Part shown: piece after piece, positions 1-64,000 of the stretch | Position numbering within the stretch: the first letter of the stretch is position 1 | Layout of the letters: each line of letters begins with the position of its first letter | Assembly: GCA_038888615.1 (NCBI GenBank) | Contig: JAWAID010000002.1 | Coordinates: forward strand, 275,594-339,593 | Direction of reading: 5' to 3' | Length of the DNA: 64,000 nt | Origin: Candidatus Korarchaeum sp. | GTDB lineage: Archaea; Korarchaeota; Korarchaeia; Korarchaeales; Korarchaeaceae | Made by a program: the position numbers and the translations under genes | The notes under the pieces: generated by a model | What the model was told of the DNA's origin: nothing | The model's input: only the letters and a program-made list of their open reading frames with translations | Databases searched by the model: none

Positions 1-156
1 AGGCTAAGGGAGGAAGAGAGAGATAAGGTGATCAGACAGGTGGATGAGCTTCTGAGGATAATCGAGGAGGAACCCAAGAGCAAGAACTGGATGAAGAGGG
101 CTAAGAAGGGGACCAGCGAGAAGTGGTGGAGAGATGTGGATGAGATAGTCAGGTAA
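1..156 (+). CDS. C-terminal fragment of an unknown protein
   Basis: Reading frame 1 is open from the first base of the window to a TAA at 154-156 and gives 51 residues. The sequence is highly charged (Lys, Arg, Glu) and looks helical, with a Trp-rich end (NWMKRAKK, then EKWWRDVDEIVR). Codon use (AGG, GAG, AAG) matches the neighbouring genes, which supports real coding. The N-terminus lies outside the window. I do not recognise the family from this piece. Confidence 0.55.
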   Translation, partial: RLREEERDKVIRQVDELLRIIEEEPKSKNWMKRAKKGTSEKWWRDVDEIVR

Positions 157-375
157 TTTTTAGATCGGCTGAAAGAGTGATTTTGAAGCATTATATGGCT
201 CCCCATGAGGAACATCCATTTTTGTTGCGAATTATCCTACAAGATTTACCCTTACTCCGGGATGGAACCCATTTACTTTCTTTTCCCGCAAAAATCCATT
301 ATAGATTTCACTACATATCTCATTAATTATCAAAATAAATATCGTCCTTTCCCTAGATTGTTAATCATCCAATCG

Positions 376-387
376 TAAAGTATTTAA
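376..387 (+). promoter_or_regulatory. TATA-like promoter in the 157-420 gap
   Basis: The 264-base gap after the first gene is AT-rich and holds no convincing ORF. The segment at 376-387 (AAGTATTTAAGT) resembles an archaeal TATA box. It would start transcription near 405-412, just before the gene at 421. A purine-rich AGGTG at 408-412 may serve as the ribosome site. Confidence 0.4.
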
Positions 388-420
388 GTAAGCATTCCGG
401 GGATAGGCAGGTGCCTAGGT

Positions 421-630
421 ATGAGTCAGAAGGCGCCGAAAGTCCTTCTATACTATGTGGGGGTCCTCCTGATAATAGCGGGCATCATATCCATACTGGG
501 GCAGATTTACAACATTTACGTACTCCCTCCCAAGAGGCAGATCTCCCCGGACCTCTTCAACTACACGATCGCAGGCTTACTTATCCTAGGGATAATCTTC
601 ACGATTCTGGGTAGGGTTAAGGAAAGGTAG
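421..630 (+). CDS. small two-helix membrane protein ahead of ECF transporter genes
   Basis: This 69-residue protein has two hydrophobic segments (about residues 8-28 and 46-63) joined by a short polar loop (PPKRQISPD) and ends in KER. It lies 11 bases upstream of the putative S component and reads in the same direction, so it probably belongs to the transporter operon as an accessory membrane subunit. The overlapping frame at 411-614 is a shadow. The family is not recognised, and the functional link rests only on position. Confidence 0.7.
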   Translation: MSQKAPKVLLYYVGVLLIIAGIISILGQIYNIYVLPPKRQISPDLFNYTIAGLLILGIIFTILGRVKER

Positions 631-641
631 GAGGTGTGAGT

Positions 642-1418
642 ATGGAAAGCGAGACTTTCGCCCCTGAGAGAAGGGCTCCCGTCTCTTGGATAGCCCTTTA
701 CTCCGCTCTACTCGGAGCAACTAGCATAGTACCGATATTTCCGTACGTCGGCGGTGGAGGCTACTGGCCCCTCTCCCTACCTCTAGCAGCCATAGCCCCG
801 TTCATCTTGGGACTTCCCGCGGCTACCCTGAGCGCTTTCATCGGTGGGCTCATAGGGTGGGTCCTCTCCCCAGCCGCTTACCCGCTGGGTATAGTGGACG
901 TGATACTCACCGGCACGATGCCCGCCATAGCTGTTGGTTTGACGATGAACGCTAACAAAATGAAATATTACGTGATACTCATGCTTCTCTACATCAGTCA
1001 AGCCATAATAATAAACTTAGTCCCCTACTACATCCCAGGACCAGCTGGAGGATTCGATGAGGCTCCTCAACCGCTTTACTTCCTCCTCTTCCTTCCAACA
1101 TGGCTTCCCTGGGTAATAGTGCTCTTCACACCGATAGGCTTCAGGACGCTACCCAAGCTGGTAAGGGAGGCAGTAGGTGCGAGGAGGTTCGCAGCGATGT
1201 ACTTCACCGTACTCATAGGGATGTTCCTATGGTGGATGCCCTGGGAGTACCCGTACTGGTACGTTTACAAGTATCCGGTGACACTGACAATAGCGACCGT
1301 TAGCGTCTACCTGGTATGGATACCTGTCTTCTGCGTGATAATCACGATAATAGCGATACCGATAATAGAGGGCCTGAAGAGGAGCGGATTGCCTAAGGTG
1401 GCTGGGGCGATATGGTAG
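642..1418 (+). CDS. putative ECF transporter substrate-binding (S) component
   Basis: This is an integral membrane protein of about 258 residues with six or more hydrophobic stretches separated by short loops. It sits directly before a fused double ATPase and an EcfT-like protein, which is the standard ECF (energy-coupling factor) vitamin or metal importer layout, so the S component is the natural role. The ATG at 642 is preferred because GGAGGTG at 630-636 sits at proper spacing. GTG at 636 is an in-frame alternative. It lacks motifs that would name the substrate, and no riboswitch or biosynthetic neighbour indicates one. The downstream aminotransferase leaves an amino acid or cofactor open. 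Confidence 0.65.
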   Translation: MESETFAPERRAPVSWIALYSALLGATSIVPIFPYVGGGGYWPLSLPLAAIAPFILGLPAATLSAFIGGLIGWVLSPAAYPLGIVDVILTGTMPAIAVGLTMNANKMKYYVILMLLYISQAIIINLVPYYIPGPAGGFDEAPQPLYFLLFLPTWLPWVIVLFTPIGFRTLPKLVREAVGARRFAAMYFTVLIGMFLWWMPWEYPYWYVYKYPVTLTIATVSVYLVWIPVFCVIITIIAIPIIEGLKRSGLPKVAGAIW

Positions 1419-1434
1419 GGGGAAGATACTCATC

Positions 1435-3150
1435 ATGCCAAGGGTTATCGAGCTCGAGGACGTTACCTTCACGTATCCTGACGGGACAGTCGCCCTCAAA
1501 AACCTCTCTTTTTCCCTGGATAAAGGGGAAGTAGTCGCTGTTGTGGGAGAGAACGGGGCCGGCAAGACGACCCTCTGCTACCTCCTCTCGGGCGTTATAC
1601 CACACATATACGGGGGTACCATAAGGGGGAGGGTCAGCGTAGCGGGCGTCCAGCCTAAGGACATGCCCATGAGGGAGCTCTCCAAGAAGGTGTCCATAGT
1701 GCTGCAGGATCCCGACTCCCAGATATTCTCGCCCACGGTGTTCATGGAAGTCGCTTTCGGCCCCAGCAACCTTGGTCTGAGTAAAGAGGAGATATTAGAG
1801 AGCGTTAAGTGGGCATTAGAGGTCACGGGACTCAGTGGTCTTGAGAACAGATCCCCTGATGAGCTCTCGGGAGGACAAAAGCAGAGACTCGTGCTGGCCT
1901 CGGTCCTGGCGATGAGGTCCGAGGTGCTGGTCCTGGATGAACCGACATCGCAACTCGACCCCGTGGGGGTGAGGGAGGTCATGGGGACCCTGAGGGAGCT
2001 TAAGGAGAGAGGGGCGACGATGGTGATAACCACTCATCAGACCGAGGAGATAGCTGAGATAGCTGACAAGGTGATAGTGCTGAAGGATGGGAGGATGCTA
2101 GCCGTAGGAAGTCCCAAGGAGATATTCTCGAACGTGGAGCTGATGGAACACGCTGGCGTCAAGGCTCCGGATGTAGCCATTCTCATGGAGAGGCTGAAGA
2201 GGGATAAGAGACTTAGACTGGAGGGGAGGATTCCGATAAATGAATTTGAGGCTGGGGAAATTTTCAGAAAGCTAATATCGAGTGGAAAGCTCAGGATGTC
2301 TGGAAGGATCATTCCGGAGCCTAGAGGAGAGGGGAAAGCGGTGATAGAGGTGAGGGATCTTCATTACGAGTACCCCGGTGGCGTGAAGGCCCTCGATGGC
2401 ATAGACCTCGATGTCAACGAGGGTGACTTCCTCGGGGTAATAGGGATGAACGGTTCAGGTAAGTCCACTCTAGTCAAGACGATGATAGGCTTACTGAAGC
2501 CGCAGAGAGGGAGCGTGCTCTTCAGGGGGGAAAACGTCTCGAAGTTCACCGTGGGTGAGCTAGCGAGGAGGATAGGTTTGATACTCCAGAACCCGGATTA
2601 CCAGCTCTTCACAATCTCGGCATTGGAGGAGGTGATGTTCGGCTTGAGGAACATAGGGGTTAAAGGGGAGGAAGCGAGGAAGAGGGCCCTTGAGATACTT
2701 GAACTCGTAGGATTGAAGGAGAAGGCAGACTACTTCCCATTTAAACTTAGCTTTGGGGAAAGAAGGCTTTTAGCCGCTGCAGCAACTTTAGCACTCGACC
2801 CCGAGGTCGTGATACTGGATGAACCGACGACGGCTCAGGACTACAGGGGGAGGTACTTACTGGCTGATCTGGCGAGGGAAATGCACGCTAGGGGGAAGAC
2901 GATAATAATGATAACGCACGATATGGACCTCATAGCTAGGTACGCTAACAGGGTGATAGTGATGGCGAACGGTAAGATAATACTGGATAACGACCCCCAC
3001 ATCGTCTTCAACAGGGTGGAGGAGCTTAAGGAAGCTGGAGTGATGCCCCCCCAGATAACTAGGTTGGCTATCTCCCTGAGGGAGGAAGGAGCCCCTAGCG
3101 AGGTGATAAGGGTTGAGGAGTTCCTAAACTCGATTGAGGTGATAGGATGA
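1435..3150 (+). CDS. ECF transporter energizing ATPase, two fused ABC domains (EcfA1-EcfA2 type)
   Basis: 571 residues holding two ABC ATPase domains in one chain. Domain 1 has Walker A GENGAGKTT (K44), the signature LSGGQKQR and Walker B VLVLDEPTSQLD. Domain 2 begins near residue 300 and has Walker A GMNGSGKST (about 337-345) and Walker B VVILDEPTT. The second signature is altered to LSFGERR. Both Q-loops read as in CbiO/EcfA proteins (LQDPDSQIF, LQNPDYQLF). It would couple ATP hydrolysis to the T component encoded next, whose start overlaps this stop (ATGA at 3147-3150). The changed second signature suggests asymmetric ATP sites, which is an inference. Confidence 0.92.
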   Translation: MPRVIELEDVTFTYPDGTVALKNLSFSLDKGEVVAVVGENGAGKTTLCYLLSGVIPHIYGGTIRGRVSVAGVQPKDMPMRELSKKVSIVLQDPDSQIFSPTVFMEVAFGPSNLGLSKEEILESVKWALEVTGLSGLENRSPDELSGGQKQRLVLASVLAMRSEVLVLDEPTSQLDPVGVREVMGTLRELKERGATMVITTHQTEEIAEIADKVIVLKDGRMLAVGSPKEIFSNVELMEHAGVKAPDVAILMERLKRDKRLRLEGRIPINEFEAGEIFRKLISSGKLRMSGRIIPEPRGEGKAVIEVRDLHYEYPGGVKALDGIDLDVNEGDFLGVIGMNGSGKSTLVKTMIGLLKPQRGSVLFRGENVSKFTVGELARRIGLILQNPDYQLFTISALEEVMFGLRNIGVKGEEARKRALEILELVGLKEKADYFPFKLSFGERRLLAAAATLALDPEVVILDEPTTAQDYRGRYLLADLAREMHARGKTIIMITHDMDLIARYANRVIVMANGKIILDNDPHIVFNRVEELKEAGVMPPQITRLAISLREEGAPSEVIRVEEFLNSIEVIG

Positions 3151-4004
3151 CCTTCAAGTACGTTGAGAAGGACACCTTGATGCATAGGCTTCACCCGATA
3201 ACTAAAGCCCTACTGCTGCTAGCAGCTCTCCTCCTGGCACTGCTCTTCACCTATGACCACTCCATCCTACCCCTCCTCGTAGTGCTAGCGTTCGAGCTAG
3301 CGCTTTGGAGGATCGCTGGGATAGAGTTCTGGAGGGTAGCTCTGGTGATAAAGGTGCTGATGAGCATCTTCCTGTTCTTCGTAGTGGTTCAGGGGTTCCT
3401 CTACAGGGGGGGAGTGACCCCTCTGTTCGCGATAGGGCACTTCAAACTCTGGGAGAAGGATATAGGCGAGTTCACGCTCGAGGGCTTGCTATACGGAATC
3501 TTCATCTCAGTGAAGATACTGGTTGTCGTCATAGCAGCCATAATCTTCGTCATGACGACCTCGATAACCAAGATGTCAGCTTTAGCTCACAGCCTAAGGC
3601 TCCCTTACAGCTTCTCCTTCACGCTCCTAGCTGGCTTGAGGTTCGCTCCACTCATATTCAAGTCCTTCTCAGATATAAAGGACGCTCAGAAGCTGAGGGC
3701 ATTCGACATAGACAGGATGAACATAATGGTGAGGGCCTTCAAGGCCTACGTGCCGATCCTAACGCCCCTCATACTCAACTTACTGAGGAGGGGAATGGAG
3801 CTCCAGATATCGATAGAATCGAGGGGTTACGGAGCCACTAAGAACCCGACTCAGCTCGAGGAACTATCTATGAGGGTCTCAGATTACTCGATGCTCTTGA
3901 TGATAGTAGCCGTATTCTCGCTCTCGCTTTACCTGAACTACACGCTAGCGCCCAGCGTTTACTCTAGCTTCCTTGAGTTCCTCAGGGGGATATTGAGGGG
4001 TTGA
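3147..4004 (+). CDS. ecfT: ECF transporter transmembrane T component
   Basis: 285 residues with N-terminal and C-terminal membrane helices and a cytoplasmic coupling region. The family's coupling motif is visible as KLRAFD (within SDIKDAQKLRAFDIDR), followed by a second short motif ESRGYGATK, equivalent to the A-R-G motifs of EcfT that dock on the two ATPases. The start overlaps the ATPase stop by four bases, so translation is coupled. With its neighbours it completes an ECF importer of unknown substrate. Confidence 0.9.
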   Translation: MTFKYVEKDTLMHRLHPITKALLLLAALLLALLFTYDHSILPLLVVLAFELALWRIAGIEFWRVALVIKVLMSIFLFFVVVQGFLYRGGVTPLFAIGHFKLWEKDIGEFTLEGLLYGIFISVKILVVVIAAIIFVMTTSITKMSALAHSLRLPYSFSFTLLAGLRFAPLIFKSFSDIKDAQKLRAFDIDRMNIMVRAFKAYVPILTPLILNLLRRGMELQISIESRGYGATKNPTQLEELSMRVSDYSMLLMIVAVFSLSLYLNYTLAPSVYSSFLEFLRGILRG

Positions 4005-4005
4005 G

Positions 4006-5091
4006 TTGGTTCTAGACGTCACGGATATATTCAGGATATGCTCGGAGAAGCAGAGAGAAGGGAGAAAGGTGATAAACGCTCACATAGGGACTCCGAGTCA
4101 TCCACCCCCTGCCAGCGTCAAGGAACTGCTAGCCAAGGTGGGGGAGGTCGGCCACTCTTACCTACCGTTCGAGGGTATGTCGGAGACGAGGGAGAGGATC
4201 TCGAGGTTCGCTAGGAGGTTCTTGAGTAGGGACCTAGAACCTGAGAGGATATTCGTAACTAACGGTGGGGCTCAAGCTTTAACTTCCGTGCTGATGGTAC
4301 TCAGGAGGAGGAAGATACTATTACCAGCGCCCGGTTTCACCCAGTACTTCGATAACGCTAGGATGATGGGGCTCGACTTCAGGACCTACGATCCCACTTC
4401 AGAGGACATAGTGAGCGAGGTGCTGGGTAGACTCGGGGATGCGGGTGTCGTCCTGATAAACTACCCTAACAACCCAACCGGTTACGTTCAGGGCAACGAT
4501 TCGATGGAGGGACTTTGGGAGGAGCTCAGGAGGAGGGGAGTAGTGCTCATAAACGATGCCGCTTACTCCCAGATATACTTCGAGAGCAAGCCGAGGTTGG
4601 TGGGCGATGTGATAATAGATACCTTCAGCAAGACCCTCGCCCTACCCGGATTGAGGCTCGGCTACGTCTACTGGGGGATAGGGGAGGAGAGGGGCATATT
4701 CGATGCTGTGTACGTAACATCGGCCGGGGTCTCGGAGGTATCCCAACTGCTCCTCAACATGCTGCTAGATGCCCTCTCCGAGGACTACCTCGAGCGAGCG
4801 AGGTCCCATTACAGGAGGAAGAGGGACGCCTTGATCGGGTTAATGAGGGAGTTCGGGTTCTCCTTCCCCGAGCCCAAGGGGGCCTTCTACGTATTCGCTA
4901 CGCATCCAAAACTCAAGGACTCGGGGGAGCTCGCCGAGAGGCTCCTCAGGAGGGAGCCCGTGGTGGGGATAGTCCCCGGAAGCGTCTTCATGGGGGACGC
5001 TAGGTACTTCAGGGTATGCTACAGCCTCTTGGAGGAGGGGGAAGCTGAGGAAATGGTGCGCTCGATCTTAGATGAACTCGGGGCTAGATGA
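4006..5091 (+). CDS. PLP-dependent class I/II aminotransferase
   Basis: 361 residues of fold type I. The Schiff-base lysine is K209 in DTFSKTLALPGLRLGY. Upstream are INYPNNPTG (cofactor ring and substrate contacts) and LINDAAYSQIYFE (the Asp pairing with the pyridine nitrogen). The C-terminal RYFRVCYS supplies the substrate-carboxylate arginine. The start is TTG at 4006, one base after the EcfT stop, with GAGGGG upstream. It is cotranscribed with the ECF transporter, so its substrate may relate to the transported compound. Sequence alone does not give the amino donor. Its 3' end overlaps the convergent NUDIX gene by eight bases. Confidence 0.88.
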   Translation: MVLDVTDIFRICSEKQREGRKVINAHIGTPSHPPPASVKELLAKVGEVGHSYLPFEGMSETRERISRFARRFLSRDLEPERIFVTNGGAQALTSVLMVLRRRKILLPAPGFTQYFDNARMMGLDFRTYDPTSEDIVSEVLGRLGDAGVVLINYPNNPTGYVQGNDSMEGLWEELRRRGVVLINDAAYSQIYFESKPRLVGDVIIDTFSKTLALPGLRLGYVYWGIGEERGIFDAVYVTSAGVSEVSQLLLNMLLDALSEDYLERARSHYRRKRDALIGLMREFGFSFPEPKGAFYVFATHPKLKDSGELAERLLRREPVVGIVPGSVFMGDARYFRVCYSLLEEGEAEEMVRSILDELGAR

Positions 5092-5539
5092 TCTGCCTCA
5101 CTGAGAGGTAACTCAGCCCCTCCCTCAGCACCCCCGCGAGCCTCTTCGTGGTCGAGGTGACGTCCCCCCTGGAGAGCACCTCATCCAAGGGGAACCAGCT
5201 CACATCGATGGCGTCGCCCCCCGGCATCTCCTCCCCAGTCAAGGAACCCTCATCGAACAGCACATCGACTATGATGTAGTGATACCTGATGAGATCACCT
5301 TCCCTTACGATAACCTGACTCAGAGCTACCACACCCAGTGGTTCTGCGTTTAAATTCGTCTCCTCGAGCAACTCCCTCTTCGCAGCATCAAGCAAGCTCT
5401 CTCCGGCTTCAACCACGCCCCCGGGGATGGACCACTTTCCCTGACCTGGAGGGAACCCCCTCCTAACGAGCAGTAGCCTCCCTTCCTTGAGCAGCACGGC
5501 TCCGACGCTCGCGATAGCGTGACTCGGGAACTCCCGCAT
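5084..5539 (-). CDS. NUDIX hydrolase
   Basis: 151 residues, the usual size of a single NUDIX domain. The NUDIX box is complete: GGVVEAGESLLDAAKREL followed by LEETNL, giving the GX5EX7REUXEEXGU pattern apart from the final Gly, which is Asn here. The N-terminal strands read HAIASVGAVLLKEGRLLLVRR, as in ADP-ribose or MutT-like pyrophosphatases. It would hydrolyse a nucleoside diphosphate linked to another group using Mg2+. Substrate is not predictable. It is convergent with the aminotransferase gene. Confidence 0.88.
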   Translation of the reverse strand: MREFPSHAIASVGAVLLKEGRLLLVRRGFPPGQGKWSIPGGVVEAGESLLDAAKRELLEETNLNAEPLGVVALSQVIVREGDLIRYHYIIVDVLFDEGSLTGEEMPGGDAIDVSWFPLDEVLSRGDVTSTTKRLAGVLREGLSYLSVRQII

Positions 5540-5569
5540 AAGCCCACGTGAGCTCCGGAGGATAAAACG

Positions 5570-6079
5570 CTACCCCTCCCTAATGTACGTAGGTGCCCTC
5601 TCGGGGGAGACACCCCTCTTCACCTTATGGTAGTACTCGTAAGTCATCACATCATCATCGCTCAACAGCTCGGCATCTACTAGCTCGCCTATGAAGAGCG
5701 TGTGCGTCCCTACATCCAGACTAGATGTCACTTCAGCCTCTAAGTAAGCTACAGATTCCTCTAGGACTATCGGAACTCCTGTTTTCCCTACTTTATATAT
5801 GATTCCCTCGAACTTATCGAAGTTTCTCCCACTGATGAACCCAAATCTTCCTATGAGTGTCATAGGAGCTTCCTTCTTGAGAATAGAGACTGAGAACGCT
5901 CTAGATGAGAGTATGCATTCGTGCGTGAAGTTCCCCTTATTGATGCACACGGCTACCTTCGGCGGTTCCGATGTCACCTGAAACACCGCATTAGCTACCT
6001 GACCGTTCATCTTATCCCCCAACTTAGAGGAGACTATGTAGACACCGTAAGAGAGCTTCCTAAGGGCCCTGGCGTTCAT
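5570..6079 (-). CDS. flavin reductase-like FMN-binding protein (flavoredoxin type)
   Basis: 169 residues matching the flavin reductase domain found in flavoredoxins and HpaC-like proteins: an early YGVYIVSSKLGDKMNGQVAN segment, VAVCINKGNFTHECI, then FSVSILKKEAPMTLIGRFGF. These contact FMN in the family. It would transfer electrons between NAD(P)H, flavin and an acceptor. A TTTTTTAATT box at about 6094-6103 lies just before the ATG, so the transcript may be leaderless. It lies 30 bases upstream of the NUDIX gene on the same strand and may be transcribed with it. Confidence 0.85.
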   Translation of the reverse strand: MNARALRKLSYGVYIVSSKLGDKMNGQVANAVFQVTSEPPKVAVCINKGNFTHECILSSRAFSVSILKKEAPMTLIGRFGFISGRNFDKFEGIIYKVGKTGVPIVLEESVAYLEAEVTSSLDVGTHTLFIGELVDAELLSDDDVMTYEYYHKVKRGVSPERAPTYIREG

Positions 6080-6115
6080 AAAGTTACTGCAGAATTAAAA
6101 AATAAAAAGCTGACG

Positions 6116-6622
6116 CTAGTAGAAGGAAATCTTCCTCACGTTCCTGCACTTCGATAAAGCTAGCAACTTGGATAGGCTTTTAGGGAAATAAACTTCCTCA
6201 CAATTTCTGATGACTGCCACATACTTCTCGAGCGTCTTTTCATCCACGTCCTGCGATAAGGTGAGCTTCCTAACGTCAGTGATCAGAACTCTCCTGCCAA
6301 ACTTCTCGAAGTCCTCCTTGGATAGCTCTATCTCCTCAACACCCGATACGGGTACCGGTGTCAAGTTCGATACGCCCTCGCTTATGGACTTCCCGGCGAC
6401 CCTCACGCCCTCCACCAGAGGACCTATGCCGGTCAGTAAACCACTCCTCACGTCGAGGAACAACTTCATCGCCTCATTGATGGCCTCTCCTATGCTTATC
6501 CCCAGCCTCCTAGATAGCTCGGCCACGCTGTTGTAGAGTTCGGGGTTGAGGCCCCTTATGGTCACGTCCTTCGGTGCTAGAACCACCTCCTCACCCCTTC
6601 TTACTTCACTCACCTCCGTCAT
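6116..6622 (-). CDS. ribbon-helix-helix DNA-binding protein with a long C-terminal extension
   Basis: The N-terminal part (VTIRGLNPELYNSV, then LSRRLGISIGEAINEAMKLF) matches the beta strand and two helices of a ribbon-helix-helix fold, as in Arc/CopG-type repressors. The remaining roughly 100 residues are unrecognised and contain VLITDVRKLTLSQD. I choose the ATG at 6622 because a CTTATATATC box at 6654-6663 predicts transcription starting near 6635. A longer frame begins at 6676 and would overlap the lyase gene. It likely regulates local genes or forms an antitoxin-like dimer, but no toxin gene is adjacent. Confidence 0.7.
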   Translation of the reverse strand: MTEVSEVRRGEEVVLAPKDVTIRGLNPELYNSVAELSRRLGISIGEAINEAMKLFLDVRSGLLTGIGPLVEGVRVAGKSISEGVSNLTPVPVSGVEEIELSKEDFEKFGRRVLITDVRKLTLSQDVDEKTLEKYVAVIRNCEEVYFPKSLSKLLALSKCRNVRKISFY

Positions 6623-6653
6623 ACATGTCACACCAGTAATACATGAAGTACTT

Positions 6654-6663
6654 GATATATAAG
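6654..6663 (-). promoter_or_regulatory. TATA box of the ribbon-helix-helix gene
   Basis: Read on the minus strand the bases are CTTATATATC, a good archaeal TATA box. It lies across the 3' end of the upstream lyase frame and about 32 bases before the ATG at 6622. This argues that the regulator has its own promoter and decides the start choice. Confidence 0.55.
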
Positions 6664-6668
6664 CATTA

Positions 6669-7568
6669 CTACTCATGCAGCACTCCGAGTTCCCTCAGGA
6701 TAACTGCTACCCTATCAGCTACTTCCCTTGACTCCGGAGTGAGGGGAGGCCTGACATAAGGCTTAACTGGGGTTCCTAGAACGTGAAGAGCTGTCTTAAC
6801 TGCAGTGGGATAGGAGGTAGCTATATCATATATTTCAGAGAGCTTCAACAGCCTTCCGTTCTCCTTAATGGCCTCAACCAGGTTTCCCTGGACCCAAGCG
6901 TCGTAAACTGCTCTATGTATCTCAGGCGCCACGTTAGCTAGAGCGGTGATACCGCCATCTCCTCCCATCATCAGAGTGAATAGCAAGAGGTAATCCATAC
7001 CCGTAAGCACTGAGAAATCCTTTCTGATGGATTTCACACTATTTATCAATCTCTTGAGGTAGGAGACGCTATCTAGGGTTACCTTCGCTCCGACAACGTT
7101 ACTGAACTCCTGAGCGAGCTCGGAGTGGAGCTCGATGGGCACGTTTATACCGGTAGTCGAGGGTATGTTGTAAATTATTATCGGGAGATCCAGCCTCTCG
7201 GCGATCCTAGCGAAGTGAAACCTCAGCCTTTCATGACCTATCTTGAAGAAGAATGGCGGGGTGACGATGACACCATCAACCCCCATGTCCTTGAACCTCA
7301 AGCCCAGCTCTATGGCCCTATCCGTGGAGTTATCGCTGATGCCCGGAAGCACCCAAATCCTTCCCCCGATCTCCTCGAGGATCACCTCCACCAGCTTCAC
7401 AGACTCCTCTCGATCTAGATGAACGAATTCCCCCGTGGTCGAGTTTGGGAACACACCATGGGCCCCTCTCAACTGGTGTTGGGCCAGCCACCTCACTGCC
7501 TCCAGGTCCAGACGGAGGTCCTCCCTGAAGGGGGTCACCAATGGGGTGATGACTCCCCGGAAGGGCAT
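6669..7568 (-). CDS. dihydrodipicolinate synthase / KDG-aldolase family lyase (copy 1)
   Basis: 299 residues of the DapA/N-acetylneuraminate lyase (class I aldolase TIM barrel) family. NSTTGEFVHL matches the substrate-carboxylate loop, YNIPSTTGINVP supplies the catalytic tyrosine and VVGAKVTLDS the Schiff-base lysine. C-terminal MGGDGGITALANVAPE is typical. Archaeal members near this type often cleave 2-keto-3-deoxy sugar acids rather than make dihydrodipicolinate. No lysine-pathway or sugar-acid gene is adjacent to decide. A second family member of identical length is at 23762-24661. Confidence 0.85.
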   Translation of the reverse strand: MPFRGVITPLVTPFREDLRLDLEAVRWLAQHQLRGAHGVFPNSTTGEFVHLDREESVKLVEVILEEIGGRIWVLPGISDNSTDRAIELGLRFKDMGVDGVIVTPPFFFKIGHERLRFHFARIAERLDLPIIIYNIPSTTGINVPIELHSELAQEFSNVVGAKVTLDSVSYLKRLINSVKSIRKDFSVLTGMDYLLLFTLMMGGDGGITALANVAPEIHRAVYDAWVQGNLVEAIKENGRLLKLSEIYDIATSYPTAVKTALHVLGTPVKPYVRPPLTPESREVADRVAVILRELGVLHE

Positions 7569-7964
7569 CGGATCACCGTGGGGGTTTCAGATAAAAAGTC
7601 TACGGACTCGGACCAAGCGGCCGGGCAGAGCTGACAGGGCCTTTCCGAGGTTGATCTCACGGTGTGAGCGATTTCATGAGGCGTGATCCTCAGCCACTGC
7701 TCGTGATCGAGGTACCCTATCGTGAAGTCTAGAAGCTAGTTCTCCGAATTATCGAGTAATGATTTTCCAGATAATTGCTTTATAAGAAAATTTTATGATA
7801 ATTAAACGGATAATTAACTATTGGATATCGATCAAATTGCTTCAATAATTTAGTGATGATCGGCGGAACGCTGACCCATTCAGTTAAAGAATCTTAGGAG
7901 GGATACCGGGCTTGGCTGACCCACGATGTAAATTTTTTTAAGATATATCCGGGGAGGACTTCGG
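7569..7964. other. 396-base intergenic region with the nfnA promoter
   Basis: No supported gene. The left third is GC-rich and the stretch 7740-7860 is very AT-rich. A TATA-like AATTTTTTTAAGATATA at about 7931-7947 and a strong GGGGAGG ribosome site at 7951-7957 serve the gene starting at 7965. Promoters for the leftward lyase gene would also lie here but none is clear. Confidence 0.5.
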
Positions 7965-10264
<2,300 letters not shown>

Positions 10265-10298
10265 TTTTTTATATGTTCCAATCCCCTCTCATAGCCCG

Positions 10299-10559
10299 AT
10301 GAGCAGTTCGGTTGAACTCAAGGTGAGGTCCATAATTAGCTTCCTGCAGGTCTCCTTAGGGATAGCGGTCCTCCTCACCGGGCTGATCCTCTACCTCACT
10401 CCATCAGGGAGGTTCTCTGATCATATTCTCTTACTCAGTAGGAGCACCTGGCGTTACTGGCACCAGGTCTTCGGCTTCTCCCTAGCTGGTTCCTCCTTAG
10501 TGCACATATACTTCAACTTCAGAGCTCTCAAGGTCCTGACAAGGAGGTTGTTATCATGA
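10299..10559 (+). CDS. small two-helix membrane protein with membrane histidines (DUF4405-like)
   Basis: 86 residues with two hydrophobic segments (about 15-34 and 50-68). Histidines in WRYWHQVFGFSL and SSLVHIYFNF sit in or near the second membrane segment, as in small cytochrome-b-like DUF4405 proteins that may bind heme. A TTTTTTATATG box at about 10264-10274 lies 25-30 bases before the ATG, so the message is probably leaderless. The stop overlaps the next start by four bases, so the pair is cotranscribed. Heme binding is an inference. Confidence 0.7.
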   Translation: MSSSVELKVRSIISFLQVSLGIAVLLTGLILYLTPSGRFSDHILLLSRSTWRYWHQVFGFSLAGSSLVHIYFNFRALKVLTRRLLS

Positions 10560-10885
10560 GGAAAGTTACATTAACCTTGATAATAGTGTTAGCTCTCCTA
10601 ATAGCGACGCTCCCCCTTTGGTACTCGCCCCCCAGCGCTGGAAGGAGTCTCAGGATATCCGGGAAGCTGAAGGACGTCGGAGGGAGGACTATAGTCATAG
10701 CCGCGGAGTCAGGCGATGTCGCAGTTGAGCTGAGAGGGGAGTACGCGGGAGGCTTAAAGTGGCACCAGGTGATCGATAAGCTCAGAGCTTACTTAGGTGA
10801 GGAAATTCGCGTAGAAGCTGAGTACAGGGGGAACTCGTTGGTAGCATTAGCTATAGAGCTCCCGAGTAAGGGGGTCAAGTTTTAG
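10556..10885 (+). CDS. secreted or membrane-anchored small beta-rich protein
   Basis: 109 residues starting with a clear signal-type hydrophobic segment (MRKVTLTLIIVLALLIATLP) followed by about 85 residues predicted to be beta-rich (LRISGKLKDVGGRTIVIAAESG and later EIRVEAEYRGNSLVALAIEL), resembling a small OB-like barrel. Coupled by a 4-base overlap to the membrane protein before it, so they may form an extracytoplasmic redox or heme-handling unit. The family is not recognised. Confidence 0.65.
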   Translation: MRKVTLTLIIVLALLIATLPLWYSPPSAGRSLRISGKLKDVGGRTIVIAAESGDVAVELRGEYAGGLKWHQVIDKLRAYLGEEIRVEAEYRGNSLVALAIELPSKGVKF

Positions 10886-10908
10886 TTGATCTCACGCTGA
10901 TCACACCG

Positions 10909-11382
10909 ATGCCTGAGGTGGGGAGGTTCCAGGTGATGGCCTTACTGCAGGCCGCGAGGTACTACCTCCTCAAGGGGGATCTGGATAGGGCTAAGTCCTT
11001 CGGGTTGAACAGGGCCATATTTTACGCTTGGGCTAAGAGGTCTAAGGGAAGGCCTGCCCCAAGAAGGAGGGTAGCGGGGGCATCAGCCCCGTCGATGCCC
11101 CAGCGAGCTAGGGAGTTGGAGGTCCTGGGGGATGAGAGGGCCTACGTCAATGAACAGGGGCTCTTCGTCATAGGGGACGATGTGCAGAGGCCCGAGGACT
11201 ACGATCGAGAGGTCGTTGAGAGGATAAGTAGGGTGATTCCTTACGAGAGAGCTTGGGAAGCCGCTCTAAAGTACTTGAGGTCCTTCCCTCGCGAGGTCCT
11301 CCTGGATCAGAGGGAGTTCTTCGAGAGGGTATACCTACCCGTGAGGGACCGCTTCGAGGAGCTCGTGAGGAGGTCGGACTGA
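10909..11382 (+). CDS. unknown protein encoded immediately before RNase HII
   Basis: 157 residues, no signal peptide or membrane segment. The N-terminal third is helical and basic (FQVMALLQAARYYLLKGD, AIFYAWAKRSKGR), with a Pro/Arg/Ala-rich linker (RPAPRRRVAGASAPSMPQRA). The C-terminal half is charged and helical. It ends three bases before the RNase HII start, which implies a shared transcript and perhaps a nucleic-acid role. I do not recognise the family. Confidence 0.65.
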   Translation: MPEVGRFQVMALLQAARYYLLKGDLDRAKSFGLNRAIFYAWAKRSKGRPAPRRRVAGASAPSMPQRARELEVLGDERAYVNEQGLFVIGDDVQRPEDYDREVVERISRVIPYERAWEAALKYLRSFPREVLLDQREFFERVYLPVRDRFEELVRRSD

Positions 11383-11385
11383 GCG

Positions 11386-12051
11386 GTGTCCCCTCCATCA
11401 GCCGGGGTAGATGAGGCCGGAAGGGGTCCCGTGATAGGGCCGATGGTAGTCGCTGGAGTCCTACTATCGAGGAGGGCAGTTAAGAGTTTGAGAGAAGCAG
11501 GTGTTACTGACTCTAAACGCTTGAGAGCTGATAAGAGGGAGGAGCTCTCTCTTCTGATAATGGAGAACGCTGATTCGTATGCCATCGAGGTCGTTGAGCC
11601 CAGGAGGATAGATGAAGCCGTCTCCAGGGGGATGCTGAACTTGCTGGAGGCCGAGGTCATGGGGAGACTCGTGAGGGAGCTCAGGCCCGCTTACACCATA
11701 GTGGATTCTCCGATGAGGAACTGCAGGAAGTTCGCGGAGCTTGTTAGGAGCTTCTCCGGTTTCAATGCGAGGATAAGGGCTGAGAACCACGCTGATGAGA
11801 GGTACGTTCACGTGGCGGCGGCATCCGTAGTAGCTAAGGTCGAGAGGGACAGGAGGATTAGGGAGCTGAGCGGTCTCACCGGTATGGACCTGGGTTCAGG
11901 TTACCCCCACGACCCGAGGACGAGGGGGGCGATCCTCAGGATCCTGAGTGGGGAAAGCTTCCCCAGGGATCAGGTCAGGTGGAGCTGGTTGACCGTTCGG
12001 AGGATGTCGGCCGCCATGAGGGGAAGCGATCTAACGGACTTCCTCGAGTGA
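11386..12051 (+). CDS. rnhB: ribonuclease HII
   Basis: 221 residues, normal for archaeal RNase HII. The active site begins with GVDEAGRGPVIGPMVVAG, giving catalytic D9 and E10 when translation starts at GTG 11386. The third acidic position lies in TIVDSPMRN and the family motif in HVAAASVVAKVERDR, with GSGYPHDPRT near the C-terminus. It cleaves the RNA strand of RNA-DNA hybrids and single ribonucleotides in DNA during repair and primer removal. It is convergent with thyX, one base away. Confidence 0.95.
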   Translation: MSPPSAGVDEAGRGPVIGPMVVAGVLLSRRAVKSLREAGVTDSKRLRADKREELSLLIMENADSYAIEVVEPRRIDEAVSRGMLNLLEAEVMGRLVRELRPAYTIVDSPMRNCRKFAELVRSFSGFNARIRAENHADERYVHVAAASVVAKVERDRRIRELSGLTGMDLGSGYPHDPRTRGAILRILSGESFPRDQVRWSWLTVRRMSAAMRGSDLTDFLE

Positions 12052-12052
12052 G

Positions 12053-12955
12053 TCACCTGACGACTTCAGCTATTACCTCAGCTATCTCCCTTATCTCGCT
12101 CTGAGCGGATGGATCGAGTCTCAGCTCCAGGAAGTGATACCAGTCAGCTTGCCTACCGCTGACGAATAATGCAGTCTTCAACGCTGATGGGAGCACGTAC
12201 CTAGCGTCCTCCATCTTCACCCCCATCCTCAGAAGCTTCTCGTAAAGCTTCAACCCCTCCTCAGCGTACTCCTTCATAATCTCAAGAGCTTCCTCACTCA
12301 CTCGAGGGAATATGAAGCCCTCGGGCTTCGTGACCCTACCCGACCTCTGGGTGAAGCTGAGCCTCCTGTGCCTGACGAACTGATGCGAGGCCACTCTGGA
12401 CATCTCAATCCAGAAAGCGTAGAACCCGTGTTTCGGTTCAGGATGCGGGGACTCTATGAGACTGTAAACCAGTGGGGAATCGCTCAACTTTTTGGGCTCA
12501 ACGCTAAGCTTAGGATCCCCCGCTGCGCTGATGCCCAACGATCTCGAGATGAGTGGAAGCTCGGTAATGGCCTCCAAGCCTATTGGCTTAGCATCGCTCC
12601 TGAGGAGCTCTACAGCAGCTCTAGGGTTCATTGAAACCAAGATGGGATCCCCTAAACTGACCTCAACGTACTTATGGTCCAGGAGGATCCTAGCTATCTC
12701 CGTGGGATCGCAGTCTATCCAGAGCCTTATCAGCGAGTGCTCCAGGACGGAGTAATGACCCATGCGTATCACATTAGAAAGGAGCCTCTCGACCCTCTGC
12801 CTGTCCTCTAGTTCCTTCAGAATCTCCTCAGGTCCTCCGGATTTTCTAGAAACCCTGGTAGCTAAGTAAATTAAGCCTTCACCGCCTAAGAGTTCCTTCC
12901 TGAGTACCCTCATACCCCGGGATAGATCGTGGGGGATAATAAAACATGCGGTCAC
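12053..12955 (-). CDS. thyX: flavin-dependent thymidylate synthase
   Basis: 300 residues, longer than bacterial ThyX (about 220-250). The signature RHRX7S is present as RHRRLSFTQRS, followed by GR. MGHYSVLEHSLI gives the conserved FAD-region histidines, and the C-terminal half contains ARYVLPSALKTALFVSGR, as in the family. The enzyme makes dTMP from dUMP using FAD, NADPH and methylenetetrahydrofolate. The start is GTG at 12955. The extra length comes mainly from an insertion between the HYSVLEH motif and the RHR motif (about residues 95-175). Confidence 0.93.
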   Translation of the reverse strand: MTACFIIPHDLSRGMRVLRKELLGGEGLIYLATRVSRKSGGPEEILKELEDRQRVERLLSNVIRMGHYSVLEHSLIRLWIDCDPTEIARILLDHKYVEVSLGDPILVSMNPRAAVELLRSDAKPIGLEAITELPLISRSLGISAAGDPKLSVEPKKLSDSPLVYSLIESPHPEPKHGFYAFWIEMSRVASHQFVRHRRLSFTQRSGRVTKPEGFIFPRVSEEALEIMKEYAEEGLKLYEKLLRMGVKMEDARYVLPSALKTALFVSGRQADWYHFLELRLDPSAQSEIREIAEVIAEVVR

Positions 12956-13432
12956 ACCACGAGACCCCCATGCGCTCTCCCAAAAAACCCCTAAGCTAAT
13001 TCTTACAACAAATCCGAGCTTAGTTAACCGCTCGGTCTAGAACCGAGGTTTCCCCTAGGATGATAAAGTGAAAGCTCAGGTCGCTTTAAATTCCATCCAC
13101 TGACCCCGCGTGAGCTAGTGAGGCTCCTTAGACTCCTATCCTCGATTAATTGAAGAGAGTTTGACGGATGTGCGATCTTTCTCTCTATTGTTATTTGATC
13201 TGAGGGAAGTAGGATAAATGAGCTCCGCTTTGTCGGCGAGATATTCAGAAATTCTTCCTTATAAATTCAGAAAATCTCAATATACATGAATTATATTCAG
13301 GACAAAAATATATATTTTTAATAAATTCCTCGGATATGCATCAAAACGGAAGCTGAATGTTCATCACCTATAAATTCTCTTATGTTTAGTAACTTTTAAA
13401 AGGGACTACCCCCGTTGGCGTAGGGTGATCCC
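12956..13432. other. 477-base intergenic region with promoter for the zinc-ribbon gene
   Basis: No gene is supported. Bases 13220-13400 are very AT-rich. AACTTTTAAAAGG at about 13389-13401 is a likely TATA box for the gene at 13433, which also has a GGGTGATCC ribosome site immediately before its ATG. The first 250 bases hold nothing I can assign. Confidence 0.45.
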
Positions 13433-13651
13433 ATGGAGTTCGAATGCCCCGTTTGCGGAGCTATATTCGATGTGGAAGACGTAGAAGAGGGTGACGAGGT
13501 CAGATGCCCGGAGTGCGGTGCTCTCCTAGTCGTAGTGAAGAAGGGGAAGAAGTTCCAGCTGGAGCCCGTCCCCGAGGAGGAGGAAGAGGAGGAAGAGTGG
13601 GAGGAGGAAGAGGAGTGGGAAGAGGAGTGGGAAGAGGAGGAAGAATTCTGA
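13433..13651 (+). CDS. LysW-like zinc ribbon protein with a Glu/Trp-repeat acidic tail
   Basis: 72 residues. Four cysteines in two CPxCG knuckles (C5/C8 and C25/C28) form a zinc ribbon very like LysW, the amino-group carrier protein of the alpha-aminoadipate route. After FQLEPVPE the chain becomes an acidic tail (residues 48-72) of 21 glutamates broken by W56, W62 and W66 and ending in Phe. Classical LysW ends in EDWGE, whose last Glu carries the substrate. Here that end is replaced by a longer E-W repeat. No lysine or arginine carrier-pathway genes are adjacent. It may be a carrier variant or a nucleic-acid or chaperone-like acidic protein. Confidence 0.8.
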   Translation: MEFECPVCGAIFDVEDVEEGDEVRCPECGALLVVVKKGKKFQLEPVPEEEEEEEEWEEEEEWEEEWEEEEEF

Positions 13652-13655
13652 AGAT

Positions 13656-14375
13656 CTATCGGGGCATCTTGTAAAAAGACATCCTTTTTTGAACCCCCAG
13701 TTCATCTAGCCTTTTCTCCCACTCGTCCGATAAGGAGATTATCGAGAAGACGCCCCATAGCTTAGCTCCGGATTCCGCCATGAGGTCCATTATCGCTTCG
13801 AGCGAAGCTAGGTCCTTCACTACATCCCTGACCAGGATCACTTTATCGTTATTTCTCACCCCCTGAGCTGGTAAGTAAAGCTCCACCACTCTCCCCCTAT
13901 CGAGCGAGAGGTAAGAGCTGCTCAAGTAATACTCAGCTGAGAGATCAGCGTGCTCGAGGCAGCTTAAAGCCCTAGCCCCTATCCAGTCGCTGGCTATCAA
14001 CGCCAGTGGGAGGGACGTCTGGGGAGAGGCCAGTAGGAGATCCACCTCCTCATCACCGACGAAGCTGGATATCACGTATCCCATCAGATCCAGGAACTTG
14101 TAGTTATTCATAAACCTCCAGGACTCGATGTAATTGAATCTGTTCACCCTGAGGTTCCTCCTCAATGCTTCCTCGATCAAGTTAAGCTTCTCTATTCTCT
14201 CAATTATCTTCTTGGCCGTCGTCTTCTCAGGTGTGTTCTTCAGGCTTATGTAACGCCATATGACTTGGTAAGGTATCTCTAGCTTAGATTCTAGCTCTTT
14301 TAACGTGAAAAATCCCTTTAATGAGCTCAAAAGCCTAACGGAAACGTAAGGCGATTCAAGCCTCCCGTTCCTCAT
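13656..14375 (-). CDS. HTH-phosphoribosyltransferase-like transcriptional regulator (GfcR-like)
   Basis: 239 residues. The N-terminal 70 residues are a helix-turn-helix domain (FFTLKELESKLEIPYQVIWR). The rest resembles a type I phosphoribosyltransferase fold, as in archaeal GfcR/PurR-like regulators. The segment VILVRDVVKDLASLEAIMDL lies where the PRPP-binding loop (VDDVxxTG) should be, but the second Asp and the Thr-Gly are missing, so catalysis is unlikely and ligand sensing more plausible. It is convergent with the zinc-ribbon gene, five bases apart. Target genes are unknown. Confidence 0.65.
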   Translation of the reverse strand: MRNGRLESPYVSVRLLSSLKGFFTLKELESKLEIPYQVIWRYISLKNTPEKTTAKKIIERIEKLNLIEEALRRNLRVNRFNYIESWRFMNNYKFLDLMGYVISSFVGDEEVDLLLASPQTSLPLALIASDWIGARALSCLEHADLSAEYYLSSSYLSLDRGRVVELYLPAQGVRNNDKVILVRDVVKDLASLEAIMDLMAESGAKLWGVFSIISLSDEWEKRLDELGVQKRMSFYKMPR

Positions 14376-14479
14376 GACGCAGGGGCACCTTCTCCTACTG
14401 ATAGTAACGTACTTGGATTTAAATTCAACTCCGCTGAGATGCGCGACAGCACTTCCTTAGCATCAAAACTGTATAGAAA

Positions 14480-14489
14480 ACCTTTATAA
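14480..14489 (+). promoter_or_regulatory. TATA box of the four-gene amino-acid operon
   Basis: CCTTTATAAC sits about 31-40 bases before the ATG at 14520, giving a transcript with almost no leader. It is the only visible promoter for the overlapping genes up to 18432. Confidence 0.55.
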
Positions 14490-14519
14490 CAAGAGATCTT
14501 GAATGCCCTCAGTTGAGTC

Positions 14520-15488
14520 ATGGAGATGCTTCACCAGACAACCTTGCTTAAGGGCTTCAAGTTCCCCGGAACGTTTTTTAGAGCAAAGAGCATCCAGATA
14601 GGTAAGGGATGGAAAAGGATATACGTTAAGTGGGAAGGGGACAATCCGACAGGAACTCAAAAGGACAGAGCCGCTTTCACGCATGTCAGAAGGGCCATAG
14701 AACAGGGGTATGATACCGTAACCGTGGGGACCTGCGGGAACTTCGGCGTGGCTCTAGCTTACTTCGCTGACCTCCTCGGGTTGAGGGCCGTGATATACGT
14801 CCCCTCAAGTTACATGAACGGTAGGGTGTGGGAGATGAGGAGGTATGGAGCTAAAGTGATCCTCGTTGACGGTAAATATGAGGACGCTGTGGAAAGGAGT
14901 GTAATAGATGCTATGAAGTACGGGTACTACGATTCCAACCCGGGTAGCGTTAACGGAGGCGTTGCCCTAGAGTCGTTCAAGGAGATAGCTTACGAGATAG
15001 TCGATGCGCTGGGCTCGGTCCCCGACCTGGTCTCAGTCCCTCTGGGGAACGGCACGACGCTAGCGGGTATCTACGAGGGTTTCGCTGAGATCGCGAGAGC
15101 CGGGCTCTCCAGGAGGGTCCCAGTCATCCTAGGGGCTACTACGATCTACGGAAACCAGGTAGCTGAGACGCTGAAGAGAGGCTCCGCTGAGCTCATCGCA
15201 CTGAACGAGAGCGATATCAGGGAGACCGAGCACAATGAGCCCCTGGTCTCCATGAGGTCATTCGATGGGGAGTACGCTCTGGAGGCGATAAGGATGAGCA
15301 ACGGTCATGTCTTCGAGTTCGATGATGATGAGCTCTTAACGCTAGCTGAAGAGCTCAAGAAGGAGGGATTGAATCCTCTCCCGGCCTCAGCCTCCTCCCT
15401 CGGAGCTATCGAGAGGTACGTTAGTGAGTTCGGCGGTGAGTTCGAGGTAGCCGTAGCAGTGGTCACTGGGGTGAGGAGGAATGGTTGA
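14520..15488 (+). CDS. threonine synthase-like PLP enzyme (fold type II)
   Basis: 322 residues, shorter than typical threonine synthase (350-480). K48 in NPTGTQKDRAA is the PLP Schiff-base lysine. TVGTCGNFGVALAYFA is the Asn/Gly loop that holds the cofactor ring, and SVPLGNGTTLAGIYEGF the phosphate-binding glycine loop. Family members replace the phosphate of O-phosphohomoserine or perform related beta/gamma chemistry. No homoserine kinase or other threonine gene is nearby. Its 3' end overlaps the DUF1611 gene by eight bases, so the two work together, and the true substrate may not be phosphohomoserine. Confidence 0.8.
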   Translation: MEMLHQTTLLKGFKFPGTFFRAKSIQIGKGWKRIYVKWEGDNPTGTQKDRAAFTHVRRAIEQGYDTVTVGTCGNFGVALAYFADLLGLRAVIYVPSSYMNGRVWEMRRYGAKVILVDGKYEDAVERSVIDAMKYGYYDSNPGSVNGGVALESFKEIAYEIVDALGSVPDLVSVPLGNGTTLAGIYEGFAEIARAGLSRRVPVILGATTIYGNQVAETLKRGSAELIALNESDIRETEHNEPLVSMRSFDGEYALEAIRMSNGHVFEFDDDELLTLAEELKKEGLNPLPASASSLGAIERYVSEFGGEFEVAVAVVTGVRRNG

Positions 15489-16545
15489 CGCTCTGATACT
15501 GGCTGAGGGGAAGTACGATACATCCGATGCGAAGACGGCTCACGGTCTCGTGAGGAAGTCGATGAGGTACAGGATAGTGGGGGTCATAGATAGCAAGTAC
15601 GCTGGGATGGACGCCGGGGAGGTGCTCGACGGGAGAAGGAGGGGGATAAAGATATACGGGAGCCTGGAAGAAGCGTTGAGGGAGAACCCGGGCGTCAGCG
15701 TGCTCATAGTGGGGGTCGCAGTGGCAGGGGGGATGCTCCCGCCGGAGTACAGAGCTACGATAAGGGAGGCCATGGAGAGGGGGTTGAGCGTACTATCGGG
15801 ACTCCACGAGTTCCTCAGCGATGACCCAGAGTTCTCGAGGATCTCTAAGGAGAGGGGTGTGGAGATAATAGATGTGAGGAAGATTTACCAGAACATGAAA
15901 ATATTTTATAGTGGGAGGATAAGGGAGGTAAATTCGTACAGGATAGTCGTACTGGGGACCGACGCTTGCATAGGTAAGAGGACCACGGCTTGGATGCTGG
16001 CCGATGAGCTCAACGGGAGGGGGATAAAGGCGGTGTTCATAGGGACCGGACAGACGGCCTGGATGCAGGGGGCTAAGTACGGTATAGTGCTGGATGCGAT
16101 GATAAACGACTTCATAACTGGTGGACTGGAGCACGAGGTCTGGAGGGCTTACGTTGAGGAGAGGCCTGACGTGATAATAGTGCCGGGGCAGGGGGCCATG
16201 CTTCATCCCGCCTTCCCGGGAAGCTTTGAGATAGTCAATCTCCTATCCCCTCAAGCGGTGATCCTTCAGCACGCTCCCGGGAGGAAGCACTTAGAGGACT
16301 TCCCAGAGTTCCCGATGCCCCCTCTGGAGAAGTACATCCGCTTGGTAGAGCTCATGACTGACAGGAAGCCCGTAGCAATAACGGTGAACACCGAGGGAAT
16401 GAGCCCCGAGGAGGTGGAGATGTACATCGAGGAGGTCGAGAGAAAGTACGGTATAGTGGCTTGCGCACCCCTGATGCACGGTGTGAGCAAGATAGCGGAC
16501 CTCCTAGCTGGGGAGATAAAGGTTGGACTTGAGGTGCTTCGATAG
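15481..16545 (+). CDS. DUF1611 family protein (DgcN-like, P-loop)
   Basis: 354 residues with an N-terminal Rossmann-like half and a C-terminal P-loop half. The phosphate loop is GTDACIGKRTTAW (near residue 160), followed by FIGTGQTAWMQGAKYG and VPGQGAMLHPAFPG, all hallmarks of DUF1611. A bacterial member, DgcN, acts as an N-acetyltransferase for D-glutamate beside the epimerase DgcA. Many relatives lie beside dipeptide epimerases. Here the neighbour is instead a MurL-like PP-loop protein whose TTG start overlaps this gene by 23 bases. A role in modifying an acidic amino acid is an inference. Confidence 0.75.
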   Translation: MVDALILAEGKYDTSDAKTAHGLVRKSMRYRIVGVIDSKYAGMDAGEVLDGRRRGIKIYGSLEEALRENPGVSVLIVGVAVAGGMLPPEYRATIREAMERGLSVLSGLHEFLSDDPEFSRISKERGVEIIDVRKIYQNMKIFYSGRIREVNSYRIVVLGTDACIGKRTTAWMLADELNGRGIKAVFIGTGQTAWMQGAKYGIVLDAMINDFITGGLEHEVWRAYVEERPDVIIVPGQGAMLHPAFPGSFEIVNLLSPQAVILQHAPGRKHLEDFPEFPMPPLEKYIRLVELMTDRKPVAITVNTEGMSPEEVEMYIEEVERKYGIVACAPLMHGVSKIADLLAGEIKVGLEVLR

Positions 16546-17968
16546 GATAAGGGTGCACGACTTAAGGGTCGAGGGAAGGAGGATATCAGCCAGCTACGAG
16601 CTCACAATCGATGGTCTGACTAAGAGGTACGAACTGGTGGAGGTCTATGAGGAGAGGGTGGACGACGTTAAGGGGATAGGGGAGATAGCTGCCCTCACGA
16701 GCGTAATCCCAGCGATAAATTATACACTTTTTACGGATGAAATACTAATAGATTTTCCAATTCACGAGCTAGATCTGAAATTTTTTAAAGATATGAGCGA
16801 GATAGTGGCTAGGGATATCTTCGTCAATAGGATAGTGAGGAGGACGGGGTTGGTCAGGGATGAGTTCGTACCGGATCCTGAGGAGGTTAGGCCCGAGCAC
16901 GCTGAACCCAGGGCCGAGGTGAGCGCTAAGACCGTTGACTCGAGTGAGCTGGAGCTGGAGGGTGGTGAGGGTAGCTGCGGGGTCATGGTTTCCGGAGGTA
17001 AGGATAGCCTGCTCTCCTACATGCTGCTCAAGGAGGCGGGTTGCGAAGTGCACCCCTTCTTCCTAAACGAGAGCGGAAGACACTGGCATGTTTCATTGAA
17101 AGCCTTCAGATACTTCAGGGAGAATGAACCAAGGACGAGGAGGGTTTGGAGTAACATAGACAGGCTCTTCAAGTTCATAGAATCTAACATGAGGATCCTA
17201 GTCAAGGGGTTCGATAGGAAGACTAAGGAGATATATCCGATCAGACTGTTCTGGTTTGAGCACTTCGCCTTCTCCTTCCTGCCGATGATGGTCAGGTATA
17301 AGGTGGGTAACATCGTGTTCGGTAACGAGTACGATGACCCCCTCTCGGTTCCATCCTACTTCAAGGGGATAAAGCATTACAACGCCATATACGATCAATC
17401 TCAGGACTTCGAGAACTACATGACCGATTGGTTCAAGATGAGGGGCCTTAACATAAAGCAGTGGTCCCCGATAAGATCGATATCAGGGCTTCTAGTCCAG
17501 AGGATCCTCTACATGAGGTACCCGAACGTCATGAGGTTACAGATGAGCTGCCACTCCCCCAGGTACATCGGGGGAGAGCTGCTACCGTGCCGCGACTGCA
17601 ACAAGTGCATTGGGATAAAGATTTTCCTCCTAGCTAACGGTATAGACCCCAAAGTCATCGGCTACACCGGGGATCTGGATGACGTAATCGAGCACGTTGA
17701 GAGCGGGAAGTACAGGCTCGATGAGGACGAGCTAGAGCATTGCCTCTACCTGATAAGCGAGAGGCTCAAGGTGAAGCTCCCCAGAGCGATCCCCCATCCC
17801 GAGGTGGAGACGGTGAGGTTCAATGAGGTGACGGCCAAGCCGGATCACATACCCTATCCCGAACTGAGGGCCAGGGTCCTCGACATAGTGGAGCGGTACG
17901 CGAGCGGTTACTCTGTGCTGAGGGATGGAAGATGGGAGAGGGTGAGGAGGGAGGAGCTGGGGATCTAG
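16523..17968 (+). CDS. PP-loop ATP pyrophosphatase family enzyme, MurL-like
   Basis: 481 residues. VMVSGGKDSLLSYMLLKEAG (from about residue 154) is a clear PP-loop that adenylates a carboxylate or similar group. Later features, FFLNESGRHWHV, VFGNEYDDPLS, SQDFENYMTDWF and the cysteine set SCHSP ... PCRDCNKC, follow the general plan of MurL. That enzyme epimerises the terminal L-Glu of UDP-MurNAc-L-Ala-L-Glu using ATP. Archaea lack murein, so a different glutamyl or amino-acid substrate is implied. Start TTG 16523. The N-terminal 150 residues are unfamiliar. The family assignment is moderate, while the PP-loop itself is certain. Confidence 0.65.
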   Translation: MDLRCFDRIRVHDLRVEGRRISASYELTIDGLTKRYELVEVYEERVDDVKGIGEIAALTSVIPAINYTLFTDEILIDFPIHELDLKFFKDMSEIVARDIFVNRIVRRTGLVRDEFVPDPEEVRPEHAEPRAEVSAKTVDSSELELEGGEGSCGVMVSGGKDSLLSYMLLKEAGCEVHPFFLNESGRHWHVSLKAFRYFRENEPRTRRVWSNIDRLFKFIESNMRILVKGFDRKTKEIYPIRLFWFEHFAFSFLPMMVRYKVGNIVFGNEYDDPLSVPSYFKGIKHYNAIYDQSQDFENYMTDWFKMRGLNIKQWSPIRSISGLLVQRILYMRYPNVMRLQMSCHSPRYIGGELLPCRDCNKCIGIKIFLLANGIDPKVIGYTGDLDDVIEHVESGKYRLDEDELEHCLYLISERLKVKLPRAIPHPEVETVRFNEVTAKPDHIPYPELRARVLDIVERYASGYSVLRDGRWERVRREELGI

Positions 17969-18432
17969 TTACCTTCAGGGACCTGGGTCCCGGGGAGATA
18001 GACGAGTACGTGGACTTCGATGCCCCCATGAGCTGGGTCTTCCTCACTGAGGAGGAGAGGGAATCACTGGGTTACGAGGAGTACCTGAGGATCCACAGGG
18101 AGCTCATACGCTCCCTCTACGAATCCAACATCAGGAACAGGATAATAGCCGCTTACATCGGCGGTTCGATCGTGGGTGTGGTCTGGATCGGGATGAGGCT
18201 GGATACGGTGCACTACGTCCCCGTATGCTACGTGTACGACATAGAGGTCAAGGAGGAGTTCAGGGGGAGGGGTTTAGGGAGCAAGCTGCTTCAGATGGCG
18301 GAGGAGACCTGCAGAGAATGGGGATTGGAGGAGTTGATGCTCTCAGTTGAGGCTACCAACTCCGAGGCGCTGAGCTGGTACGAGAGGAGGGGATACGGGG
18401 TGAAGAGACTGCTCCTGAGCAAGAGGGTCTGA
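17932..18432 (+). CDS. GNAT family N-acetyltransferase
   Basis: 166 residues with the acetyl-CoA pyrophosphate loop EEFRGRGLGSKLLQMAEE and the C-terminal SVEATNSEALSWYERRGY seen in RimI/Ard1-like GNATs. It overlaps the MurL-like gene by 37 bases and closes the operon, so it may acetylate the product or an intermediate made by the preceding three enzymes. Protein N-terminal acetylation is the alternative. Its 3' 80 bases are also covered by the convergent secreted-protein gene. Confidence 0.8.
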   Translation: MGEGEEGGAGDLVTFRDLGPGEIDEYVDFDAPMSWVFLTEEERESLGYEEYLRIHRELIRSLYESNIRNRIIAAYIGGSIVGVVWIGMRLDTVHYVPVCYVYDIEVKEEFRGRGLGSKLLQMAEETCREWGLEELMLSVEATNSEALSWYERRGYGVKRLLLSKRV

Positions 18433-20362
18433 TCAGAGCGGCTCTCAGGAGGGACGGAAGGGAGAGGGCTGGAATGATCAATGCTGATACGACAAGCAAG
18501 CTCGTTGAGATCATCACCAGCTCATCCCATAACACGCTAGAACCTAAGATAGTCCCTGAGAATCCAGATATGAAGCAGAGTAAAGCTGATCTAAGGGAAC
18601 TACGTCTCCTCCTTGCTCCGATCAGCAGGCCCACCGGGGTCAGGTAGATCGAACCCAGCATGAGGGATACGAGAACTCCTGATATCGCGATCGAGAGCTC
18701 CTCACCGAGCGGTGAGTGCTTGAAGGAGAGCCTGCCCACCTCAAGGGCCCCTAGGAGAGGGAGCAGAGAGTACCTGACCGTGGAAGCCAGCGCTGGGTTC
18801 TGCCTTATGACCTCAGCGACCCAGGGGCTCCAGAGGTAGTAGAAGGAGTTGAAGGCGTATAAGAACCTCGAGCCAGAGTAGGTGGACATGACGAACCTGT
18901 CCCTGAAGTCCCTCAACCTTTCAAGAGCCTCGCTTCCCTCCCCGAAGGAGGCCGTAGCGATGAAGCACCTCGATCCCCCTTCCTCCACCCTCACCGTGAG
19001 CGTGGTCGAGCGCACTAGCCCGTCACCCCTGCCCTCGATCACCACGGTGTAGACCCCGGGGCCACCTCTGGCCTCCACCATAAGTGAGGTGGTCTCCCCG
19101 GGCTTAAGCCTGTCCCTGGGGTGAAAACCGATGGATAGGTCCTCCGGACCTACCGCGGAGAGCGATACCTCCTTCAGGTTCCCGCTAACGCGCTTCAATG
19201 TGACGGCAACGGAGCCCCTCCCTCCCCTCTGGATCGAGATCGACACCGGGAGCACCTCCAGGGAGAAGTCCTTAGGGGCCTCCTCACCACTCAAGCTTGC
19301 GGTGGTCTCCGACGGCTTCACCTCAGTCCTAACTTGAGTCTCATCCCTCATTGGGATCGTCTGCATCGGTTTGGGGATGATCCGAAGCGTGAACTCCTTT
19401 TCGATCCTCAAGCTGCCTCCTACGACATTTAAGATGATCCTGTAGTCCCCGGGAGGGGTCTCATTTCCCACGGTTATGCCGATCAAGGAGACGAAGTTGG
19501 GCAGGGTGTTGTTGATATCTGCCGAGGCGTAGCTCCCCTCGGGTAGCCCACCGATCAGCAAAACCACGGGTTGCTTGAACTCGCCCTCCCTGTAGACCCT
19601 CAGGGTCACGGTACCACGACCACCTTGCTCCAGCTCGAGGAGGGAGGGCATCAGGGAGACCGAGAGCTTACCCTCCTGAGCGGGAGCTGCGGGACCGCCC
19701 ACGATCAGGAGCGCATTAGCCCTCCTCACCTTCCCTCCACCACTCCCCTCCACGGTCAGGTTGTACTGACCGATCGGCGTGCTGCTGGATGTGATCACCT
19801 TCAGCACTACCTCGCTGCCGACCCCCTCCAGCTTATAGTAGGAGTAGGGCGGTAGCCCGGACACGGATAAGCTTATCCTCTCGGAGAAGCCGCCGTAAGG
19901 AACCACGGAAATGCTGAAGCTCGCTACATCACCGGGAAATACCTTAAGGGAGGATGGGCTCAGTCTCACCTCGAAGTCAGGCTCCAAAGAACCCTCCTTA
20001 ACGACTAGCTTGACTTCCGCTACCTTTCGGTTTTCCCCCAGGGATACGAAGACCTTAACGACGTATTCCCCAGAAGGGGTCTCCTGAGATGTGTATATCT
20101 TAAGCTGAAACTTCCCAGTGGATGCCCTCAGCTCGTAAAACGTGTAAGGTGGTACTCCTGTGACCTCGAACTTGAAGCTACCGCTCACGCTCCCCGAGAT
20201 CGTCAGCGTTATGTCGAAGGACGCTACCTCCCCCGGCAGCACCTCCAGCCTCTCAGGGGACATGCTGACCCAAAAGTCGGATTGAGCTATAGCCCCCCTT
20301 AGCGGGATAATGGCTAAGGTGAGCGATAGAGCTACTAACAGGGACAAGCGGTCCATATGCAA
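18353..20362 (-). CDS. secreted multi-domain surface protein with CFI-box and C-terminal membrane helices
   Basis: 669 residues. A signal peptide (about 1-26, ending near AIAQ) precedes at least four Ig-like beta domains of about 90 residues, each beginning like RLEVLPGEVASFDITL or SLKVFPGDVASFSISV. Then follows the CFI box (CFIATASFGEGSEALERLRD), a motif of archaeal and bacterial surface proteins thought to act in anchoring, and two or three hydrophobic helices. The last roughly 27 residues are antisense to the GNAT gene and low in complexity. A one-base shift would stop the chain before the overlap, so a frameshift or sequencing error at about 18440-18470 is possible. Confidence 0.75.
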   Translation of the reverse strand: MHMDRLSLLVALSLTLAIIPLRGAIAQSDFWVSMSPERLEVLPGEVASFDITLTISGSVSGSFKFEVTGVPPYTFYELRASTGKFQLKIYTSQETPSGEYVVKVFVSLGENRKVAEVKLVVKEGSLEPDFEVRLSPSSLKVFPGDVASFSISVVPYGGFSERISLSVSGLPPYSYYKLEGVGSEVVLKVITSSSTPIGQYNLTVEGSGGGKVRRANALLIVGGPAAPAQEGKLSVSLMPSLLELEQGGRGTVTLRVYREGEFKQPVVLLIGGLPEGSYASADINNTLPNFVSLIGITVGNETPPGDYRIILNVVGGSLRIEKEFTLRIIPKPMQTIPMRDETQVRTEVKPSETTASLSGEEAPKDFSLEVLPVSISIQRGGRGSVAVTLKRVSGNLKEVSLSAVGPEDLSIGFHPRDRLKPGETTSLMVEARGGPGVYTVVIEGRGDGLVRSTTLTVRVEEGGSRCFIATASFGEGSEALERLRDFRDRFVMSTYSGSRFLYAFNSFYYLWSPWVAEVIRQNPALASTVRYSLLPLLGALEVGRLSFKHSPLGEELSIAISGVLVSLMLGSIYLTPVGLLIGARRRRSSLRSALLCFISGFSGTILGSSVLWDELVMISTSLLVVSALIIPALSLPSLLRAALIRPSCSGAVSSPRIPSSRTSSAPRSW

Positions 20363-20423
20363 TTACGAGGCCACTAAATAAAATGCTGGTGTCCTCCCGC
20401 GATAAATACTCCAGATAAATTCG

Positions 20424-22025
20424 TCACTTCCCCGACTTTAAATAAATTTTTTTAACCTTATCTAGGGTGTCGGCTTCATCAGCGCTCTTGTCATCCCTTA
20501 TCCTGATTATCCTCGCGAACCTCAGGGCGTAGCCGCTCTCGTACTTAGGGCTCCTCTGAACCTCGTTGAAGGCCACCTCAACCACCATCTCGGGCTTAAC
20601 GAATATGAGCTTCCCCTCCTTCCTAATGGTTATCTCCTCAAGCCTCCTAGTCATCCACTCGAATTCCTCATCCGTGAGCCCCTTGAAGGTCTTCCCGACC
20701 ACGGAGAATCCTCCGCTCTCGTCCCTGGCCGCTAAGTAGTAATCGCTGTACCACCTGCTCCTCCTCCCGTATCCCCTCTCAGCCGCCACTATCACGAGAT
20801 CCAGGCTTTCCCTAGCCTTAACCTTCAGCCAGTACCTCCCCCTCACCCCAGGGACGTATGGGGACCTGGGGTCCTTCACCATCACCCCCTCGTGTCCCGA
20901 TCCGATGGCCCTTCTCATGAACTCCTCAGCCTCCCTCAAGTCATCCGTGATCAAATTCGGAACTAGAGGGAGATCTCCGGCTATAACCTCTAGTTCCCTC
21001 CTCCTCTCCTCGTAGGGGGAGTCTAGAAGGCTCTTTTCATCAATTAAAAGTGCATCAAAGAGATATAGCCGAAGCGGGATCTCTTCGATGAGCTTATGAT
21101 CTAACTCCTTTCTCCTGAACCTCCTCATCATGTCCTGAAAGGCCAGGGGCCTCCCCTCCCTCTCAGCTATTATCTCGCCCTCCACTATGGCCTCGTTGGC
21201 CCTCAGGCCCTCCCTGAGTTCACCGACGACCTCCGGGGCTATGCTGGTGATATCGCTCATCCTCCTGCTGAAGAGCCTCACTTTCCCGTAGCTTCTGTGA
21301 ATCTGGACCCTCATTCCATCGAGCTTGAACTCTAGAGAGCACCTCCTCAGCTCCCTCAGGGCCTCCTCGAGGCTCTCCGAGCTCTGAGCTAGCATGGGCC
21401 TCAGGGGTCTGAAGGTCCTCGGATGGAACTCCAGCTTACCTCCCGCCCTCACTATCTCGTATGGGGATCCCATGACCATCGAGGCCCTCTCCACATCCTC
21501 CCTCCTGAGTCCGTAAGCCGAAGCCACGGCGTCTATCAGCAAACCCTCGCTGAGACCCAATCTGGTCTCCCCCACCATGGCGTTAGCTATGAGCCACGAC
21601 TCCACCGGCTCCAGCCTGGAGAACAGGGATGAGAGCAATGCCTCCTTCCTTGCTCTCTCTCCGAATGAAGCGAGCGATTCTAAGGTAGAGTAAACCTCAC
21701 TCACGGTCAGAGGAGGGCTTTCGAGGGTGGTCTGCCTCTTCCTTAATCTGGATAGCGCATGCTCCACGGCCTCGCCGACATCAGACCCCTTCACCTCCTC
21801 CACGGCCGAGAGGCCCCTAACCACCTTCCAGAGGGTGGACCAGGAGACGTCGAGGGACCTGGGATCCGAGGGAGGTAACAGTCTTCCCGTGAGTATTAGG
21901 AGGCATTTATAAGCTTCCTCAGGCTCTAACTCCCTGATTAGCTTGCTAGCTATCCTAACCTTATCGCTTCTGGAACTGGTGGAGGCTATCCTCCTAGCTA
22001 TCTCAGCTAGCTCCCTGAAGAGCAC
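20424..22025 (-). CDS. ATP-dependent DNA ligase (first of two)
   Basis: About 533 residues. The adenylation lysine is in EFKLDGMRVQIHRS, followed by VRLFSRRMSDIT, EGEIIA and EGVMVKDPRSPYVPG-type motifs and the C-terminal OB fold with RSPKYESGYALRFARI. The ORF extends to 22064, but GTG at 22025 is preferred. It aligns the protein with the second ligase (both begin xLFxEhA) and lies about 25 bases from a TATA-like box. It seals nicks in DNA using ATP. The canonical archaeal replicative ligase is more likely the KYDGER enzyme at 37172-38965, so this copy may serve repair. Confidence 0.88.
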   Translation of the reverse strand: MLFRELAEIARRIASTSSRSDKVRIASKLIRELEPEEAYKCLLILTGRLLPPSDPRSLDVSWSTLWKVVRGLSAVEEVKGSDVGEAVEHALSRLRKRQTTLESPPLTVSEVYSTLESLASFGERARKEALLSSLFSRLEPVESWLIANAMVGETRLGLSEGLLIDAVASAYGLRREDVERASMVMGSPYEIVRAGGKLEFHPRTFRPLRPMLAQSSESLEEALRELRRCSLEFKLDGMRVQIHRSYGKVRLFSRRMSDITSIAPEVVGELREGLRANEAIVEGEIIAEREGRPLAFQDMMRRFRRKELDHKLIEEIPLRLYLFDALLIDEKSLLDSPYEERRRELEVIAGDLPLVPNLITDDLREAEEFMRRAIGSGHEGVMVKDPRSPYVPGVRGRYWLKVKARESLDLVIVAAERGYGRRSRWYSDYYLAARDESGGFSVVGKTFKGLTDEEFEWMTRRLEEITIRKEGKLIFVKPEMVVEVAFNEVQRSPKYESGYALRFARIIRIRDDKSADEADTLDKVKKIYLKSGK

Positions 22026-22042
22026 GCTACTACGCACCCTCG

Positions 22043-22058
22043 CAAATTTTTTATTATT
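22043..22058. promoter_or_regulatory. shared bidirectional TATA element
   Basis: CAAATTTTTTATTATT reads as a TATA-like element on both strands. Leftward it predicts a start near 22026 (ligase GTG 22025), and rightward near 22080 (membrane protein ATG 22083). The two genes therefore probably share one core promoter region and both make leaderless messages. Confidence 0.4.
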
Positions 22059-22082
22059 GAGCATCAGAGCCTAGTGGTCGTG

Positions 22083-22355
22083 ATGCAAAGCGTTTGGGAC
22101 TTCGCTGCAGCAGTAAAGCTCATACTGGAGATTTTCTTGGAGATAGCGAGCTGGTTGCACCGATTACTCAGATCATTGCTCGTCCCATTGATAGGGTTGC
22201 TCGGCATAACGGGGGACGTCGCTGAAGCTCTAGCATTCATAATAGAGCTGATGATATTCCTAATACTCATAGAGAAGGCAGCTGGAGTGATTAAATGGGT
22301 TCTTCTGATACTCCTCATGATCCTGATATTAGGGGCTATTTACACGATGCTCTGA
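22083..22355 (+). CDS. small hydrophobic membrane protein
   Basis: 90 residues from ATG 22083 (GTG 22074 is also in frame), with two or three hydrophobic segments, the last one strong (VIKWVLLILLMILILGAIY). There is no charged loop or motif that names a family. It is divergent from DNA ligase and 52 bases before the MDR dehydrogenase gene. Function unknown. Confidence 0.6.
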   Translation: MQSVWDFAAAVKLILEIFLEIASWLHRLLRSLLVPLIGLLGITGDVAEALAFIIELMIFLILIEKAAGVIKWVLLILLMILILGAIYTML

Positions 22356-22407
22356 TCCCATCCGCGTAAAGCTTAAGCTTTCCCCAGCTCCCCATCGCGG
22401 GGATCCC

Positions 22408-23433
22408 ATGAGGGCCATCGTGGTACGCGAGCATGGAGGTCCTGAGGTGCTCGAGTATGATGAGAACTACCCCGATCCCAAGGTGGGTCCTAACGATGTC
22501 CTAGTTGAGGTCAAAGCTACTGCCATGAACCACCTTGACATATGGGTGAGGAAGGGAGTCAGGGGAGCCACGCTCCCCAGGATACTGGGCTCGGATATAG
22601 CTGGGATCGTTAGGGAGGTTGGGGAAGCTGTAAGCGATGTGAGAGTGGGACAGGAGGTGATAGTAGCTCCCGGTTATGGATGCGGGAAGTGCGAGCACTG
22701 CTTGAGCGGTAGGGAGAGCATGTGCAAGCAGTACAGGATGCCAGGCTATCACGTCGATGGTGGCTACGCGGAGCTCACAGTTCACCCTGAGAGGGCTATC
22801 CTGAGCAAGCCCTCAAACTTGAGTTTTGAGGAAGCCGCATCAGTTCCTCTGGTCTTCCTGACTTCTTGGCACATGCTGCGAACCCTAGCTGAACTGAGGG
22901 AAGGAGAGTGGGTGCTGATCTGGGGGGCCGGGAGCGGTGTCGGCATATCATCGATACAGATAGCTAAGCTTCACGGTGCCAACGTGATAGCTACGGTCGG
23001 TGATGACTGGAAGGTAGAGAGAGCTCACGGGATAGGAGCGGATTACGTCGTAAACAGGAGCAAGGAGGACGTTGTCGCTAGGGTGAGGGAGATAACTGGG
23101 GAGGGGGTGGATGTGGTGGTGGATTCCGTGGGCAGCGTTACCTGGATGAGCAGTCTCAAGTGCCTCAAGGTGGGTGGGAGGATGGTGAGCGTAGGCGCTA
23201 CCTCAGGGGAGCAGGCCACGATAGACGTGAGGTACGTCTTCTCGAAACAGCTCAGGATACTCGGATCCTACATGGGGAGCAGGGCTGAGTTAATGCAGGT
23301 GCTCAGGTTCATCGAGGCCGGAAAGCTGAAGCCCGTTATAGACTCTACCTTCAGGCTCGAGGAGGCTAGGAAAGCTCATGAGAGGATGGAGAGGAGCGAG
23401 ATGTTCGGAAAGATAGTGATAGTCCCCAGGTGA
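22408..23433 (+). CDS. MDR superfamily zinc-type alcohol dehydrogenase / quinone oxidoreductase
   Basis: 341 residues. A structural zinc lobe is intact (CGKCEHCLSGRESMC). The catalytic zinc cysteine is absent: the equivalent segment reads KATAMNHLDIWVRKG, with Asn-His-Leu-Asp where ADHs have Cys. The nucleotide motif WGAGSGVGISSIQIA is good. The combination resembles the NHLD-type archaeal MDR proteins, which reduce quinones or enones with NAD(P)H rather than oxidise alcohols. Substrate unknown. Four bases separate it from the tRNA-binding protein gene. Confidence 0.85.
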   Translation: MRAIVVREHGGPEVLEYDENYPDPKVGPNDVLVEVKATAMNHLDIWVRKGVRGATLPRILGSDIAGIVREVGEAVSDVRVGQEVIVAPGYGCGKCEHCLSGRESMCKQYRMPGYHVDGGYAELTVHPERAILSKPSNLSFEEAASVPLVFLTSWHMLRTLAELREGEWVLIWGAGSGVGISSIQIAKLHGANVIATVGDDWKVERAHGIGADYVVNRSKEDVVARVREITGEGVDVVVDSVGSVTWMSSLKCLKVGGRMVSVGATSGEQATIDVRYVFSKQLRILGSYMGSRAELMQVLRFIEAGKLKPVIDSTFRLEEARKAHERMERSEMFGKIVIVPR

Positions 23434-23437
23434 TCCT

Positions 23438-23761
23438 ATGTTCGATGTAGAGGAGTTCTGGAAGTTTGACCTGAGGGTGGGAAGGGTAGTGGGGGCCGAG
23501 AGGGTTCCCCGGTCTGAGAAGCTGATAAGGCTCGAGGTTGACTTCGGTACTGAGAGGAGGACCGTGGTGACTGGAATAGCCGATCAAGTGAACCCAGATC
23601 AATTAATGGGGAAGAAGATGATCTTCGTCCTAAACCTGAAGCCGAAGAAGTTGATGGGTGTGGAGAGCCGAGGGATGCTCCTGCTCGCTGAGGAGGAGAA
23701 CGGGAAGGTCCACCTGATAGAGGTACCCGAGGAGGTGCCTGAGGGGACTAAGGTGTGGTGA
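23438..23761 (+). CDS. tRNA-binding OB-fold domain protein (CsaA / MetRS-beta type)
   Basis: 107 residues, exactly one EMAP-II/Trbp111-like OB domain: DLRVGRVVGAERVPRSEKL, then RTVVTGIADQVNPDQLMGKK, VLNLKPKKLMGVESRGMLLL and GTKVW at the end. It dimerises and binds the outer corner of tRNA, either as the separate beta subunit of methionyl-tRNA synthetase or as a free chaperone. A separate archaeal MetRS beta chain is the more probable role. It probably shares a transcript with the MDR gene. Confidence 0.88.
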   Translation: MFDVEEFWKFDLRVGRVVGAERVPRSEKLIRLEVDFGTERRTVVTGIADQVNPDQLMGKKMIFVLNLKPKKLMGVESRGMLLLAEEENGKVHLIEVPEEVPEGTKVW

Positions 23762-24661
23762 TCAGAGTAGCCCAGCTGACCGGAGGGCTCTCTTAACTTC
23801 TTCCCTCTCTTCCTCGCTCAGGGGTTGCGATGGCATCCTAGCGTAACCTCCGGGTAACCCTCTCAACCTCAGGGCCTCCTTAGTAGCGCTGAGCTGGTTG
23901 TACTTCTTCACTACGATCTCGTTGAGCATCGTCAGAGTGAGCTGTATGCTCGAAGCCCTCCGAAGGTCTCCGGCCTTGAAGGAGTTGTAGAGCTCCACAG
24001 CTAACTCGGGAGCGAATATGGACACAGCCACTATACCACCGTCACCGCCCAGGACCAGAGTATCTAAGAGCACGTCCCCGGTACCAGCTAGCACCGATCC
24101 CCTTCCCTTAAGGGACCTTATGAGCTCGGAGATGCGCCAGACAAGCCCGCTGGACTCCTTTATACCTGCGAAGTTATCGTGGTCAGCCACCTTAACTACC
24201 GTATCTATCGGGATATCGTAGCCAACGAACTTCGTGACGTTGTAGAGGAGTATCGGAACGCTAGTGGACTTGAATACGAGCTTATAGTGCTCCAAAAGCT
24301 CCTTAGGGCTTGGCTTGAAGTAATAGGGAGGGGTCAGGAGGATGCCATCCACACCCAGCTTCTCAGCTTGACTCACCTGCCTCAGCAGAGCCCTCGTCGA
24401 GGGGCTGCTGACACCGGCTATCACCGGTACCTGCCCCCCCGCCTTATCGATCACGAACTCGAGCACCCTTCCCCTCTCGTCCTCATCGAGCATGGGTCCC
24501 TCTCCGTTGCTGGCGCAACTCGCTAACCCGTGCACCTTAGCATCTAGCCAGAAATCGAGGAGCTTATCCAAGGAGGCCAGGTCTAATTCGCCCTCTTGAG
24601 TGAAAGGAGTCACGTGAGGTGGTATTATCCCATGGAACCTCATGGGCATCTCACGGCTCAC
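23762..24661 (-). CDS. dihydrodipicolinate synthase / KDG-aldolase family lyase (copy 2)
   Basis: 299 residues of the same family and length as the gene at 6669-7568. It has HGIIPPHVTPFTQEGELD, CASNGEGPMLDEDE in the substrate loop, LLYNVTKFVGYDIP with the catalytic tyrosine, and FAGIKESSGL with the Schiff-base lysine. The substrate loop SNGEG differs from the STTGE of copy 1, which suggests a different substrate. Stop abuts the tRNA-binding protein stop (convergent). Lysine synthesis, sugar-acid cleavage and sialic-acid-type aldol chemistry remain possible. Confidence 0.83.
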   Translation of the reverse strand: MSREMPMRFHGIIPPHVTPFTQEGELDLASLDKLLDFWLDAKVHGLASCASNGEGPMLDEDERGRVLEFVIDKAGGQVPVIAGVSSPSTRALLRQVSQAEKLGVDGILLTPPYYFKPSPKELLEHYKLVFKSTSVPILLYNVTKFVGYDIPIDTVVKVADHDNFAGIKESSGLVWRISELIRSLKGRGSVLAGTGDVLLDTLVLGGDGGIVAVSIFAPELAVELYNSFKAGDLRRASSIQLTLTMLNEIVVKKYNQLSATKEALRLRGLPGGYARMPSQPLSEEEREEVKRALRSAGLL

Positions 24662-24700
24662 TAAGTGAATGATAAAAAGTTTTCGAGGAGCTTCAGTTCA

Positions 24701-25636
24701 CTAGAAGGTCTCCTCTACTACCCTCAGGAGCTCTCTAACCTCAGATGGTGTGTAGAACCTAGGGAGGAGCTTGCAAACTATCCTCTTAATCGGGTTGAGG
24801 TCGAGCCTTCCCCCGCAAGCGTAGGGGTGCCCTCCCCCACCGAACGCCTCGCAGACCCTCCTGAGGTCCAGCTCCCTTGATACCCCAGCGTAGAGGGAGA
24901 ACCTCCTGCAGCTGAAGACCAGCGAGAAGTCCACTCCCAGCTCCTTAGTAGCTCTCCTCGCGATCAAAGATCCGGGCCCCCTCCTCCTGAGATCTATGAC
25001 GCAGAACCTCCTGCCGCCCCTCGTGATCCTCACCACGGCCCTCCTGAGGCCCTCAGATACCTGGTCCTCGAGTTCCCTCAACTTAGCTTCCCCGAAGCTC
25101 CTGAGCTCTTCGTCCATGAGGAAACCGCTCACTAGCCTCTCCAAGAGCTTCCTCCCCATACGCCTGTCCATCGAGATGGCGTTGTAAAGCCTGGATATCT
25201 CCATCGAGTAGCTTCCCGTGTCAGCATCATCGGCTATCCTAACGAGCTCCCCCTCGAACTCGCCTCCTCCTAAATCCTCGAAGACGAGCCTAGCGTTACT
25301 GGTCGAGGGCTTGACCTTGAGCTCCACCAGGCTGGCGATCCTAGAGAGCGCCTCGCTATCCCAGTGGTGGTGGTCGTACCAGAGCACCCTCAACCCCTCG
25401 GAGGAGAGTCTCCTCAGGGAGCTCTCCACCTCGGCTAACTTCGACCTGTTGAGCCCTATGTCCAAGATGAAGAGCTCGCTTCCCCGAGCTCTCAGCTTCG
25501 AGAGGGTCCTGTCGAGCGAGCTAGGTCCTGAGAAGGAGTAATCGAAGCTACCGCCTAACGCCCTAGCCAGTATGGCAGCGCTTAAGATACCATCGACGTC
25601 ACCATGCGTCACGATAAGTCTACTCACCGCGATCAC
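24701..25636 (-). CDS. DHH/DHHA1 family phosphoesterase
   Basis: 311 residues. The DHH motifs are complete: VTHGDVDGILSA (I), FILDIGLNRS (II), WYDHHHWDSE (III) and IADDADTGSYS (IV), all binding two metal ions. The C-terminal DHHA1 motif is FGGGGHPYACGG. Relatives are archaeal RecJ-like nucleases (GAN, NrnA) and oligoribonuclease/pAp phosphatases. Length and domain order fit an NrnA or RecJ-like exonuclease. GTG 25636 follows GGGAGGAA. No replication gene is adjacent to decide. Confidence 0.88.
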   Translation of the reverse strand: MIAVSRLIVTHGDVDGILSAAILARALGGSFDYSFSGPSSLDRTLSKLRARGSELFILDIGLNRSKLAEVESSLRRLSSEGLRVLWYDHHHWDSEALSRIASLVELKVKPSTSNARLVFEDLGGGEFEGELVRIADDADTGSYSMEISRLYNAISMDRRMGRKLLERLVSGFLMDEELRSFGEAKLRELEDQVSEGLRRAVVRITRGGRRFCVIDLRRRGPGSLIARRATKELGVDFSLVFSCRRFSLYAGVSRELDLRRVCEAFGGGGHPYACGGRLDLNPIKRIVCKLLPRFYTPSEVRELLRVVEETF

Positions 25637-25874
25637 TTCCTCCCTCGGCTCGGAGCTAGTTTTATCCTTTGCTGAAGGGTCTACCGTGGGGCTCGATCCC
25701 GCTCGAGTGTTAAAGCGATTCCACCGTCGACAGTCGGCTAACCTCGGTTCACCTGCTTGGGGAGAAATCCTCAGGTATTCTCATGACTCAAATCATTAAG
25801 GGAGCTGCTTCAGGGAAGTTGAGAGCATTAGTAGATCTCTTAGGTCCGAAGATTACCTGAGATTCGCCTCAGCG
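25637..25874. other. intergenic region, nothing recognised
   Basis: The 238 bases between the DHH and kinase genes hold no supported gene, repeat or RNA. The leftward DHH gene promoter would lie here, but no clear TATA box is seen. Confidence 0.3.
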
Positions 25875-26747
25875 TTAGATCCATTGCAAGCTAACCTTAC
25901 CCTCTAGGGAGGATATCTTGTCGACTTCTACCCTCCTAGGCCCCTCCTCCAGTGTAGATGCTGTTGCTGAAGCTACAGAGAACCTAGCTGCTTCTTCAGG
26001 CCCCATGTCCCTCGCTAAAGCTATCCCTAGGGCTGCTGTGAGCACGTCTCCCGCGCCCACGTCATCCAGGGCCTCAACTTTGGGGGCTGACGCTTTGAGG
26101 GAACCATCCGGGAAGCTGAAGAGGGCCCCCTCGCTACCCAAGCTGATCGACACCACCTTGAAGTATTTGGATAGCTCCTTCAAGCATTCTATCGAATTTA
26201 GCTTGCCTGTAGCAGCTACCGCCTCCTCTAAATTGAGATGAACGGCCAGATCGATCCCCAGGAATCGATGCAATTGCTCCCCGGAGAGGTAAACCCCGTC
26301 CTCCCTGAAGACCCTCAGGACTCCCTGTAAGTCAAGCACGACAACTTCCGAGAGCTCAATGGCTTCAGCAACGACCTCCCTCCCCACCTCACCGGCTACA
26401 GGGCTTAAGTGGATCACGTCAACGCGCAATCCGCTCAGGTCCTCTACTTCGATATCGCTGCACCTACTCGCGAGTAGCGTGGGGCATGAGAGGCCCTTCT
26501 CCCTCCTTATTACGAATCTGGTCGTCCTCTCGCACGTCCTCCTAACTCTGGAGGTATCGACCCCCTCATACCTCAGGTAGCTCAGCAGTTCGTCGGGCAT
26601 ATCGCTTCCGACCCTGGATACAGCGGTCGCTCGCACCCCAAGCCCGGCCACGAAGACGGAACCGTAGGAGACACCTCCCCCGATCCTAAGGTGGTCACCG
26701 AACTCGTCTATCGTGATGTGCCCCGCAGCCGCGTACTTAAGCCCCAT
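25875..26747 (-). CDS. PfkB family sugar or nucleoside kinase
   Basis: 290 residues of ribokinase fold. IGGGVSYGSVFVAGLGVRA is the N-terminal substrate-binding glycine region. The catalytic base motif near the C-terminus is DDVGAGDVLTAALGIALA (D-x-G-A-G-D, with Val replacing Thr). EGPRRVEV follows. Archaeal members phosphorylate adenosine, ribose-1-phosphate derivatives, inositol or sugars. The substrate cannot be told. The start overlaps the trmO stop by 11 bases, giving a two-gene operon. Confidence 0.82.
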   Translation of the reverse strand: MGLKYAAAGHITIDEFGDHLRIGGGVSYGSVFVAGLGVRATAVSRVGSDMPDELLSYLRYEGVDTSRVRRTCERTTRFVIRREKGLSCPTLLASRCSDIEVEDLSGLRVDVIHLSPVAGEVGREVVAEAIELSEVVVLDLQGVLRVFREDGVYLSGEQLHRFLGIDLAVHLNLEEAVAATGKLNSIECLKELSKYFKVVSISLGSEGALFSFPDGSLKASAPKVEALDDVGAGDVLTAALGIALARDMGPEEAARFSVASATASTLEEGPRRVEVDKISSLEGKVSLQWI

Positions 26748-27219
26748 GCCTCCCCCTCACCTTACTCAGGAGCTCACGGTACCACTCGGGGAAGGAGGGA
26801 TTCTCCACGATCCTAGAGGGTGTATAGGGCCTTATGTCCAGTACGGGGGTATTATCGAACGCATCTAGGCTTGAGACGTAGATCCTCCTGCCCACTATGG
26901 ACCTCACCCTGAGCAAGTGGAGGCCTATCGGGTTGGGCCTATGGGGTGAGTCGGTAGCGAATACTCCTACCTCAGGTACCTCCTCAAAACCGAGCTTCAG
27001 AAACCTCTTAGGTCTCACTACTAACGTAGCTCTCTGCTCCTCAGTCACCTCATGGAGGTAGGTCAGCACGATTATGTGTGAGAACCCCTCTAATCCCCTT
27101 AAGGCATCCTCATATTCCTCAAGCACTTCTATAAAACCCTCGACACCCTCAAAGCTCTCCTTCACCTCGTCCCTCGAAGCCTCGGTCCTGATTACGCCTA
27201 TGGGCTTGAAGCATATCAC
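26737..27219 (-). CDS. trmO: tRNA (m6t6A37) methyltransferase TrmO family
   Basis: 160 residues, the length of a single TsaA-like beta-barrel domain (UPF0066). It has FKPIGVIRTEASRDEVKES at the N-terminus, FSHIIVLTYLHEV, the signature GVFATDSPHRPNPIGLHLLR, and LDIRPYTP. Family members use S-adenosylmethionine to methylate t6A37 in threonine-type tRNAs. The GTG at 27219 is preceded by GGGGGATGTGAT. Overlaps the PfkB kinase gene downstream. Confidence 0.9.
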   Translation of the reverse strand: MICFKPIGVIRTEASRDEVKESFEGVEGFIEVLEEYEDALRGLEGFSHIIVLTYLHEVTEEQRATLVVRPKRFLKLGFEEVPEVGVFATDSPHRPNPIGLHLLRVRSIVGRRIYVSSLDAFDNTPVLDIRPYTPSRIVENPSFPEWYRELLSKVRGRHGA

Positions 27220-27410
27220 ATCCCCCTGAACTCGGTGGGGAATAAAGCAGTTACCATCAGAGATGGTAAGAATATCTATGATAAACTTCAGAGGAAAATA
27301 AAAACCTAATAAATATCTCCATAATTTATCAATAGAATGCTACTAAAATGATTACTTAAGCGATGAAATTATCCGTAACGATTTTTTATATCATGAGGGA
27401 GAGTCGGGTA

Positions 27411-28565
27411 ATGCTGAGGGAGGAGTTAGCGGAGCTCTTCGATCAGGAGAGCTTAGCGATGGTGGTGGCCGGCAACATAACGGCGGTGCTCATAGGGGCC
27501 TTAATATGGATGATACTCGCCGGGGTACTTCCAGTTGAGGATTACGGTAGGGCTAACTACATCCTCTCGCTGGGGACCTTCCTATCCACCTTTCCCCTCC
27601 TGGGCCTGAACGTCACCTTGAGGGCTTACCTCCCTAGGGGGAAGGAGGAACTACTAGCGCCATCAGTGCTGCTCACCTCAGCCCTCTCACTCCTCATAGG
27701 AGTCCCTTTCATGGGTCTACACCCTGCTTTACCTCTCATTGTGTTCAGCAACTCGGTTTTCATCCTGCTGACGTCGGAGAGACTCGGTCACCTGAAGTAC
27801 AGGGACTTCTTCATACTTCAAACGGTCACTAGGTTGCTCCAGCTCCTCCTGGTACTCCTTTTGGTGCCTCTCTTCGGATTAGAAGGGGCCGTCTACTCGA
27901 TAACACTTCCATTCACTCTCTTCTCCCTACAGATGTTGAGGAGGGCTAGCGGAGGATTTAAGGAGATAAGGGAGCTCCTCAAGTATTTCAGGTTCTCCCT
28001 CCTCTCTTATCTGAGTGGTGTGGTGGCCTCGATGGGGACCAGGTTCGATAAGGTGATGATAGGAACCCTATACGGTGATAGGGTGCTGGGACACTACCAG
28101 CTGGCTTTCCAGTTCTACTCGGCCATGCAGGCATTACCCACCAGCTTGAGCAGCTACATACTACCCTTGAGGTCCTCAGGCAGGTCCACGAAGCTCCAGG
28201 AGATTCTAGGACTCCTTCTCTCGATAATGGCAGCGGTCGCCGGATTCCTCCTGATACCCCTAGTGATCGAGAAGTTATTCCCGAGCTTCTACCCCGAGTC
28301 AGCTTACGCGGGCAGCATAGTATCGCTCGCCGTAGTTGTGGACTCGCTATACGGGATCTCCTCAGCTAAGAGATTGAGTGCTGAGGATCCCCTCTCAGTC
28401 CTCATCTCGAGCTTAATATCACTTCCCTTACTTTTCTCCTCGATATACCTCTTAGGATCCTCACTGGGTGTTAGGGGACTAGCTATATCGCTCCTGATCT
28501 ACAGAGCATCGGCCCTCGCTACGATAACCTTAACGGGCGCGCTGTTGAGAGGGAGCCGGCGGTGA
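27411..28565 (+). CDS. oligosaccharide flippase / polysaccharide exporter family membrane protein
   Basis: About 384 residues with roughly twelve hydrophobic helices and the Wzx/MATE-type segment PVEDYGRANYILSLGTFLSTFPLLGLN, typical of polysaccharide biosynthesis flippases that move lipid-linked glycans across the membrane. The ORF opens at 27363, but a TTTTTTATAT box at 27382-27391 lies inside it and predicts transcription from about 27411, where an ATG (MLREELAELF) begins. I therefore prefer that start. No glycosyltransferase is adjacent. The 3' end overlaps the convergent SDR gene by 47 bases. Confidence 0.8.
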   Translation: MLREELAELFDQESLAMVVAGNITAVLIGALIWMILAGVLPVEDYGRANYILSLGTFLSTFPLLGLNVTLRAYLPRGKEELLAPSVLLTSALSLLIGVPFMGLHPALPLIVFSNSVFILLTSERLGHLKYRDFFILQTVTRLLQLLLVLLLVPLFGLEGAVYSITLPFTLFSLQMLRRASGGFKEIRELLKYFRFSLLSYLSGVVASMGTRFDKVMIGTLYGDRVLGHYQLAFQFYSAMQALPTSLSSYILPLRSSGRSTKLQEILGLLLSIMAAVAGFLLIPLVIEKLFPSFYPESAYAGSIVSLAVVVDSLYGISSAKRLSAEDPLSVLISSLISLPLLFSSIYLLGSSLGVRGLAISLLIYRASALATITLTGALLRGSRR

Positions 28566-29298
28566 TCATCCTGCCGGCGGTGATGCCGCCATCGATTACC
28601 AACGTAGCCCCCGTCACGTAGGAGGAGAGGGGGGAGGCTAGGTAGAGTATAGCTTGAGCTACCTCCTCAGACCTCGCTACCCTCCTCATCGGGACTAACG
28701 AGGAGTAGCCCCTGAACACCTCCTCGCTCCCAGCTATACCCCTTAGCATAGGGGTATCGACGAGCCCCGGAACTACAACGTTGACCCTTATCCCCTTCTC
28801 AGCTAACTCAAGAGCCAAAGCTTTAGAAAAAGCTATTACAGCAGCTTTAGCTGAGCAATAGGCAGTCCCCTTAGGGTAGGGGCTTATCCCAGCTATAGAG
28901 CTGACGTTAACTATCGCCTCACCCATATGAGGAAGGGAAAACTTTGTCATAAGGAACGTGCCCCTCAAGTTCACGTTGATCACTCGATCCCATTCCTCAA
29001 CAGTCAGGTCTTGCAATAAACCTCCTCCGAAGATTCCAGCAGCGTTAACAAGAAGATCTATTCTCCCCCACCTATCCACTACCTCCTCAACTACCCTCCT
29101 AGCGTCCTCCTCCCTTGAGATGTCCCCGAGGTGGAGGGAGGCCCTTTCCCCCAGTCTCCCAAGGGCGACCTTCCCCTTCCTCTCATCCCTTCCCACTACG
29201 GAGACGGATGCGCCTTCCCTCGCGAACAGTTCGGCTGTGGCTAGCCCTATGCCTGAGGTCCCTCCGGTTATCAGAGCCACCTTACCCTCGAGCAGCAT
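28519..29298 (-). CDS. short-chain dehydrogenase/reductase (SDR)
   Basis: 259 residues of the classical SDR type. The cofactor motif is ITGGTSGIGLATAELF, then VNAAGIFGGG, catalytic Ser in IVNVSSIAGISPYP, and YCSAK (Tyr/Lys). VPGLVDTPML and YVTGATLVIDGG complete it. It resembles FabG-like or sugar dehydrogenase enzymes, substrate unknown. The N-terminus carries an Arg after the beta-2 strand (VVGRDERKG), suggesting NADPH preference. Confidence 0.88.
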   Translation of the reverse strand: MLLEGKVALITGGTSGIGLATAELFAREGASVSVVGRDERKGKVALGRLGERASLHLGDISREEDARRVVEEVVDRWGRIDLLVNAAGIFGGGLLQDLTVEEWDRVINVNLRGTFLMTKFSLPHMGEAIVNVSSIAGISPYPKGTAYCSAKAAVIAFSKALALELAEKGIRVNVVVPGLVDTPMLRGIAGSEEVFRGYSSLVPMRRVARSEEVAQAILYLASPLSSYVTGATLVIDGGITAGRMITAGSLSTARPLRLS

Positions 29299-29736
29299 AG
29301 GTATAGGGATAGCTGAGCCAAAAAATATCCTTTTCAGTAGGGTTGTGGAGTCGAAATCAGGCTATGTTATGAGATTTGAGGGTCTCCAGGAGCTTATGCT
29401 CTATCTACACGACAATTAATTCTCTCAAGCTCTGTAATAGACAAGAATCGCTCTCTAAGGTCCCATCTGATGAAACCTTACTTCAACGTAGGAGGCCCAC
29501 TGCCTTCCTCCGATGGTGCCTCGTGGGGAATCACTAGATCTCAGGAGAACGGATCCTCAAAGAACATCCTTTGATCCTCACCAAGAAACCGATCTTCTAA
29601 ACTGTTTCTCCACTCCCATGCTGCAATAATCCACTGAAACGCTTCTGCGCGCCTTTCCTGTTCTTCCATTTATTAAGAAAATTGTTTAATAAAGTAAAGT
29701 TTAAATACGTGAGCACCTTGAGTTCCGGGTGATCCT
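29299..29736. other. 438-base intergenic region
   Basis: No intact gene is recognised. Bases 29660-29710 are AT-rich and contain GTTTAAATACG (29698-29708), a likely TATA box for the gene at 29737. The middle part has no ORF of note on either strand. Confidence 0.4.
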
Positions 29737-30453
29737 ATGAGTGATAGATTGGAGCTCCTGAAGGGATTCAAGGACCTCAAACTAGGTTCCGTGCTGAACC
29801 TCCTCTCAGACGTCCTGGTGATAGCTTCCTTCCTCCCGATGCTGTTGGCAATGCCCAGGGTTATGTGGCGGATGTCCCGAGAAGAAGCCCCCAGATCCCT
29901 CAGGGAAGTTCTAGCGCTTCTAGCTCCGAGCATCATCTCTATCGCCACCCTAATACTGGCAGCCCTCATCATGGGGATCGCGGCCCTCTACCTATGGTAT
30001 AGGGCATCTGATACCTTCAGACGTTACGATGAGGCTAAGTTCGGTCTCGGGAGAATAGGAGCATCACTATCCCTGACGGGCCTGTCGATCCTAGTTATTT
30101 CCCTGGTAGCGATCCTCTTCTGGGTCTTAAGTTCACTACTAACATCTGGAAGGGTCATTGAGGGAGTGGCATTGGGATCAGTGACCACGCTCCTCGCGAT
30201 AGCGGGTGTTGTGCTCGGGGTACTGATATACGTGATCGGCTGGATCCTCTACGGGGTGATGGTGATGAGGTTGAGCGAGATTCCCAGCGTCAGTCAGGAC
30301 TTCAAGTACGCTGGGATACTGATGATAGCAAGCATTGTCCTCTCGATGCTGGGAAGCTTCGTCGTGGTGGGGGCTCTGGTAGAAATAGCCTCTCTGATCA
30401 TGATCATAGTCTACTCGGATGCGGCTATCAAGCTACTGAGCTCCCCGCAGTAA
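29737..30453 (+). CDS. multi-pass membrane protein, DUF996-like
   Basis: 238 residues. A short polar N-terminus (ELLKGFKDLKLGSVLNLLSDV) is followed by five or six hydrophobic segments, and AALYLWYRASDTFRRYDE is the cytoplasmic loop seen in DUF996 archaeal membrane proteins. Conserved spacing and glycine content fit that family, whose function is unknown. GGGTGATCC precedes the ATG at normal spacing. It may be cotranscribed with the acylphosphatase 40 bases downstream. Confidence 0.65.
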   Translation: MSDRLELLKGFKDLKLGSVLNLLSDVLVIASFLPMLLAMPRVMWRMSREEAPRSLREVLALLAPSIISIATLILAALIMGIAALYLWYRASDTFRRYDEAKFGLGRIGASLSLTGLSILVISLVAILFWVLSSLLTSGRVIEGVALGSVTTLLAIAGVVLGVLIYVIGWILYGVMVMRLSEIPSVSQDFKYAGILMIASIVLSMLGSFVVVGALVEIASLIMIIVYSDAAIKLLSSPQ

Positions 30454-30493
30454 CGCTCTTTAACTCCCTCTGACCCCGAGGAATGGGGTCCCG

Positions 30494-30772
30494 ATGGAGC
30501 TGGTCAGAGCTCGCTTGAGGATATACGGGAGGGTACAAGGCGTCTTCTTCAGGTCCACGATGAGGGAGGTAGCTAACGAGCTAGGAGTAAGCGGGTGGGT
30601 CAGGAACATGCCCGACGGTAGTGTGGAGGCATTAGTGGAGGGGGAGAGGAGTAAGGTGGAGGAGCTGATAAGGTGGGCGCACAGAGGACCTCCGTTAGCT
30701 AAGGTAGAGAGGGTCGAAGTCGATTGGGAGGAGTTCAGAGGGGATTGGGAAGGGTTCAGCGTGCTCAGATGA
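30494..30772 (+). CDS. acyP: acylphosphatase
   Basis: 92 residues, a standard acylphosphatase. The phosphate-binding loop is [15 protein letters not shown] with the catalytic arginine, and [17 protein letters not shown] carries the catalytic asparagine (WVRN). It hydrolyses acyl phosphates such as carbamoyl phosphate and 1,3-bisphosphoglycerate in the cytoplasm. There is no operon partner of clear relevance. Confidence 0.94.
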
Positions 30773-30820
30773 ATCCGTAATATTTTTAAATCAGGATCGG
30801 GATCCAATGGGGGTGAAAGT

Positions 30821-31750
30821 ATGGCTTCCAGAGGATTCTCGCTACTGGGACTTAAGCTAGATATGTTACTCACCCTTTCACTGATAATAGCAGTCTCAAC
30901 ATTCGTCTTCACGCTTCTCCTAGGGTCCTCAGTTGGACTGATAGGCGGGGTGATCATGGCCCTAGCGTTCAACGCCCTCATGTGGCTCATCTCCCCCTAT
31001 CTATTGATCGGGATGTACGGTTTGAGGGAGCTCAAGAGGAGCGATCTCCCTTGGCTTTATGATGCATTAGAATCCTTAGCCAGGAAGAGCGGACTAAAAA
31101 TACCCAAGCTTTACTTAGCTCCTGTAAGGGTCCCCAATGCGTTCGCCTTCGGAAGCCCGATATTCGGCTACGGTGTCGCTGTGACCGAGGGTCTGCTGAG
31201 GGATCTGACCGAGGATGAGGTCGAGGCCGTGGTGGGCCATGAGGTAGGTCACATAAAGCACAGAGACATGCATGTGATGATGATCGCTACCGCTTTACCG
31301 TCGATCTTCATGCAGATGGGTAGATGGGTCATGATGAGCTCCGCGTACTCCTACAGCGGGAGGGATAGGGAGAGCAACGCGGGGGCTGCTCTCCTAATAG
31401 GCAGCCTCCTCATGGTGATAGGCTGGATCCTCTACCTGCTCGCCCTGAGGTTGAGCAGGCTCAGGGAGTTCTACGCTGACGCTCACTCAGCGATCACCGT
31501 TGAGAGGGGCGCTGAGAAACTGCAGAGGGCTCTGGTGAGGATAGTTGAGAGCACGGATCCCAGGAGGGGGGAGCAGCTGGTCGCGGCGAAGGCCCTGATG
31601 ATAGCTGATCCGACCGCTAGCTACAGGATAAGGGAGTACATGGAGAGGGAACCATCCCTCTTCGAGAGGGTCATGAACCTCTTCTCAACGCACCCGAGGG
31701 TGGAGGACAGGCTGAGGAAGCTCGAGGAGCTGAAGGCCCTTTACGGCTGA
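30821..31750 (+). CDS. htpX: HtpX-like membrane zinc metalloprotease (M48)
   Basis: 309 residues. Two N-terminal membrane helices, the zinc motif HEVGH (140-144) in EAVVGHEVGHIKHRDMHV, the third ligand region RLSRLREFYADAHSA (Glu), and a pair of helices between them match HtpX. It degrades misfolded membrane proteins with its active site facing the cytoplasm. STHPRVEDRLRKLEEL is the typical C-terminus. The AATATTTTTAAATC box near 30778-30791 may be its TATA element. Confidence 0.93.
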   Translation: MASRGFSLLGLKLDMLLTLSLIIAVSTFVFTLLLGSSVGLIGGVIMALAFNALMWLISPYLLIGMYGLRELKRSDLPWLYDALESLARKSGLKIPKLYLAPVRVPNAFAFGSPIFGYGVAVTEGLLRDLTEDEVEAVVGHEVGHIKHRDMHVMMIATALPSIFMQMGRWVMMSSAYSYSGRDRESNAGAALLIGSLLMVIGWILYLLALRLSRLREFYADAHSAITVERGAEKLQRALVRIVESTDPRRGEQLVAAKALMIADPTASYRIREYMEREPSLFERVMNLFSTHPRVEDRLRKLEELKALYG

Positions 31751-31801
31751 TCCCCACAACAAAAAGTAAAATTTTTTATACTTAAGGAGGGTTATGCTCT
31801 C

Positions 31802-32140
31802 GTGGAGAAGATAGCCATACCCTCCAAGGGTCCTGAGGGCCTCGAAGCTCTAGCCTTCGGACAGCCCATATACGCCCCCTTCTTCACCATAATCACCCTG
31901 GAGGAAGGGGAAGTGAGGAGCGTCGAGGTGATAAGGAATCCGGCTTCCACATTGCTCCCCTACAGGGGGCCGAGCTTAGCTTCCTGGCTGAAGCACATGG
32001 GGGTGAACGTGGTCGTATCGATCTCCTTCCCCGAGGATGTGATAAATAGCTTGATCTCATGGGGGATAAGGCCCGTCTTCGTGATGGGAAAGAGAGTAGG
32101 TGAACTGCTGGAGGCCTACCTCTCAGCTACGAAGCGATAG
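31802..32140 (+). CDS. NifX/NifB-C-like (dinitrogenase iron-molybdenum cofactor family) protein
   Basis: 112 residues with the fold order of the DiNase Fe-Mo cofactor family: KIAIPSKGPEGLEALAFGQPIYAPFF, VRSVEVIRNPA and HMGVNVVVSIS. In archaea such stand-alone proteins bind iron-sulfur clusters or molybdenum-type clusters and are not tied to nitrogen fixation. No nif gene is present. Start GTG 31802 lies about 25 bases after TTTTTTATAC (31772-31781), indicating a leaderless message. Confidence 0.8.
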   Translation: MEKIAIPSKGPEGLEALAFGQPIYAPFFTIITLEEGEVRSVEVIRNPASTLLPYRGPSLASWLKHMGVNVVVSISFPEDVINSLISWGIRPVFVMGKRVGELLEAYLSATKR

Positions 32141-32262
32141 TAGAAGCGAGCCAACGCTAATGAGGCTGACCGGGATTTATAGCCCAGCTCACGGTGAGGT
32201 ACCCTTTCAAGTTAACGGACTCTCTCAAAGACCCTCATAATCAAAAATACACCATCAACTAG

Positions 32263-33336
32263 CTACCTTCTCCTCCTCTTCTTAGCAACTGGCTTACTGT
32301 ACCTCATCAGCAACGATACTACGTTGTCCACGCATCCCCTATCATCGCAAAGCTTAGCTAGTTCTAGGAACTCCCTGAACCCGAACTCCGTGAAGACGGA
32401 GGACTTCTCAGCAACGTAGTTGGAGAATCCCTCATCCTTCCCGCTTCTCTCCATTATTATCTTAGCGATGATCCTCTTCCTAAGAGCATCGTCCTCTATC
32501 GGGGGCAGGTAGAGCGAAATGAAGTAACTCGTCAGGTCCCTCGGGATCCCCCTCTCACTCATGGCTGAAGCGGTGACCGTGGATCTATAGTTGAGGACCT
32601 CCCCTACCTTCCTTACGAAGAGCTTACCTGATGAGAGGAGGTTAGCGAGCGTGGATAGGTCCACTGAGGACCTAACTCTCTCGAAGTTCGGTATTATCAG
32701 GGGGTTGGGTCTCACCCCCCATAGCACCTCATCCAAGGAGGGTTCGTTGCCCGGGACGTAGAGGTAGGAGCTAGGTATCCTCTGCAGTTCCTCGATGATC
32801 AATCCCTTAAGGGAGATCCTAGGGCCTATCAGGAGGAAGTGAGCAGAGCTCTCACTCCTAATGGATTTAGTTATTAAGAACAATATACTCTTGAAGTCGT
32901 TCAAAAGGCTCCTGAAATCCTCGGGTAACTCCTCCACTCCTGGCTCAGGCTCCCCGATAACAGGAGCCTCCCCCAGTACGAACCCCTTGTTCTCAAGGGT
33001 CCACTTGAGGATCTCGGGTTTAGCCAGGACGTAGCTCAGCTTCCTGCTACCACCGTGAACGGCCTCTATTACCCCTAAGCTGATGAGCTCGAGGATGTGG
33101 GAGAATGGGGGTTGCGGTGTCATATCGGATGGCGAGAAGGGGGTGTAAAGGTAAGCTGAACCGCACTCTCTACACCTATACTGGAGGGCTGAGATCCTCT
33201 CTAGGTTGGAGGAGCCACACCTCTGGCACCTGAATACCTTATCATGATGATCGTAGATCGCTTTGATCGTAACTAGCATTTTGGGGTCCTTCTCTACCGA
33301 TTTCATCAACTTCTCCAGTAGCCGCTCATCTGACAT
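32263..33336 (-). CDS. zinc-ribbon protein with an AAA-like domain lacking a normal Walker A
   Basis: 357 residues. Residues 37-58 form a zinc ribbon (CQRC and CREC). About residues 60-130 look like a winged helix. The central part resembles an AAA+/MCM-type ATPase core: HFLLIGPRISLKGLIIEEL sits where a Walker A should be, and NPLIIPNFERV where Walker B should be. However, the G-K-S/T of the P-loop and the D-E of Walker B are missing. YRSTVTASAMSERGIPRDL resembles sensor/arginine-finger regions. It may be an inactive helicase-like subunit. The C-terminus ends with a basic KKRRRR. It is not a family I can name. Confidence 0.6.
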   Translation of the reverse strand: MSDERLLEKLMKSVEKDPKMLVTIKAIYDHHDKVFRCQRCGSSNLERISALQYRCRECGSAYLYTPFSPSDMTPQPPFSHILELISLGVIEAVHGGSRKLSYVLAKPEILKWTLENKGFVLGEAPVIGEPEPGVEELPEDFRSLLNDFKSILFLITKSIRSESSAHFLLIGPRISLKGLIIEELQRIPSSYLYVPGNEPSLDEVLWGVRPNPLIIPNFERVRSSVDLSTLANLLSSGKLFVRKVGEVLNYRSTVTASAMSERGIPRDLTSYFISLYLPPIEDDALRKRIIAKIIMERSGKDEGFSNYVAEKSSVFTEFGFREFLELAKLCDDRGCVDNVVSLLMRYSKPVAKKRRRR

Positions 33337-33640
33337 GCTCGTTTGATCTGAGACGTATCTTCTACATAACCATTTCGGATATTAAGAGGGACCGCATACA
33401 TCCGCTTACCTCTCCGGGAGAGCCCTTCCCAAGGGTTCCCGTTGAGGAGTCCATTGAGTGTCAGGAACTCCGTATTATGAGGACTCCAGGCAGAAAACGG
33501 AGAATCTCCCGACTTCAGTCGTGGAGAGTGTCAAATATGCGGGCAAGTCCCTTCCTCAGGATCCTAGAGGCGAGACTCGATAATGGAGTCAAGATGTCTG
33601 GGTCCGGTGATGCCTCTCGCTTCTAGATCCTGCGGTATGA
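33337..33640. other. 304-base intergenic region, possible IS605-type remnant
   Basis: No intact gene. The hairpin at 33505-33527 is the only notable structure. The surrounding sequence reads in one frame as short cysteine-containing peptides but has stops. Confidence 0.35.
33505..33527 (+). repeat. hairpin resembling an IS200/IS605 right end
   Basis: TCTCC (33505-33509) plus CGAC (33510-33513), loop TTCA, then GTCG (33518-33521), one unpaired T, and GGAGA (33523-33527) form a nine-pair stem. A compact subterminal hairpin with a core like CGACTTCAGTCG occurs near the right ends of archaeal TnpB-carrying elements. No tnpB frame adjoins it, so it would be a relic. A terminator-like structure for a lost gene is the alternative. 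Confidence 0.35.
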
Positions 33641-35428
33641 TCAACCTCCCTCGTACAGAGGACTCACGTACCTGAAGTTAACGGTATCCACTAGTCCCCT
33701 GTCCGTTATCCGGAGCTCAGGAAGGACGTCTAACGCGAGCAAGGACATGGTCATGAAAGGTGATACCCAATGGCATCCTCTCTCCCTCCAGATCCCGTAG
33801 GTCCTCTCCAGCTCCTCCGCTACACTTTCGGGATCCTCAGTCGACATGAGCCCCGCTAGCGGGAGCCTCATCAGGGATAGCACCCTACCCCGGTCCACGG
33901 TCACCACACCTCCTCCCACTCCGGCTAGCGTGTTGGCCGCGAGGGCCATGTCCCCATCGTTAAGGCCCAGTACCAGGAGGTTGTGATTATCGTGAGCTAC
34001 CGTAGATGCTATAGCTCCTATCTCGAAACCAAACCCCTTAACGAACCCTATCCCGATATTACCGCTCGCTTTATGCCTCTCTATGACCGCGACCTTGTAG
34101 ATGCTCCTCGAGGCATCGGGGAGCACCTCCCCCTCCCTGACCTCCAGCTCCTCGATGAGGCACCTGGTCAGCACGCTCCCCTCTAAAGCCCCTATGACCC
34201 TGACCTTGACCCTACCCTCCTTTAGAGGGGCTCTCAAGCTGAAGTCACCGGGATCTATCCTCTTATGAAGCTTTACGGTCCTCAAGTACCTCTCATCGTA
34301 GCTAGGGGCTCTTATATCGACGATGAGCTTGCCTCCCCTCGCTACCACCCTGCCGTCGGCTATCACGGTGTCGACCTCGACCCTGGTCAGGTCTCTGAGC
34401 AGTACGATGTCAGCCAGCCTGCTCGGGGCCACGCTCCCTATCTCCCTAGCTAAGCCATAGTGCTCGGCCGGGTTTATCGTAGCCATCTGTATCGCTCTGA
34501 TGGGGTCCACCCCCTCCTCTATCGCTCTCCTCACCACGTGATCCATGTGGCCCTGCTTCATTATCGAGTCAACCTCCCTGTCGTCAGTAACTAAGCAAGC
34601 ATGTCTAGAGTCCAGTTTATCCTCCGTTATGGCTTTCACGGTCTCCTTAACATCGAGCCAAGCGGATCCTTCCCTCATGTAAGCGTACATCCCCAACCTG
34701 AGTCTCTCAACGGCATCCACCTTGCGCGTCATCTCATGCGAGGACGATATGCCGGCCGCAGCGTAAGCCGTGAGCTCCCTACCGAGGAGCCCGGCATCAT
34801 GACCTTCGATCACCTTACCGGCCTTGTGAGCCGCGTTTATCTTGCCGAAGACCTCTGGATCCGTAGCTAAAACTCCGGGGTAATTCATCATCTCCCCCAG
34901 AGCCACCACGCTATCCCAGGAGAGCATCCCCTCGACTTCCCTAACCCCTAGGTGAGCTCCCGAGGTCTCGAACATCGGATTAGCGGGGACACAGGATGGT
35001 GCAGTGATGAAGACCTTAAGGGGCAGATCCCTAGACTCCTCGACCATCAACTTGACGCCGTCCACACCTAGGACGTTAGCTATCTCATGGGGATCTATGA
35101 AGACGGTGGTAGTGCCCCTCGGGAGCACGACCTTCGCGAAGTTAGTTAGGCAGAGCATACTGCTCTCAATGTGGACGTGAGCGTCTATGAAGCCCGGAGC
35201 TAAGTACATGCCACTGGCATCTATAACCTGAGTGTTTGGGCCTATGGTGTGCGATACATCTCCTACAGCAGCCACCCTATCTCCCCTCACAGCGACACCG
35301 TACCCTTCGAGGATCTCTCCGGAGTTCACGTTAACGAATTTAGGATTTAGAATGACGAGATCAGCTTTTTCAATACCCAAAGCGACTCTGACGAGGGTGG
35401 TAGAGACTTCCCATATCCTGCTCCTCAT
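33641..35428 (-). CDS. ade: adenine deaminase
   Basis: 595 residues, the usual Ade length. Amidohydrolase metal site APGFIDAHVHIESSML, FIDPHEIANVLG and EGHDAGLLG are present, along with the C-terminal family signature IGIGFVKGFGFEIGAIASTVAHDNHN. The enzyme converts adenine to hypoxanthine with Fe/Mn in purine salvage. CTTTTTATAATT (35452-35463 on the minus strand) lies about 25-30 bases before the ATG, giving a leaderless message. No other purine gene adjoins it. Confidence 0.94.
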   Translation of the reverse strand: MRSRIWEVSTTLVRVALGIEKADLVILNPKFVNVNSGEILEGYGVAVRGDRVAAVGDVSHTIGPNTQVIDASGMYLAPGFIDAHVHIESSMLCLTNFAKVVLPRGTTTVFIDPHEIANVLGVDGVKLMVEESRDLPLKVFITAPSCVPANPMFETSGAHLGVREVEGMLSWDSVVALGEMMNYPGVLATDPEVFGKINAAHKAGKVIEGHDAGLLGRELTAYAAAGISSSHEMTRKVDAVERLRLGMYAYMREGSAWLDVKETVKAITEDKLDSRHACLVTDDREVDSIMKQGHMDHVVRRAIEEGVDPIRAIQMATINPAEHYGLAREIGSVAPSRLADIVLLRDLTRVEVDTVIADGRVVARGGKLIVDIRAPSYDERYLRTVKLHKRIDPGDFSLRAPLKEGRVKVRVIGALEGSVLTRCLIEELEVREGEVLPDASRSIYKVAVIERHKASGNIGIGFVKGFGFEIGAIASTVAHDNHNLLVLGLNDGDMALAANTLAGVGGGVVTVDRGRVLSLMRLPLAGLMSTEDPESVAEELERTYGIWRERGCHWVSPFMTMSLLALDVLPELRITDRGLVDTVNFRYVSPLYEGG

Positions 35429-35631
35429 GGGGGGTCATGGAGCGCCTCGGTGAATTATAAAAAGGGTTACGTCAAGCTTCAGCTCCGCTCGGTTGGCCGA
35501 TCTAAGGGGCTCATGGGTGATGAGCTGTAGCAATCCACGAAGGCCGTGCTCATCAAGGAGCTAAGGCACTTATGGTCGGGAGGTCTCTTGAGCTACTCTG
35601 GGCCGTATCTCTCGAGCATCCCGTGGATCCC

Positions 35632-35865
35632 TCAAGCTATTATTATCTTGACCTTTAGACCCCTCTTGGAGAGGCTCTCAACCCTGAACCCACTCATCCT
35701 GAGGAGGATTACCAATTCCTCGAGACTAGCGTCCTCCCTCAACCTGATCCTAAGCTCCGTACAACTCACCCTTTCGCCGTCGGCTGTCACCGCGTCCGCT
35801 GTCGCGATACCCTCCAGTCTCCCGAACCTCCTCACTATATCCGTCAACTCACTCTTACGTTGCAT
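35632..35865 (-). CDS. small unknown alpha/beta protein
   Basis: 77 residues from ATG 35865 (MQRKSELTDIVRRFGRLEGI), ending KRGLKVKIIIA. The ORF opens at 35937, but CATTATATC at about 35888-35897 is a good TATA box placing the transcript start near 35865, so the shorter form is preferred. The strand/helix pattern (LRIRLREDASLEELVILLRMSGFRV) suggests a ferredoxin-like or ACT-like fold. The family is not recognised. Confidence 0.6.
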   Translation of the reverse strand: MQRKSELTDIVRRFGRLEGIATADAVTADGERVSCTELRIRLREDASLEELVILLRMSGFRVESLSKRGLKVKIIIA

Positions 35866-36000
35866 CCAGTTACTCAGCGGCACCGACTGATATAATGGTT
35901 CTCCGGAGAAATAATATGGACGTAATAGGAATCCCATAATCAGTGGGTATGCTCTTATGACTCACAGCCAGCCGAATCCGAAGTGAACGTTTAATTCCCG

Positions 36001-37014
36001 ATGCTACCGATAACCCGAGTAGAGGCTTTCACCGGTTGTGGAGGGAGCCCCTTGGGCTTCGAAGGTCCGGAGTGGTTGATCTGGATGGTGACAGGTGAGT
36101 GCAACCTGAGGTGTCCTTACTGCTACGCGACTCACTATCAGAGCGAGCAACCGCTGAAGTTGGAATCGCTGAGGGGCATCCTGAGGGAGGCATCATCGTT
36201 AGGCGTTGAATACATTAACTACACTGGAGGGGAGCCCCTCATGAGAGGTGATATGCTCGAGATAATAAAGGAGACTACTGAGCTAGGGATTGAGACTAGC
36301 CTATTCACTAACTTAACCCTCATGAGTGAGAGCATAGCCTCCAAGCTCTCCAAACTCGAGGTCTTCCTGATGACGAGCCTAGACGGTCCGCGTGATGTCT
36401 ACGAGATGGTGAAGGGGATTGGGACGTGGGAAAAGTTCCTGAGAGGTGTCCAGAACTTGAGGAAGTTCAATATACCGTTTCACGTGAACGTAACCATTTC
36501 GAAGTTCAATCATGATAGGATAGGGGAAGCCATAAGGTCGGCTGAGGGACTGGGTGCTGAGAGCATATCGATAATACCATCCATGGCGTTCGGGAGGGCT
36601 TTGGAGACAGGAAGCTTCGTTGGGAGGAAGGAGCTCCTGAAGAGCTTAACTCAAGCTGAGGAGGTGGCTGGGGAACTAGGGATCGATGTGAGTGTTTGGT
36701 GCACACCCTTCTTAGGCTCCTTAGGTGGGTTCAGGAACCTGCGCTACACTAACTGCAGGGGATGGAAGGAGCTGGACCTCTCTCCAAGTGGTAAGGTGCT
36801 GCTCTGTGACGTGATGGGGATTGAAGTGGCTGATGTCTTCGAGGACGGGATCCTGGGTTCCTGGCTGAAGTTGAATACGCATCCACTCTATCTGAGGGTG
36901 AGAATGATGCCTGAGGGATGCTGCGGTGATGAGAAGTGCTCAGGAGGGTGCTACGCTAGGGCATACAACTACTGGGGGGAGCTGCCCTCACGGGACCCGC
37001 TCTGCCCCAGGTGA
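36001..37014 (+). CDS. radical SAM enzyme with SPASM-like C-terminal cysteines
   Basis: 337 residues. C34, C38 and C41 in TGECNLRCPYCYA bind the catalytic [4Fe-4S]-SAM cluster. YINYTGGEPLMRGD is the GGE motif. The C-terminus is cysteine-rich (a Cys in YTNCRGW, one in VLLCDVMG, then CCGDEKCSGGCYARA and a last LC), the SPASM/twitch pattern for auxiliary clusters. Relatives modify peptides (PqqE, anaerobic sulfatase maturase) or heme precursors (AhbC/AhbD, NirJ). No precursor peptide or tetrapyrrole gene was found within about 1 kb, so the substrate is open. Confidence 0.85.
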   Translation: MLPITRVEAFTGCGGSPLGFEGPEWLIWMVTGECNLRCPYCYATHYQSEQPLKLESLRGILREASSLGVEYINYTGGEPLMRGDMLEIIKETTELGIETSLFTNLTLMSESIASKLSKLEVFLMTSLDGPRDVYEMVKGIGTWEKFLRGVQNLRKFNIPFHVNVTISKFNHDRIGEAIRSAEGLGAESISIIPSMAFGRALETGSFVGRKELLKSLTQAEEVAGELGIDVSVWCTPFLGSLGGFRNLRYTNCRGWKELDLSPSGKVLLCDVMGIEVADVFEDGILGSWLKLNTHPLYLRVRMMPEGCCGDEKCSGGCYARAYNYWGELPSRDPLCPR

Positions 37015-37171
37015 AGTTGTTCACTACGCGGCGTCAGTACCCAAGTTCCCCCCTTGAAAGCCCTCCCGAATAGGTAGGTGCTTAGAAGGATGTGGCTCGC
37101 AGCATCCGTGAGAAATGGATAACCGCTTGAAATTTAGGGCTTCGGAAGACTCGGGGCTGATGGAGAAAGGA

Positions 37172-38965
37172 CTACTTTTCCTCCTCTTCAGGCGAGGCCT
37201 CTCCCTCCTCAGCTTCAACGACCCTCAATTGCTCCTTATACATCTCTATTATCTCATCCTCAGTGGTCGCGTCCTGGGGGCCCTTATCATCCCTCCAACC
37301 CATGAACCTGGGGAACCTTATCGCCAGGCCTGCGTTGCGCCTCACCCTATCCCAACCGCAGGTGTGAGTGGGGCTCAGCGTTATCTCGTCTCCCAGTACC
37401 TGAGCTACCTTCACGGGGACGAAGTGAACATCGGCTTCTATGTTCGATATCACGCTCGGATGCTTATGATCTATCCTATACTCATCCAGCAGCCTGGGAA
37501 GGTTAGCTAGCTCCTCGTCGGTGAAGCCCGATCCCATCTTACAGACGGTCTTGAAGACGTCATCCTCAGGAGAGTAAGCGGCCATTAACAGGGCACCGTA
37601 AGTTCCAGCCCTCTTACCCTTACCCCAGAAAGCCCCCACAACTACGAGATCAACCGGCTCTATCATCTTGCTTATGTAACTCCTCTTGAGCTTGATCCAA
37701 GACCATCCCCTGACCCCGGCTTGGTAAACCGACTTGGGGTCCTTGATGACCAGCCCCTCAGTCCCCATCTCGACGGCGTACTCGAAGAACCTCTCAAGCT
37801 CCTCTACGTCCCCATCTACCTCCTTGTACTGCACCAGCCTGACCTTCTCATTCTCCCTCAGGATCTCCCTCAGGACCCTCCTCCTCTCCTCCAACCTCTC
37901 ATCCAGCAGTTCCCTACCGTCTAGGTAGAGCAAGTCGAACACGTAGGTCACAGTGGGGTAGGTCCTCATGGCTTCCTCAATACCGTACTTCCTCCTCCTG
38001 TGCATGAGCTCCTGAAACGGAAGTATCTCACCTGTATCGGGATTAATGGCAACGGTCTCACAATCGAGAACAGCCTCTCGGTTGCTCACAGCCCTCGATA
38101 CGTGCTCCCTGACATCCGGGTATGGATCTGTTATGTCCTCAAGCCTCCTAGAGAATATCCTGACCCTCCCATCCCTCCAGATGTGTATCTGCATCCTCTC
38201 CCCATCGTACTTGAACTCGGCGTATACCCTGGGCCCTACCTTCCCCATCACCTCCTCGGCGGACCTGAGCCTCTGAGCCAGCATCGGCCTGACGGGGGTA
38301 CCCAAGGTTATCCTTATCTCCTCCAACCCCTTCATCCCACTTTCAGCTATAACTTTAGCTATTTTCCCAATATCTGGAAATATATTATACTTTTTCTCGA
38401 GCTTCTCCCTATGGGCTCTGCCCTTCAGGAAGGCCTCAGCTAAAGCGTCGAGCACGGTCATATCCCTAACCCCGAGCCTGAGCTTCTCAGTCATTATTCT
38501 CGCTATGTACCTGGCTTCTAAGGGCTTGGCATCGCTCAGGAGACCTGCTACAAGTCTCACCTTCATGTCCTGGGCCCCCTCTCCTGAGGCCCTCGCTACC
38601 CTGCTGAGGGTATCGAAGACCCTGTCCACCGTCAGGTCCTCGGTGAAGAAGGACTGAGTTGCCTTTCTGCTCACAGCCCACTCGGCTAGCTTCCCTATAT
38701 CCCCGAGCTTCGGGTACTCCTCCTCCAGTTTGTCCTGGGAGATGCCGGTGGCTAACGATAGAGCCCTCAGGAAGAGCTTCTCACCCATGCCGAGCTCCAC
38801 ACCCTCGAACGGGGAGGCTATGCTCCCCAAGGTCAGGTAAACTATCCTATCCAGGAGCTCGGGTGGTGTCTTGAGGAAAAGGTCCTTGAGGAGATCTATC
38901 ATCTCCAGCCTTCCCGTAGTCGCCTCTATCCTCTCATATGCCCTGGCCACCTCTATGAAGAGCAT
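37172..38965 (-). CDS. lig: ATP-dependent DNA ligase I (second of two, canonical archaeal type)
   Basis: 597 residues, the standard archaeal/eukaryotic LigI-type length: N-terminal DNA-binding helical domain, adenylation site YAEFKYDGERMQIHIW, VRIFSRRLEDIT, LDCETVAI, GTEGLVIKDPKSVYQAG, SWIKLKR, and an OB fold ending in RFPRFMGWRDDK. It joins Okazaki fragments. The acidic tail ends in EEEEK. It shares its N-terminal start pattern (MLFIEVA) with the ligase at 20424. It sits one base after the Hsp20 stop at the 3' end of a minus-strand run. Confidence 0.95.
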   Translation of the reverse strand: MLFIEVARAYERIEATTGRLEMIDLLKDLFLKTPPELLDRIVYLTLGSIASPFEGVELGMGEKLFLRALSLATGISQDKLEEEYPKLGDIGKLAEWAVSRKATQSFFTEDLTVDRVFDTLSRVARASGEGAQDMKVRLVAGLLSDAKPLEARYIARIMTEKLRLGVRDMTVLDALAEAFLKGRAHREKLEKKYNIFPDIGKIAKVIAESGMKGLEEIRITLGTPVRPMLAQRLRSAEEVMGKVGPRVYAEFKYDGERMQIHIWRDGRVRIFSRRLEDITDPYPDVREHVSRAVSNREAVLDCETVAINPDTGEILPFQELMHRRRKYGIEEAMRTYPTVTYVFDLLYLDGRELLDERLEERRRVLREILRENEKVRLVQYKEVDGDVEELERFFEYAVEMGTEGLVIKDPKSVYQAGVRGWSWIKLKRSYISKMIEPVDLVVVGAFWGKGKRAGTYGALLMAAYSPEDDVFKTVCKMGSGFTDEELANLPRLLDEYRIDHKHPSVISNIEADVHFVPVKVAQVLGDEITLSPTHTCGWDRVRRNAGLAIRFPRFMGWRDDKGPQDATTEDEIIEMYKEQLRVVEAEEGEASPEEEEK

Positions 38966-38966
38966 C

Positions 38967-39302
38967 TCACTCCACCCTCACCCTCCTGAAGGTGACCTCC
39001 TTCGGAGGAGCCAGGATACAGAGGATACCGTTACTGAGCCTGGCCTCGACCCTCTCAGGATCTATCTGTATCGGTGTCTTTATCAGCTTCTTGTACCTCA
39101 CCATGACCCCTCCGACACGGGATAGGGCCTCGATGTATATCGCGTCCTCGCTCACGTTAAGGATCAGGTCCTCCTTCCTAACCCCCGGAAGGTCTACGGT
39201 GATCATCACACCATCCTTCGTCATCTTAACATCGTGGAGCGGTTCCTCCACCTCCCTAACGGCGAAGTAGCCCCACCTCACTTCCCTGTAGAACCAACCC
39301 AT
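38967..39302 (-). CDS. Hsp20 family small heat shock protein
   Basis: 111 residues. The alpha-crystallin domain is compact (MITVDLPGVRKEDLILNV, then YIEALSR) and ends with VEARLSNGILCILAPP, the family A-x-x-x-N-G-I-L motif. The N-terminal arm is short (MGWFYREVRWGYFAVREVEE). There is no C-terminal I-x-I motif, so large oligomers may not form. It is predicted to bind unfolding proteins. Encoded in the LigI-PAC2-TrpRS run on the minus strand. Confidence 0.85.
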   Translation of the reverse strand: MGWFYREVRWGYFAVREVEEPLHDVKMTKDGVMITVDLPGVRKEDLILNVSEDAIYIEALSRVGGVMVRYKKLIKTPIQIDPERVEARLSNGILCILAPPKEVTFRRVRVE

Positions 39303-39313
39303 CCCCTCACCCC

Positions 39314-40042
39314 CTAACCTATGTAAGCCGTCGTAGGTGCCTCCCTCACGGTCTGCAGCGTCCTAGCCATCAACTCCTTCATCTTGAGCCTTATGGTCTC
39401 AGATTCAGCTTCTAGCTGGCTTATATCTATGCTGAAACCTAAAGCAGGTTCTATGGCTTTTAGAAGCTCTGCAGCTGCTCCTGGATCGGGGTAGGAATCG
39501 AAGCTCTGCACCATCACGGCTGCCGCAGGCACCCCCCTCCTCATGGACTCCCTGAGGAAGTAAGCAGCGTAACCCGATAGATAACCTCCTTTCATGAGCT
39601 CGCCGCCCATGTTGTTAGCTATCTCCTTCGCTTCCTCACTACTAAAGACCGTCATCACCTGAGGTCTCTCCATATTGATCCTGTTCTCGTCAGGTATGCC
39701 TCCTATCACCAGGGCCAACTTAGGCCTCTTCTTAGCGACCCAGTCCAGTACAGCTTCAGTCAACCTCATCAGGGGCTCCACGGGGAGAGGGACCTCAACC
39801 TTGACCACATAGATGCCCTTACCTGAGAATATCTTCACGGTATGCGATGCTATACCGTCTTTCACCTCGACGACTGGTGGGAAGAAGGGGGAGTCTATCT
39901 TACCCACTTCCTCGAGACCAGCGGCCCTTATAAGGTGGTCAGCCGATATCGTTCCAACTAGACCAGCGCCCGGGACCGAAAGTATGAGCACGGGGTTCCT
40001 GATCTCGGGAGCGCTCTCTACTATGTCGATGCTCATGCTCAT
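39314..40042 (-). CDS. proteasome assembly chaperone family protein (PAC2 superfamily)
   Basis: 242 residues. PVLILSVPGAGLVGTISADHLI at the N-terminus, LVIGGIPDENR, GGYLSGYAAYFLRES and AAAVMVQSFDSYPDPGAAAELL match archaeal PAC2/PbaA-like proteins (COG2047). Archaeal relatives bind proteasome alpha subunits or scaffold complexes. The C-terminal 35 residues are helical with an aromatic end (TAYIG), compatible with docking on a proteasome-like ring, which is an inference. Confidence 0.85.
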   Translation of the reverse strand: MSMSIDIVESAPEIRNPVLILSVPGAGLVGTISADHLIRAAGLEEVGKIDSPFFPPVVEVKDGIASHTVKIFSGKGIYVVKVEVPLPVEPLMRLTEAVLDWVAKKRPKLALVIGGIPDENRINMERPQVMTVFSSEEAKEIANNMGGELMKGGYLSGYAAYFLRESMRRGVPAAAVMVQSFDSYPDPGAAAELLKAIEPALGFSIDISQLEAESETIRLKMKELMARTLQTVREAPTTAYIG

Positions 40043-40073
40043 CCAGCATGATGCGATGAGGGGGCTATTAACC

Positions 40074-41201
40074 TTAACTATCGAATCCCTCGATCGCTTC
40101 CCAAGGGAAAGGAGGTTCCCTCAGCACGAATTCATTCACCTTATCCAGGAACTCCCTCTTTCTCCTAGAATGTTCCTCGAGTAGGGGGACTATCAGCTCC
40201 TTAACCCTCCTCTTAGCGAGCCCGCACCCCTCATCCCTGCTCTCCAGGTAGACGGAGAGGACGCTCTCGTAACCCTCAGCGTCGAGGACCCTTAGGTAGT
40301 GGATCGCGGGGGGAAGGTCATTGGATGGGCACGCGGATTCATCTATCTTCATAAGAGCTGAGTTAACTGGCTCTGAGAGGAAGATAGCTGATCTAGGATT
40401 GCTGGTCCCCATCTTAGGCTCTCCCCTTACCCCCGGGATGAAGACGGAGTGCACCACAGCTGGCTCCTCGAGACCCAACCTCCTAGCGGCCAGTAGGGAT
40501 GGTATCATTAGGGGATGCTGGTCCACAGCCATCGGAACCACGCACCTGTAACGCTCGTCGGCTAGAAGGGGTAGCATCAAGGCCGGGAGGGACTGAAGGA
40601 GAGCGTAGTAGAGTATGCCCGGGTTCGAGTTATCGTCGAGCTTCGTGGAGTCCTTCAACTCCGAGACCCTCACCCTCTTAGCTATGAGGAGGCTAGCGGG
40701 GTAGAGCCAGGAGGAGCACTCGGTATCCCATATAACCCTAGTCCTCTCCTCGTCGAAACCCAAGGCTAATAGCTCAGCTACGTTATCCCTAGCCCACTCC
40801 CTCACTTTCCTGAGGCTCAGGTCCGGCCTCAAGCAGTACTTCTCATCGTCCGATACCTGTAGGTAAAGCGGAGCCCTCAGCCTCTCCTGGAGCCACTTGG
40901 CCAGCATCAGGGGAACCAGGTTGCCGAGGTGTATTGGCCCCGAGGGGCCCCTACCCGTGAAGACGTATGGCCTCAAGCGGTCTTTACTGAGGTCCTCTAG
41001 GAAGGAATCGAGCGAACTATGAGCGAAGAAGACTCCTCTCTCCAGTAAGTAGTGCTCCTCTCCTAAAACTCGTCTTATAGCTGACCTGAGCTCGAAGTCT
41101 ATCCTCTTAAGTCTTAAATCGTGGACGAGCCTCTCATAATCTACCCTCTCACCCTTAACCTCCCAAGGCGTCACCCTGAATCCCGGGATCATCCGGATCA
41201 C
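40074..41201 (-). CDS. trpS: tryptophanyl-tRNA synthetase
   Basis: 375 residues, archaeal/eukaryotic type. FTGRGPSGPIHLGN is the HIGH-like motif (IHLG). The KMSKS loop reads GEPKMGTSNPRSAIFL, with KMGTS where archaeal TrpRS usually has KMSSS. VTPWEVKGERVDYERL is the typical archaeal N-terminus. It charges tRNA-Trp with ATP. The reading frame overlaps the HAD gene before it by 47 bases. ATG 41192 (MIPGFRVTPW) is an equally good start. Confidence 0.92.
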   Translation of the reverse strand: MIRMIPGFRVTPWEVKGERVDYERLVHDLRLKRIDFELRSAIRRVLGEEHYLLERGVFFAHSSLDSFLEDLSKDRLRPYVFTGRGPSGPIHLGNLVPLMLAKWLQERLRAPLYLQVSDDEKYCLRPDLSLRKVREWARDNVAELLALGFDEERTRVIWDTECSSWLYPASLLIAKRVRVSELKDSTKLDDNSNPGILYYALLQSLPALMLPLLADERYRCVVPMAVDQHPLMIPSLLAARRLGLEEPAVVHSVFIPGVRGEPKMGTSNPRSAIFLSEPVNSALMKIDESACPSNDLPPAIHYLRVLDAEGYESVLSVYLESRDEGCGLAKRRVKELIVPLLEEHSRRKREFLDKVNEFVLREPPFPWEAIEGFDS

Positions 41202-41691
41202 CCAACATCCTCATCAACCTGAAGAAGGAGAAGCAGTCCCCGGCTGGGTGGAACCTGAGCGTCATCATCCTGGGGAACTTGGCCCTGACTTTCTCGAGCA
41301 TGTAAACCCTGTCGTCCACGTAGAGAGTGTCCTCCTCCCTCACACCGAACTTCGAGAAGTGATCCAGTATCCTCGCCATCATGAGGTCCTTCTCGGGATG
41401 CGGTTCTATGACGAGGAGGTCGAAGTAATGATCCAGCTCGAATGCCCTTAGCACATCGAGAGCCCTGTCGAACCTGTTCCAGCTGCATGTGGATAGGAAG
41501 ATACCCCTCGTTTTAACGTAGGAGAGGAACTCCCTGACGTCATCCCTCAGGGTAACTACCTCGCCCGAGCTGTCCTCGATCGTTCGCCCGTTAACCCTCC
41601 TGAGCGGGGGTTTGAGGCTGCTGACGTCATGGTGATCCCACAGGACCTTGTCCAGATCCAGTACTATGAGCTTAGGCTTCCTCAACAGCAA
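41155..41691 (-). CDS. HAD superfamily phosphatase, MDP-1 type
   Basis: 178 residues. DxD nucleophile and acid D12/D14 in IVLDLDKVLWDHHD, motif II Ser/Thr in IFLSTCSWNR, and YVDDRVYML for motif IV match magnesium-dependent phosphatase-1. It may dephosphorylate sugar or protein tyrosine phosphates. Overlaps CinA by 20 bases and TrpRS by 47, so the run is tightly coupled. Confidence 0.82.
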   Translation of the reverse strand: MLLRKPKLIVLDLDKVLWDHHDVSSLKPPLRRVNGRTIEDSSGEVVTLRDDVREFLSYVKTRGIFLSTCSWNRFDRALDVLRAFELDHYFDLLVIEPHPEKDLMMARILDHFSKFGVREEDTLYVDDRVYMLEKVRAKFPRMMTLRFHPAGDCFSFFRLMRMLGDPDDPGIQGDALGG

Positions 41692-42475
41692 CGCATCCCC
41701 CCCTCTCCCTCAGCCCCTCCGACAGCAGCCTCAGGGCTCCCTCGACGTTGAGCCTGGCCTCGGCCTCGCTCAGCGAGGAGGATGTCACGTTTATCCTGAG
41801 GACGGGTTCTCCGATCTCACGGCCCGATGGGTGACTCTTCACGTAGACGCTGAACTTCCTCATAGCATCCTCTATCAGCGGGGCAGCCTCCGACTCAGGA
41901 ACCCCCTTAACCAAGAGGTCAACGCTCACGTAACTTAGAGGAGGAGCTCTAGACCTTATCAGACCCTCAACCCTCTCGAATATATCCATCATCTCAGATG
42001 GGACTCCCGGGAGCACTAGGATGAGGGTGGAGCCCTCCTCCACGACGAAGCCAGGAGCCGTGCCAACTGCATTGTAAATTGGCTTAGCGTTCTCAGGCAT
42101 CATAGCCATCTTAATCCTGTGCTCAGTCATCGGTAGATTCCTCCTGGCGTACTTCTCCTCAACCATCCTGAGGGCCTCCTCGTTGACCCCGTGCCTTCTG
42201 CCCAGCGCCTTTGAGAGGCACTCGGAGGTCATGTCGTCGAAAGTGGGTCCTAAACCTCCCGTGCTGATGATGAGAGAGGCGCCTCTCTCGAGAGCAAGCC
42301 TGAAGGCCATCACTATATCATCGCAATCATCCCTGACCGTGAGAGCGCACCTGACCAAGTAACCGTCCAGAGTGAGCTTCCTGGAGAGCCAAGCTAGATT
42401 CGTGTTGATTATCCTACCGTTGAGGAGCTCGTTCCCGACAGAGATCACCCAAGCTTCTGGAAGCCTCATGCTCAA
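41672..42475 (-). CDS. CinA N-terminal (MoaB/COG1058) domain protein
   Basis: 267 residues, the archaeal form without the C-terminal NMN deamidase domain. AWVISVGNELLNGRIINTN, then IISTGGLGPTFDDMTSECLSKAL and LVLPGVPSEMMDIFE are the family motifs. COG1058 proteins hydrolyse ADP-ribose or FAD-type dinucleotides and share a molybdopterin-binding fold. It overlaps Taw3 by 62 bases at the 5' end and HAD by 20 at the 3' end. Confidence 0.88.
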   Translation of the reverse strand: MSMRLPEAWVISVGNELLNGRIINTNLAWLSRKLTLDGYLVRCALTVRDDCDDIVMAFRLALERGASLIISTGGLGPTFDDMTSECLSKALGRRHGVNEEALRMVEEKYARRNLPMTEHRIKMAMMPENAKPIYNAVGTAPGFVVEEGSTLILVLPGVPSEMMDIFERVEGLIRSRAPPLSYVSVDLLVKGVPESEAAPLIEDAMRKFSVYVKSHPSGREIGEPVLRINVTSSSLSEAEARLNVEGALRLLSEGLRERGGCVAVEEA

Positions 42476-43064
42476 TCCTCACCTCGAGCCTCGAGAGCCT
42501 GGTCTTAGCTCTCCTGAGCACTGAGTTAGCTGCATCAACTATTAACCTGATGCCCTCAGGGTCGAACAGGTCCCTGCCCCTCAACCTCAGGGGGAGCTCC
42601 AACCTCTCGGTGCCCATGGCCTCAATGAACCCCCCTCCCCCGGAGAGGTGCACTATACCAGCCCTCTTGAAGCCCGACTCCCTGAGGAGCTTGAGCATCA
42701 GGAGGGAAGCCCTCAGGCTGCAAGTGTAAACGTGGAGTATGGGAGGGAGCACAGCTAACCATACGTTCTCCCCCATAATCGCTCCGATGAGCTCGCCCTC
42801 CTCGATTTCGGAGTGCCACTTCCCCAAGCTCCTCATCGAGAACTTCTCCCCGGGCAACTCAGCCTCATAGAGCTGTATCCTGCCCGAGCAGCTACTAGTA
42901 GTGTAAGCGAATGGAAGCGAATTTATAGCTTCTAGCAAGCTAAATAAATCTGGATCGACTCTTCCCCTCCTTTTGTGATCGCTAAGCCTCTCAAGGGCTG
43001 TTTCCTTCCTCCTCTTCCAATGCGCTGGGGACCCTTCCGCCTGCATGCCACTCAATGAAATCAT
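42414..43064 (-). CDS. taw3: tRNA wybutosine-synthesis methyltransferase Taw3/TYW3
   Basis: 216 residues. The TYW3 motif is clear: YTTSSCSGRIQLYE, followed by WLAVLPPILHVYTCSLRASLLMLKLL and VHLSGGGGFIEAMGTERLELPL. It N-methylates the tricyclic base of tRNA-Phe at position 37 using SAM. The start is 43064, or ATG 43046 (MQAEGSPAHW). It is the first gene of the leftward run that reaches LigI. Confidence 0.9.
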   Translation of the reverse strand: MISLSGMQAEGSPAHWKRRKETALERLSDHKRRGRVDPDLFSLLEAINSLPFAYTTSSCSGRIQLYEAELPGEKFSMRSLGKWHSEIEEGELIGAIMGENVWLAVLPPILHVYTCSLRASLLMLKLLRESGFKRAGIVHLSGGGGFIEAMGTERLELPLRLRGRDLFDPEGIRLIVDAANSVLRRAKTRLSRLEVRIEHEASRSLGDLCRERAPQR

Positions 43065-43925
43065 CTCATGGATCTCTCATAAGCGATCCGGCTCCATGAG
43101 ATCCCATAGAACCCCTCCCCTCAAAACCTCATAGGATTCAGGGGTGGGGAAACTCTGTCCTCCTCTATAACCATCGCGAACAGCCCCGATCTTGTTCCTC
43201 AATCGTAATGATACTCGCTAATGAGCCCCAACACTATCTCAACGGATGCTAGCCCTTCATCGAGAGGACTCCGAAGCCCCCCGAATGGCTCATATCCTCG
43301 CGTTCCTCGAACGAACCCTCGATCGTAGGACCACCGTCCGGGCTTCTTAGGTCCTCCCGGGAGGGTTTCGCCCTCTTCACGTGACCAGCCACTCCATAGG
43401 GGGCGACATCGAGCCCAGGGGCATGGGACTCATCCAGTTCGAGCAACCCCGCCGTTGAGGTGACCCGTCCAACGGAATATGCGATCCTATCGGACGACCC
43501 ACGAACGAAGCAGCTCCAAGTTCCTCAGCTCCCTTTCAGCCTTCCCACGTCATCTTGCTCACGATCTCAGAGAACTCGGGTCCCCTCGACCCATCCGTAT
43601 CCATCGCTCTCCTCAACGAGCACGGATGTCCTATTCGATATCCCTCGGCTCAATTACCCAGTTGACTGCCCTCAAGCATCCACTCTCATGGTATCGGCGA
43701 AAGCCCTCTCGAGTCGTCCATCGAGCACCAGGAAGGAGATCCCGCGATTCAAGTCAAGCTCGCCTCCCGATCCGAGGATCAATCGGGATATTTAGGAACT
43801 GCTTTAGGTACTTCGTGAAGCTCAGGATATCTTACTGACCGCTCAGGAGCTACGAGGCCTTAGCGTCCTTCGCGTTAGGTCCTATGAAGACCTCCGGAAG
43901 ATACTCAGGCTCCTGAGGTGCTTCC
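43065..43925. other. 861-base stretch without an intact gene
   Basis: Several short frames overlap on both strands (for example 43249-43446 minus and 43460-43795 plus), none with a convincing protein. On the minus strand peptides such as GISFLVLDGRLERAFADTM and a 65-codon frame read like coding sequence broken by stops, so a decayed gene is possible, but I cannot name it. No tRNA or direct repeats were seen. Confidence 0.4.
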
Positions 43926-45104
43926 TCAGAGGCCTCTGGCCGCTAGCTCGAGTGCCATCTTAACCTGAGCCATCACGGACTTGGGGAGGCCCTCAAGCTT
44001 CACGTCCATGAACCCCCTGACCAGGATGCTCTTGGCCTCCTCCTCACTGAACCCCTTCGAAATCAGGTAGTAGAGCTGCTCCTCGTTCAGTTTACCGACA
44101 GCAGCCTCGTGGGAGAGCTGAACGTCATCCACCTTAGCATCCAATGCGGGGAGCGTGAGTATCCTGGAGCTGTTAGAGAGGAGCAGCCCATCGCACTCTA
44201 TGTGCCCTCTGGTGCCCCTGGCCTCAGCCGATATCAGTGACCTGGTTATGACGTCAGCCGAGTCCCTCGCTATGACCTTGGACACTACCTCAGCTGAGGT
44301 ACCCTCAGCCCTTAGGAAGACGCTTCCGCCCACATCGACCCTCGAATCCTTAGGGGCCACTATCACCGAGGAGAGGTAAGCTCTAGCCCCCTCTCCCACC
44401 AAGTAGACCTTGGGATCGGTCTGTATGCTCGCTATGGGGCTCATGTTAACGTAGTGGCTCACGTACTCCCCTCCCCTCTCGACGATGACGGAGGTCCTGG
44501 GCCTCACGTGAGTGCTTTCCGCCCATTGATGTATCATCGTGAACGTCAATCTAGCCCCTTCCTTAACGTAAAACTCTGAAATTCCTGCGTGAAGTCCGGG
44601 GGATTCGATTGAGGTTAAGCAACCCGTGACAACGTGGAGCTCAGCCCCCTCCTCTACTACGACTATGTTGTGGGGCGCTTGAAGGGCTCCGGGTGTGGAG
44701 AGGAGTAGGCAAGCCAGTACGGGTTGCTCCACCTTAGCTCCTCTCTCAGCCACGATCACGTATCCCTCGTGCCCTCCGAAGAGCTCAGCTGCGGCTGTGT
44801 ACTTATCCGTATCAACCTCAACCGCCTTCCAGAAGTAATCCTCAACTATCCCCTTCTCGAGGGCTCCCGACAGCGTGTATATCCTAGCCCCGGGTACGTT
44901 GGATCTCACCTCGATCGGTCTCTCATCCACCTGAACGTAGGAGGCCTGAGAGGGGTCGACCCCTATCCTGGAGAGTGTATCGAGGCTCGTCTTCCTAGGG
45001 CCCTTAGGTATGGGGAAGTCCTCTATCCTCAGATCTATCCCATGAGGAGCTGGTTTGCTGAGAGCTGCCTCAGCCCTTCTCCTTATCTCCTCCAGCGAGA
45101 GCAT
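43926..45104 (-). CDS. sufB: SufB/SufD family Fe-S cluster scaffold protein
   Basis: 392 residues of the right-handed beta-helix core. LLSTPGALQAPHNIVVVEEGAELHVVTG, HVRPRTSVIVERGGEYV and the C-terminal GHIECDGLLLSNSSRILTLPAL with LSHEAAVGKLNEEQLYYLISKG match SufB/SufD. Archaea often use a minimal SufBC system for Fe-S assembly, and SufC is the next gene upstream with no gap. A single B/D paralogue is present here, as in other archaeal SMS operons, so it would act as a homodimeric scaffold. Confidence 0.92.
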   Translation of the reverse strand: MLSLEEIRRRAEAALSKPAPHGIDLRIEDFPIPKGPRKTSLDTLSRIGVDPSQASYVQVDERPIEVRSNVPGARIYTLSGALEKGIVEDYFWKAVEVDTDKYTAAAELFGGHEGYVIVAERGAKVEQPVLACLLLSTPGALQAPHNIVVVEEGAELHVVTGCLTSIESPGLHAGISEFYVKEGARLTFTMIHQWAESTHVRPRTSVIVERGGEYVSHYVNMSPIASIQTDPKVYLVGEGARAYLSSVIVAPKDSRVDVGGSVFLRAEGTSAEVVSKVIARDSADVITRSLISAEARGTRGHIECDGLLLSNSSRILTLPALDAKVDDVQLSHEAAVGKLNEEQLYYLISKGFSEEEAKSILVRGFMDVKLEGLPKSVMAQVKMALELAARGL

Positions 45105-45851
45105 TCACATCACCTTCAAGCACCTGAGGCAACCCTCGAAACCGTACTTCTCGATGTCCTCCATGAGATCCCTCGGGTTGCCGAAGCAGGATACCCTGCC
45201 CCCTAGTATTATGTAAGCCCTATTGACCTGCCTAACGTAGTTCAGTATCCTCCCAATGTGCGTAACTATCATAGCTGACCTCTTCTCCCTGGCCTTACTA
45301 TCTGAGGTCCCTATGATCTCATTTATCACCCTCCCCAAAACGGGCAAGCTCTCCAGATCAACTCCGGAATCCGGTTCGTCGAGTAGAGCTAGCTTAGGAG
45401 ACTGAGCTGCGAGCAAGAGGAGCTCGACCCTCTTCATCTCACCTCCGCTGAAGTTCCTGTGAAGCTCCCTATCCAAGAGATTAGAAGCCCTTAGCTCCTC
45501 GGATAACCTCCTAAGGTAATCCATATCGACCCCATACATGCTCACGAGCATCCTCAGGAGATCCCTCAGCTTCACTCCCTTCAGAGACGGGGGCAGCTGC
45601 ATCACAATACCTATCCCGAGCCTCGCCCTCTCGTAGGGGCTCAATCCCGTGATGTCCACGCCGTCGAAGATTATCCTACCAGAGACCACATCGTATCCAG
45701 GTTTCCCCATTATCGCGTGAAGCAGTGTCGATTTCCCCGATCCATTTGGTCCGAGCAGGGCAACTACCTCACCCTCACCGATCTCCAGGCTTACCTCCCT
45801 CAGGATCTCCCTGTTCCCGACCCTGACCGTGAGGTTCTCCACCTTGAGCAT
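45105..45851 (-). CDS. sufC: SufC Fe-S assembly ATPase
   Basis: About 248 residues from ATG 45851 (MLKVENLTVRVGNREI). Walker A is LLGPNGSGKSTLLHAIMG, the ABC signature FSGGEMKRVELLLLAA and Walker B LALLDEPDSGVDLES. The motif DEPDSGVD is characteristic of SufC. The ORF opens at 45869, but TTATAA (45872-45877) is the TATA box and predicts a leaderless start at 45851. With SufB it assembles Fe-S clusters in the cytoplasm. Confidence 0.93.
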   Translation of the reverse strand: MLKVENLTVRVGNREILREVSLEIGEGEVVALLGPNGSGKSTLLHAIMGKPGYDVVSGRIIFDGVDITGLSPYERARLGIGIVMQLPPSLKGVKLRDLLRMLVSMYGVDMDYLRRLSEELRASNLLDRELHRNFSGGEMKRVELLLLAAQSPKLALLDEPDSGVDLESLPVLGRVINEIIGTSDSKAREKRSAMIVTHIGRILNYVRQVNRAYIILGGRVSCFGNPRDLMEDIEKYGFEGCLRCLKVM

Positions 45852-45930
45852 CGCCATCGCGATTAACACTGTTATAAGAATTTAAGCGTTAAAGTAATAG
45901 CGTGAGGACGGTGGGATCTCGGGGACCGGG

Positions 45931-47502
45931 TTGAAGGTATGCAGCGTCGATGAGATAAGGAAGCTCGACTCATTAGCTTCTGAATTTTACGGGATAGATG
46001 AGGACATACTTATGGAGAACGCGGGCCTCGCCGTGGCGTACTTGATAGGGAGGGAGTTCGGGATAGCTGGGAGGAGGTTCGCCGTCTTCGCGGGTCCGGG
46101 TAACAACGGAGGGGACGCTCTAGTGGTGGCAAGGCAGCTCCACTCGAGGCTGGGTTCGGTTAAAGTGCTTCTGCTGAGCGATCCTTCGAAGTACAGGGGC
46201 GCTGCCCTGAAGAACTACAGGATAGCCGAGAGAATAGGGCTGGAGATGATTAGGGTACACGAGGAAGGTATTCAGAAGGTCAGGGAGTGCTTGAACTGGG
46301 CTGAAGCTGTGGTAGATGGGATCTTCGGTACCGGATTGTCCAGGGAGGTTGAGGGCATCAGCAAGGAGGTCATAGAGGAGATAAACTCATCGGGAAAGCC
46401 GGTCTTCTCGATAGACATACCCTCAGGGGTGAACGGAGATGACGCGATTCCCAGGGGAACAGCAGTTAAGGCGACTTATACGGTTACCTTCGGGCTCCCC
46501 AAGTACGGTAACGTGCTCTACCCCGGTTACGCCTACTGTGGTAGGCTCTTCGTATCCAACATATCCTACCCGCCCGAGGCCTACGCTAGCTTAAGGACAG
46601 AGCTCAATTCGCCCGTAAAGCTCCCGGAGAGGTTGAGGTGGGGACACAAGGGTACCTTCGGCAAGTTTCTAGCGGTAGCCGGTTCAAGAAATTACTACGG
46701 TGCTCCCTACTTCGTCTCGCTCTCCTTCCTCAAGGCTGGTGGGGGTTACTCCAGGCTGGCGGCTCCCAGCTCGATAATACCCTTCATAGCCTCTAAGGCG
46801 AGTGAGGTCGTCTACATCCCGCTGAAGGAGAACGAGCAGGGCTCGATCGCTAAGGAGAATCTGGAGCTCATACTGAGGTTGGTGAGGGAGTTGGGCATAG
46901 ATGTGGTTGCGCTGGGACCCGGGGCATCGACGAACGAGGAGACCCAAGAGCTCATACTTAGCTTACTCGAGGAATTGGACCCGCCCGTCATAGTGGATGG
47001 GGATGGGATAACGGCTCTCTCCAGGGAGCTGAGCGTCCTCAGGAGGAGGAAGAGTACCGTAGTAACCCCGCACATGGGTGAGATGTCTCGGCTCACTGGC
47101 CTCTCCGTTCAGGAGATAGAGAGGGATAGGGTGAGAGTAGCTAGGGAGTTCGCTGAGGGGAACAACTGTTACGTTGTACTGAAGGGTGCTCATAGCTTGA
47201 TAGCCCTCCCGGACGGGAGAGTCCTCGTTAACATGACTGGGAACTCCGGGATGGCAACTGCCGGCTCGGGAGACGTGCTGACGGGTACGATAGCCGCGAT
47301 GATGGGTATAGGCTTGAGTCTGGAGGATGCCGTGAGGATGGGGACATTCGTACATGGTCTGGCAGGCGATCTAGCAGCTGAGGAGAAGGGGGAAGATGGT
47401 ATGACGGCTCAGGATATACTGGAGAAGCTCCCCCAAGCCATGAAGCTACTTAGGGAGGATCCTCAAGCCGTCTGGAGGAACTACTCCCCTGAGATGATCT
47501 AG
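45931..47502 (+). CDS. nnr: bifunctional NAD(P)H-hydrate epimerase / dehydratase
   Basis: 523 residues. The N-terminal YjeF_N epimerase domain (about 1-210) has [20 protein letters not shown] and [18 protein letters not shown]. The C-terminal kinase-like dehydratase has [43 protein letters not shown] and the glycine-rich [20 protein letters not shown]. It repairs hydrated NAD(P)H using ADP or ATP. Start TTG 45931 ([13 protein letters not shown]). Divergent from sufC. Confidence 0.94.
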
Positions 47503-47990
47503 GGAGACCTCTTCCCCCTGACCTCCCTTAGGTCCAGCCTGATCACCTCCACCCTCTCCAGCTCTTCGTCCGAGAATTCGTAGCCCTCTCCAAAGTATTG
47601 CCTCACTATGCAGTCCAGACCCCTCCTCTTCTCCTCCTTATCGGTGACGAAGTGCGCCTCAGCTATGCCTATAACGCTCTCATAGCGCATGGTCCAATCA
47701 CACGGCCTACTGCCTCTCCTCAAGAGCTCGACATCCACGTCTAGCTCGAAGCAAACCAAGTTGTTGGCTCTCAGCAGGTCCAGCTTCCTACCCTCCTTGG
47801 CTGAGTGCACGTATATCTTCCCATCGCAGTAACCGAAGCTCACCGGAACGCAGTAGGGGATATTACCATTGCACATAGCCAGTCTGCATACCTTGGCTCT
47901 TCTGATCACCTCTTCGATCTCTCTGATGTCGGTTATCTCCTTATCCCTGCGCCTCAAGGCGGACACCGCCGAGACCGCCGGGGCTACCAT
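47499..47990 (-). CDS. pyridoxamine 5'-phosphate oxidase-fold flavoprotein (NimA-like)
   Basis: 163 residues. [41 protein letters not shown] and [19 protein letters not shown] are the split-barrel FMN-binding family pattern of nitroimidazole-reductase-like proteins. [15 protein letters not shown] and the C-terminus also fit. The first 12 residues ([12 protein letters not shown]) look like an extension. It overlaps the nnr stop by four bases (convergent). A 59-codon gene lies six bases upstream, so the two form an operon. Confidence 0.85.
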
Positions 47991-47995
47991 TAAAA

Positions 47996-48175
47996 CTATA
48001 AGAAACCCTCAATCATCCTCCTGAGCTCCTTCCTGACTTTTACAGGGTTATTCAAGGAAATCGGAAGTCTCTCAAGGCTTTTAAGTAGGAAAGCCTTGAG
48101 ATTCAACCTGAACTCCTTATCGATCTCCCTCAGGTAGCCCCAGTCTAACTCGTCCTTTAGGAGTGCGAGGAGCAT
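47996..48175 (-). CDS. 59-residue hypothetical protein upstream of the PPOX-fold gene
   Basis: ATG 48175 to TAG 47996 gives MLLALLKDELDWGYLREIDK and then EFRLNLKAFLLKSLERLPIS, a basic, helical protein ending in RMIEGFL. It ends six bases before the flavoprotein start on the same strand. A perfect palindrome spans its promoter region. Codon use fits the genome. Too short for family assignment. It might be a small regulator or partner of the flavoprotein. Confidence 0.5.
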   Translation of the reverse strand: MLLALLKDELDWGYLREIDKEFRLNLKAFLLKSLERLPISLNNPVKVRKELRRMIEGFL

Positions 48176-48192
48176 GGAGGGTTCTGAGCTAA

Positions 48193-48215
48193 ATATGGAT
48201 AAGTATTATCCATAT
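48193..48215. promoter_or_regulatory. perfect 10-bp inverted repeat, possible operator
   Basis: ATATGGATAA (48193-48202), spacer GTA, then TTATCCATAT (48206-48215) pair perfectly. It lies 18-40 bases upstream of the ATG of the 59-residue gene and overlaps its AT-rich promoter elements, the expected place for a repressor site. It also lies 13 bases beyond the end of the decayed tnpB, so an IS right-end hairpin is the competing explanation. Confidence 0.5.
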
Positions 48216-48227
48216 AGCCCTTGGGAC

Positions 48228-49020
48228 TCACCAGCCTCTAAACCTGAGGCCCCCGTCAGGGTGAACCCTCTCCGAGCCGTAAGCTCCCCGAAGGGCTCGG
48301 AGAAAGCCCCTCCATCTGAAGGTATAATTTACGGCAGCGTTAAGCTGCCTATCCATCCTCAACCCGCATTCGTAAGCTCCCTTCGGGGCATTTACCATCC
48401 CACATCTGGAGCATCTTTTACTCGTATCTTTGGGGTTGAGGATCACAACCCTCGACTTATATGCCATAAGAGACTGTAGATCTTCCAATCGCTCTTAGCC
48501 ACTTCCCTGATATGTTTTTTTTCGATTTATTGAACATCCCCTCCTTCCTCAAATCCTCAAAGTCGTGTATATAGCCTCCGTACTCCCTAGAGGGGGAAGT
48601 CGTCAGCTTGTGAACGAAATCTCTAGCCCTGTCCCTCTCCCTCCTCGAGTATTTAGCTAAAACTCTCTTTGAGGGAGGGCTTCTTCAGCGCTTTGGCCTG
48701 TAGCCTCCCCCTCTTCAATTCATAGACCCTATGGATATGAAAGAGCTCTCCTAAATCGATCCTGATCCATCCCAGCTTCGGATTGAAGCCGTCTAAACTT
48801 TTCACATTGCAGTCCCACGCTATCCTCCCAACCGCTTTCCCCTCACTTTCTTTGAACTTGAATGTTACCGTTAGATATTTCTCTCTTAATATGAGCTCTC
48901 CCAGCTCCCCTTACCCTCCTCGAGAACCAGCCCTCGAGATGTCGAAAACCAAATATTCCCTGTAGGGCCTTATACTAATCTTTATTTTCCCCTCTCTGCA
49001 GCTGTAAAGCGTCTCCTTTA
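48228..49020 (-). pseudogene. tnpB: decayed IS200/IS605 TnpB (OrfB) gene
   Basis: Minus-strand pieces in several frames reproduce TnpB in order: WIRIDLGELFHIHRVYELKR, LQAKALKKPSLKES, then after a frame change SRRERDRARDFVHKLTTSPS, then YIHDFEDLRKEGMFNKSKK, then (48228-48488) SRVVILNPKDTSKRCSRCGM with VNAPKGAYECGLRMDRQLNA. The last pieces contain the RuvC-linked zinc ribbon (one CxxC plus a damaged second knuckle) and the final MDRQLNAA signature. Multiple frameshifts and in-frame stops kill it. The N-terminal part is too degraded to delimit. A hairpin at 48270-48302 overlaps the 3' end as in omega-RNA (reRNA) loci. Confidence 0.8.
48270..48302 (-). ncRNA. hairpin at the tnpB relic 3' end, possible omega-RNA scaffold
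   Basis: CTCCGAGCC (48270-48278) pairs perfectly with GGCTCGGAG (48294-48302) around a 15-base loop. It lies in the last 75 bases of the TnpB frame. TnpB guide RNAs (omega-RNA/reRNA) derive from just this 3' end and flank. Transcription of the relic is unproven. Confidence 0.4.
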
Positions 49021-49022
49021 CC

Positions 49023-49289
49023 CTAGCGCAGCTTTATCGCTTTAGAGAATAGGCTCTCCATCATGAAGACCCCCATCAGGTCCACGCAGTTGGAACTGAG
49101 GAGGACCCTAGCCCTGTCGGTTAAGGAGTATAATCCCCCCTCCTTCTTGACCCAGTTCCTGTCTATGAGCGCCGCTAACTTCCTGTAGAGGGTGGCCTTA
49201 GGCAGCGAGGACTCCCTCTCTATCTCGCCCATCGTCCTGGGAGAGTTAGCGAGGAGCCAGAGGATGAACAGGCACCCCTCTTCTATCAT
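49023..49289 (-). CDS. winged-helix DNA-binding protein
   Basis: 88 residues from ATG 49289 (MIEEGCLFILWLLANSPRTM). The helix-turn-helix is GEIERESSLPKATLYRKLAA and the wing KKEGGLYSLTDRARVLL, as in MarR/PadR/ArsR-like archaeal regulators. GTG 49307 is upstream in frame, but GTTATAAG near 49313-49320 predicts a leaderless start at 49289. It is divergent from the VTT-family membrane gene and upstream of the TnpB relic. Its target is unknown. Confidence 0.75.
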   Translation of the reverse strand: MIEEGCLFILWLLANSPRTMGEIERESSLPKATLYRKLAALIDRNWVKKEGGLYSLTDRARVLLSSNCVDLMGVFMMESLFSKAIKLR

Positions 49290-49350
49290 ATGTGATACTT
49301 CATTCACATTCTTATAACTTTTTTCGTTTCATAATTGATACTAGCGGGGT

Positions 49351-49372
49351 CCTCCGGACCGCGGGTCCGAGG
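49351..49372 (+). other. GC-rich hairpin between divergent genes
   Basis: CGGACC (49355-49360), GCG, GGTCCG (49364-49369) with CCT/AGG extending the stem past one bulged C. It sits in a GC-rich 150-base stretch (49345-49485) between the leftward wHTH gene and rightward membrane gene, so it is not a terminator for either. It may be part of a structured leader or small RNA. Weak evidence. Confidence 0.3.
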
Positions 49373-49513
49373 GGAGCGACACTGGGTGCCACTGATGACC
49401 GCGCTGAAACAGCCCTCGCGGCCTCCGCAGCTGGGCATTGAGACCTCGGCCGGCTGCAGCGTCCCCGATGCCCGAGGGAAAAGGTTAATAATAAGTCCCC
49501 GTGGGTCCCATGG

Positions 49514-50119
49514 ATGAATCAAACAGGGTATCAAGCTCTGATCGGTCTCTGGGGACCTCTCGGGATTCTAGCATTCACCTTCATCGTGAGCCTGGTCCCG
49601 TTCGCCTCTCCATCCAACGCCCTGATGGCGGCCTTAATAGCGATGAGCTTCCCAGAAATGGATAGGGTGCTCATAGGAGTGTCAGTCGCTTTAGGAGCTA
49701 CCTTCGCCAAGACCGTTCACTTCAGCGCCTCATACGGCGTGGGGAAGCTGTTGGAGAGGAAGGTGGGCGATGAGAGGATAGGAAAGTACGGTAGAGCGAC
49801 CCTCTACGTGATGAACTTCGTAGCAGCAGCCACTCCGCTGCCTGACGAGTGGATCGTCATACCGATGGGCCTGGGCAGGATGAACCCCCTGTGGTTCTTC
49901 CTCACGTACCTCGCCGGCAAGCTCGTGATAACCGTACCCGCGGCTTACGTAGGGCAGGGGATATCTCACTTCGTCGAGGGCTTCCTGGGGGAGAGCGCTT
50001 GGGTCTTCTCGCTGGCCGTCGGGGTGATCATAGCGGTGGTCTTCGTGTTGATAGACTTCGAGAAACTATCTGTGAAGCTATTGAGTGGCTTAAAGCTGAA
50101 GAGAGGGCCAAAGAACTAG
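49514..50119 (+). CDS. VTT/DedA-like membrane protein
   Basis: 201 residues with four to five hydrophobic segments, re-entrant-like GLW and loop GPLGILAFTFIVSLVPFASPSN, a conserved Gly-rich SVALGATFAKTVHFSASYGVGK and FFLTYLAGKLVITVPAAYVG, compatible with the SNARE-associated/VTT (DedA, YqaA) fold. DedA proteins scramble or transport lipid carriers. The usual DedA motif is only partly present, so the family call is moderate. A TTAATAATAAG box near 49486-49496 precedes it. Confidence 0.6.
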   Translation: MNQTGYQALIGLWGPLGILAFTFIVSLVPFASPSNALMAALIAMSFPEMDRVLIGVSVALGATFAKTVHFSASYGVGKLLERKVGDERIGKYGRATLYVMNFVAAATPLPDEWIVIPMGLGRMNPLWFFLTYLAGKLVITVPAAYVGQGISHFVEGFLGESAWVFSLAVGVIIAVVFVLIDFEKLSVKLLSGLKLKRGPKN

Positions 50120-50406
50120 CTCCGAATTTAGAGTACACCTGCAGAGGGGTTGGAGAAGCGTATTCCTCCGTGCAGTCCTAGGGATGCCCTGAGTCGCTCG
50201 ACGTCGGGCGGCCCGCCTACGGCCGCTTCAGCTTCGGGCCTCTGAACATCATCTGGAGGATAAGATCGCTACTGATCTCCGGAGATCTCCAGCTAGGCGT
50301 GAGGATAGCCACCCGATGCCCTCAGCGCCCCAGTCAAGGCTTCGAGGTCGCTGAGTGGCGCTGGATCGGAAAACCTTATTCAGGCGAGGCTCGCTCATCC
50401 GAGGGT

Positions 50407-51738
50407 ATGGGTGCGCTCAGGATAAGGTACGATAGAGGTACCTTGATAGTCGAGGGGGTAAGGAGCTTACAGTACTGCACTTGGGACCCGAGGATAGGGG
50501 CCCTGAGGGCCCTAGGCTACAAGTACGCCCAACTGAAGGAGCTCCTGCCCGAGGCAATCGATGAGGCGCTAGACCCCCTGAGGCCCCCCAACCTCAAGGA
50601 GAAGGTATCTCTGAAGCCCTTTCAACATGACGCATTAGAGTCGTGGCTCACCAAGAGGAAAGGGATAATAGTATTGCCTACGGGAGCTGGAAAGACTTAC
50701 GTGGCCCTGAGGGCTATGGAGGTCCTGAACGTCCCCACCCTTGTGGTCGTGCCCACCCTACCCCTCCTGAACCAGTGGAAGGCGCTGATGGAGTCGCTCT
50801 ACGGCGTAGACGTGGGAGTCATAGGGGGAGGTCGGGAGAGCATCGAGCCCATTACAGTCATAACTTACGATTCGGCTTACCTGAGGGCTTCGGAGATAGG
50901 CAATAAGTTCGAGTTCGTGGTCTTCGACGAGGTCCACCACCTGGCTGCGGAGGGCTACATAGAGATAGCCGAGTTCCTGCTGGCCCCCTACAGGATGGGG
51001 TTGACCGCGACCCTGGAGAGGGAGGACGATAGGCACAGGCTCCTCTTCCCCCTAGTGGGTGGTGTCGTCTACAAGCTCCTCCCGAGTGAGCTGGCGGGTG
51101 AGCACCTCTCCGAGTTCGATACCGTGAGGGTGAGGGTCGACATGACGGAGGAGGAGAGGAGGAGGTACGGGGAGCTGATCGAGGAGTATAAAGAATCCTT
51201 GAGGAGAGCGGGCATATCGATAAGATCCCTCGAGGACTTCAGGAAGCTGATAGTCAGAAGCGCTTCAGATAGAGAAGCTAGGAGGGCCTTACTGGCGTGG
51301 CATGAGGCCAGGAAACTCGCTATAAACTCGAGAGCTAAGTTGGAAGTGCTGAAGGACTTACTGGAGAGCCACAGGGAGGATAAGGTGATAATATTCACTG
51401 AGTTCAACGATGTGGCTGAGGAGATAAGCAGGACCTTCCTTATACCGCTGATCACCCACAGGACGAAGCCCAAGGAGAGGGAGAGGATACTCCACGCTTT
51501 CAGGATAGGTGCGGTGAGCAAGGTCGTCACGTCCAAGGTCCTTGATGAGGGGGTAGATGTGCCCGACGCAAGGGTGGGCGTGATACTCGGGGGCAGTGGG
51601 AGCAGGAGGGAATTCGTGCAGAGGTTAGGGAGGATACTGAGGAAAAGGGAGGGAAAGAGAGCTGTCCTCTATGAGATAATATCCAAGGGGACCTCTGAAG
51701 TGAGGATCTCGAGCAGGAGGAGGAGAGGGGTTATCTGA
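50407..51738 (+). CDS. xpb: XPB/Ssl2-family DNA helicase
   Basis: 443 residues from ATG 50407 (MGALRIRYDRGTLIVEG). Motif I LPTGAGKTYVALRA, Ia VVVPTLPLLNQW, II FVVFDEVHHLAA (DEVH box), III GLTATLERED, then IIFTEFNDVAEE (IV), VTSKVLDEGVDVPDA (V) and RREFVQRLGRILRKREG (VI) are complete. An RED-like motif is present as ERED. The frame is open upstream past 50299 but that part looks non-coding. The stop overlaps the Bax1 start (TGATG). It opens DNA in archaeal nucleotide excision repair. Confidence 0.94.
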   Translation: MGALRIRYDRGTLIVEGVRSLQYCTWDPRIGALRALGYKYAQLKELLPEAIDEALDPLRPPNLKEKVSLKPFQHDALESWLTKRKGIIVLPTGAGKTYVALRAMEVLNVPTLVVVPTLPLLNQWKALMESLYGVDVGVIGGGRESIEPITVITYDSAYLRASEIGNKFEFVVFDEVHHLAAEGYIEIAEFLLAPYRMGLTATLEREDDRHRLLFPLVGGVVYKLLPSELAGEHLSEFDTVRVRVDMTEEERRRYGELIEEYKESLRRAGISIRSLEDFRKLIVRSASDREARRALLAWHEARKLAINSRAKLEVLKDLLESHREDKVIIFTEFNDVAEEISRTFLIPLITHRTKPKERERILHAFRIGAVSKVVTSKVLDEGVDVPDARVGVILGGSGSRREFVQRLGRILRKREGKRAVLYEIISKGTSEVRISSRRRRGVI

Positions 51739-53273
51739 TGCTGCCGGTGCAACTTCTCAGGGTCAGGGTGAGGGGATCCAGGGTGTACCCCGTGTGGGCC
51801 AGGGGAACTGACCTGGAACTGGAGGTCGCCGAGCGGTTGATATCGGTTTTTGAGGAGGGGAAAACTCTGAAGCAGGTACATGAGGAGGTGGAGGAGCTTG
51901 AGCAAGTATACGAATCAGCTGGCCTCAGCTTTAAGTTCGTGAGAGGTCTCTCGCTCCTCCTAGAGAGGGAATCACGGTTGGAGAGCCCACCTGTGAGCAT
52001 AGAGCCTTCTAGGGCCAGAGAAGTGGTCTTCAGGATAGTGAACGAGAGGTACGGGGGATTCGTCACGGGTGAGAGGGGAGAGGCCATCAGACTGGCTGCC
52101 CTGGAGCTTGGGGTCGATCCGGGGGAACTGGAGCGTATCCTCTGGGCTGATTCGGAAGAGAACCTCTTTCTCTCGAGAGGACCGAGCTACGATCCCATGA
52201 GCCTGCTAAGGAGGTACAACCTCTCCCTCCTCCAGACGGTCCTGTTCAGGGCCCTCAGGGTCACAGTGAGGACTAGGGCCTCGGGCTCCGAGGTAAAGAG
52301 GTTCCTTAGAGCTGTAAAGAGATTAGGATTGATGTACGTAGCTGAGAAGTCCGATCACGTGGAGCTGAGGGTAGATGGGCCCGCATCTGTTCTCAAGATG
52401 ACGACGAAGTACGGCGTCTCGCTGGCGAAGTCAATTCCTTACGTGATCTCGATGAGCGATTGGCACATCTCAGCTGAGGTGCTGGGGAGGGGCAGGAGGA
52501 AGGACACGCTCCACTTCACCCTCTCCTCATCCTCCAAGGGGCTCTTTCCGGAGGATCGGAGGGAGGAACCGGTTTACGACAGCTCACTGGAGAGGAGCTT
52601 CTCCTCGATAGCCGGTTCAGCCGGATGGATAGTTATAAGGGAACCGGAACCGCTCTTAGCGGGTAACTCCCTGCTCATCCCGGACTTCCTCATCAAGAAG
52701 GGAAGCATTTGGATTTACGTTGAGGTTATGGGTTTCTGGACTCCGGATTACGTGGAGAAGAAGATCAGGAAGATAAGCGAAGTCAAGGAGCCAATTCTCA
52801 TCCTGGTGAGGAGGGATCTGCTCTGCTCCAAGGTAATGAGGCTTCCGAAGGAAGTGATAGCGATAGAGGGGAGCAAGATAGATAAGGTGAGCCTTTTGAG
52901 GGAGCTGGAGAGGATTGAGAGGAAGCTCCTGATGGGAGCCCGTAAGATAGGCGATCAGGAGCTCCTTAGACGAGGTGATATCCTATCTATAGAGGAGCTT
53001 ACAGAGGATCTCGGGTTGACGAGGGAGCAGCTCAGGGAGCTTCTGGACTCCCGTGAGTACGCGCTGCTCGGGGATTACCTCGTTAGGAGGTCCTTACTGG
53101 AGCGATTGAGGGGAGAGAGGTTGCCGAGATCCGTTAGGGAGCTCAAGGAGCTCCTCAGAGAGATCGGATTACCCGAGGAAATAGCTGTTCCTCTCGCCAA
53201 CTACTTGGGATACGAGGTGGTGTGGAGAGGGCTGGATGAGGACGATGCTGAGATCAGGGAGAGTCAAGCATGA
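51738..53273 (+). CDS. bax1: Bax1 nuclease, binding partner of archaeal XPB (DUF790)
   Basis: 511 residues. Bax1/DUF790 proteins pair with archaeal XPB in one operon and have an XPG-like endonuclease activity. Visible here: an N-terminal domain with ELEVAERLISVFEEGKTL, a central segment LRVTVRTRASGSEVKRFLRA, and the nuclease core IPDFLIKKGSIWIYVEVMGF then TPDYVEKKI, a PD-(D/E)XK-like pattern with catalytic D and E. The gene starts within the XPB stop codon, so the two proteins are made together and likely incise damaged DNA. Confidence 0.92.
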   Translation: MLPVQLLRVRVRGSRVYPVWARGTDLELEVAERLISVFEEGKTLKQVHEEVEELEQVYESAGLSFKFVRGLSLLLERESRLESPPVSIEPSRAREVVFRIVNERYGGFVTGERGEAIRLAALELGVDPGELERILWADSEENLFLSRGPSYDPMSLLRRYNLSLLQTVLFRALRVTVRTRASGSEVKRFLRAVKRLGLMYVAEKSDHVELRVDGPASVLKMTTKYGVSLAKSIPYVISMSDWHISAEVLGRGRRKDTLHFTLSSSSKGLFPEDRREEPVYDSSLERSFSSIAGSAGWIVIREPEPLLAGNSLLIPDFLIKKGSIWIYVEVMGFWTPDYVEKKIRKISEVKEPILILVRRDLLCSKVMRLPKEVIAIEGSKIDKVSLLRELERIERKLLMGARKIGDQELLRRGDILSIEELTEDLGLTREQLRELLDSREYALLGDYLVRRSLLERLRGERLPRSVRELKELLREIGLPEEIAVPLANYLGYEVVWRGLDEDDAEIRESQA

Positions 53274-53616
53274 AGCTCAAAGGATCCGTATAACGGAGCG
53301 AGATCTCAATAAATCTCGGCGTTCCTATGGGTGGGGTGGCCCCGATAGGCTTCTCTCGAAGTGAGGCAACGCTAAGCCTGATCTGGTGGTTTTCTGCAGG
53401 TAAGAGGATCATAGCTAGCGTGAGGAATCTCTGGACCTACTTCATCCTTCGGAGTTAGCGGGACGGCGAACCATCGGCAAGGCGGTGCCACTGACCCAAG
53501 CGCTATGCACGCTGTAACGCGAGAGCCCACTGAGGTGAACGTATGTGAAGTCGATGGGATGTGGGGAGTGAGGCGATATCCCTATATTTAAGCGGGAATA
53601 GTTTAGTGGGTGGAAA
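53274..53616. other. 343-base intergenic region with the HEPN-gene promoter
   Basis: No supported gene. A 43-codon frame at 53327-53458 is not convincing. CTATATTTAAG (53582-53592) is a good TATA box and lies about 25-30 bases before the HEPN ATG at 53617, which gives a leaderless message. Confidence 0.45.
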
Positions 53617-54057
53617 ATGGATCGAGAGATCAGCAGCGGCAGGATACCTCTTGACGAACATGAGTATCTCAGGTGGCTGAACTCGGCTAAGAGAACCTTA
53701 GAGTCCGCTTACGGCGATTTAAGTAGGGGAGATTACAACTGGGCTTGTTTTAAGGCTCAGCAAGCGGCTGAATTAGCTGTCAAGGCGTTACTGCGCGGTA
53801 TTGGCTCACCGTCCTACGGTCGAAGTGTAGCGAAGCTACTGATGAGCGTCGAAGCTAAGATCGGGGTGCCCGAGGGGATCATGCAGCGTGCTAAGACCCT
53901 TGACAAGTACTATGTACCCACGAGGTACCCTAACGCCTGGGCGGAGGGTACACCTCATGAGTACTACACGGAGCCTGATGCCACCGACGCCATTAATTGC
54001 GCGAGGGAGGTGATCTCTTGGATCGAGGGAGTATGGGGGTCCTTGAGGAGAGGATAA
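53617..54057 (+). CDS. HEPN domain protein (toxin or RNase-like partner)
   Basis: 146 residues, all-helical. DYNWACFKAQQAAELAVKALLRGIG is the HEPN core, and LDKYYVPTRYPNAWAEGTPHEYY the RYP segment of archaeal HEPN-MNT pairs. EPDATDAINCAREVISWIEG closes the fold. The R-x4-6-H RNase motif is not obvious, as in other HEPN proteins of this clade. Its 3' end overlaps the nucleotidyltransferase gene, giving the classic toxin-antitoxin or abortive-infection layout. Confidence 0.85.
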   Translation: MDREISSGRIPLDEHEYLRWLNSAKRTLESAYGDLSRGDYNWACFKAQQAAELAVKALLRGIGSPSYGRSVAKLLMSVEAKIGVPEGIMQRAKTLDKYYVPTRYPNAWAEGTPHEYYTEPDATDAINCAREVISWIEGVWGSLRRG

Positions 54058-54410
54058 GGGAGGAGGTATTGAGGAAGGCTAAGGAGTGGGCGGATGGCCT
54101 CCCATTCAAAGCCACGGTAATAATAGTGGGCTCGTATGCCAGAGGTGACTTCAACCTGTGGAGCGATGTCGACGTGCTGCTGATATCTGAGTTCGCTGGG
54201 AATCCCATCGAGAGGCTGAGGAGCTTAGATTATCCACCTGGATTCGATGTGATACCACTCACTCCAGATGAGCTCGTCAGACTGACCGACAGGAGGGATC
54301 CGCTGGTTTCAGAGGCGTTAAACGTAGGAGTCTTCCTGAGGGACGATTTAGGCATCAGGGAGAAGTTAAAGGAGATAGATGGCTCTCTAACCTCTCTAGG
54401 TTCTGAGTAG
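54018..54410 (+). CDS. MNT-type nucleotidyltransferase (antitoxin partner)
   Basis: About 130 residues. The polymerase-beta nucleotidyltransferase motif is intact: IIVGSYARGDFNLWSDVDVL, with GS and DxD that bind metal and NTP. MNT antitoxins AMPylate their HEPN partner. TTG 54018 is preferred because GGGAGGTGAT (54005-54014) precedes it at good spacing. TTG 53997 and ATG 54033 are alternatives. Overlaps the HEPN gene by 40 bases. Confidence 0.88.
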   Translation: MDRGSMGVLEERIREEVLRKAKEWADGLPFKATVIIVGSYARGDFNLWSDVDVLLISEFAGNPIERLRSLDYPPGFDVIPLTPDELVRLTDRRDPLVSEALNVGVFLRDDLGIREKLKEIDGSLTSLGSE

Positions 54411-54929
54411 GTTTATGAGAATCGTAAGCGAGGTGCCTCCCCTAGCTAGTCGGTTGAGCGATCCGAAGCAAGGCGCTTCAACTCAGGGGACGCTTTCACG
54501 TTGCGCGTTCTCACAGCTCCTCGAGGGAACTCCCTCCGGGGGTCGTTGACCGCTTGAAGGTAGTGGGTTGAGCTCTATGCTTCGTTAAGCGGTTTCATCA
54601 CGAACTTGGCCGAGGTAAACGCATTCCGTACGGAATATGGGGAGCTGTCCCAAAGTACCGGGGGTCTTACCGTGCGCGTCAATGCGCTGAGAGGTCGAAC
54701 CGCCCGAATGATACGGTGCGACGAGCACCGAGCCGGCTAGAGGGACCGTGAGTACCCTGACGTGCGTGGATCCCACAAAGCATGTTTAGATACTCTTCGT
54801 TTTAGCGGTGCTTTCGAAATACTTATTAATATCTGGATTAAAACGTTTAGCCTATTTATTTCACCACACCCGCGGAGACTATGACCGTCAAGCTGAGAAG
54901 GCTTATCTTACGAGGGACCTCATGCTCCC
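54411..54929. other. 519-base stretch without a recognised gene
   Basis: Only short frames occur. A minus-strand frame at 54585-54776 has no recognised pattern. Bases 54815-54860 are AT-rich and may have been the promoter of the pseudogene that follows. No CRISPR repeats or RNA genes were seen. Confidence 0.35.
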
Positions 54930-55553
54930 GTGCTTCGCGAACTCGTCACCACGGCGTTGCTAACGGTAGCTAGCGCCTACGATTTGAGGGAGAGAACCGT
55001 GTCGGATGATCTTTGGGTGATAGGCTCCACGATCGGCGTGCTGAGAAGCTCCTGAACATGGAGAACATGCTCCAATTCATCTCAGGTGCGTGACCCTCCC
55101 TACTGATACTCCTCATAATGCTTGCCCTGGAGTGAATGTCCTCCGGTCAGGCGGATGTACTGACCTACCCTAACGACATTGTCCGGAAAGGGCATTTCCG
55201 GATGCCTCCCCGTCTACTCTACGTCAAAGGTGCTTGCAGTTGGGTTTCCGTTTCAATTTTTGATAAATGTTGCGAGGGTGATTAGGGATCCCAGGATGAT
55301 TGAAGGCTTCGATGAGCCACTTCGGAGAGGCTTATGGCTATGGTACTCCTCTCCCCTACGATAGGCGCCTAGCAATTTGCGCGAGCCCAGCGGAGGTCTT
55401 CTTGAATGGTAAAAGGAGGCTTCGCCTTAAAGCTGCCCTGAGGGTATCGTGCGATTCAGTGGGTGGGGCATGTGGATAGCCCCAGCTTACCCTGCCATGC
55501 TAATAATACTAGTGGCCACCTCAATAACGCTTCTTGGGCTCAACTGTTCATGA
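54930..55553 (+). pseudogene. decayed type IV prepilin peptidase (A24 family) gene
   Basis: Plus-strand pieces line up with an archaeal prepilin/preflagellin peptidase. VLRELVTTALLTVASAYDLR then ERTVSDDLWVIGSTIGV (54930-55046) contains the first catalytic-Asp region D-L-R-x-R-x-V-x-D. KLLNMENMLQFISGA, SLLILLIMLALE and SSGQADVL (altered GxGD-type second site) follow in changed frames. An intact stretch 55179-55364 has VGFPFQFLINVARVIRDPRM and FDEPLRRGLWLWYSSPLR. The last part ends PAMLIILVATSITLLG. At least three stops or frame changes break it. The archaeal pilus or archaellum it served is not in the window. Confidence 0.65.
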
Positions 55554-55612
55554 TCAAGACTGCTGGAAATCAGGGCTCTGCCCTACATCCAGTTCCTAAG
55601 GGATGGAAGTGA

Positions 55613-55990
55613 TTACCCTCGGCACTGGGAAGCCCTCCTTACCAGTTCAATGAGCTCATTTATTTCCCTCTTCTCCAACTTCCTCAGTTGAAAGTAGAGA
55701 GCACATAGCGTTAAGTAATCCCCACCTATCCCACTCAACATACCTAGGATCCTTGAAGCAGCACACTTCAGGTTCTCTGTAGAGTTGATACGTTTACCCG
55801 AGAGCTTCACTAGGATATCACCAACGATCCTTGAGATGAAAGCCTCTCTCTCCTTGGAGGGATCGAGTCCCTCCCTGAGAGCGTACTCATATCTCCTGAC
55901 CAACCTGAAGGCCAGATCATAGATATCCTTACCCTTCTGGAGGATACCCTCCTCCCTTATAGCACCTGCCAGATCCTCGCAACAGTTCAT
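55613..55990 (-). CDS. small helical type III CRISPR-Cas protein (last gene of operon)
   Basis: 125 residues, all-helical. GILQKGKDIYDLAFRLVRRY and CALYFQLRKLEKREINELIE resemble Csm2/Cmr5-type small subunits (Cas11) that line the target RNA. Its start overlaps the preceding RAMP stop by four bases (ATGA). The N-terminal CC and C-terminal CRG cysteines are unusual. A second small helical protein is encoded at 58352, so the two may be different subunits. The Cas11 role is inferred from size and place. Confidence 0.65.
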   Translation of the reverse strand: MNCCEDLAGAIREEGILQKGKDIYDLAFRLVRRYEYALREGLDPSKEREAFISRIVGDILVKLSGKRINSTENLKCAASRILGMLSGIGGDYLTLCALYFQLRKLEKREINELIELVRRASQCRG

Positions 55991-56736
55991 CCGAACACCT
56001 CCTCGAACCTTTTTCCGAATTGATTTAGAGCTTTCTCGATGCTCTCCGAAATATCTATCTCCCTCTCATTACCGAGGACATCAATTGAATGGATCTTCAC
56101 CTCCTTGACCCTAACCTTTCCGAGTCCCTTGGGTTTCCCGAAGCCGAGAAGGAACACTTTCACGTTGCCTGGGACATAGCCCATAGCTAGCAGGAGCTTC
56201 GCGGTCTCCCCCTCAATGGGGTTGATTATAAGTACTTCTGACCTGAGGGTCGTTCCCTTGGGAATGCACTCTAAGAAGATCCCTCTTCCCATCTCTAGAC
56301 CCATATCGCTCCTGTAAATCTTGATATGTCCAGGTTTAGACATTTTAGGCTTCCAGCTGGGCCCCACCTCTACTATCTCCGGTCCCGCACATTCGACAGG
56401 GAGGGAATCCGAGAACAGAGCCCTGGACATGTAACCTGGGAACCCGAAAAGGTTTGATGTGGACTCTATATCTGCGGTCAACGCCAGGTAGTAGTGGGAG
56501 ACGACCCCCTTCAGAGTGGACCCGGGGATTATGAGCTCTCCTCCCCTCGATCTGGTGTTGAGCATGAGGGGCCCGTCGGAGTGAGGTTGAGCCCTCCCAC
56601 TGCCCACATGAACGGGGGATTCCGTTATGAGGGAAATCCCTATTCTATGGACCTCCCTTATCGAGGAATGCTTCTCATACCTCTGGTTCTTCTGCCTCTT
56701 CGTTTCTCCGACACAAACGAACTTGTATGAGCTCAT
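55987..56736 (-). CDS. Csm3-like Cas7 RAMP protein (third copy)
   Basis: 249 residues. RAMP ferredoxin-like fold with an N-terminal strand ISLITESPVHVGSGRAQPHS then DGPLMLNTR and the Csm3 loop GELIIPGSTLKGVVSHYY. The Asp in PHSDGPLM aligns with the Csm3 target-RNA cleavage residue (D33 in Streptococcus Csm3). The glycine loop near the C-terminus is LLGFGKPKGLGKVRVKEV. It is one base from the preceding RAMP gene. It likely forms part of the crRNA-binding backbone. Confidence 0.82.
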   Translation of the reverse strand: MSSYKFVCVGETKRQKNQRYEKHSSIREVHRIGISLITESPVHVGSGRAQPHSDGPLMLNTRSRGGELIIPGSTLKGVVSHYYLALTADIESTSNLFGFPGYMSRALFSDSLPVECAGPEIVEVGPSWKPKMSKPGHIKIYRSDMGLEMGRGIFLECIPKGTTLRSEVLIINPIEGETAKLLLAMGYVPGNVKVFLLGFGKPKGLGKVRVKEVKIHSIDVLGNEREIDISESIEKALNQFGKRFEEVFG

Positions 56737-56737
56737 C

Positions 56738-57565
56738 TCACCATCCCTCCAGTCCCTTCAGGAGCGGGTCGAGGCATCCCTCCACGGTGGCCCAGGGGAC
56801 CTTGGCTCTCAGGAAGGGAGGCAAGTCCTCATAAACCGAGCATTCAAGATTGTATCCTGAGATAGAATCCCTCAATAGGATCATTTTATCCTTCTTCTCA
56901 GCATCCAGATCTACCTCTTTATTACAATTTGGTAATGCGAGTTTGAAGGATACTTTTTCCATGTGGGAAGGCCATGTTAACATCATCGAGACATCGGAGA
57001 GACTGATAGAGATGCGTCCATAGCCCCTGCTCTTCGACCTCCCCAGCCTAGCTATCCCCGCATCAGCTTGCCTGATCACGGGGGAGAGTAGGGATAGGAA
57101 GGACGGAGGGAGGTTCCTGAATGAGATATCACATGAGAACTTAGCACCGGGCTCAACATACTCTTGAATGAAGGGTCCGTGCTTCACACCCATCGTCTCA
57201 GGGCTCAGCTTCACGTGCTCCCTGATCCCTACTATCGTACAGGGCTCCTCGGCCAACGCGTCATCGAACATGAGCCTAGAGCCGCAGGGTTCCGGTTCAA
57301 TCGTTCCGAAGATATCACTGACGAGCATATCCCACTTATTGAGTTTGAGAGAGGAGAGTGTTCTCTCAACCCAGGCCCTGAAGAACCCCTTGAGCGTGGA
57401 TCCCGGTATTATCGGCATTCCCCTGGAATCCCTAAGCAGGGGTATGTCTGGGGATAAGGGATCCAATGGGCTCCCACCGGATCCAATGGTCAGGGGGGAT
57501 CTCGCCTCTATCTCGCATTTAACAACCCCGGAGATGAATATCGCCTCGAGAACTGGAGCTGTCAT
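56738..57565 (-). CDS. Csm3-like Cas7 RAMP protein (second copy)
   Basis: About 275 residues from ATG 57565, which follows GAGGTGAT at eight-base spacing. The ORF extends to 57586. VKCEIEARSPLTIGSGGSPL then SPDIPLLRD and GMPIIPGSTLKGFFRAWVE is the Csm3 pattern, with the cleavage-type Asp in SPDIP. C-terminal GIARLGRSKSRGYGRISISL is the glycine-rich loop. It overlaps neither neighbour badly and is cotranscribed with the other RAMPs. The presence of three similar Cas7 genes suggests a fixed, asymmetric backbone. Confidence 0.84.
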   Translation of the reverse strand: MTAPVLEAIFISGVVKCEIEARSPLTIGSGGSPLDPLSPDIPLLRDSRGMPIIPGSTLKGFFRAWVERTLSSLKLNKWDMLVSDIFGTIEPEPCGSRLMFDDALAEEPCTIVGIREHVKLSPETMGVKHGPFIQEYVEPGAKFSCDISFRNLPPSFLSLLSPVIRQADAGIARLGRSKSRGYGRISISLSDVSMMLTWPSHMEKVSFKLALPNCNKEVDLDAEKKDKMILLRDSISGYNLECSVYEDLPPFLRAKVPWATVEGCLDPLLKGLEGW

Positions 57566-57575
57566 CAATATCACC

Positions 57576-58331
57576 TCACATGACATCGTTTAAAGTCGCT
57601 TCCCTAACATCCCCTTGAATGAGATCTCCTATCTTAGCCACCCTTATCCCTGATATCCTCACTATTACCCTCCCATAACCCCTACTCTTCCACCCACCTA
57701 TGAACCCCTCTATTCCCCTGCTGAGCAGTTTCAGGAGAAGCTTGAATGTATCATTAGCGCATGAAAACCGGGGGTCGCTCAGCTCATCAAATACCATGGT
57801 GAACTTGTACCTAGTCGGATTCCTGAGGTCCCCGTCCCTCTCCTTCGAAGCTTCCACATCACCGAGCATCCTACTCCTGGCGGCATCCCTCCCACTATCA
57901 ATGGATACGTGCGTCCTTCTGAGCGTCCCCAGGGAGCTATCGAGAGGTTCAGCGTCAGTTAACCTTACGAGAGATGCTAGGGAGAACGCCCTTCCGGAGT
58001 AACCGAACAATCTATCAAGCACGCAGAGCTCATCCAGTTCCTTGAGATCTATTTTGTTCTCGGATATGCTATCAACGCAGGGTTCCAGCTTAAGATTTAT
58101 CCCTTCCAATTCTAATTCCTTCCCTCCTGCGAGCTTATAAGCGAGAAGGAGCCCCGATAGGTACGACCTGAAGAACCCCTTAAGCGTGGATCCCGGTATT
58201 ATCGGAACTCCCCTGAAGTCCTTCAAGACGGGCAGGTCTATGGAGGAAAACGGGTCTCTCCCTGCCCCCACCCTCAGGGGCTCAAGTAATTCGATCTCGC
58301 AATCGACCCAAATTCTCCTCATGAGACTCAT
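57576..58331 (-). CDS. Csm3-like Cas7 RAMP protein (first copy)
   Basis: About 251 residues from ATG 58331, preceded by GGAGG. TTG 58346 (after GAGGTGAT) and GTG 58355 are alternatives. VDCEIELLEPLRVGAGRDPF then SSIDLPVLKD and GVPIIPGSTLKGFFRSYL is closest of the three to Csm3, with the cleavage Asp in SSIDLPV. GFIGGWKSRGYGRVIVRI is the C-terminal glycine loop. It follows the small-subunit gene with a four-base or shorter overlap. Confidence 0.85.
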   Translation of the reverse strand: MSLMRRIWVDCEIELLEPLRVGAGRDPFSSIDLPVLKDFRGVPIIPGSTLKGFFRSYLSGLLLAYKLAGGKELELEGINLKLEPCVDSISENKIDLKELDELCVLDRLFGYSGRAFSLASLVRLTDAEPLDSSLGTLRRTHVSIDSGRDAARSRMLGDVEASKERDGDLRNPTRYKFTMVFDELSDPRFSCANDTFKLLLKLLSRGIEGFIGGWKSRGYGRVIVRISGIRVAKIGDLIQGDVREATLNDVM

Positions 58332-58351
58332 CAAGCCTCCATTCAACTGGA

Positions 58352-58729
58352 TCACCTCACTAAATACTCAAGACCTTCCCTGTAAGCATTGTATAAGTAG
58401 ATACAGCTCGTCAGTATATACTTCGCCAAGATAAGCCTCTCCTCAACGCTCTGAACTTCATTCAGCTTCTCTAGTAGCTCCTTGACGAACTTGAAGAGGT
58501 CGTCATCGGGAGAAGCTTCCCTCGCCACGTAAATCACTTTGAGAGCGAAGAGATCCCAGTTCCTCTTCCTAATACAATCCTCTGCAGCTTTAAGCATGTT
58601 CCTCAGGTTACTCATCGTGATCTCCTTCCCCTCTTTCTCTCTTCCCCCCCGGCGAGGTATCCTTACTTCCCTCATCAGGGATTTAGCTATACTTACCGCA
58701 ACCATCTGGAGCTCCTCATCTGATCTCAT
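58352..58729 (-). CDS. small helical type III Cas11-like subunit (Csm2/Cmr5 type)
   Basis: About 125 residues from ATG 58729 (MRSDEELQMVAV); AGGAGGTG just upstream sets this start, and GTG 58741 is less likely. It is helical throughout: SNLRNMLKAAEDCIRKRNWD, EERLILAKYILTSCIYLYNA. Size and position between the Cas5-like and Cas7 genes match Csm2/Cmr5 small subunits. A basic patch RIPRRGGREKEGK may contact RNA. No signature motif exists for the family, so the assignment is contextual. Confidence 0.68.
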   Translation of the reverse strand: MRSDEELQMVAVSIAKSLMREVRIPRRGGREKEGKEITMSNLRNMLKAAEDCIRKRNWDLFALKVIYVAREASPDDDLFKFVKELLEKLNEVQSVEERLILAKYILTSCIYLYNAYREGLEYLVR

Positions 58730-59774
58730 CCCCAAGACCACCTCCTAGAACGGAGAGAGAATCGAAATGAATGTCATTATCAAAAAACACCATATCTAAA
58801 CCCTGAATCCTCCTAAGATTATCCGGGGGAGGAGTTAGCTCAAGCTCAACGGCCTTCTCGACGTCTGCCCTAGGGTAGACGAGTACGCTCCCGGGTCCCA
58901 TAAGCCTCCTGTATATGTAAAAATTGCCTCGAAACCATGACTTGAAGTTAGATACAATTACCTTCTCATAGATGGGCTCTTTTAATGCCGATAACACGCA
59001 CCTATCCGTGTGAGTCACTACATCAACCGTTAGGAAATCCTCATTGGAGTGCTTACCTATCTTATCCATCCTCCTCTTCCTATACTCCTCGAGGTTCAGC
59101 CATTCCTCCACCTTAACCTCGGAGAGCCCTAGGCCCTTCTTGATGGATGCACCTATCCTCACGGTCAGCTTGTCCCCGAGCGCCTCATGAACGCTCTCAT
59201 TGAGGAAAGCTATTGCGAAGAACCTGGATCCCGGCCTTATGATCTCCTCCGTGAAGAGGAGACCGTACTTCTCCTCTCCCACTTTCTCATAGGCATACGT
59301 CCTTCCCTCGTAATTCAACGCCACGTGCGTGTAAACCTCCTTCTCAGGGGGCCTGAATGCATCCTTCGTGCCCTTGAAGAAGAGGGGCTCTACCTTCCTG
59401 CTCAATGCCTTAACCTCCTTCAGTATGGAGGGACCATCTCTCATCGCTTTAGCAAACATCAGGGCTACTGAAACATACTCACCGCTTTCGCTTCTCGAGA
59501 TAGTAGCCAGGGGGAGGGGAGGGGGCTCTCCAAGCCTGAAAGGAGGAACCTTACCATCCCTGGAGCCCGGGAAAGCGTGGCTCATCCAGATACCTTCAGG
59601 TTTGCTGAGCTTTCCTCTCCTGATTAGATGTGAGAGTATCGCGCCTGAGAGCGTGGATGAAGGTAGGTAGGGAGGGCTGAAGTAATGCGCTCCCTTACAG
59701 TACTTATCCCTTATCACAAGAGGTTCTAGCGTCTCAACGCTCAGCAGAGCGACCCTATCAAAGCTAGATCCCAT
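58716..59774 (-). CDS. Cas5-like RAMP of a type III complex (Csx10/Csm4 type)
   Basis: 352 residues. N-terminal RVALLSVETLEPLVIRDK then AHYFSPPYLPSSTLSGAILS matches the Csx10/Csm4 RAMP start, where YIPGSTLRGA normally sits. KKGLGLSEVKVEEW is the glycine-rich region. It would cap the 5' handle of the crRNA next to Cas10. It overlaps the downstream small-subunit gene by 14 bases and the RAMP upstream by 11. The Csx10 assignment would place the system near III-D, while Csm4 would make it III-A. Confidence 0.72.
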   Translation of the reverse strand: MGSSFDRVALLSVETLEPLVIRDKYCKGAHYFSPPYLPSSTLSGAILSHLIRRGKLSKPEGIWMSHAFPGSRDGKVPPFRLGEPPPLPLATISRSESGEYVSVALMFAKAMRDGPSILKEVKALSRKVEPLFFKGTKDAFRPPEKEVYTHVALNYEGRTYAYEKVGEEKYGLLFTEEIIRPGSRFFAIAFLNESVHEALGDKLTVRIGASIKKGLGLSEVKVEEWLNLEEYRKRRMDKIGKHSNEDFLTVDVVTHTDRCVLSALKEPIYEKVIVSNFKSWFRGNFYIYRRLMGPGSVLVYPRADVEKAVELELTPPPDNLRRIQGLDMVFFDNDIHFDSLSVLGGGLGDEIR

Positions 59775-60360
59775 TGAAGCTCACCTCTTCAACGATGCCG
59801 TAGCCTATGGACGTCCATCCGCATACCCCCCAACCTCTGAGCGCATTCAGGGACTTTCTGAGCAGATCTTCCTCCTCCTCAGCAAGCTCTTCGGCTGAGA
59901 TCTTGAAAGTTACTTCAAATCTAGATGATATCGCTTGAGAGAAGAGTAAAGCTTCCCTCTCTACGGCTCCAAGCCTCCTGTTTATCCTTATCCTGGGCCT
60001 CAGCTCTATCCTTGAGTCGAGATCATCGCCTAAGTCTGAGGAGACTATCTCGAAGCTCAACTTCCCCTCCCTCGATGAGGGAGGAGCCACCTTCCCGGAT
60101 CCCTTGAGGCACCTGCTAGCTACATCGCTACCGAAGAGGCTCTCATAAGCCTCAGCTAGCTTAGGTTCTCTCTTAACCACGAGGCACGCTACCTGCCTTA
60201 GGGCGCCCTTGAACTGAGCGGGCGATATTGGAAACCTCACTACCCTATCCCCTACCTTCTTCTCATAGAGCATCATCCTGTAATCCTCCTTTCTCACTTC
60301 ATAGGATGGCTGGGCCGCCCTTATACCTCTAAACCTAATTCTGACACTGATTTCCCTCAT
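59764..60360 (-). CDS. RAMP superfamily protein, second gene of the Cas10 operon
   Basis: 198 residues. EISVRIRFRGIRAAQPSYEV opens a ferredoxin-like fold, FPISPAQFKGALRQVACLVV is the insertion/loop equivalent to the Csm3 PGSTLKG region, and LRGWGVCGWTSIGYGIVEEV is the C-terminal glycine-rich loop typical of RAMPs. No cleavage Asp is evident. It overlaps Cas10 by 26 bases. It could be the Csm5/Cmr6-like terminal Cas7 at the far end of the backbone or a system-specific subunit. Confidence 0.72.
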   Translation of the reverse strand: MREISVRIRFRGIRAAQPSYEVRKEDYRMMLYEKKVGDRVVRFPISPAQFKGALRQVACLVVKREPKLAEAYESLFGSDVASRCLKGSGKVAPPSSREGKLSFEIVSSDLGDDLDSRIELRPRIRINRRLGAVEREALLFSQAISSRFEVTFKISAEELAEEEEDLLRKSLNALRGWGVCGWTSIGYGIVEEVSFNGI

Positions 60361-62473
60361 ATAGATCCCCCCTTAACTTAGAAAGGTTCTCCCTAACGTC
60401 ACCACCTAGCTCGTTGTTCAATCTATCCTCCAATACGCTTAAGAGTGTGGAAAGTGTGTACAATGCCCTCCATACCTCGGGAGAGGGCCTCCCACCCACC
60501 ACATATCTGTAAACTTCCTTCATACATTCATAGACATTGCTCCTCTCGGAATCCAGCCCCCTTGCTATATCGCTCAACCACCTGAGGAGAGCTAGCTCAT
60601 AGTGCATCCTGCCTCCAGCCTCAGAAAGGAGATCCTCCATCACTTCCTTCAGGTCGGAGGAGGTGATAGCACCTCCATCGCAACCAATTGAGGTATCAAA
60701 CGCCTTGAGGATTGGGGATTCATCAGTTCCAATCCAGATAATGGATCTCCAGAGCCCCTCGATATCAGAGCCTTCCCTAACTCTGAACTTCTCAGGAAGT
60801 CCCCAGGAGGCCTGCTTAGCGTAGAGAATAGAGGCTTGCACGATGGAATCTCTCTGAAGCCCCATCCCTTTTATTACGTCCTTAGTGTACCTCATCATCA
60901 TGTGTGATGTATCATAGAGATATATCGCTGGTACCTTGGTCCTGGCCACTGTCACGCCCAGACTGATTCCTATCCTCCTGTCGCTTGGGATCGCTCCCAG
61001 CTCCCTAGCCCTCGATATAATCTCTTTCACCCTAGCCGCTAAACCCCTCACGAAGCTGACCACGTGCTCGGCCCTCAGTATGAGTAGCATGTCATCACCC
61101 GCAGCATAGAGTGGAGTTATGGGAATTAGGAAGTCGTAGGGCTTCGCTACCTGAGAGGTACGCATACTCGAGATAAGCTCCTCCAATTTCACGGATCTGA
61201 TAGCCCCGCTGATGAGGCCCTCTTCCATTAGGGAGCTGAAGAGAATCGAAAGCGCTATGAAGTCCATTAAAGACTCTGCCTCACTCTTAAGGGATCCAAA
61301 ACCATCTCCATCGGCACTTATCATAGAGATTAAAGCATTAGATTCCGGGTAATCATAGTCCTCCAAGTTCTTTATGAAGCCTGATGCTATATTCCGCCCT
61401 TTCTTTGTTATCTCTTCCCCAATCCTCCTGAATATCCTATAGCTGGATGATTCCTTAATTGCTTGAACGACTTTTCCGTTCCACTCCTTCTCAACATCTC
61501 TCCTTTGAAACTCGCTCTTCAGAATATCCGTTAAAATGAGCCCGTAGGAAGCTAAGATAAGGCAGCTCTGGCATATCCCCTCATCCGTCCTAATGCTACT
61601 CTTTAGCCACCTCACCTTATCCTCACTGGGGGAGAAGGAGTTCAATATGCAATCGACTGAGCTACCATCCAGTATTTTATCAGCTCTGCAGCTTCCGCAT
61701 ATTTTTGAAGGATCCATTTCTATTCTGTCGCTCGGTGACGTTATCTCCTTAGCTGAGGATAGCGCTAGGAGGTAACAGGAACCCAAGTCGCTGAGAAGAT
61801 CCTTAGCCTTTAGGATAGGCACATTCTTCCCATTCCCCTTAAGGATCAGGTCATTGGCTATCGGTATCTCCCGTATATGCCTTAACAATTCCCCCTCCAG
61901 TTCCTCAGCCACCTTAGGTGATGAGATGAAGACCAGCTCCCCCGCATCCCTCGTCAGGATGAACTCCTCACCCAATCTCTCAGCTAGGTAAGTGGAAGCG
62001 TATCTAGGTATTACGTCGACGAGCAAACTTGCCCCCCTCATCTCCCTCAACGCGCCATTCCTTCTCACCAGCTCCTGGATTGAGCCCACTTCGAGTACCT
62101 GTATCGTTATCTCCCAATCCCCCTCTCCCTTCCGAAGCAACTCGTATGAACTTTTGGCCTTATTGTAAAATTTTGGATTTTTATTAATATTTTCAGCAAT
62201 TTTATTGAATTTTTCTTCCTCAACTACGACCTTCAGTGAGGAGACCCTGACATCCCTCCACTCACAGCTCCTGGGATCCGAGACGGAAAGGGCAATCAGA
62301 GGAGGGAAGGTCCTTAACCTCAGGAGGCTCTCGAAGGTATCTCTATCTCCACCTCCTCCGATTAGCTGTTCTCTCAGTAAGTCGTTCAAGCGTTTGTAGA
62401 AACGATTGAGATCGGGCCTATCGGACTCCTCCCCAAGTGCCGAGAGGAGAACTCCCTCGAGGTCCTTCCTCAA
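60335..62473 (-). CDS. cas10: Cas10, large subunit of a type III CRISPR complex
   Basis: 712 residues. The first Palm-like domain contains RRNGALREMRGASLLVDVIP, typical of Cas10. A zinc ribbon (CGSCRADKI and ICQSC, about 258-306) follows. The second Palm has SMISADGDGFGSLKSEAESL and the nucleotide-cyclase motif AGDD (458-461) in LYAAGDDMLLIL, a GGDD variant expected to support cyclic oligoadenylate synthesis. No HD motif is visible in the first 130 residues, so DNase activity may be lost. Start TTG 62473, with a CTTTTTAAATAG box about 30 bases upstream. It leads an eight-gene overlapping operon. Confidence 0.9.
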   Translation of the reverse strand: MRKDLEGVLLSALGEESDRPDLNRFYKRLNDLLREQLIGGGGDRDTFESLLRLRTFPPLIALSVSDPRSCEWRDVRVSSLKVVVEEEKFNKIAENINKNPKFYNKAKSSYELLRKGEGDWEITIQVLEVGSIQELVRRNGALREMRGASLLVDVIPRYASTYLAERLGEEFILTRDAGELVFISSPKVAEELEGELLRHIREIPIANDLILKGNGKNVPILKAKDLLSDLGSCYLLALSSAKEITSPSDRIEMDPSKICGSCRADKILDGSSVDCILNSFSPSEDKVRWLKSSIRTDEGICQSCLILASYGLILTDILKSEFQRRDVEKEWNGKVVQAIKESSSYRIFRRIGEEITKKGRNIASGFIKNLEDYDYPESNALISMISADGDGFGSLKSEAESLMDFIALSILFSSLMEEGLISGAIRSVKLEELISSMRTSQVAKPYDFLIPITPLYAAGDDMLLILRAEHVVSFVRGLAARVKEIISRARELGAIPSDRRIGISLGVTVARTKVPAIYLYDTSHMMMRYTKDVIKGMGLQRDSIVQASILYAKQASWGLPEKFRVREGSDIEGLWRSIIWIGTDESPILKAFDTSIGCDGGAITSSDLKEVMEDLLSEAGGRMHYELALLRWLSDIARGLDSERSNVYECMKEVYRYVVGGRPSPEVWRALYTLSTLLSVLEDRLNNELGGDVRENLSKLRGDLYEGNQCQN

Positions 62474-62499
62474 ACTACCACAATGCTAGATACCCTTAA

Positions 62500-62511
62500 C
62501 TATTTAAAAAG
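62500..62511 (-). promoter_or_regulatory. TATA box of the cas10 operon
   Basis: Minus-strand CTTTTTAAATAG lies about 30 bases before the Cas10 TTG, in a 169-base divergent gap that otherwise holds the CARF promoter. The operon would be transcribed from here as one message. Confidence 0.5.
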
Positions 62512-62608
62512 ATTCGTGGTTACATTTTATCAAAATAGTACCCCAAAATAATGTTTAATTCCTTAATAGCTGAGGGAATGCCGTCAGATATTATTTAGTT
62601 CCCTCACT

Positions 62609-62618
62609 AACTTTAAAA
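62609..62618 (+). promoter_or_regulatory. TATA box of the CARF gene
   Basis: ACTTTAAAAA at 62609-62618 lies 25-34 bases before the ATG at 62643, suggesting a leaderless message. The gap is shared with the divergent cas10 promoter, so the two operons may be controlled together. Confidence 0.5.
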
Positions 62619-62642
62619 AGTAGTGCAGGTAATTGAAGAATT

Positions 62643-63185
62643 ATGCCATCCGTTGGTGAATTGTGGAAAGAAGTCTTCTGCTCGTATACAAAGGACCTCT
62701 CGAGGATAAGGGAGTGGGCTGATTCCGTTTTCAAGAGTCCAGATGAGTCACTCGAGATCGCAAGGAAACTCACTAGGGCCTACGGTAGGTTCCCTGATGC
62801 CATAACCTTGGGATTCAGTCCCCAGGTCCTAGTCGGAGCTCTGGCCTTAAGGGACAATATCATAGCTGTGACGAGCCCCGAGGTCTGGAGGGGCGAGGGC
62901 CAGGGGGCCCTGTCCAAGGCCCTCCTCGACGCCTTCTCCGATAGGGTGAGGGTGGAGTTAGCACCCTTCGCCCCCTCGTCCGCCACCCCTCCGGACGAGG
63001 TAATAAGGGGGTTGAGAGAGGTCTTCGGAAAGCTAAAAGAGGAGGGGGTTAAGCTTCTCGATATATCAGGAGGGACCCAACTCGTCCCCATAGCGGCCAT
63101 CCTAGCTGGATTCAGGTCCTTCTCATACGCTTACCCGGATGGGAATTTCCTCTCTTTCTACGAATTCGAGATCGGGGGACCTTAG
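62643..63185 (+). CDS. stand-alone CARF-domain protein beside type III CRISPR-Cas
   Basis: 180 residues. After an N-terminal helical stretch (1-45), the fold reads as a CARF domain: strand AITLGFSPQ (about 54), NIIAVTSPEVWRGEG, VRVELAPFAPSSATP, and LLDISGGTQLVPIAAILAGF, with D140 and the SGGT loop matching the ligand-binding motif of CARF proteins. There is no HEPN, nuclease or DNA-binding domain in this chain, so it is either a cyclic-oligoadenylate ring nuclease (Crn1-like size) or a sensor acting through the next gene. Divergent from cas10, and the next gene starts one base after its stop. Confidence 0.8.
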   Translation: MPSVGELWKEVFCSYTKDLSRIREWADSVFKSPDESLEIARKLTRAYGRFPDAITLGFSPQVLVGALALRDNIIAVTSPEVWRGEGQGALSKALLDAFSDRVRVELAPFAPSSATPPDEVIRGLREVFGKLKEEGVKLLDISGGTQLVPIAAILAGFRSFSYAYPDGNFLSFYEFEIGGP

Positions 63186-63186
63186 G

Positions 63187-64000
63187 ATGGAGAGCTCGAG
63201 GAAGGTCTTTAAGTCAGTGAGCCTCTTCGATCCCGATATAGCTTACGCTCTATCTGATGCCATGGCTGAGTATGATTACCTCGTAGCGGATCGTGAGGAG
63301 AGCTTTCTGGTAGAGGATGTGAGCAGTGCAGATGAGTGGAAGAAGTGGCTGAGGAACATCTTCCTCAGCATATCCCTTCCTCAGATGCTTTTCTCAGCAG
63401 AGGAGGGAGTGAAGGGAGAGTTGAGGAAGCACATAAGGCCTTTAGAGAGGGAACTTCCAAATGAGAGCAAGCCTCATGATGAATGCGAAACTCTCTATAA
63501 GTTATGCCCGGAGTTCATGAATATGTGGTTCTTCTCAAACATGATTCTCTCCCCTAAGTTCTCCAAGGAGTATCTGAAAGAGCTGGAGGAGTCGCTATGT
63601 CACACCGAGGAACTCTCAAATATTTTAAATAAAAGGAGAGAAAAGATAAAAAATTTGATAGAAAATTCAGATAACTTTTTGATACTTCCCCAATTCGGTG
63701 TGGGAACCCATAGGATCTCTCAGATCGCGAAGTTCGTGAAAAACATCGTAAATTATAGGAAAAAAGATGTGAAAATCCTCCTAGGACTGAACAAACAGTT
63801 GATGGCTAGGCATGGGTGTGAGATAGGAGAGCTCAGGGAGGAACTGAAGAAGCTCGAGGTGAATGTGGAGGATGTTATGTTAGACCCAGATGATGAGAAG
63901 AATGTTGATGAGAAATTGAGATCCGGGAGTACTGTTGCGTTCCTTCTCCAGGATTACTCGAAGGAATTGGTTAAGAAATTGATAGAAATGGGCCTCGCAA
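63187..64000 (+). CDS. unknown protein cotranscribed with the CARF gene (incomplete at 3' end)
   Basis: ATG 63187 opens a frame of at least 271 codons that is still open at the window edge. The gene starts one base after the CARF stop, so the two are translationally linked. Visible parts: an acidic, helical N-terminal half (LFDPDIAYALSDAMAEYDYL, CPEFMNMWFFSNMILSP), a basic central segment (NILNKRREKIKNLIE), then FLILPQFGVGTHRISQIAKF, an alpha/beta stretch KKDVKILLGLNKQLMARHG and an acidic loop DPDDEKNVDE. No membrane segment. I do not recognise the family. It is the likeliest effector or partner of the CARF sensor. Confidence 0.75.
   Translation, partial: MESSRKVFKSVSLFDPDIAYALSDAMAEYDYLVADREESFLVEDVSSADEWKKWLRNIFLSISLPQMLFSAEEGVKGELRKHIRPLERELPNESKPHDECETLYKLCPEFMNMWFFSNMILSPKFSKEYLKELEESLCHTEELSNILNKRREKIKNLIENSDNFLILPQFGVGTHRISQIAKFVKNIVNYRKKDVKILLGLNKQLMARHGCEIGELREELKKLEVNVEDVMLDPDDEKNVDEKLRSGSTVAFLLQDYSKELVKKLIEMGLA

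Follow-up and report, generated by a model that had tools for sequence, protein, structure and literature searches.

A conserved, mostly archaeal gene cassette joins a DUF1611 protein to a MurL-like PP-loop protein that may invert N-acylated amino acids

What might four enzymes do together, when their genes are packed into one another as tightly as at the korarchaeal locus described here? The window, a stretch of 64,000 nucleotides taken from the 1.67 Mb archaeal genome of a Candidatus Korarchaeum sp., carries at 14520-18432 an array of four open reading frames on the forward strand (Table 1). These encode a fold-type II PLP enzyme (PALP), a DUF1611 protein, a PP-loop protein resembling MurL (MURL) and a GNAT acyltransferase. 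The family readings, made in a preliminary description from the letters alone, agreed with the Pfam and NCBIfam results, GNAT scoring 70.1 bits with PF00583 (Acetyltransf_1) for a cut-off of 20.7. The overlaps of 8, 23 and 37 bases that it gave for successive genes proved exact on the ORF coordinates, and the array has no intergenic room for a second promoter. The 37-base overlap of MURL and GNAT was also seen in relatives and is probably real, since at the MURL stop codon the reading frame of GNAT offers no ATG, GTG or TTG. A single promoter driving all four genes is predicted, and the distance of 30 nt from the TATA-box-like element to the ATG would fit a leaderless archaeal transcript. The divergent gene on the other side of this element adjoins the cassette in other korarchaea as well, and lies downstream of it in Thermofilum. 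A gene for a CFI-box-CTERM protein (18353-20362, reverse strand) is convergent with the cassette and overlaps the 3′ end of GNAT by 80 bases.

Table 1. Features of the cassette region, in window coordinates
Feature	Position	Strand	Basis or remark
TTTATAA TATA-box-like promoter element	14483..14489	+	sequence; 30 nt, then first ATG
PALP, fold-type II PLP enzyme	14520..15488	+	PF00291, NCBIfam PRK06381
DUF1611 protein, N and P-loop domains	15481..16545	+	both Pfam domains; DgcN-related
MurL-like PP-loop protein (MURL), TTG start	16523..17968	+	SGGKDS loop, Cys motif, AF2 model
GNAT acyltransferase	17932..18432	+	Acetyltransf_1 match
Divergent HTH and phosphoribosyltransferase-like protein, non-core neighbour	13656..14375	-	candidate regulator

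About 85,000 species genomes were scanned with a profile for relatives of the PP-loop protein; 96 were found, of which 80 loci were kept. Archaeal records came from korarchaea, Thermoproteota, Thermofilum, Thermococcus, Nitrososphaerales, Aciduliprofundum and many Thermoplasmata (Thermoplasma, Ferroplasma, Acidiplasma and Cuniculiplasma among them), and bacterial ones from three NC10, one Caldiserica and one Syntrophobacterales MAG. The proposed pathway, first thought of as archaeal, is thus mostly but not exclusively so. DUF1611 was found immediately upstream of MURL in 73 of the 75 loci with enough sequence, and PALP preceded DUF1611 within the cassette in 55 of 69 readable loci; these counts rest on mechanical ORFs, and MAG loci can be misassembled. 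Because the same order is met again in several archaeal phyla and some bacteria, the arrangement is far beyond chance. Among 394 archaeal genomes, the MURL family was present in 18, a PRK06381-type PALP in 21 and a DUF1611 protein over the cut-off in 65, and all 18 MURL genomes also contained both partners (Fisher co-occurrence with MURL of 2e-28 for PALP and 9e-16 for DUF1611, values which ignore shared descent). Within the genus of the window, PALP, DUF1611 and MURL were all present in 6 genomes and all absent in 10. We conclude that the cassette is a real conserved unit in many archaea and a few bacteria, the survey of the 80 kept loci having shown that the four genes co-occur in other genomes. 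A mirror-tree correlation between PALP, DUF1611 and MURL was uninformative, its r of 0.86-0.90 being no better than that of a housekeeping neighbour, Tsr3.

The composition of the cassette varied. GNAT was part of the cassette in korarchaea, in Thermofilum-type loci, in Thermococcus and in Caldiserica, and was absent from it in Thermoplasmata. PALP is not essential to the core, as it is missing from Aciduliprofundum-type and Caldiserica cassettes; the DUF1611-MURL pair was kept without it at loci L053-L056 and L079. At two other loci (L040 and L068, genomes G398 and G400), the cassette genes missing from the locus were present elsewhere in the genome. In L040 (6864-7805), from a Thermofilaceae MAG, the MURL-GNAT pair was separated from DUF1611-PALP and stood divergent to an isoaspartyl peptidase/asparaginase-like gene. 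Four loci with a relocated PALP (L068, L069, L078 and L083) had a 70-84 aa ORF, weakly PALP-family-like, just upstream of DUF1611, which is perhaps a PALP relic. In L044 (3667-7305), DUF1611 ran into MURL without an intervening stop, as a single open frame of 1212 aa; this is possibly a fusion or else an error of this one MAG. An MFS transporter gene adjoining the cassette in Thermococcus and NC10 was discarded as a component: identity was 28% over 134 residues, and the protein is a generic MFS.

The central question is the nature of MURL. The protein gave no match in Pfam at E 0.1, QueC (PF06508) included, and none in a PDB sequence search. With the NCBIfam MurL model (NF041275) it scored 14.6 bits (E 0.0089), and its NC10 homologue 19 bits, for an equivalog cut-off of 700. 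The relationship to MurL that had been proposed was nevertheless upheld by hhalign, where the MURL profile aligned over 24-372 with MurD2-linked bacterial MurL at an E value of 8e-15. Profile comparison gave 3e-25 with a second archaeal MurL-like subfamily (A6) and 1.2e-7 with QueC, the MurL profile itself matching QueC at 2.4e-5. MURL and MurL are homologous over most of the chain, and share an SGGK-type PP-loop, a GNE motif and an RSC...CGxCxKC motif. Strongly conserved in MURL are SGGKxSL, NExG.HW, Y-P, GxExD, DQ and C343-H...C356-x2-C359-x2-C362, the four cysteines being predicted to form a metal-binding-type motif. For the AF2 model (pLDDT 93.4), the top-ranked PDB folds in Foldseek, all weak, included QatC 9y01 (8e-5), Cap9 9nto and QueC 3bl5 and 2pg3 (QueC 1.8e-3). 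From the MurL and QueC profile values and this weak but consistent ranking, MURL is placed as a MurL relative inside a broader QueC-like PP-loop group. A grouping with QueC, which the preliminary description had set against its own reading, is therefore seen at the level of fold (QatC, Cap9, QueC) but not at the level of profiles. MURL resembles the QueC family by its closest solved folds, its ATP PP-loop and its Cys4 motif; unlike that family, it lacks a PF06508 match, is farther from it by profile than from MurL, has an additional N-terminal domain (about 140 residues) and keeps other gene company.

The A6 subfamily adjoins DUF1611 at locus L148. At L138 (genome G260, 2751-6768) and L029, it stands beside a D-Ala-D-Ala-ligase-type ATP-grasp gene, an assignment based on Pfam for L138 alone; at L138 a PRK06381-type PALP is close by as well. 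The arrangement with ATP-grasp may belong to another pathway that employs this type of enzyme.

The DUF1611 protein had been called DgcN-like. It does have both domains, DUF1611_N and DUF1611_C (107 and 218 bits), but its 177 bits with the DgcN model (NF041892) are well under the equivalog cut-off of 480. Its nearest solved chains are 2g0t, 7xrj and 2obn. In the DgcN-DgcA D-glutamate pathway, a DUF1611 N-acetyltransferase works with an enolase-type N-acetyl-Glu racemase; the two systems share both DUF1611 domains and the GTDxxxGK P-loop, and DgcN has, as MURL would be here, a stereo-inverting partner in the same operon. The cassette differs by the MurL-like nature of the putative inverting enzyme and by the addition of PALP and GNAT. 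We then inspected 11 archaeal DUF1611 loci devoid of a DUF1611-linked MURL. An MR_MLE epimerase occupied neighbouring gene positions in four (L139, L140, L141, L149), three (L143-L145) had as immediate neighbour an Ala_racemase_N protein akin to ornithine racemase, and the remaining four had neither neighbour. As a stereo-inverting enzyme recurs beside DUF1611, MURL would fit an inverting role. No enolase-superfamily racemase was present in the window. Its replacement by the PP-loop protein, as earlier proposed, is supported in that MURL stands where DUF1611 often has an epimerase or racemase; it does not hold for NC10, which carries both. In the three NC10 loci (L060-L062), an enolase-type epimerase follows MURL (by Pfam in L060, by clustering in the other two), and scores 168 with DgcA for a cut-off of 400.

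Two other observations concern the surroundings of DUF1611. A gene for a D-aminoacyl-tRNA deacylase (PF04414, checked on one representative) lies near the cassette in 36 loci of Thermoplasmata. The link is suggestive only, as it concerns one class, the gap is 10-398 bases in the tandem arrangement, with no overlap, and in Thermoplasma the gene is on the other side and strand. Three genomes of one family (G037, G059 and G079, f14) have 3-4 DUF1611 matches each, which suggests other uses of the DUF1611 family. A full-text literature search on DUF1611 returned only unrelated papers, and DUF1611 combined with threonine synthase gave no match.

Our preferred interpretation, for which we would put the chances at just about even, is that the operon changes the configuration of an amino acid at the alpha-carbon while the amino acid is in the form of an N-acyl derivative. 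The DgcN-like DUF1611 protein would acetylate the amino group, and MURL would spend ATP by adenylating the alpha-carboxylate of the resulting N-acyl compound. Adenylation would acidify C-alpha, the centre would invert and the adenylate would be hydrolysed, making the MURL step irreversible. PALP would make or consume the amino acid through an elimination or replacement at the beta or gamma position and GNAT, where present, would carry out a second acyl transfer. By analogy, MURL is the most likely source of the inversion, by carboxylate adenylation, since DUF1611 is found elsewhere in archaea beside enolase-type epimerases or ornithine-racemase-like enzymes. Carboxylate-activated N-acyl amino acids racemise readily, via oxazolone or enolate, so that a DUF1611 acyltransferase and a MurL-like adenylator would make a natural pair. 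ATP-using carboxylate chemistry is expected of MURL by its likeness to MurL; both MurL and the QueC-family enzymes use ATP on a carboxylate (PMC13329287, PMC8788868). Among the points against the proposal, the MurL and DgcN cut-offs are both missed by wide margins, and a racemase of the PLP kind, where it is the partner of DUF1611, would have no need of an N-acyl substrate.

Alternatively, it may be that MURL activates the carboxylate as a ligase or amidase of the QueC/QatC/Cap9 kind, joining an acid to ammonia or an amine without inversion, and that the cassette builds an amidated or peptide-like N-acetylated metabolite from an unusual amino acid supplied by PALP. The best Foldseek matches are indeed of this kind, the Cys4 motif is similar to the zinc motif of QueC (PMC13329287), and the ATP-grasp neighbour of the second-subfamily relative points the same way. 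As the MURL profile is nearer MurL (8e-15) than QueC (1.2e-7), and the partners of DUF1611 elsewhere are epimerases or racemases, we consider this alternative less likely, though it is the likeliest of the rivals. The same fold matches, to defence and queuosine proteins, would also suit a QueC-type system modifying tRNA, protein or nucleobases, or acting against phage. PADLOC gave no match for any of the four genes, DUF1611, PALP and MURL keep each other's company as metabolic enzymes, and the distribution in Thermoplasmata is clade-wide rather than island-like; such a system is very improbable.

PALP bears on a further explanation, in which the cassette serves amino-acid biosynthesis or catabolism driven by PALP itself, through a threonine-synthase-like or cysteate-synthase-like beta/gamma replacement, N-acetylation being protective and MURL an accessory. 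PALP scored 420 bits with NCBIfam PRK06381 ('threonine synthase', cut-off 266), its nearest solved structures are class II threonine synthases (1UIM and 6CGQ, about 25% identity), with likeness in fold and overall sequence, and it accompanies MURL in 18 genomes out of 18. In an alignment of 45 PALP sequences, however, the column equivalent to Arg160 was mostly D/S/A/G and that of Asn154 mostly S/G; in T. thermophilus threonine synthase these are the phosphate-binding residues, and this site is lost in PALP. The family has invariant motifs of its own, CGN[YF]G and E235...N239-E-P-L, and the genome of the window encodes other PALP paralogues, one with a frame of 398 aa, a length usual for threonine synthases. 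On these three grounds the 'threonine synthase' label is probably wrong. The same features, and the persistence of DUF1611-MURL without PALP, make the explanation centred on PALP rather improbable.

Coming back to inversion by MURL, the substrate may be acidic and of D configuration, as the preliminary description had proposed. Many hosts of the cassette are peptide-feeding, and this lifestyle, together with the DgcN precedent, slightly favours salvage, from a D-acidic amino acid to the L form, as the direction. DgcN is part of a route by which D-acidic amino acids are irreversibly racemised (PMC12363236), whereas MurL adenylates the carboxylate in a unidirectional reaction, L to D only (PMC8788868). 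These precedents, D to L for the DgcN route and L to D for MurL, are opposed in direction, which counts against the analogy. Unlike MurL, an ATP-dependent, AMP-forming epimerase acting on a C-terminal Glu, MURL has DUF1611 and not MurD2 as partner, with no MurD-like ORF among its neighbours, and it is commonest in Thermoplasmata. Many Thermoplasmatales have no cell wall, which makes murein an unlikely substrate and a cell-wall role for the cassette unlikely. NC10 has no Asp/Glu racemase (PF01177), which might have meant that its wall receives D-Glu through the cassette; this was rejected because relatives are also without PF01177.

No published description of a cassette combining a MurL-like enzyme with DUF1611 was found. 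According to its description, MurL is the first epimerase to use ATP, and it is known only from peptidoglycan (PMC8788868). As it has been reported to lack known conserved domains (PMC5808125), the kinship of MURL with QueC would hint at the mechanism of MurL itself. If our interpretation is true, a probably wrong 'threonine synthase' label would be corrected in the genomes with the cassette, and archaeal MurL relatives tied to an N-acetyltransferase-type protein would make this chemistry a general one, predating or outside wall synthesis. It is possible, if somewhat less assured than inversion by the operon itself, that ATP-driven MurL-type epimerisation of free N-acyl amino acids is widespread in prokaryotes outside wall synthesis, and that in archaea, many of them wall-less, it serves to salvage or make D-amino acids. 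The cassette would then offer archaea a way of making or consuming D-amino acids that can be put to the test.

What the first reader, a model, noticed from the sequence alone, without database searches (positions are those of the whole stretch)
55613..62473. Compact type III operon with three Csm3-like Cas7 genes, each keeping a cleavage-type Asp
Seen: eight genes with overlaps or gaps of a few bases; three tandem Cas7 proteins carry PGSTLKG plus an Asp equivalent to Csm3 D33 (SSIDLPV, SPDIPLL, HSDGPLM). Two small helical proteins and a fourth, divergent RAMP are also present. Established: classic Csm complexes use one Csm3 gene in multiple copies. Three distinct paralogues imply a fixed-order backbone, as in III-D-like and fused III-E systems. 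The subtype could be new or an archaeal III-D variant.
Basis: partly seen in the sequence, partly recalled or inferred. Interest (0 to 1): 0.62.

Follow-up and report, generated by a model that had tools for sequence, protein, structure and literature searches.

The report
Divergent archaeal type III-D CRISPR operon
An archaeal RNA-guided antiviral complex that, instead of stacking one backbone protein many times, uses four different backbone proteins in a set order; this is a known design (CRISPR subtype III-D) in an unusually divergent form that lacks one usual subunit.

Summary
The eight-gene operon is real and intact. It encodes five RAMP proteins, not four: R198 (Cas7.1-like), R352 (Cas5-like) and three Cas7s (c7a, c7b, c7c), plus Cas10 and two small helical proteins. 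Its gene order, cas10–cas7.1–cas5–cas11–cas7.2–cas7.3–cas7.4–small protein, is that of csx19-bearing III-D operons found here in Chloroflexota and other archaea, except that csx19 is missing. Profile–profile comparison maps the large subunits one-to-one onto those genes; c7b ties between Cas7.2 and Cas7.3. Several-Cas7 III-D complexes are known and one is solved in an archaeon (SsoCsm), so the architecture is not new. Conserved catalytic-type Asp is supported for c7a and c7b; that of c7c sits at a position not conserved in its family, and that of R198 could not be aligned. Cas10 has no HD motif and carries AGDD, a variant reported in active loci. No subunit reaches an NCBIfam cut-off, and Cas10 forms a deep lineage, weakly sister to csx19-bearing III-D, found in 3 of 394 genomes searched (its own included). 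Most likely a divergent, Csx19-less III-D effector that cuts target RNA and signals through cyclic oligoadenylate, using a neighbouring array whose repeat is shared with the genome's III-B locus. A new variant of a known kind.

The parts
60335..62473 (-). cas10 (712 aa, TTG start): no HD motif in the first 250 aa; ADGDGFG and AGDD palm motifs
   Evidence: Pfam Cas10-Cmr2_palm2 1.6e-6; PADLOC Cas10 9.2e-18; motifs
61091..61102 (-). AGDD cyclase motif of Cas10 (residues 458-461)
   Evidence: the G011 ortholog also has AGDD
59764..60360 (-). R198: Cas7.1-like RAMP (198 aa)
   Evidence: Pfam RAMPs 3.6e-10; hhalign best to III-D Cas7.1, P 92
58716..59774 (-). R352: Cas5-like RAMP (352 aa), divergent relative of Csx10
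   Evidence: PADLOC Cas5_IIId 1.7e-5, second to a Csm3 model at 6.4e-7; hhalign P 95 to III-D cas5; best solved relative SsoCsm Cas5, E 0.012
58352..58741 (-). sm129: helical protein in the cas11 position (probable small subunit)
   Evidence: position; score to III-D cas11 profile reached by 6 of 500 shuffles; no PADLOC match; fold search inconclusive
57576..58355 (-). c7a: Cas7.2-like, 259 aa
   Evidence: hhalign score 142.5 to Cas7.2, at most 78.2 to the other Cas7 sets; solved relative 8bmw_H 7.3e-12
58236..58238 (-). c7a D40, catalytic-type Asp
   Evidence: Asp in 35 of 37 Cas7.2 rows
56738..57586 (-). c7b: Cas7.3-like, 282 aa
   Evidence: the only strong match to the Cas7.3 profile (92 bits; c7a 34), but also 94 bits to the Cas7.2 profile; hhalign ties 7.3 with 7.2
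57446..57448 (-). c7b D47, catalytic-type Asp
   Evidence: Asp in 33 of 37 Cas7.3 rows
55987..56736 (-). c7c: Cas7.4-like terminal Cas7, 249 aa
   Evidence: hhalign best to Cas7.4, 113 against 85; best solved match lies in the C-terminal part of 8d9f, Cas7-11 by recall; tree 77/71 with Cas7.4
56575..56577 (-). c7c D54, Asp of uncertain role
   Evidence: column is Asp in 4 of 28 Cas7.4 rows
55613..55990 (-). sm125: small helical protein after the last Cas7, the position of csx21 in other III-D operons
   Evidence: model pLDDT 61.6; no significant match in Pfam, NCBIfam, PADLOC or PDB sequences or to the III-D sets built here
62643..63185 (+). CARF180: weak CARF-like gene, divergent from cas10 (associated, not part of the complex)
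   Evidence: PADLOC CARF3 0.0018; no Pfam match
63139..64000 (+). start of a 345-aa gene of unknown function (continues past the window, L063:733-1770)

Best explanation
A CRISPR effector of the III-D kind, in a divergent lineage without Csx19. [quoted passage not shown] R198, c7a and c7b, capped by c7c, form the backbone in gene order along the guide; sm129 (Cas11) and perhaps sm125 line the second filament. When a complementary viral transcript binds, c7a and c7b (perhaps R198) cut it at 6-nt steps through the metal-binding Asp, while Cas10, having no HD nuclease, makes cyclic oligoadenylate through its AGDD palm, which activates a CARF effector. crRNA comes from the array about 5 kb from cas10, whose repeat matches that of the III-B locus, and is processed by that locus's Cas6. 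Shown: genes, order, motifs, shared repeat. Inferred from III-Dv and SsoCsm: assembly, cleavage, signalling, crRNA supply.
For: One-to-one profile matches: cas10 P 97, R198 to Cas7.1 P 92, R352 to cas5 P 95, c7a to Cas7.2, c7b to Cas7.3 (tied with 7.2), c7c to Cas7.4. Solved relatives: a III-D Cas7 of SsoCsm for c7a and c7b, its Cas5 for R352. Asp columns. [quoted passage not shown] In G026 a relative of this Cas10 starts beside a CARF5 gene and a CARF–HEPN Csx1. Identical 24-nt repeat at the adjacent array (27 repeats) and the III-B/cas1/cas6 array (23).
Against: No subunit reaches an NCBIfam cut-off (Csx10 18.4 of 177.3 bits; Csx7 at most 73.8 of 108), and the Csx10 search of 394 genomes did not list the window's genome among its 13 matches. 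R352's best PADLOC model is a Csm3, not Cas5_IIId. The III-D cas5 profile scores the genome's III-B Cmr3 higher than R352 (23.4 against 12.5 bits; 25.6 against 19.1 with archaeal rows added). The Cas7.1 profile scores c7a and c7b above R198, and the Cas7.2 profile scores c7b slightly above c7a. No csx19. The Cas10 tree gives only 70/75 for a place beside III-D1; grouping with III-B (p 0.285), Sso-type (0.233) or III-A (0.076) is not rejected. In the Cas7 tree c7a and c7b fall outside the III-D1 clades, though forced orthology is not rejected. Both small proteins lack a significant match.
Confidence: 0.82

Rival explanations
1. A separate type III lineage, deserving its own subtype, that arrived at the same gene order or split off before III-D, III-A and III-B diversified.
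For: Cas10 pair on a long own branch (2.62 changes per column) outside all starred clades of the other groups; no csx19, no HD motif; nothing above NCBIfam cut-offs; found in 3 of 394 genomes, its own included.
Against: Gene order and one-to-one matches to III-D; best tree puts it beside III-D1 (70/75) and within III-D as a whole (84/89).
Confidence: 0.12
2. A III-A-like Csm operon whose csm3 was multiplied in this lineage; the likeness to III-D is only positional.
For: c7a and c7b as sisters not rejected (p 0.302); in the first tree both lie nearest to archaeal Csm3 by path; nearly identical codons in one 13-codon tract (12 of 13 against 24 of 60 elsewhere); Csm3 models are the best PADLOC match of all five RAMPs.
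Against: c7c groups with Cas7.4 and matches the C-terminal part of Cas7-11; R198 precedes the Cas5 as in III-D; no Csm4 or Csm5 model matched R352; several of those Csm3 models are labelled III-A and III-D together. The codon tract looks like gene conversion, since 37% protein identity speaks against a recent full duplication.
Confidence: 0.06
3. A decayed operon without function.
For: Patchy occurrence and divergence.
Against: Eight intact, overlapping ORFs; palm and Cas7 Asps kept; an array alongside; palm motifs kept in an ortholog at 37% identity.
Confidence: 0.02

Closest known systems
csx19-bearing III-D operons of the Chloroflexota type (here called III-D1)
   Same: Order cas10–cas7.1–cas5–cas11–cas7.2–cas7.3–cas7.4–small protein; Cas10 mostly without an HD-nuclease motif (L085 has HDLGK)
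   Different: No csx19; c7c 249 aa against about 320; AGDD instead of GGDD; no cas6 beside it; small last protein not recognisable as Csx21; own Cas10 branch
SsoCsm, the solved archaeal III-D complex (PDB 8BMW)
   Same: Several distinct Cas7 genes and a III-D Cas5; c7a and c7b hit its Cas7 chain H best; the Sso-type loci L078, L080, L082 have no significant csx19 match either
   Different: Gene order cas11–7c–7d–7e–cas10–7a–cas5–7b and HDVGKP in the three Sso-type Cas10s scanned; the window has no Cas7b equivalent
Synechocystis III-Dv
   Same: Collinear: Cas7-Cas5-Cas11, Cas7-2x and Cas7-insertion match R198-R352-sm129, c7a-c7b and c7c
   Different: III-Dv is fused, has Csx19 (needed for assembly there) and an insertion in its last Cas7 (PMC11026444, parts 1-3 of 9 read)
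III-E Cas7-11
   Same: c7c resembles its C-terminal part (protein named from recall)
   Different: One fused protein without Cas10 or Cas5 (PMC11026444)

Membership tests
Subtype III-D | Several distinct Cas7 paralogues plus Cas5, Cas10 and a small subunit in one operon | tested here: met
   Five RAMPs and Cas10; own-genome RAMP search shows 5 genes here and 3 at the III-B locus; small subunit by position only
Subtype III-D | Signature Cas5 of the Csx10 family | tested here: inconclusive
   TIGR02674 18.4 of 177.3 bits, not found at E 1e-4 by genome search; Cas5_IIId 1.7e-5 behind a Csm3 model; 8bmw Cas5 E 0.012; hhalign P 95. Comparators: L085 cas5 277.5 bits, L031 cas5 173
Subtype III-D | Cas10 in the III-D clade | tested here: inconclusive
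   Beside III-D1 70/75, within III-D1 plus Sso-type and Methanohalophilus 84/89; rival placements not rejected
III-D1 (csx19-bearing) | Gene order cas10–7.1–5–11–7.2–7.3–7.4 | tested here: met
   the cas11 place by position only
III-D1 (csx19-bearing) | csx19 between cas7.3 and cas7.4 | tested here: not met
   One base separates c7b and c7c; no csx19 match in window ORFs of 60 aa or more from 50001 on at E 5
III-A | Csm4/Csm5 and one csm3 | tested here: not met
   Three Csm3-like genes; no Csm4 or Csm5 model for R352
III-B | Cmr1, Cmr3, Cmr4, Cmr6 profiles | tested here: not met
   No Cmr model above its NCBIfam cut-off; a separate III-B locus exists
III-E / III-I | Fused Cas7-11 protein | tested here: not met
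   Separate genes
III-G / III-H | Inactivated Cas10 palm, no conserved Cas7 catalytic Asp (PMC12669027, passages) | tested here: not met
   Both palm Asps kept; c7a and c7b Asps

The most novel reading that the evidence does not exclude
A deep, unnamed lineage of type III found so far only in one small archaeal phylum: an unfused, Csx19-free, HD-free effector with four single-domain Cas7 genes in the same domain order as III-Dv. If it branches at the base of III-D, it would show that the ordered several-Cas7 backbone came before Csx19 and before the insertion in the last Cas7.
Probability: 0.2. Interest if true: 0.45.

Novelty: new variant of a known kind. Interest (0 to 1): 0.3.

Why it matters
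III-D is regarded as the source of the single-protein effector Cas7-11 (PMC11026444, PMC12669027). An unfused, collinear relative without Csx19, which III-Dv needs for assembly, makes it testable what holds an ordered several-Cas7 complex together. It is also a case in which curated subunit profiles fall short of a III-D operon. As a discovery it is moderate: the architecture is known.

Tried and rejected
A new architecture was considered and rejected: several-Cas7 III-D operons and a solved archaeal complex exist. Cas11 identity of the small proteins by fold: Foldseek gave no match at E 0.001 or better for either (Cmr5 2zop only at rank 49 for sm129); second looks gave Z up to 8.4 (sm129, vinculin tail) and 6.6 (sm125), which for helical bundles means nothing. 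sm125 against the profile of the protein that follows Cas7.4 in other III-D operons (Csx21 in the two sampled): no signal, 95 of 500 shuffles score as high; against cas11, 41 of 500. Relatives of c7b in viral contigs: none confirmed. Cas10 in plasmids and the array in phages: no match. PDB profile search with the Cas10 pair: nothing at E 0.1. The rest of the operon in G011 and G026: not found; contigs end. A place of c7a with Cas7.3 or c7c with Cas7.2 was not tested to the end. The first Cas10 tree, with one III-B row, put the pair beside III-B at 69/7; with 11 III-B rows that went away. Literature searches were made; those for 'Korarchaeota' or 'Korarchaeum' with CRISPR and III-D or type III listed one paper each, titled on other subjects and not opened. 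I did not establish that this operon is undescribed.

Rows dropped before counts: L011 and L016 were left out by hand; L018 (cas7.2, 7.3, 7.4, csx19, post), L054 (cas7.4), L025 (csx19), L015 and L044 (cas5), and L024, L028, L046, L049, L051 (post). Trees used subsets: 14 loci plus five archaeal Csm3 rows, 10 loci plus two Sso-type, 29 and 32 Cas10 rows. The III-D sets were assigned by position; of ten of their proteins checked against NCBIfam and PADLOC, one putative csx19 (L015) had no match. In one search the csx19, cas11 and post profiles contain L083, L085 or L086 rows, which match by construction; the independent csx19 matches to those loci are.
Full report
Observation. Eight ORFs run from 62473 down to 55613 on the minus strand, each overlapping the next by 4 to 26 bases or, once, separated by 1 base. 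In order: Cas10 (712 aa), R198, R352, sm129, c7a (259), c7b (282), c7c (249), sm125. Pfam finds the RAMP superfamily in five of them and the Cas10 palm in the first. A search of the whole genome for RAMPs finds eight genes: these five and three at a III-B locus.

Relatives. A scan of the genome-contig collection with the three Cas7s gave 49 loci, 28 of them Chloroflexota by my reading of the record titles. In 38 loci an adjacent Cas7 pair like c7a–c7b was assigned (by script and position, contigs often cut, one of the 38, L018, misassigned and later dropped). Fuller examples read cas10–Cas7 (about 225 aa)–cas5 (about 390)–cas11 (about 160)–Cas7 (about 283)–Cas7 (about 340)–csx19–Cas7 (about 320)–small protein. 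Sampled members carry recognised models: Csx10 for both cas5 tested (277.5 and 173 bits, cut-off 177.3), Csm2 for both cas11, Csx19 for two of three, and Csx21, a III-D-associated family, for both last proteins. A Csx10 search in 394 related genomes found 13 with a match at E 1e-4, 2 over the cut-off; the window's own genome was not among them. Of nine of these loci fetched, L083, L085 and L086 show the same order with csx19 (L086 cut in cas10), L084 shows its front part, L078, L080, L082 and, cut, L079 show the SsoCsm order cas11–7c–7d–7e–cas10–7a–cas5–7b, and L081 fits neither. The window has the first order without csx19.

One-to-one matches. Profiles built from the genome-contig loci were compared with the window proteins by hhalign: cas10 to cas10 (P 97), R198 to Cas7.1 (92, next 78), R352 to cas5 (95, next 46), c7a to Cas7.2 (score 142.5, next 78.2), c7b to Cas7.3 (144.0) and Cas7.2 (142.7), a tie, c7c to Cas7.4 (113, next 85). 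hmmsearch separates the tie in part: the Cas7.3 profile gives c7b 92 bits and c7a 34. Against this, the Cas7.2 profile scores c7b (94) slightly above c7a (89), the Cas7.1 profile scores c7a and c7b higher than R198, and the cas5 profile scores the Cmr3 of the III-B locus higher than R352. Small proteins: sm129 scores 4.3 bits to cas11, equalled by 6 of 500 shuffles; sm125 shows nothing. Solved structures: c7a and c7b hit a III-D Cas7 of SsoCsm best, R352 the III-D Cas5 (E 0.012), c7c the C-terminal part of a RAMP superfamily protein that I take from recall to be Cas7-11, R198 a Cas7 of a complex I recognise from recall as type VII (E 0.024); the Cas10 pair found none at E 0.1.

Trees. In the Cas7 trees the III-D1 Cas7.1, 7.2, 7.3 and 7.4 sets each form one group, the first weakly. 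c7c falls with Cas7.4 (77/71). c7a with 7.2 (p 0.274), c7b with 7.3 (p 0.114) and c7a with c7b (p 0.302) are all not rejected: descent of c7a and c7b is open. In the Cas10 tree of 32 rows the window and its G011 ortholog form a long own branch, beside III-D1 with 70/75 and within III-D1 plus Sso-type with 84/89; placement with Sso-type (p 0.233), III-B (0.285) or III-A (0.076) is not rejected. The 2025 classification describes type III subtypes as having a specific core gene set and a distinct Cas10 clade (PMC12669027, passages); with two usable Cas10s that is not shown here.

Active sites. c7a D40 and c7b D47 align with Asp in 35 of 37 and 33 of 37 relatives; c7c D54 with Asp in 4 of 28; R198 D26 fell opposite gaps in 22 of 22, although G011 has an Asp at the same place. 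In III-Dv the cutting Asps lie in the first three Cas7 domains and not in Cas7-insertion (PMC11026444, part 3), and in SsoCsm one Cas7 with a plausible Asp does not cut (PMC9945777, part 3), so an Asp alone does not prove cleavage. Cas10 has AGDD in window and G011, GGDD in 25 of the 26 other full or partial Cas10s scanned (L025 showed none); the window Cas10 has no HD in its first 250 residues. AGDD occurs in loci with known effectors, and HD domains are least common in III-D (3%) (PMC11229360, passages).

Surroundings. Divergent from cas10 lie a weak CARF gene and two genes of unknown function, then an array of 27 repeats that starts at G000:C2:343030, about 5 kb from cas10. Its 24-nt repeat is identical to that of the 23-repeat array by the III-B, cas1 and Cas6 (PF10040) locus; a third array with 113 repeats has another repeat. 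In G026 the same kind of Cas10, cut by the contig end, lies beside a CARF5 gene and a CARF–HEPN Csx1. This Cas10 occurs in 3 of 29 genomes of the phylum, its own included, and in the same 3 of 394 relatives. The host is an archaeon by inference; from recall of phylum and genome size I suspect Korarchaeota, which no call tested.

Verdict. III-D in architecture and most likely in working, as a divergent, perhaps early-branching variant without Csx19 or a Cas7b. What it works like is well supported; strict III-D1 membership fails on csx19, and the Csx10 signature is far below its cut-off.

Noticed in passing
57377-57454 and 58167-58244: c7a and c7b share a nearly identical DNA tract over PIIPGSTLKGFFR: 12 of 13 same codons against 24 of 60 at identical residues elsewhere (Fisher p 0.0006), which suggests gene conversion between neighbouring Cas7 genes.
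   Followed up: partly
63139-64000 and L063:733-2891: Two overlapping genes (345 and 385 aa) between the CARF gene and the array, with no Pfam match over its cut-off and no significant PADLOC match; the 385-aa protein was found in 1 of 29 genomes of the phylum (its own). Possible unknown effectors of the signalling arm.
   Followed up: partly
53617-54410: HEPN domain gene followed by a nucleotidyltransferase gene, a likely HEPN/MNT toxin-antitoxin pair.
   Followed up: no
50299-53273: XPB-like helicase followed by a DUF790 gene, the archaeal XPB-Bax1 pair by recall.
   Followed up: no
L005:3437-5104 and L003:11656-13060: Arrays by the III-D and III-B operons use the same 24-nt repeat, so both effectors may share crRNAs.
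   Followed up: partly
L082:167-8928: A species of the same genus (G021) carries an SsoCsm-type III-D operon with an HD-bearing Cas10, so two III-D arrangements occur in one genus.
   Followed up: no
L031:13211-13897, L058:11965-12720: The protein after the last Cas7 in these III-D operons is Csx21 by PADLOC; shorter proteins stand in the same place in L025, L015, L085 and the window (sm125), without a tested link to Csx21.
   Followed up: partly

What the first reader, a model, noticed from the sequence alone, without database searches (positions are those of the whole stretch)
62643..64000. Single-domain CARF sensor coupled to an unrecognised protein next to Cas10
Seen: a 180-residue CARF-type protein (SGGT loop, D140) with no effector domain and, one base after its stop, a gene of at least 271 codons that matches no family I know. 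Both are divergent from an operon whose Cas10 keeps AGDD and lacks HD. Established: type III Cas10 makes cyclic oligoadenylates that CARF proteins sense. Inference: the unknown gene is the effector or the CARF protein is a ring nuclease controlling it. This is the strongest candidate for an undescribed system here.
Basis: partly seen in the sequence, partly recalled or inferred. Interest (0 to 1): 0.78.

Follow-up and report, generated by a model that had tools for sequence, protein, structure and literature searches.

The report
CARF-led orphan module beside archaeal Cas10
Next to an archaeal virus-sensing CRISPR complex lies a three-gene unit, one gene a small receptor-like CARF protein and two unlike anything searched, which probably acts on the alarm signal the complex makes, although no activity can be shown from sequence alone.

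Summary
The 180-residue protein (A, 62643-63185) contains a CARF domain: comparison with archaeal CARF3 proteins scores 43.5, against 11.2 +/- 2.2 for shuffled sequence. It has no effector domain. The second gene (B) starts one base after A's stop; the genome contig continues past 64000 and completes it at 329 codons. The divergent type III-D-like operon has a Cas10 with AGDD and no HD domain. B and C have no convincing relative in Pfam, NCBIfam, PADLOC, PHROGs, PDB, phages, plasmids or some 800-900 archaeal genomes. In a related archaeon the orthologous Cas10 sits next to a CARF5 protein and a Csx1 ribonuclease, so A-B-C occupies an accessory slot. A keeps the motif-I serine of ring nucleases but has Gln where they have a conserved Lys, so I favour sensor over ring nuclease. 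What B and C do is unresolved; AlphaFold models were poor (mean pLDDT 43.5 and 38.1). Best reading: a cOA-responsive accessory module in which A senses and B and/or C act. New variant of a known kind; interest 0.5.

The parts
62643..63185 (+). Gene A: 180-aa single-domain CARF protein (about 48 N-terminal residues, then CARF; no effector domain, no wHTH).
   Evidence: ORF; hhalign to CARF3 alignment, score 43.5 vs shuffles 11.2 +/- 2.2; CARF_m2 29.3 vs max 20.9; PADLOC CARF3 E=0.001; motifs GFSPQ at 57 and DISGGTQ at 140
63187..64000 (+). Gene B, first 271 codons; complete gene is 329 codons, ending at window-equivalent 64176 (L003:8187-9176). Orphan. Gene C (385 codons, L003:9140-10297, window-equivalent 64140-65297) overlaps its end and lies outside the window.
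   Evidence: no family over cut-off; coding-frame score
62474..62642 (.). 169-nt divergent intergenic region with a TATA-like element for each operon (ctttaaaaag before A; ctttttaaatag on the minus strand before cas10).
   Evidence: Sequence read by eye; not tested experimentally
60335..62473 (-). Cas10, 712 aa, AGDD at residue 458, no HD domain.
   Evidence: Pfam Cas10-Cmr2_palm2 28.7 bits, cut-off 27; PADLOC Cas10 E=9e-18; motif scan
59764..60360 (-). Cas7-like (Csm3/Cmr4-like) protein, 198 aa.
   Evidence: PADLOC Csm3 E=8.5e-8
58716..59774 (-). Csx10/Cas5-like RAMP protein, 352 aa (assignment weak).
   Evidence: NCBIfam Csx10 E=9.6e-4, below cut-off; PADLOC Cas5_IIId E=1.7e-5, but Csm3 ranks above it at 6.4e-7
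58352..58741 (-). 129-aa protein, putative Cas11 small subunit by position only.
   Evidence: No convincing family match; inference from position
57576..58355 (-). Cas7 (Csm3-like), 259 aa.
   Evidence: PADLOC Csm3 E=2.3e-23; NCBIfam Csx7 E=8e-19, below cut-off
56738..57586 (-). Cas7 (Csm3-like), 282 aa.
   Evidence: PADLOC Csm3 E=3e-26
55987..56736 (-). Cas7 (Csm3-like), 249 aa.
   Evidence: PADLOC Csm3 E=3.6e-12
55613..55990 (-). 125-aa last gene of the Cas operon, unassigned.
   Evidence: No convincing match

Best explanation
A-B-C is a cyclic-oligoadenylate (cOA) accessory module of a divergent type III-D-like CRISPR system. Target-RNA binding would activate Cas10 (AGDD, no HD) to make cOA. 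The single-domain CARF protein A would bind it, probably as a dimer as other CARF proteins do, and pass the state on in trans to B and/or C, which would carry the defensive activity. Shown: the genes, their order, A's CARF domain, Cas10's motifs, and that accessory signalling genes hold this place in a relative. Inferred: cOA production and binding, the A-to-B/C coupling, and the activity of B and C, whose chemistry I cannot name.
For: A is a CARF protein by profile comparison. A, B and C are tightly packed in one direction (1-nt gap, 37-nt overlap) and score as coding. Cas10 keeps AGDD and lacks HD, so its immunity should rest on signalling; loci with a cyclase, no HD and no known effector are where Hoikkala et al. 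(PMC11229360) found new effectors. In G022 the orthologous Cas10 is preceded by a CARF5 protein and Csx1. A has Gln146 where ring nucleases have Lys.
Against: No enzyme fold or active-site motif is recognised in B or C. The module is known from one genome, so no conserved linkage of A, B and C can be shown. The genome also has a CARF5 protein and a (frame-broken) Csx1 elsewhere that could serve this Cas10. AGDD is not the canonical GGDD.
Confidence: 0.5

Rival explanations
1. A is a ring nuclease that degrades cOA and limits the response; B and/or C are effectors with their own unrecognised sensor domains (both poor models show Rossmann-like C-terminal halves).
For: A is a small stand-alone CARF protein like many ring nucleases and keeps the motif-I G-x-S (Ser59). 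C's last 126 residues hit only one PADLOC model, a CARF protein, at E=0.015, within its CARF part. In G022 the small CARF protein at this place has the SGGRK motif.
Against: The motif-II Lys that is strictly conserved and needed in Sis0455 (PMC10018336) is Gln in A. C's CARF match was not reproduced by hhalign (score 14, shuffle mean 13). The genome already has an intact SGGRK-type CARF5 protein.
Confidence: 0.25
2. B and C are passengers with no part in signalling: fast-evolving genes of a plastic, partly decayed stretch between the cas operon and the CRISPR array; A alone is the CRISPR-linked gene, possibly without a partner.
For: No relatives of B or C were found anywhere. About 2.1 kb after C holds only short ORFs, suggesting decay nearby.
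Against: A-B-C is compact, co-directional, from one apparent promoter, with intact reading frames and coding signal, which passengers under no selection would lose.
Confidence: 0.2
3. A is a cOA-responsive regulator of the divergent operons, like the Csa3-type CARF proteins, rather than part of an effector pathway.
For: A's best CARF relatives are CARF3 proteins, many of which end in a winged-helix-like domain (by eye), and A is divergent from cas10.
Against: A stops after the CARF domain and has no wHTH or other DNA-binding domain recognised.
Confidence: 0.05

Closest known systems
CARF3 family (PADLOC CARF3--CARF; archaeal Csa3-like CARF proteins)
   Same: CARF domain with the strand-1 G-containing motif and the ISGGT/ITGGT motif; best-scoring CARF family for A
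   Different: A has no C-terminal winged-helix domain and has an N-terminal extension of about 48 residues; full-family membership is weak (about 13% identity)
CARF5 protein plus Csx1 (CARF9-HEPN) pair at the orthologous Cas10 in G022
   Same: Small CARF protein plus a larger accessory protein in the same place next to an orthologous Cas10
   Different: A is not CARF5 and lacks SGGRK; B and C are not Csx1 and no HEPN domain is found; in G022 the pair is co-directional with cas10, here A-B-C is divergent
Crn1-type CARF ring nucleases (Sso2081, Sis0455)
   Same: Stand-alone CARF, motif-I serine present
   Different: Conserved motif-II lysine is Gln in A
Type III-D CRISPR-Cas
   Same: Csx10-like Cas5, several single-domain Csm3-like Cas7, Cas10
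   Different: Subunit scores are mostly below curated NCBIfam cut-offs; Cas10 orthologues seen in only two other genomes of 121

Membership tests
CARF superfamily (gene A) | Sequence-profile similarity over the CARF domain, including the strand-1 and SGGT motifs | tested here: met
   hhalign prob 92%, score 43.5 over residues 54-163 vs shuffle max 22.5; second CARF family 29.3 vs 20.9; PADLOC E=0.001
CARF superfamily (gene A) | CARF fold and binding of cyclic oligoadenylate | not testable with these tools
CARF ring nuclease (gene A) | Motif-I serine after strand 1 (G-T-S of Sso2081) | tested here: met
   GFSP, Ser59 aligned with GLSP of CARF5 proteins (PMC10018336)
CARF ring nuclease (gene A) | Conserved motif-II lysine (Lys106 of Sis0455) | tested here: not met
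   SGGTQ in A where CARF5 proteins have SGGRK
CARF superfamily (C-terminal part of C) | Sequence-profile similarity to CARF families | tested here: inconclusive
   One PADLOC CARF_m2--CARF_LON hit at E=0.015, not reproduced by hhalign against CARF_m2 or CARF3 alignments
Csx1/Csm6 (B or C) | HEPN domain with R-x(4-6)-H | tested here: not met
   No HEPN hit in Pfam or PADLOC for B or C; no such motif in B; one REEKEH in C at residue 91, outside any predicted helix
Can1/Can2/Card1 (B or C) | CARF fused to a PD-(D/E)xK nuclease domain, recognisable by profile | tested here: not met
   No nuclease family in Pfam, NCBIfam or PADLOC; a very remote nuclease fold is not excluded
Csa3-type regulator (gene A) | C-terminal winged-helix domain after CARF | tested here: not met
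   A ends about 15 residues after the CARF core; no Pfam hit
Type III-D CRISPR-Cas | Csx10-like Cas5 together with Cas10 and Csm3-like Cas7 | tested here: inconclusive
   Cas10 and Cas7 clear; Cas5/Csx10 assignment below cut-off and mixed with Csm3

The most novel reading that the evidence does not exclude
A split signalling module: a stand-alone CARF receptor activates one or two effector proteins of a new family in trans, instead of through a fused effector domain.
Probability: 0.28. Interest if true: 0.8.

Novelty: new variant of a known kind. Interest (0 to 1): 0.5.

Why it matters
Characterised CARF effectors mostly carry sensor and weapon in one chain. A CARF protein alone, packed with two orphan proteins beside a cyclase-only Cas10, is a concrete candidate for a new effector family and for activation in trans, in a lineage (inferred Korarchaeota) for which one literature search (CARF + Korarchaeota + type III) found no paper in the library held. 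It can be tested by standard messenger-binding and nuclease or toxicity assays.

Tried and rejected
Weak hits of B in other genomes were inspected where an ORF could be read: copper P-type ATPases and ribosomal proteins, rejected as chance or compositional. DUF3867 (Pfam, E=2e-4, below its cut-off) has no function and was not pursued. AlphaFold single-sequence models of B and C are too poor to use; foldseek hits to SRP GTPases and to dehydrogenases and methyltransferases have query TM-scores of 0.28 or less and were rejected. I first read C's C-terminus as a second CARF by eye; profile comparison did not confirm it. Searches for relatives of A, B and C in viral contigs, plasmids (B, C), phages (B, C), genome contigs (B only) and archaeal genomes found none besides the genome itself; the fused A+B+C query used had no positive control in those genome sets. 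A scan with the Cas10 alignment found only the G004 contig already known.

Full report
Setting. The window lies in a 1.67-Mb, two-contig archaeal genome (G000:C2:275594-339593) of a phylum with only 29 held genomes. The only named relative, from the scan, is a MAG titled 'Thermoproteota archaeon'; I take the lineage to be Korarchaeota (inference). The contig continues past 64000, so the locus could be completed (L003; window position = L003 position + 55000).

Observation. A is 62643-63185 (+), 180 aa; B begins at 63187. B is complete at 329 codons (L003:8187-9176). A third gene, C, at L003:9140-10297 (385 codons from its first ATG; a later ATG at residue 20 is possible) overlaps B by 37 nt. 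Then come about 2.1 kb with only short ORFs and a CRISPR array at about L003:12431-14118, with 25 exact copies of GAATCCCGAAGAGGGAGTTGAAAG and a few variant ones. The annotated frame scores highest for A (0.39 bits per codon), B (0.14) and C (0.20), in the range of the cas genes next door (0.13-0.31). A 169-nt gap separates A from the divergent Cas10 gene, with a TATA-like element about 30 nt before each start (read by eye).

Gene A. PADLOC CARF models are its best hits (CARF3, E=0.001), but they are weak, so I built an alignment from 26 archaeal proteins fetched with the CARF3 model and compared A with hhalign: prob 92%, score 43.5 over residues 54-163, against 60 shuffles with mean 11.2, sd 2.2, max 22.5. 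A small alignment of CARF_m2 proteins gave 29.3 against a shuffle maximum of 20.9. A is therefore a CARF protein by sequence; the fold itself was not modelled. The aligned domain is followed by about 17 residues, leaving no room for an effector domain; about 48 residues precede it. Aligned with CARF5 and CARF3 proteins, A keeps G-x-S-P after strand 1 (Ser59) but has SGGTQ where the CARF5 proteins have SGGRK. The paper on Sso2081 (PMC10018336) reports that the motif-II lysine (Lys106 in Sis0455) is strictly conserved, that its mutation abolishes ring-nuclease activity of Sis0455, and that Ser11 matters in Sso2081. A thus fails one of two ring-nuclease residues; I weigh this as moderate evidence for sensing rather than cleaving.

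Genes B and C. Neither has a match over a curated cut-off in Pfam or NCBIfam, nor a convincing one in PADLOC, PHROGs or PDB sequences. The best sub-threshold hit is DUF3867 for B (E=2e-4). C's last 126 residues hit a single PADLOC model, CARF_m2--CARF_LON (E=0.015), at model positions 276-362. Positions from about 226 on appear to be the CARF part, because the ubiquitous matches of about 650 residues, which I take for Lon proteases, fall at about 93-228. A direct hhalign test with CARF_m2 proteins did not reproduce the match (score 14, shuffle mean 13). AlphaFold2 without relatives gave mean pLDDT 43.5 for B and 38.1 for C. Both show an alternating strand-helix C-terminal region, in B after a helical half, so Rossmann-like domains are plausible and nothing more. 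Neither has a strongly hydrophobic segment (maximum 19-residue hydropathy 1.44 and 1.15).

Distribution. No relative of A or C was seen in 121 near genomes, and the hits of B there that could be read were unrelated proteins. A fused A+B+C query found nothing in 774 further genome searches in other archaeal phyla, partly overlapping the first set. Scans of viral contigs, and of one genome for each of 84,980 species for B (close relatives only by design), found nothing. Absence at this sensitivity does not show that distant relatives do not exist.

Context. The Cas operon at 55613-62473 (-) encodes Cas10 (AGDD, no HD, no histidine before residue 199), four Cas7-like proteins, a Csx10/Cas5-like protein and small proteins: a divergent type III-D-like complex. 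Its Cas10 has orthologues in two of the other 120 genomes: G004 (contig ends at the gene) and G022 (fragment at a contig end, 48% identity). In G022 the gene is preceded by a CARF5 protein and a Csx1 CARF-HEPN protein, so accessory signalling genes sit in this position in a relative, and A-B-C holds the same place here. The genome has counterparts of both elsewhere: an intact CARF5 protein (243 aa) at C2:566.6 kb, and a Csx1 at C2:582.5-583.9 kb whose reading frame is broken into 360 and 122 codons. A second system, with an HD- and GGDD-positive Cmr2, lies at C2:598 kb beside an array with the same repeat.

Mechanism. Hoikkala et al. (PMC11229360) found new effectors by searching loci whose Cas10 has a cyclase and lacks HD and which have no known effector. 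This locus meets the Cas10 condition and has no known effector in the locus itself, although the genome has a broken Csx1 elsewhere. The simplest reading is a messenger-driven module: Cas10 makes cOA, A binds it, B and/or C act. What B and C do, and whether A controls them by contact, are not shown. Rivals: A as ring nuclease with self-sensing B/C (0.25); B/C as passengers (0.2); A as regulator (0.05).

Verdict. The finding is a new variant of a known kind, limited by being a single-genome case without a recognisable active site.

Noticed in passing
L050:1124-2538 (G000:C2:582465-583873): The genome's Csx1 (CARF-HEPN) homologue is split into two overlapping frames of 360 and 122 codons; a real mutation or an assembly error.
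   Followed up: partly
L049:1498-2229 (G000:C2:566631-567359): Intact 243-aa CARF5-type protein with SGGRK motif, 56% identical to the one beside Cas10 in G022; a likely ring nuclease far from the locus.
   Followed up: partly
L004 (G000:C2:590000-609000): Second type III (Cmr-like) system with HD- and GGDD-positive Cmr2, Cas1-like and Cas4-like genes by eye, and an array with the same repeat as the array next to A-B-C, suggesting shared crRNA processing.
   Followed up: partly
window 53617-54410: HEPN-domain protein followed by a nucleotidyltransferase-fold protein, arranged like a HepT/MntA toxin-antitoxin pair, beyond the 3' end of the Cas operon.
   Followed up: no
L003:10298-12430: About 2.1 kb between gene C and the array with only short ORFs; some fragments look by eye like a decayed TnpB transposon protein, but Pfam gave no hit on four fragments.
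   Followed up: partly
L017:10003-11985: G022 carries, beyond its arrays, a protein with weak SAVED-Lon/SAVED-TM matches (E=2e-6) and a second Csx1 HEPN-containing ORF cut by the fetched stretch.
   Followed up: no
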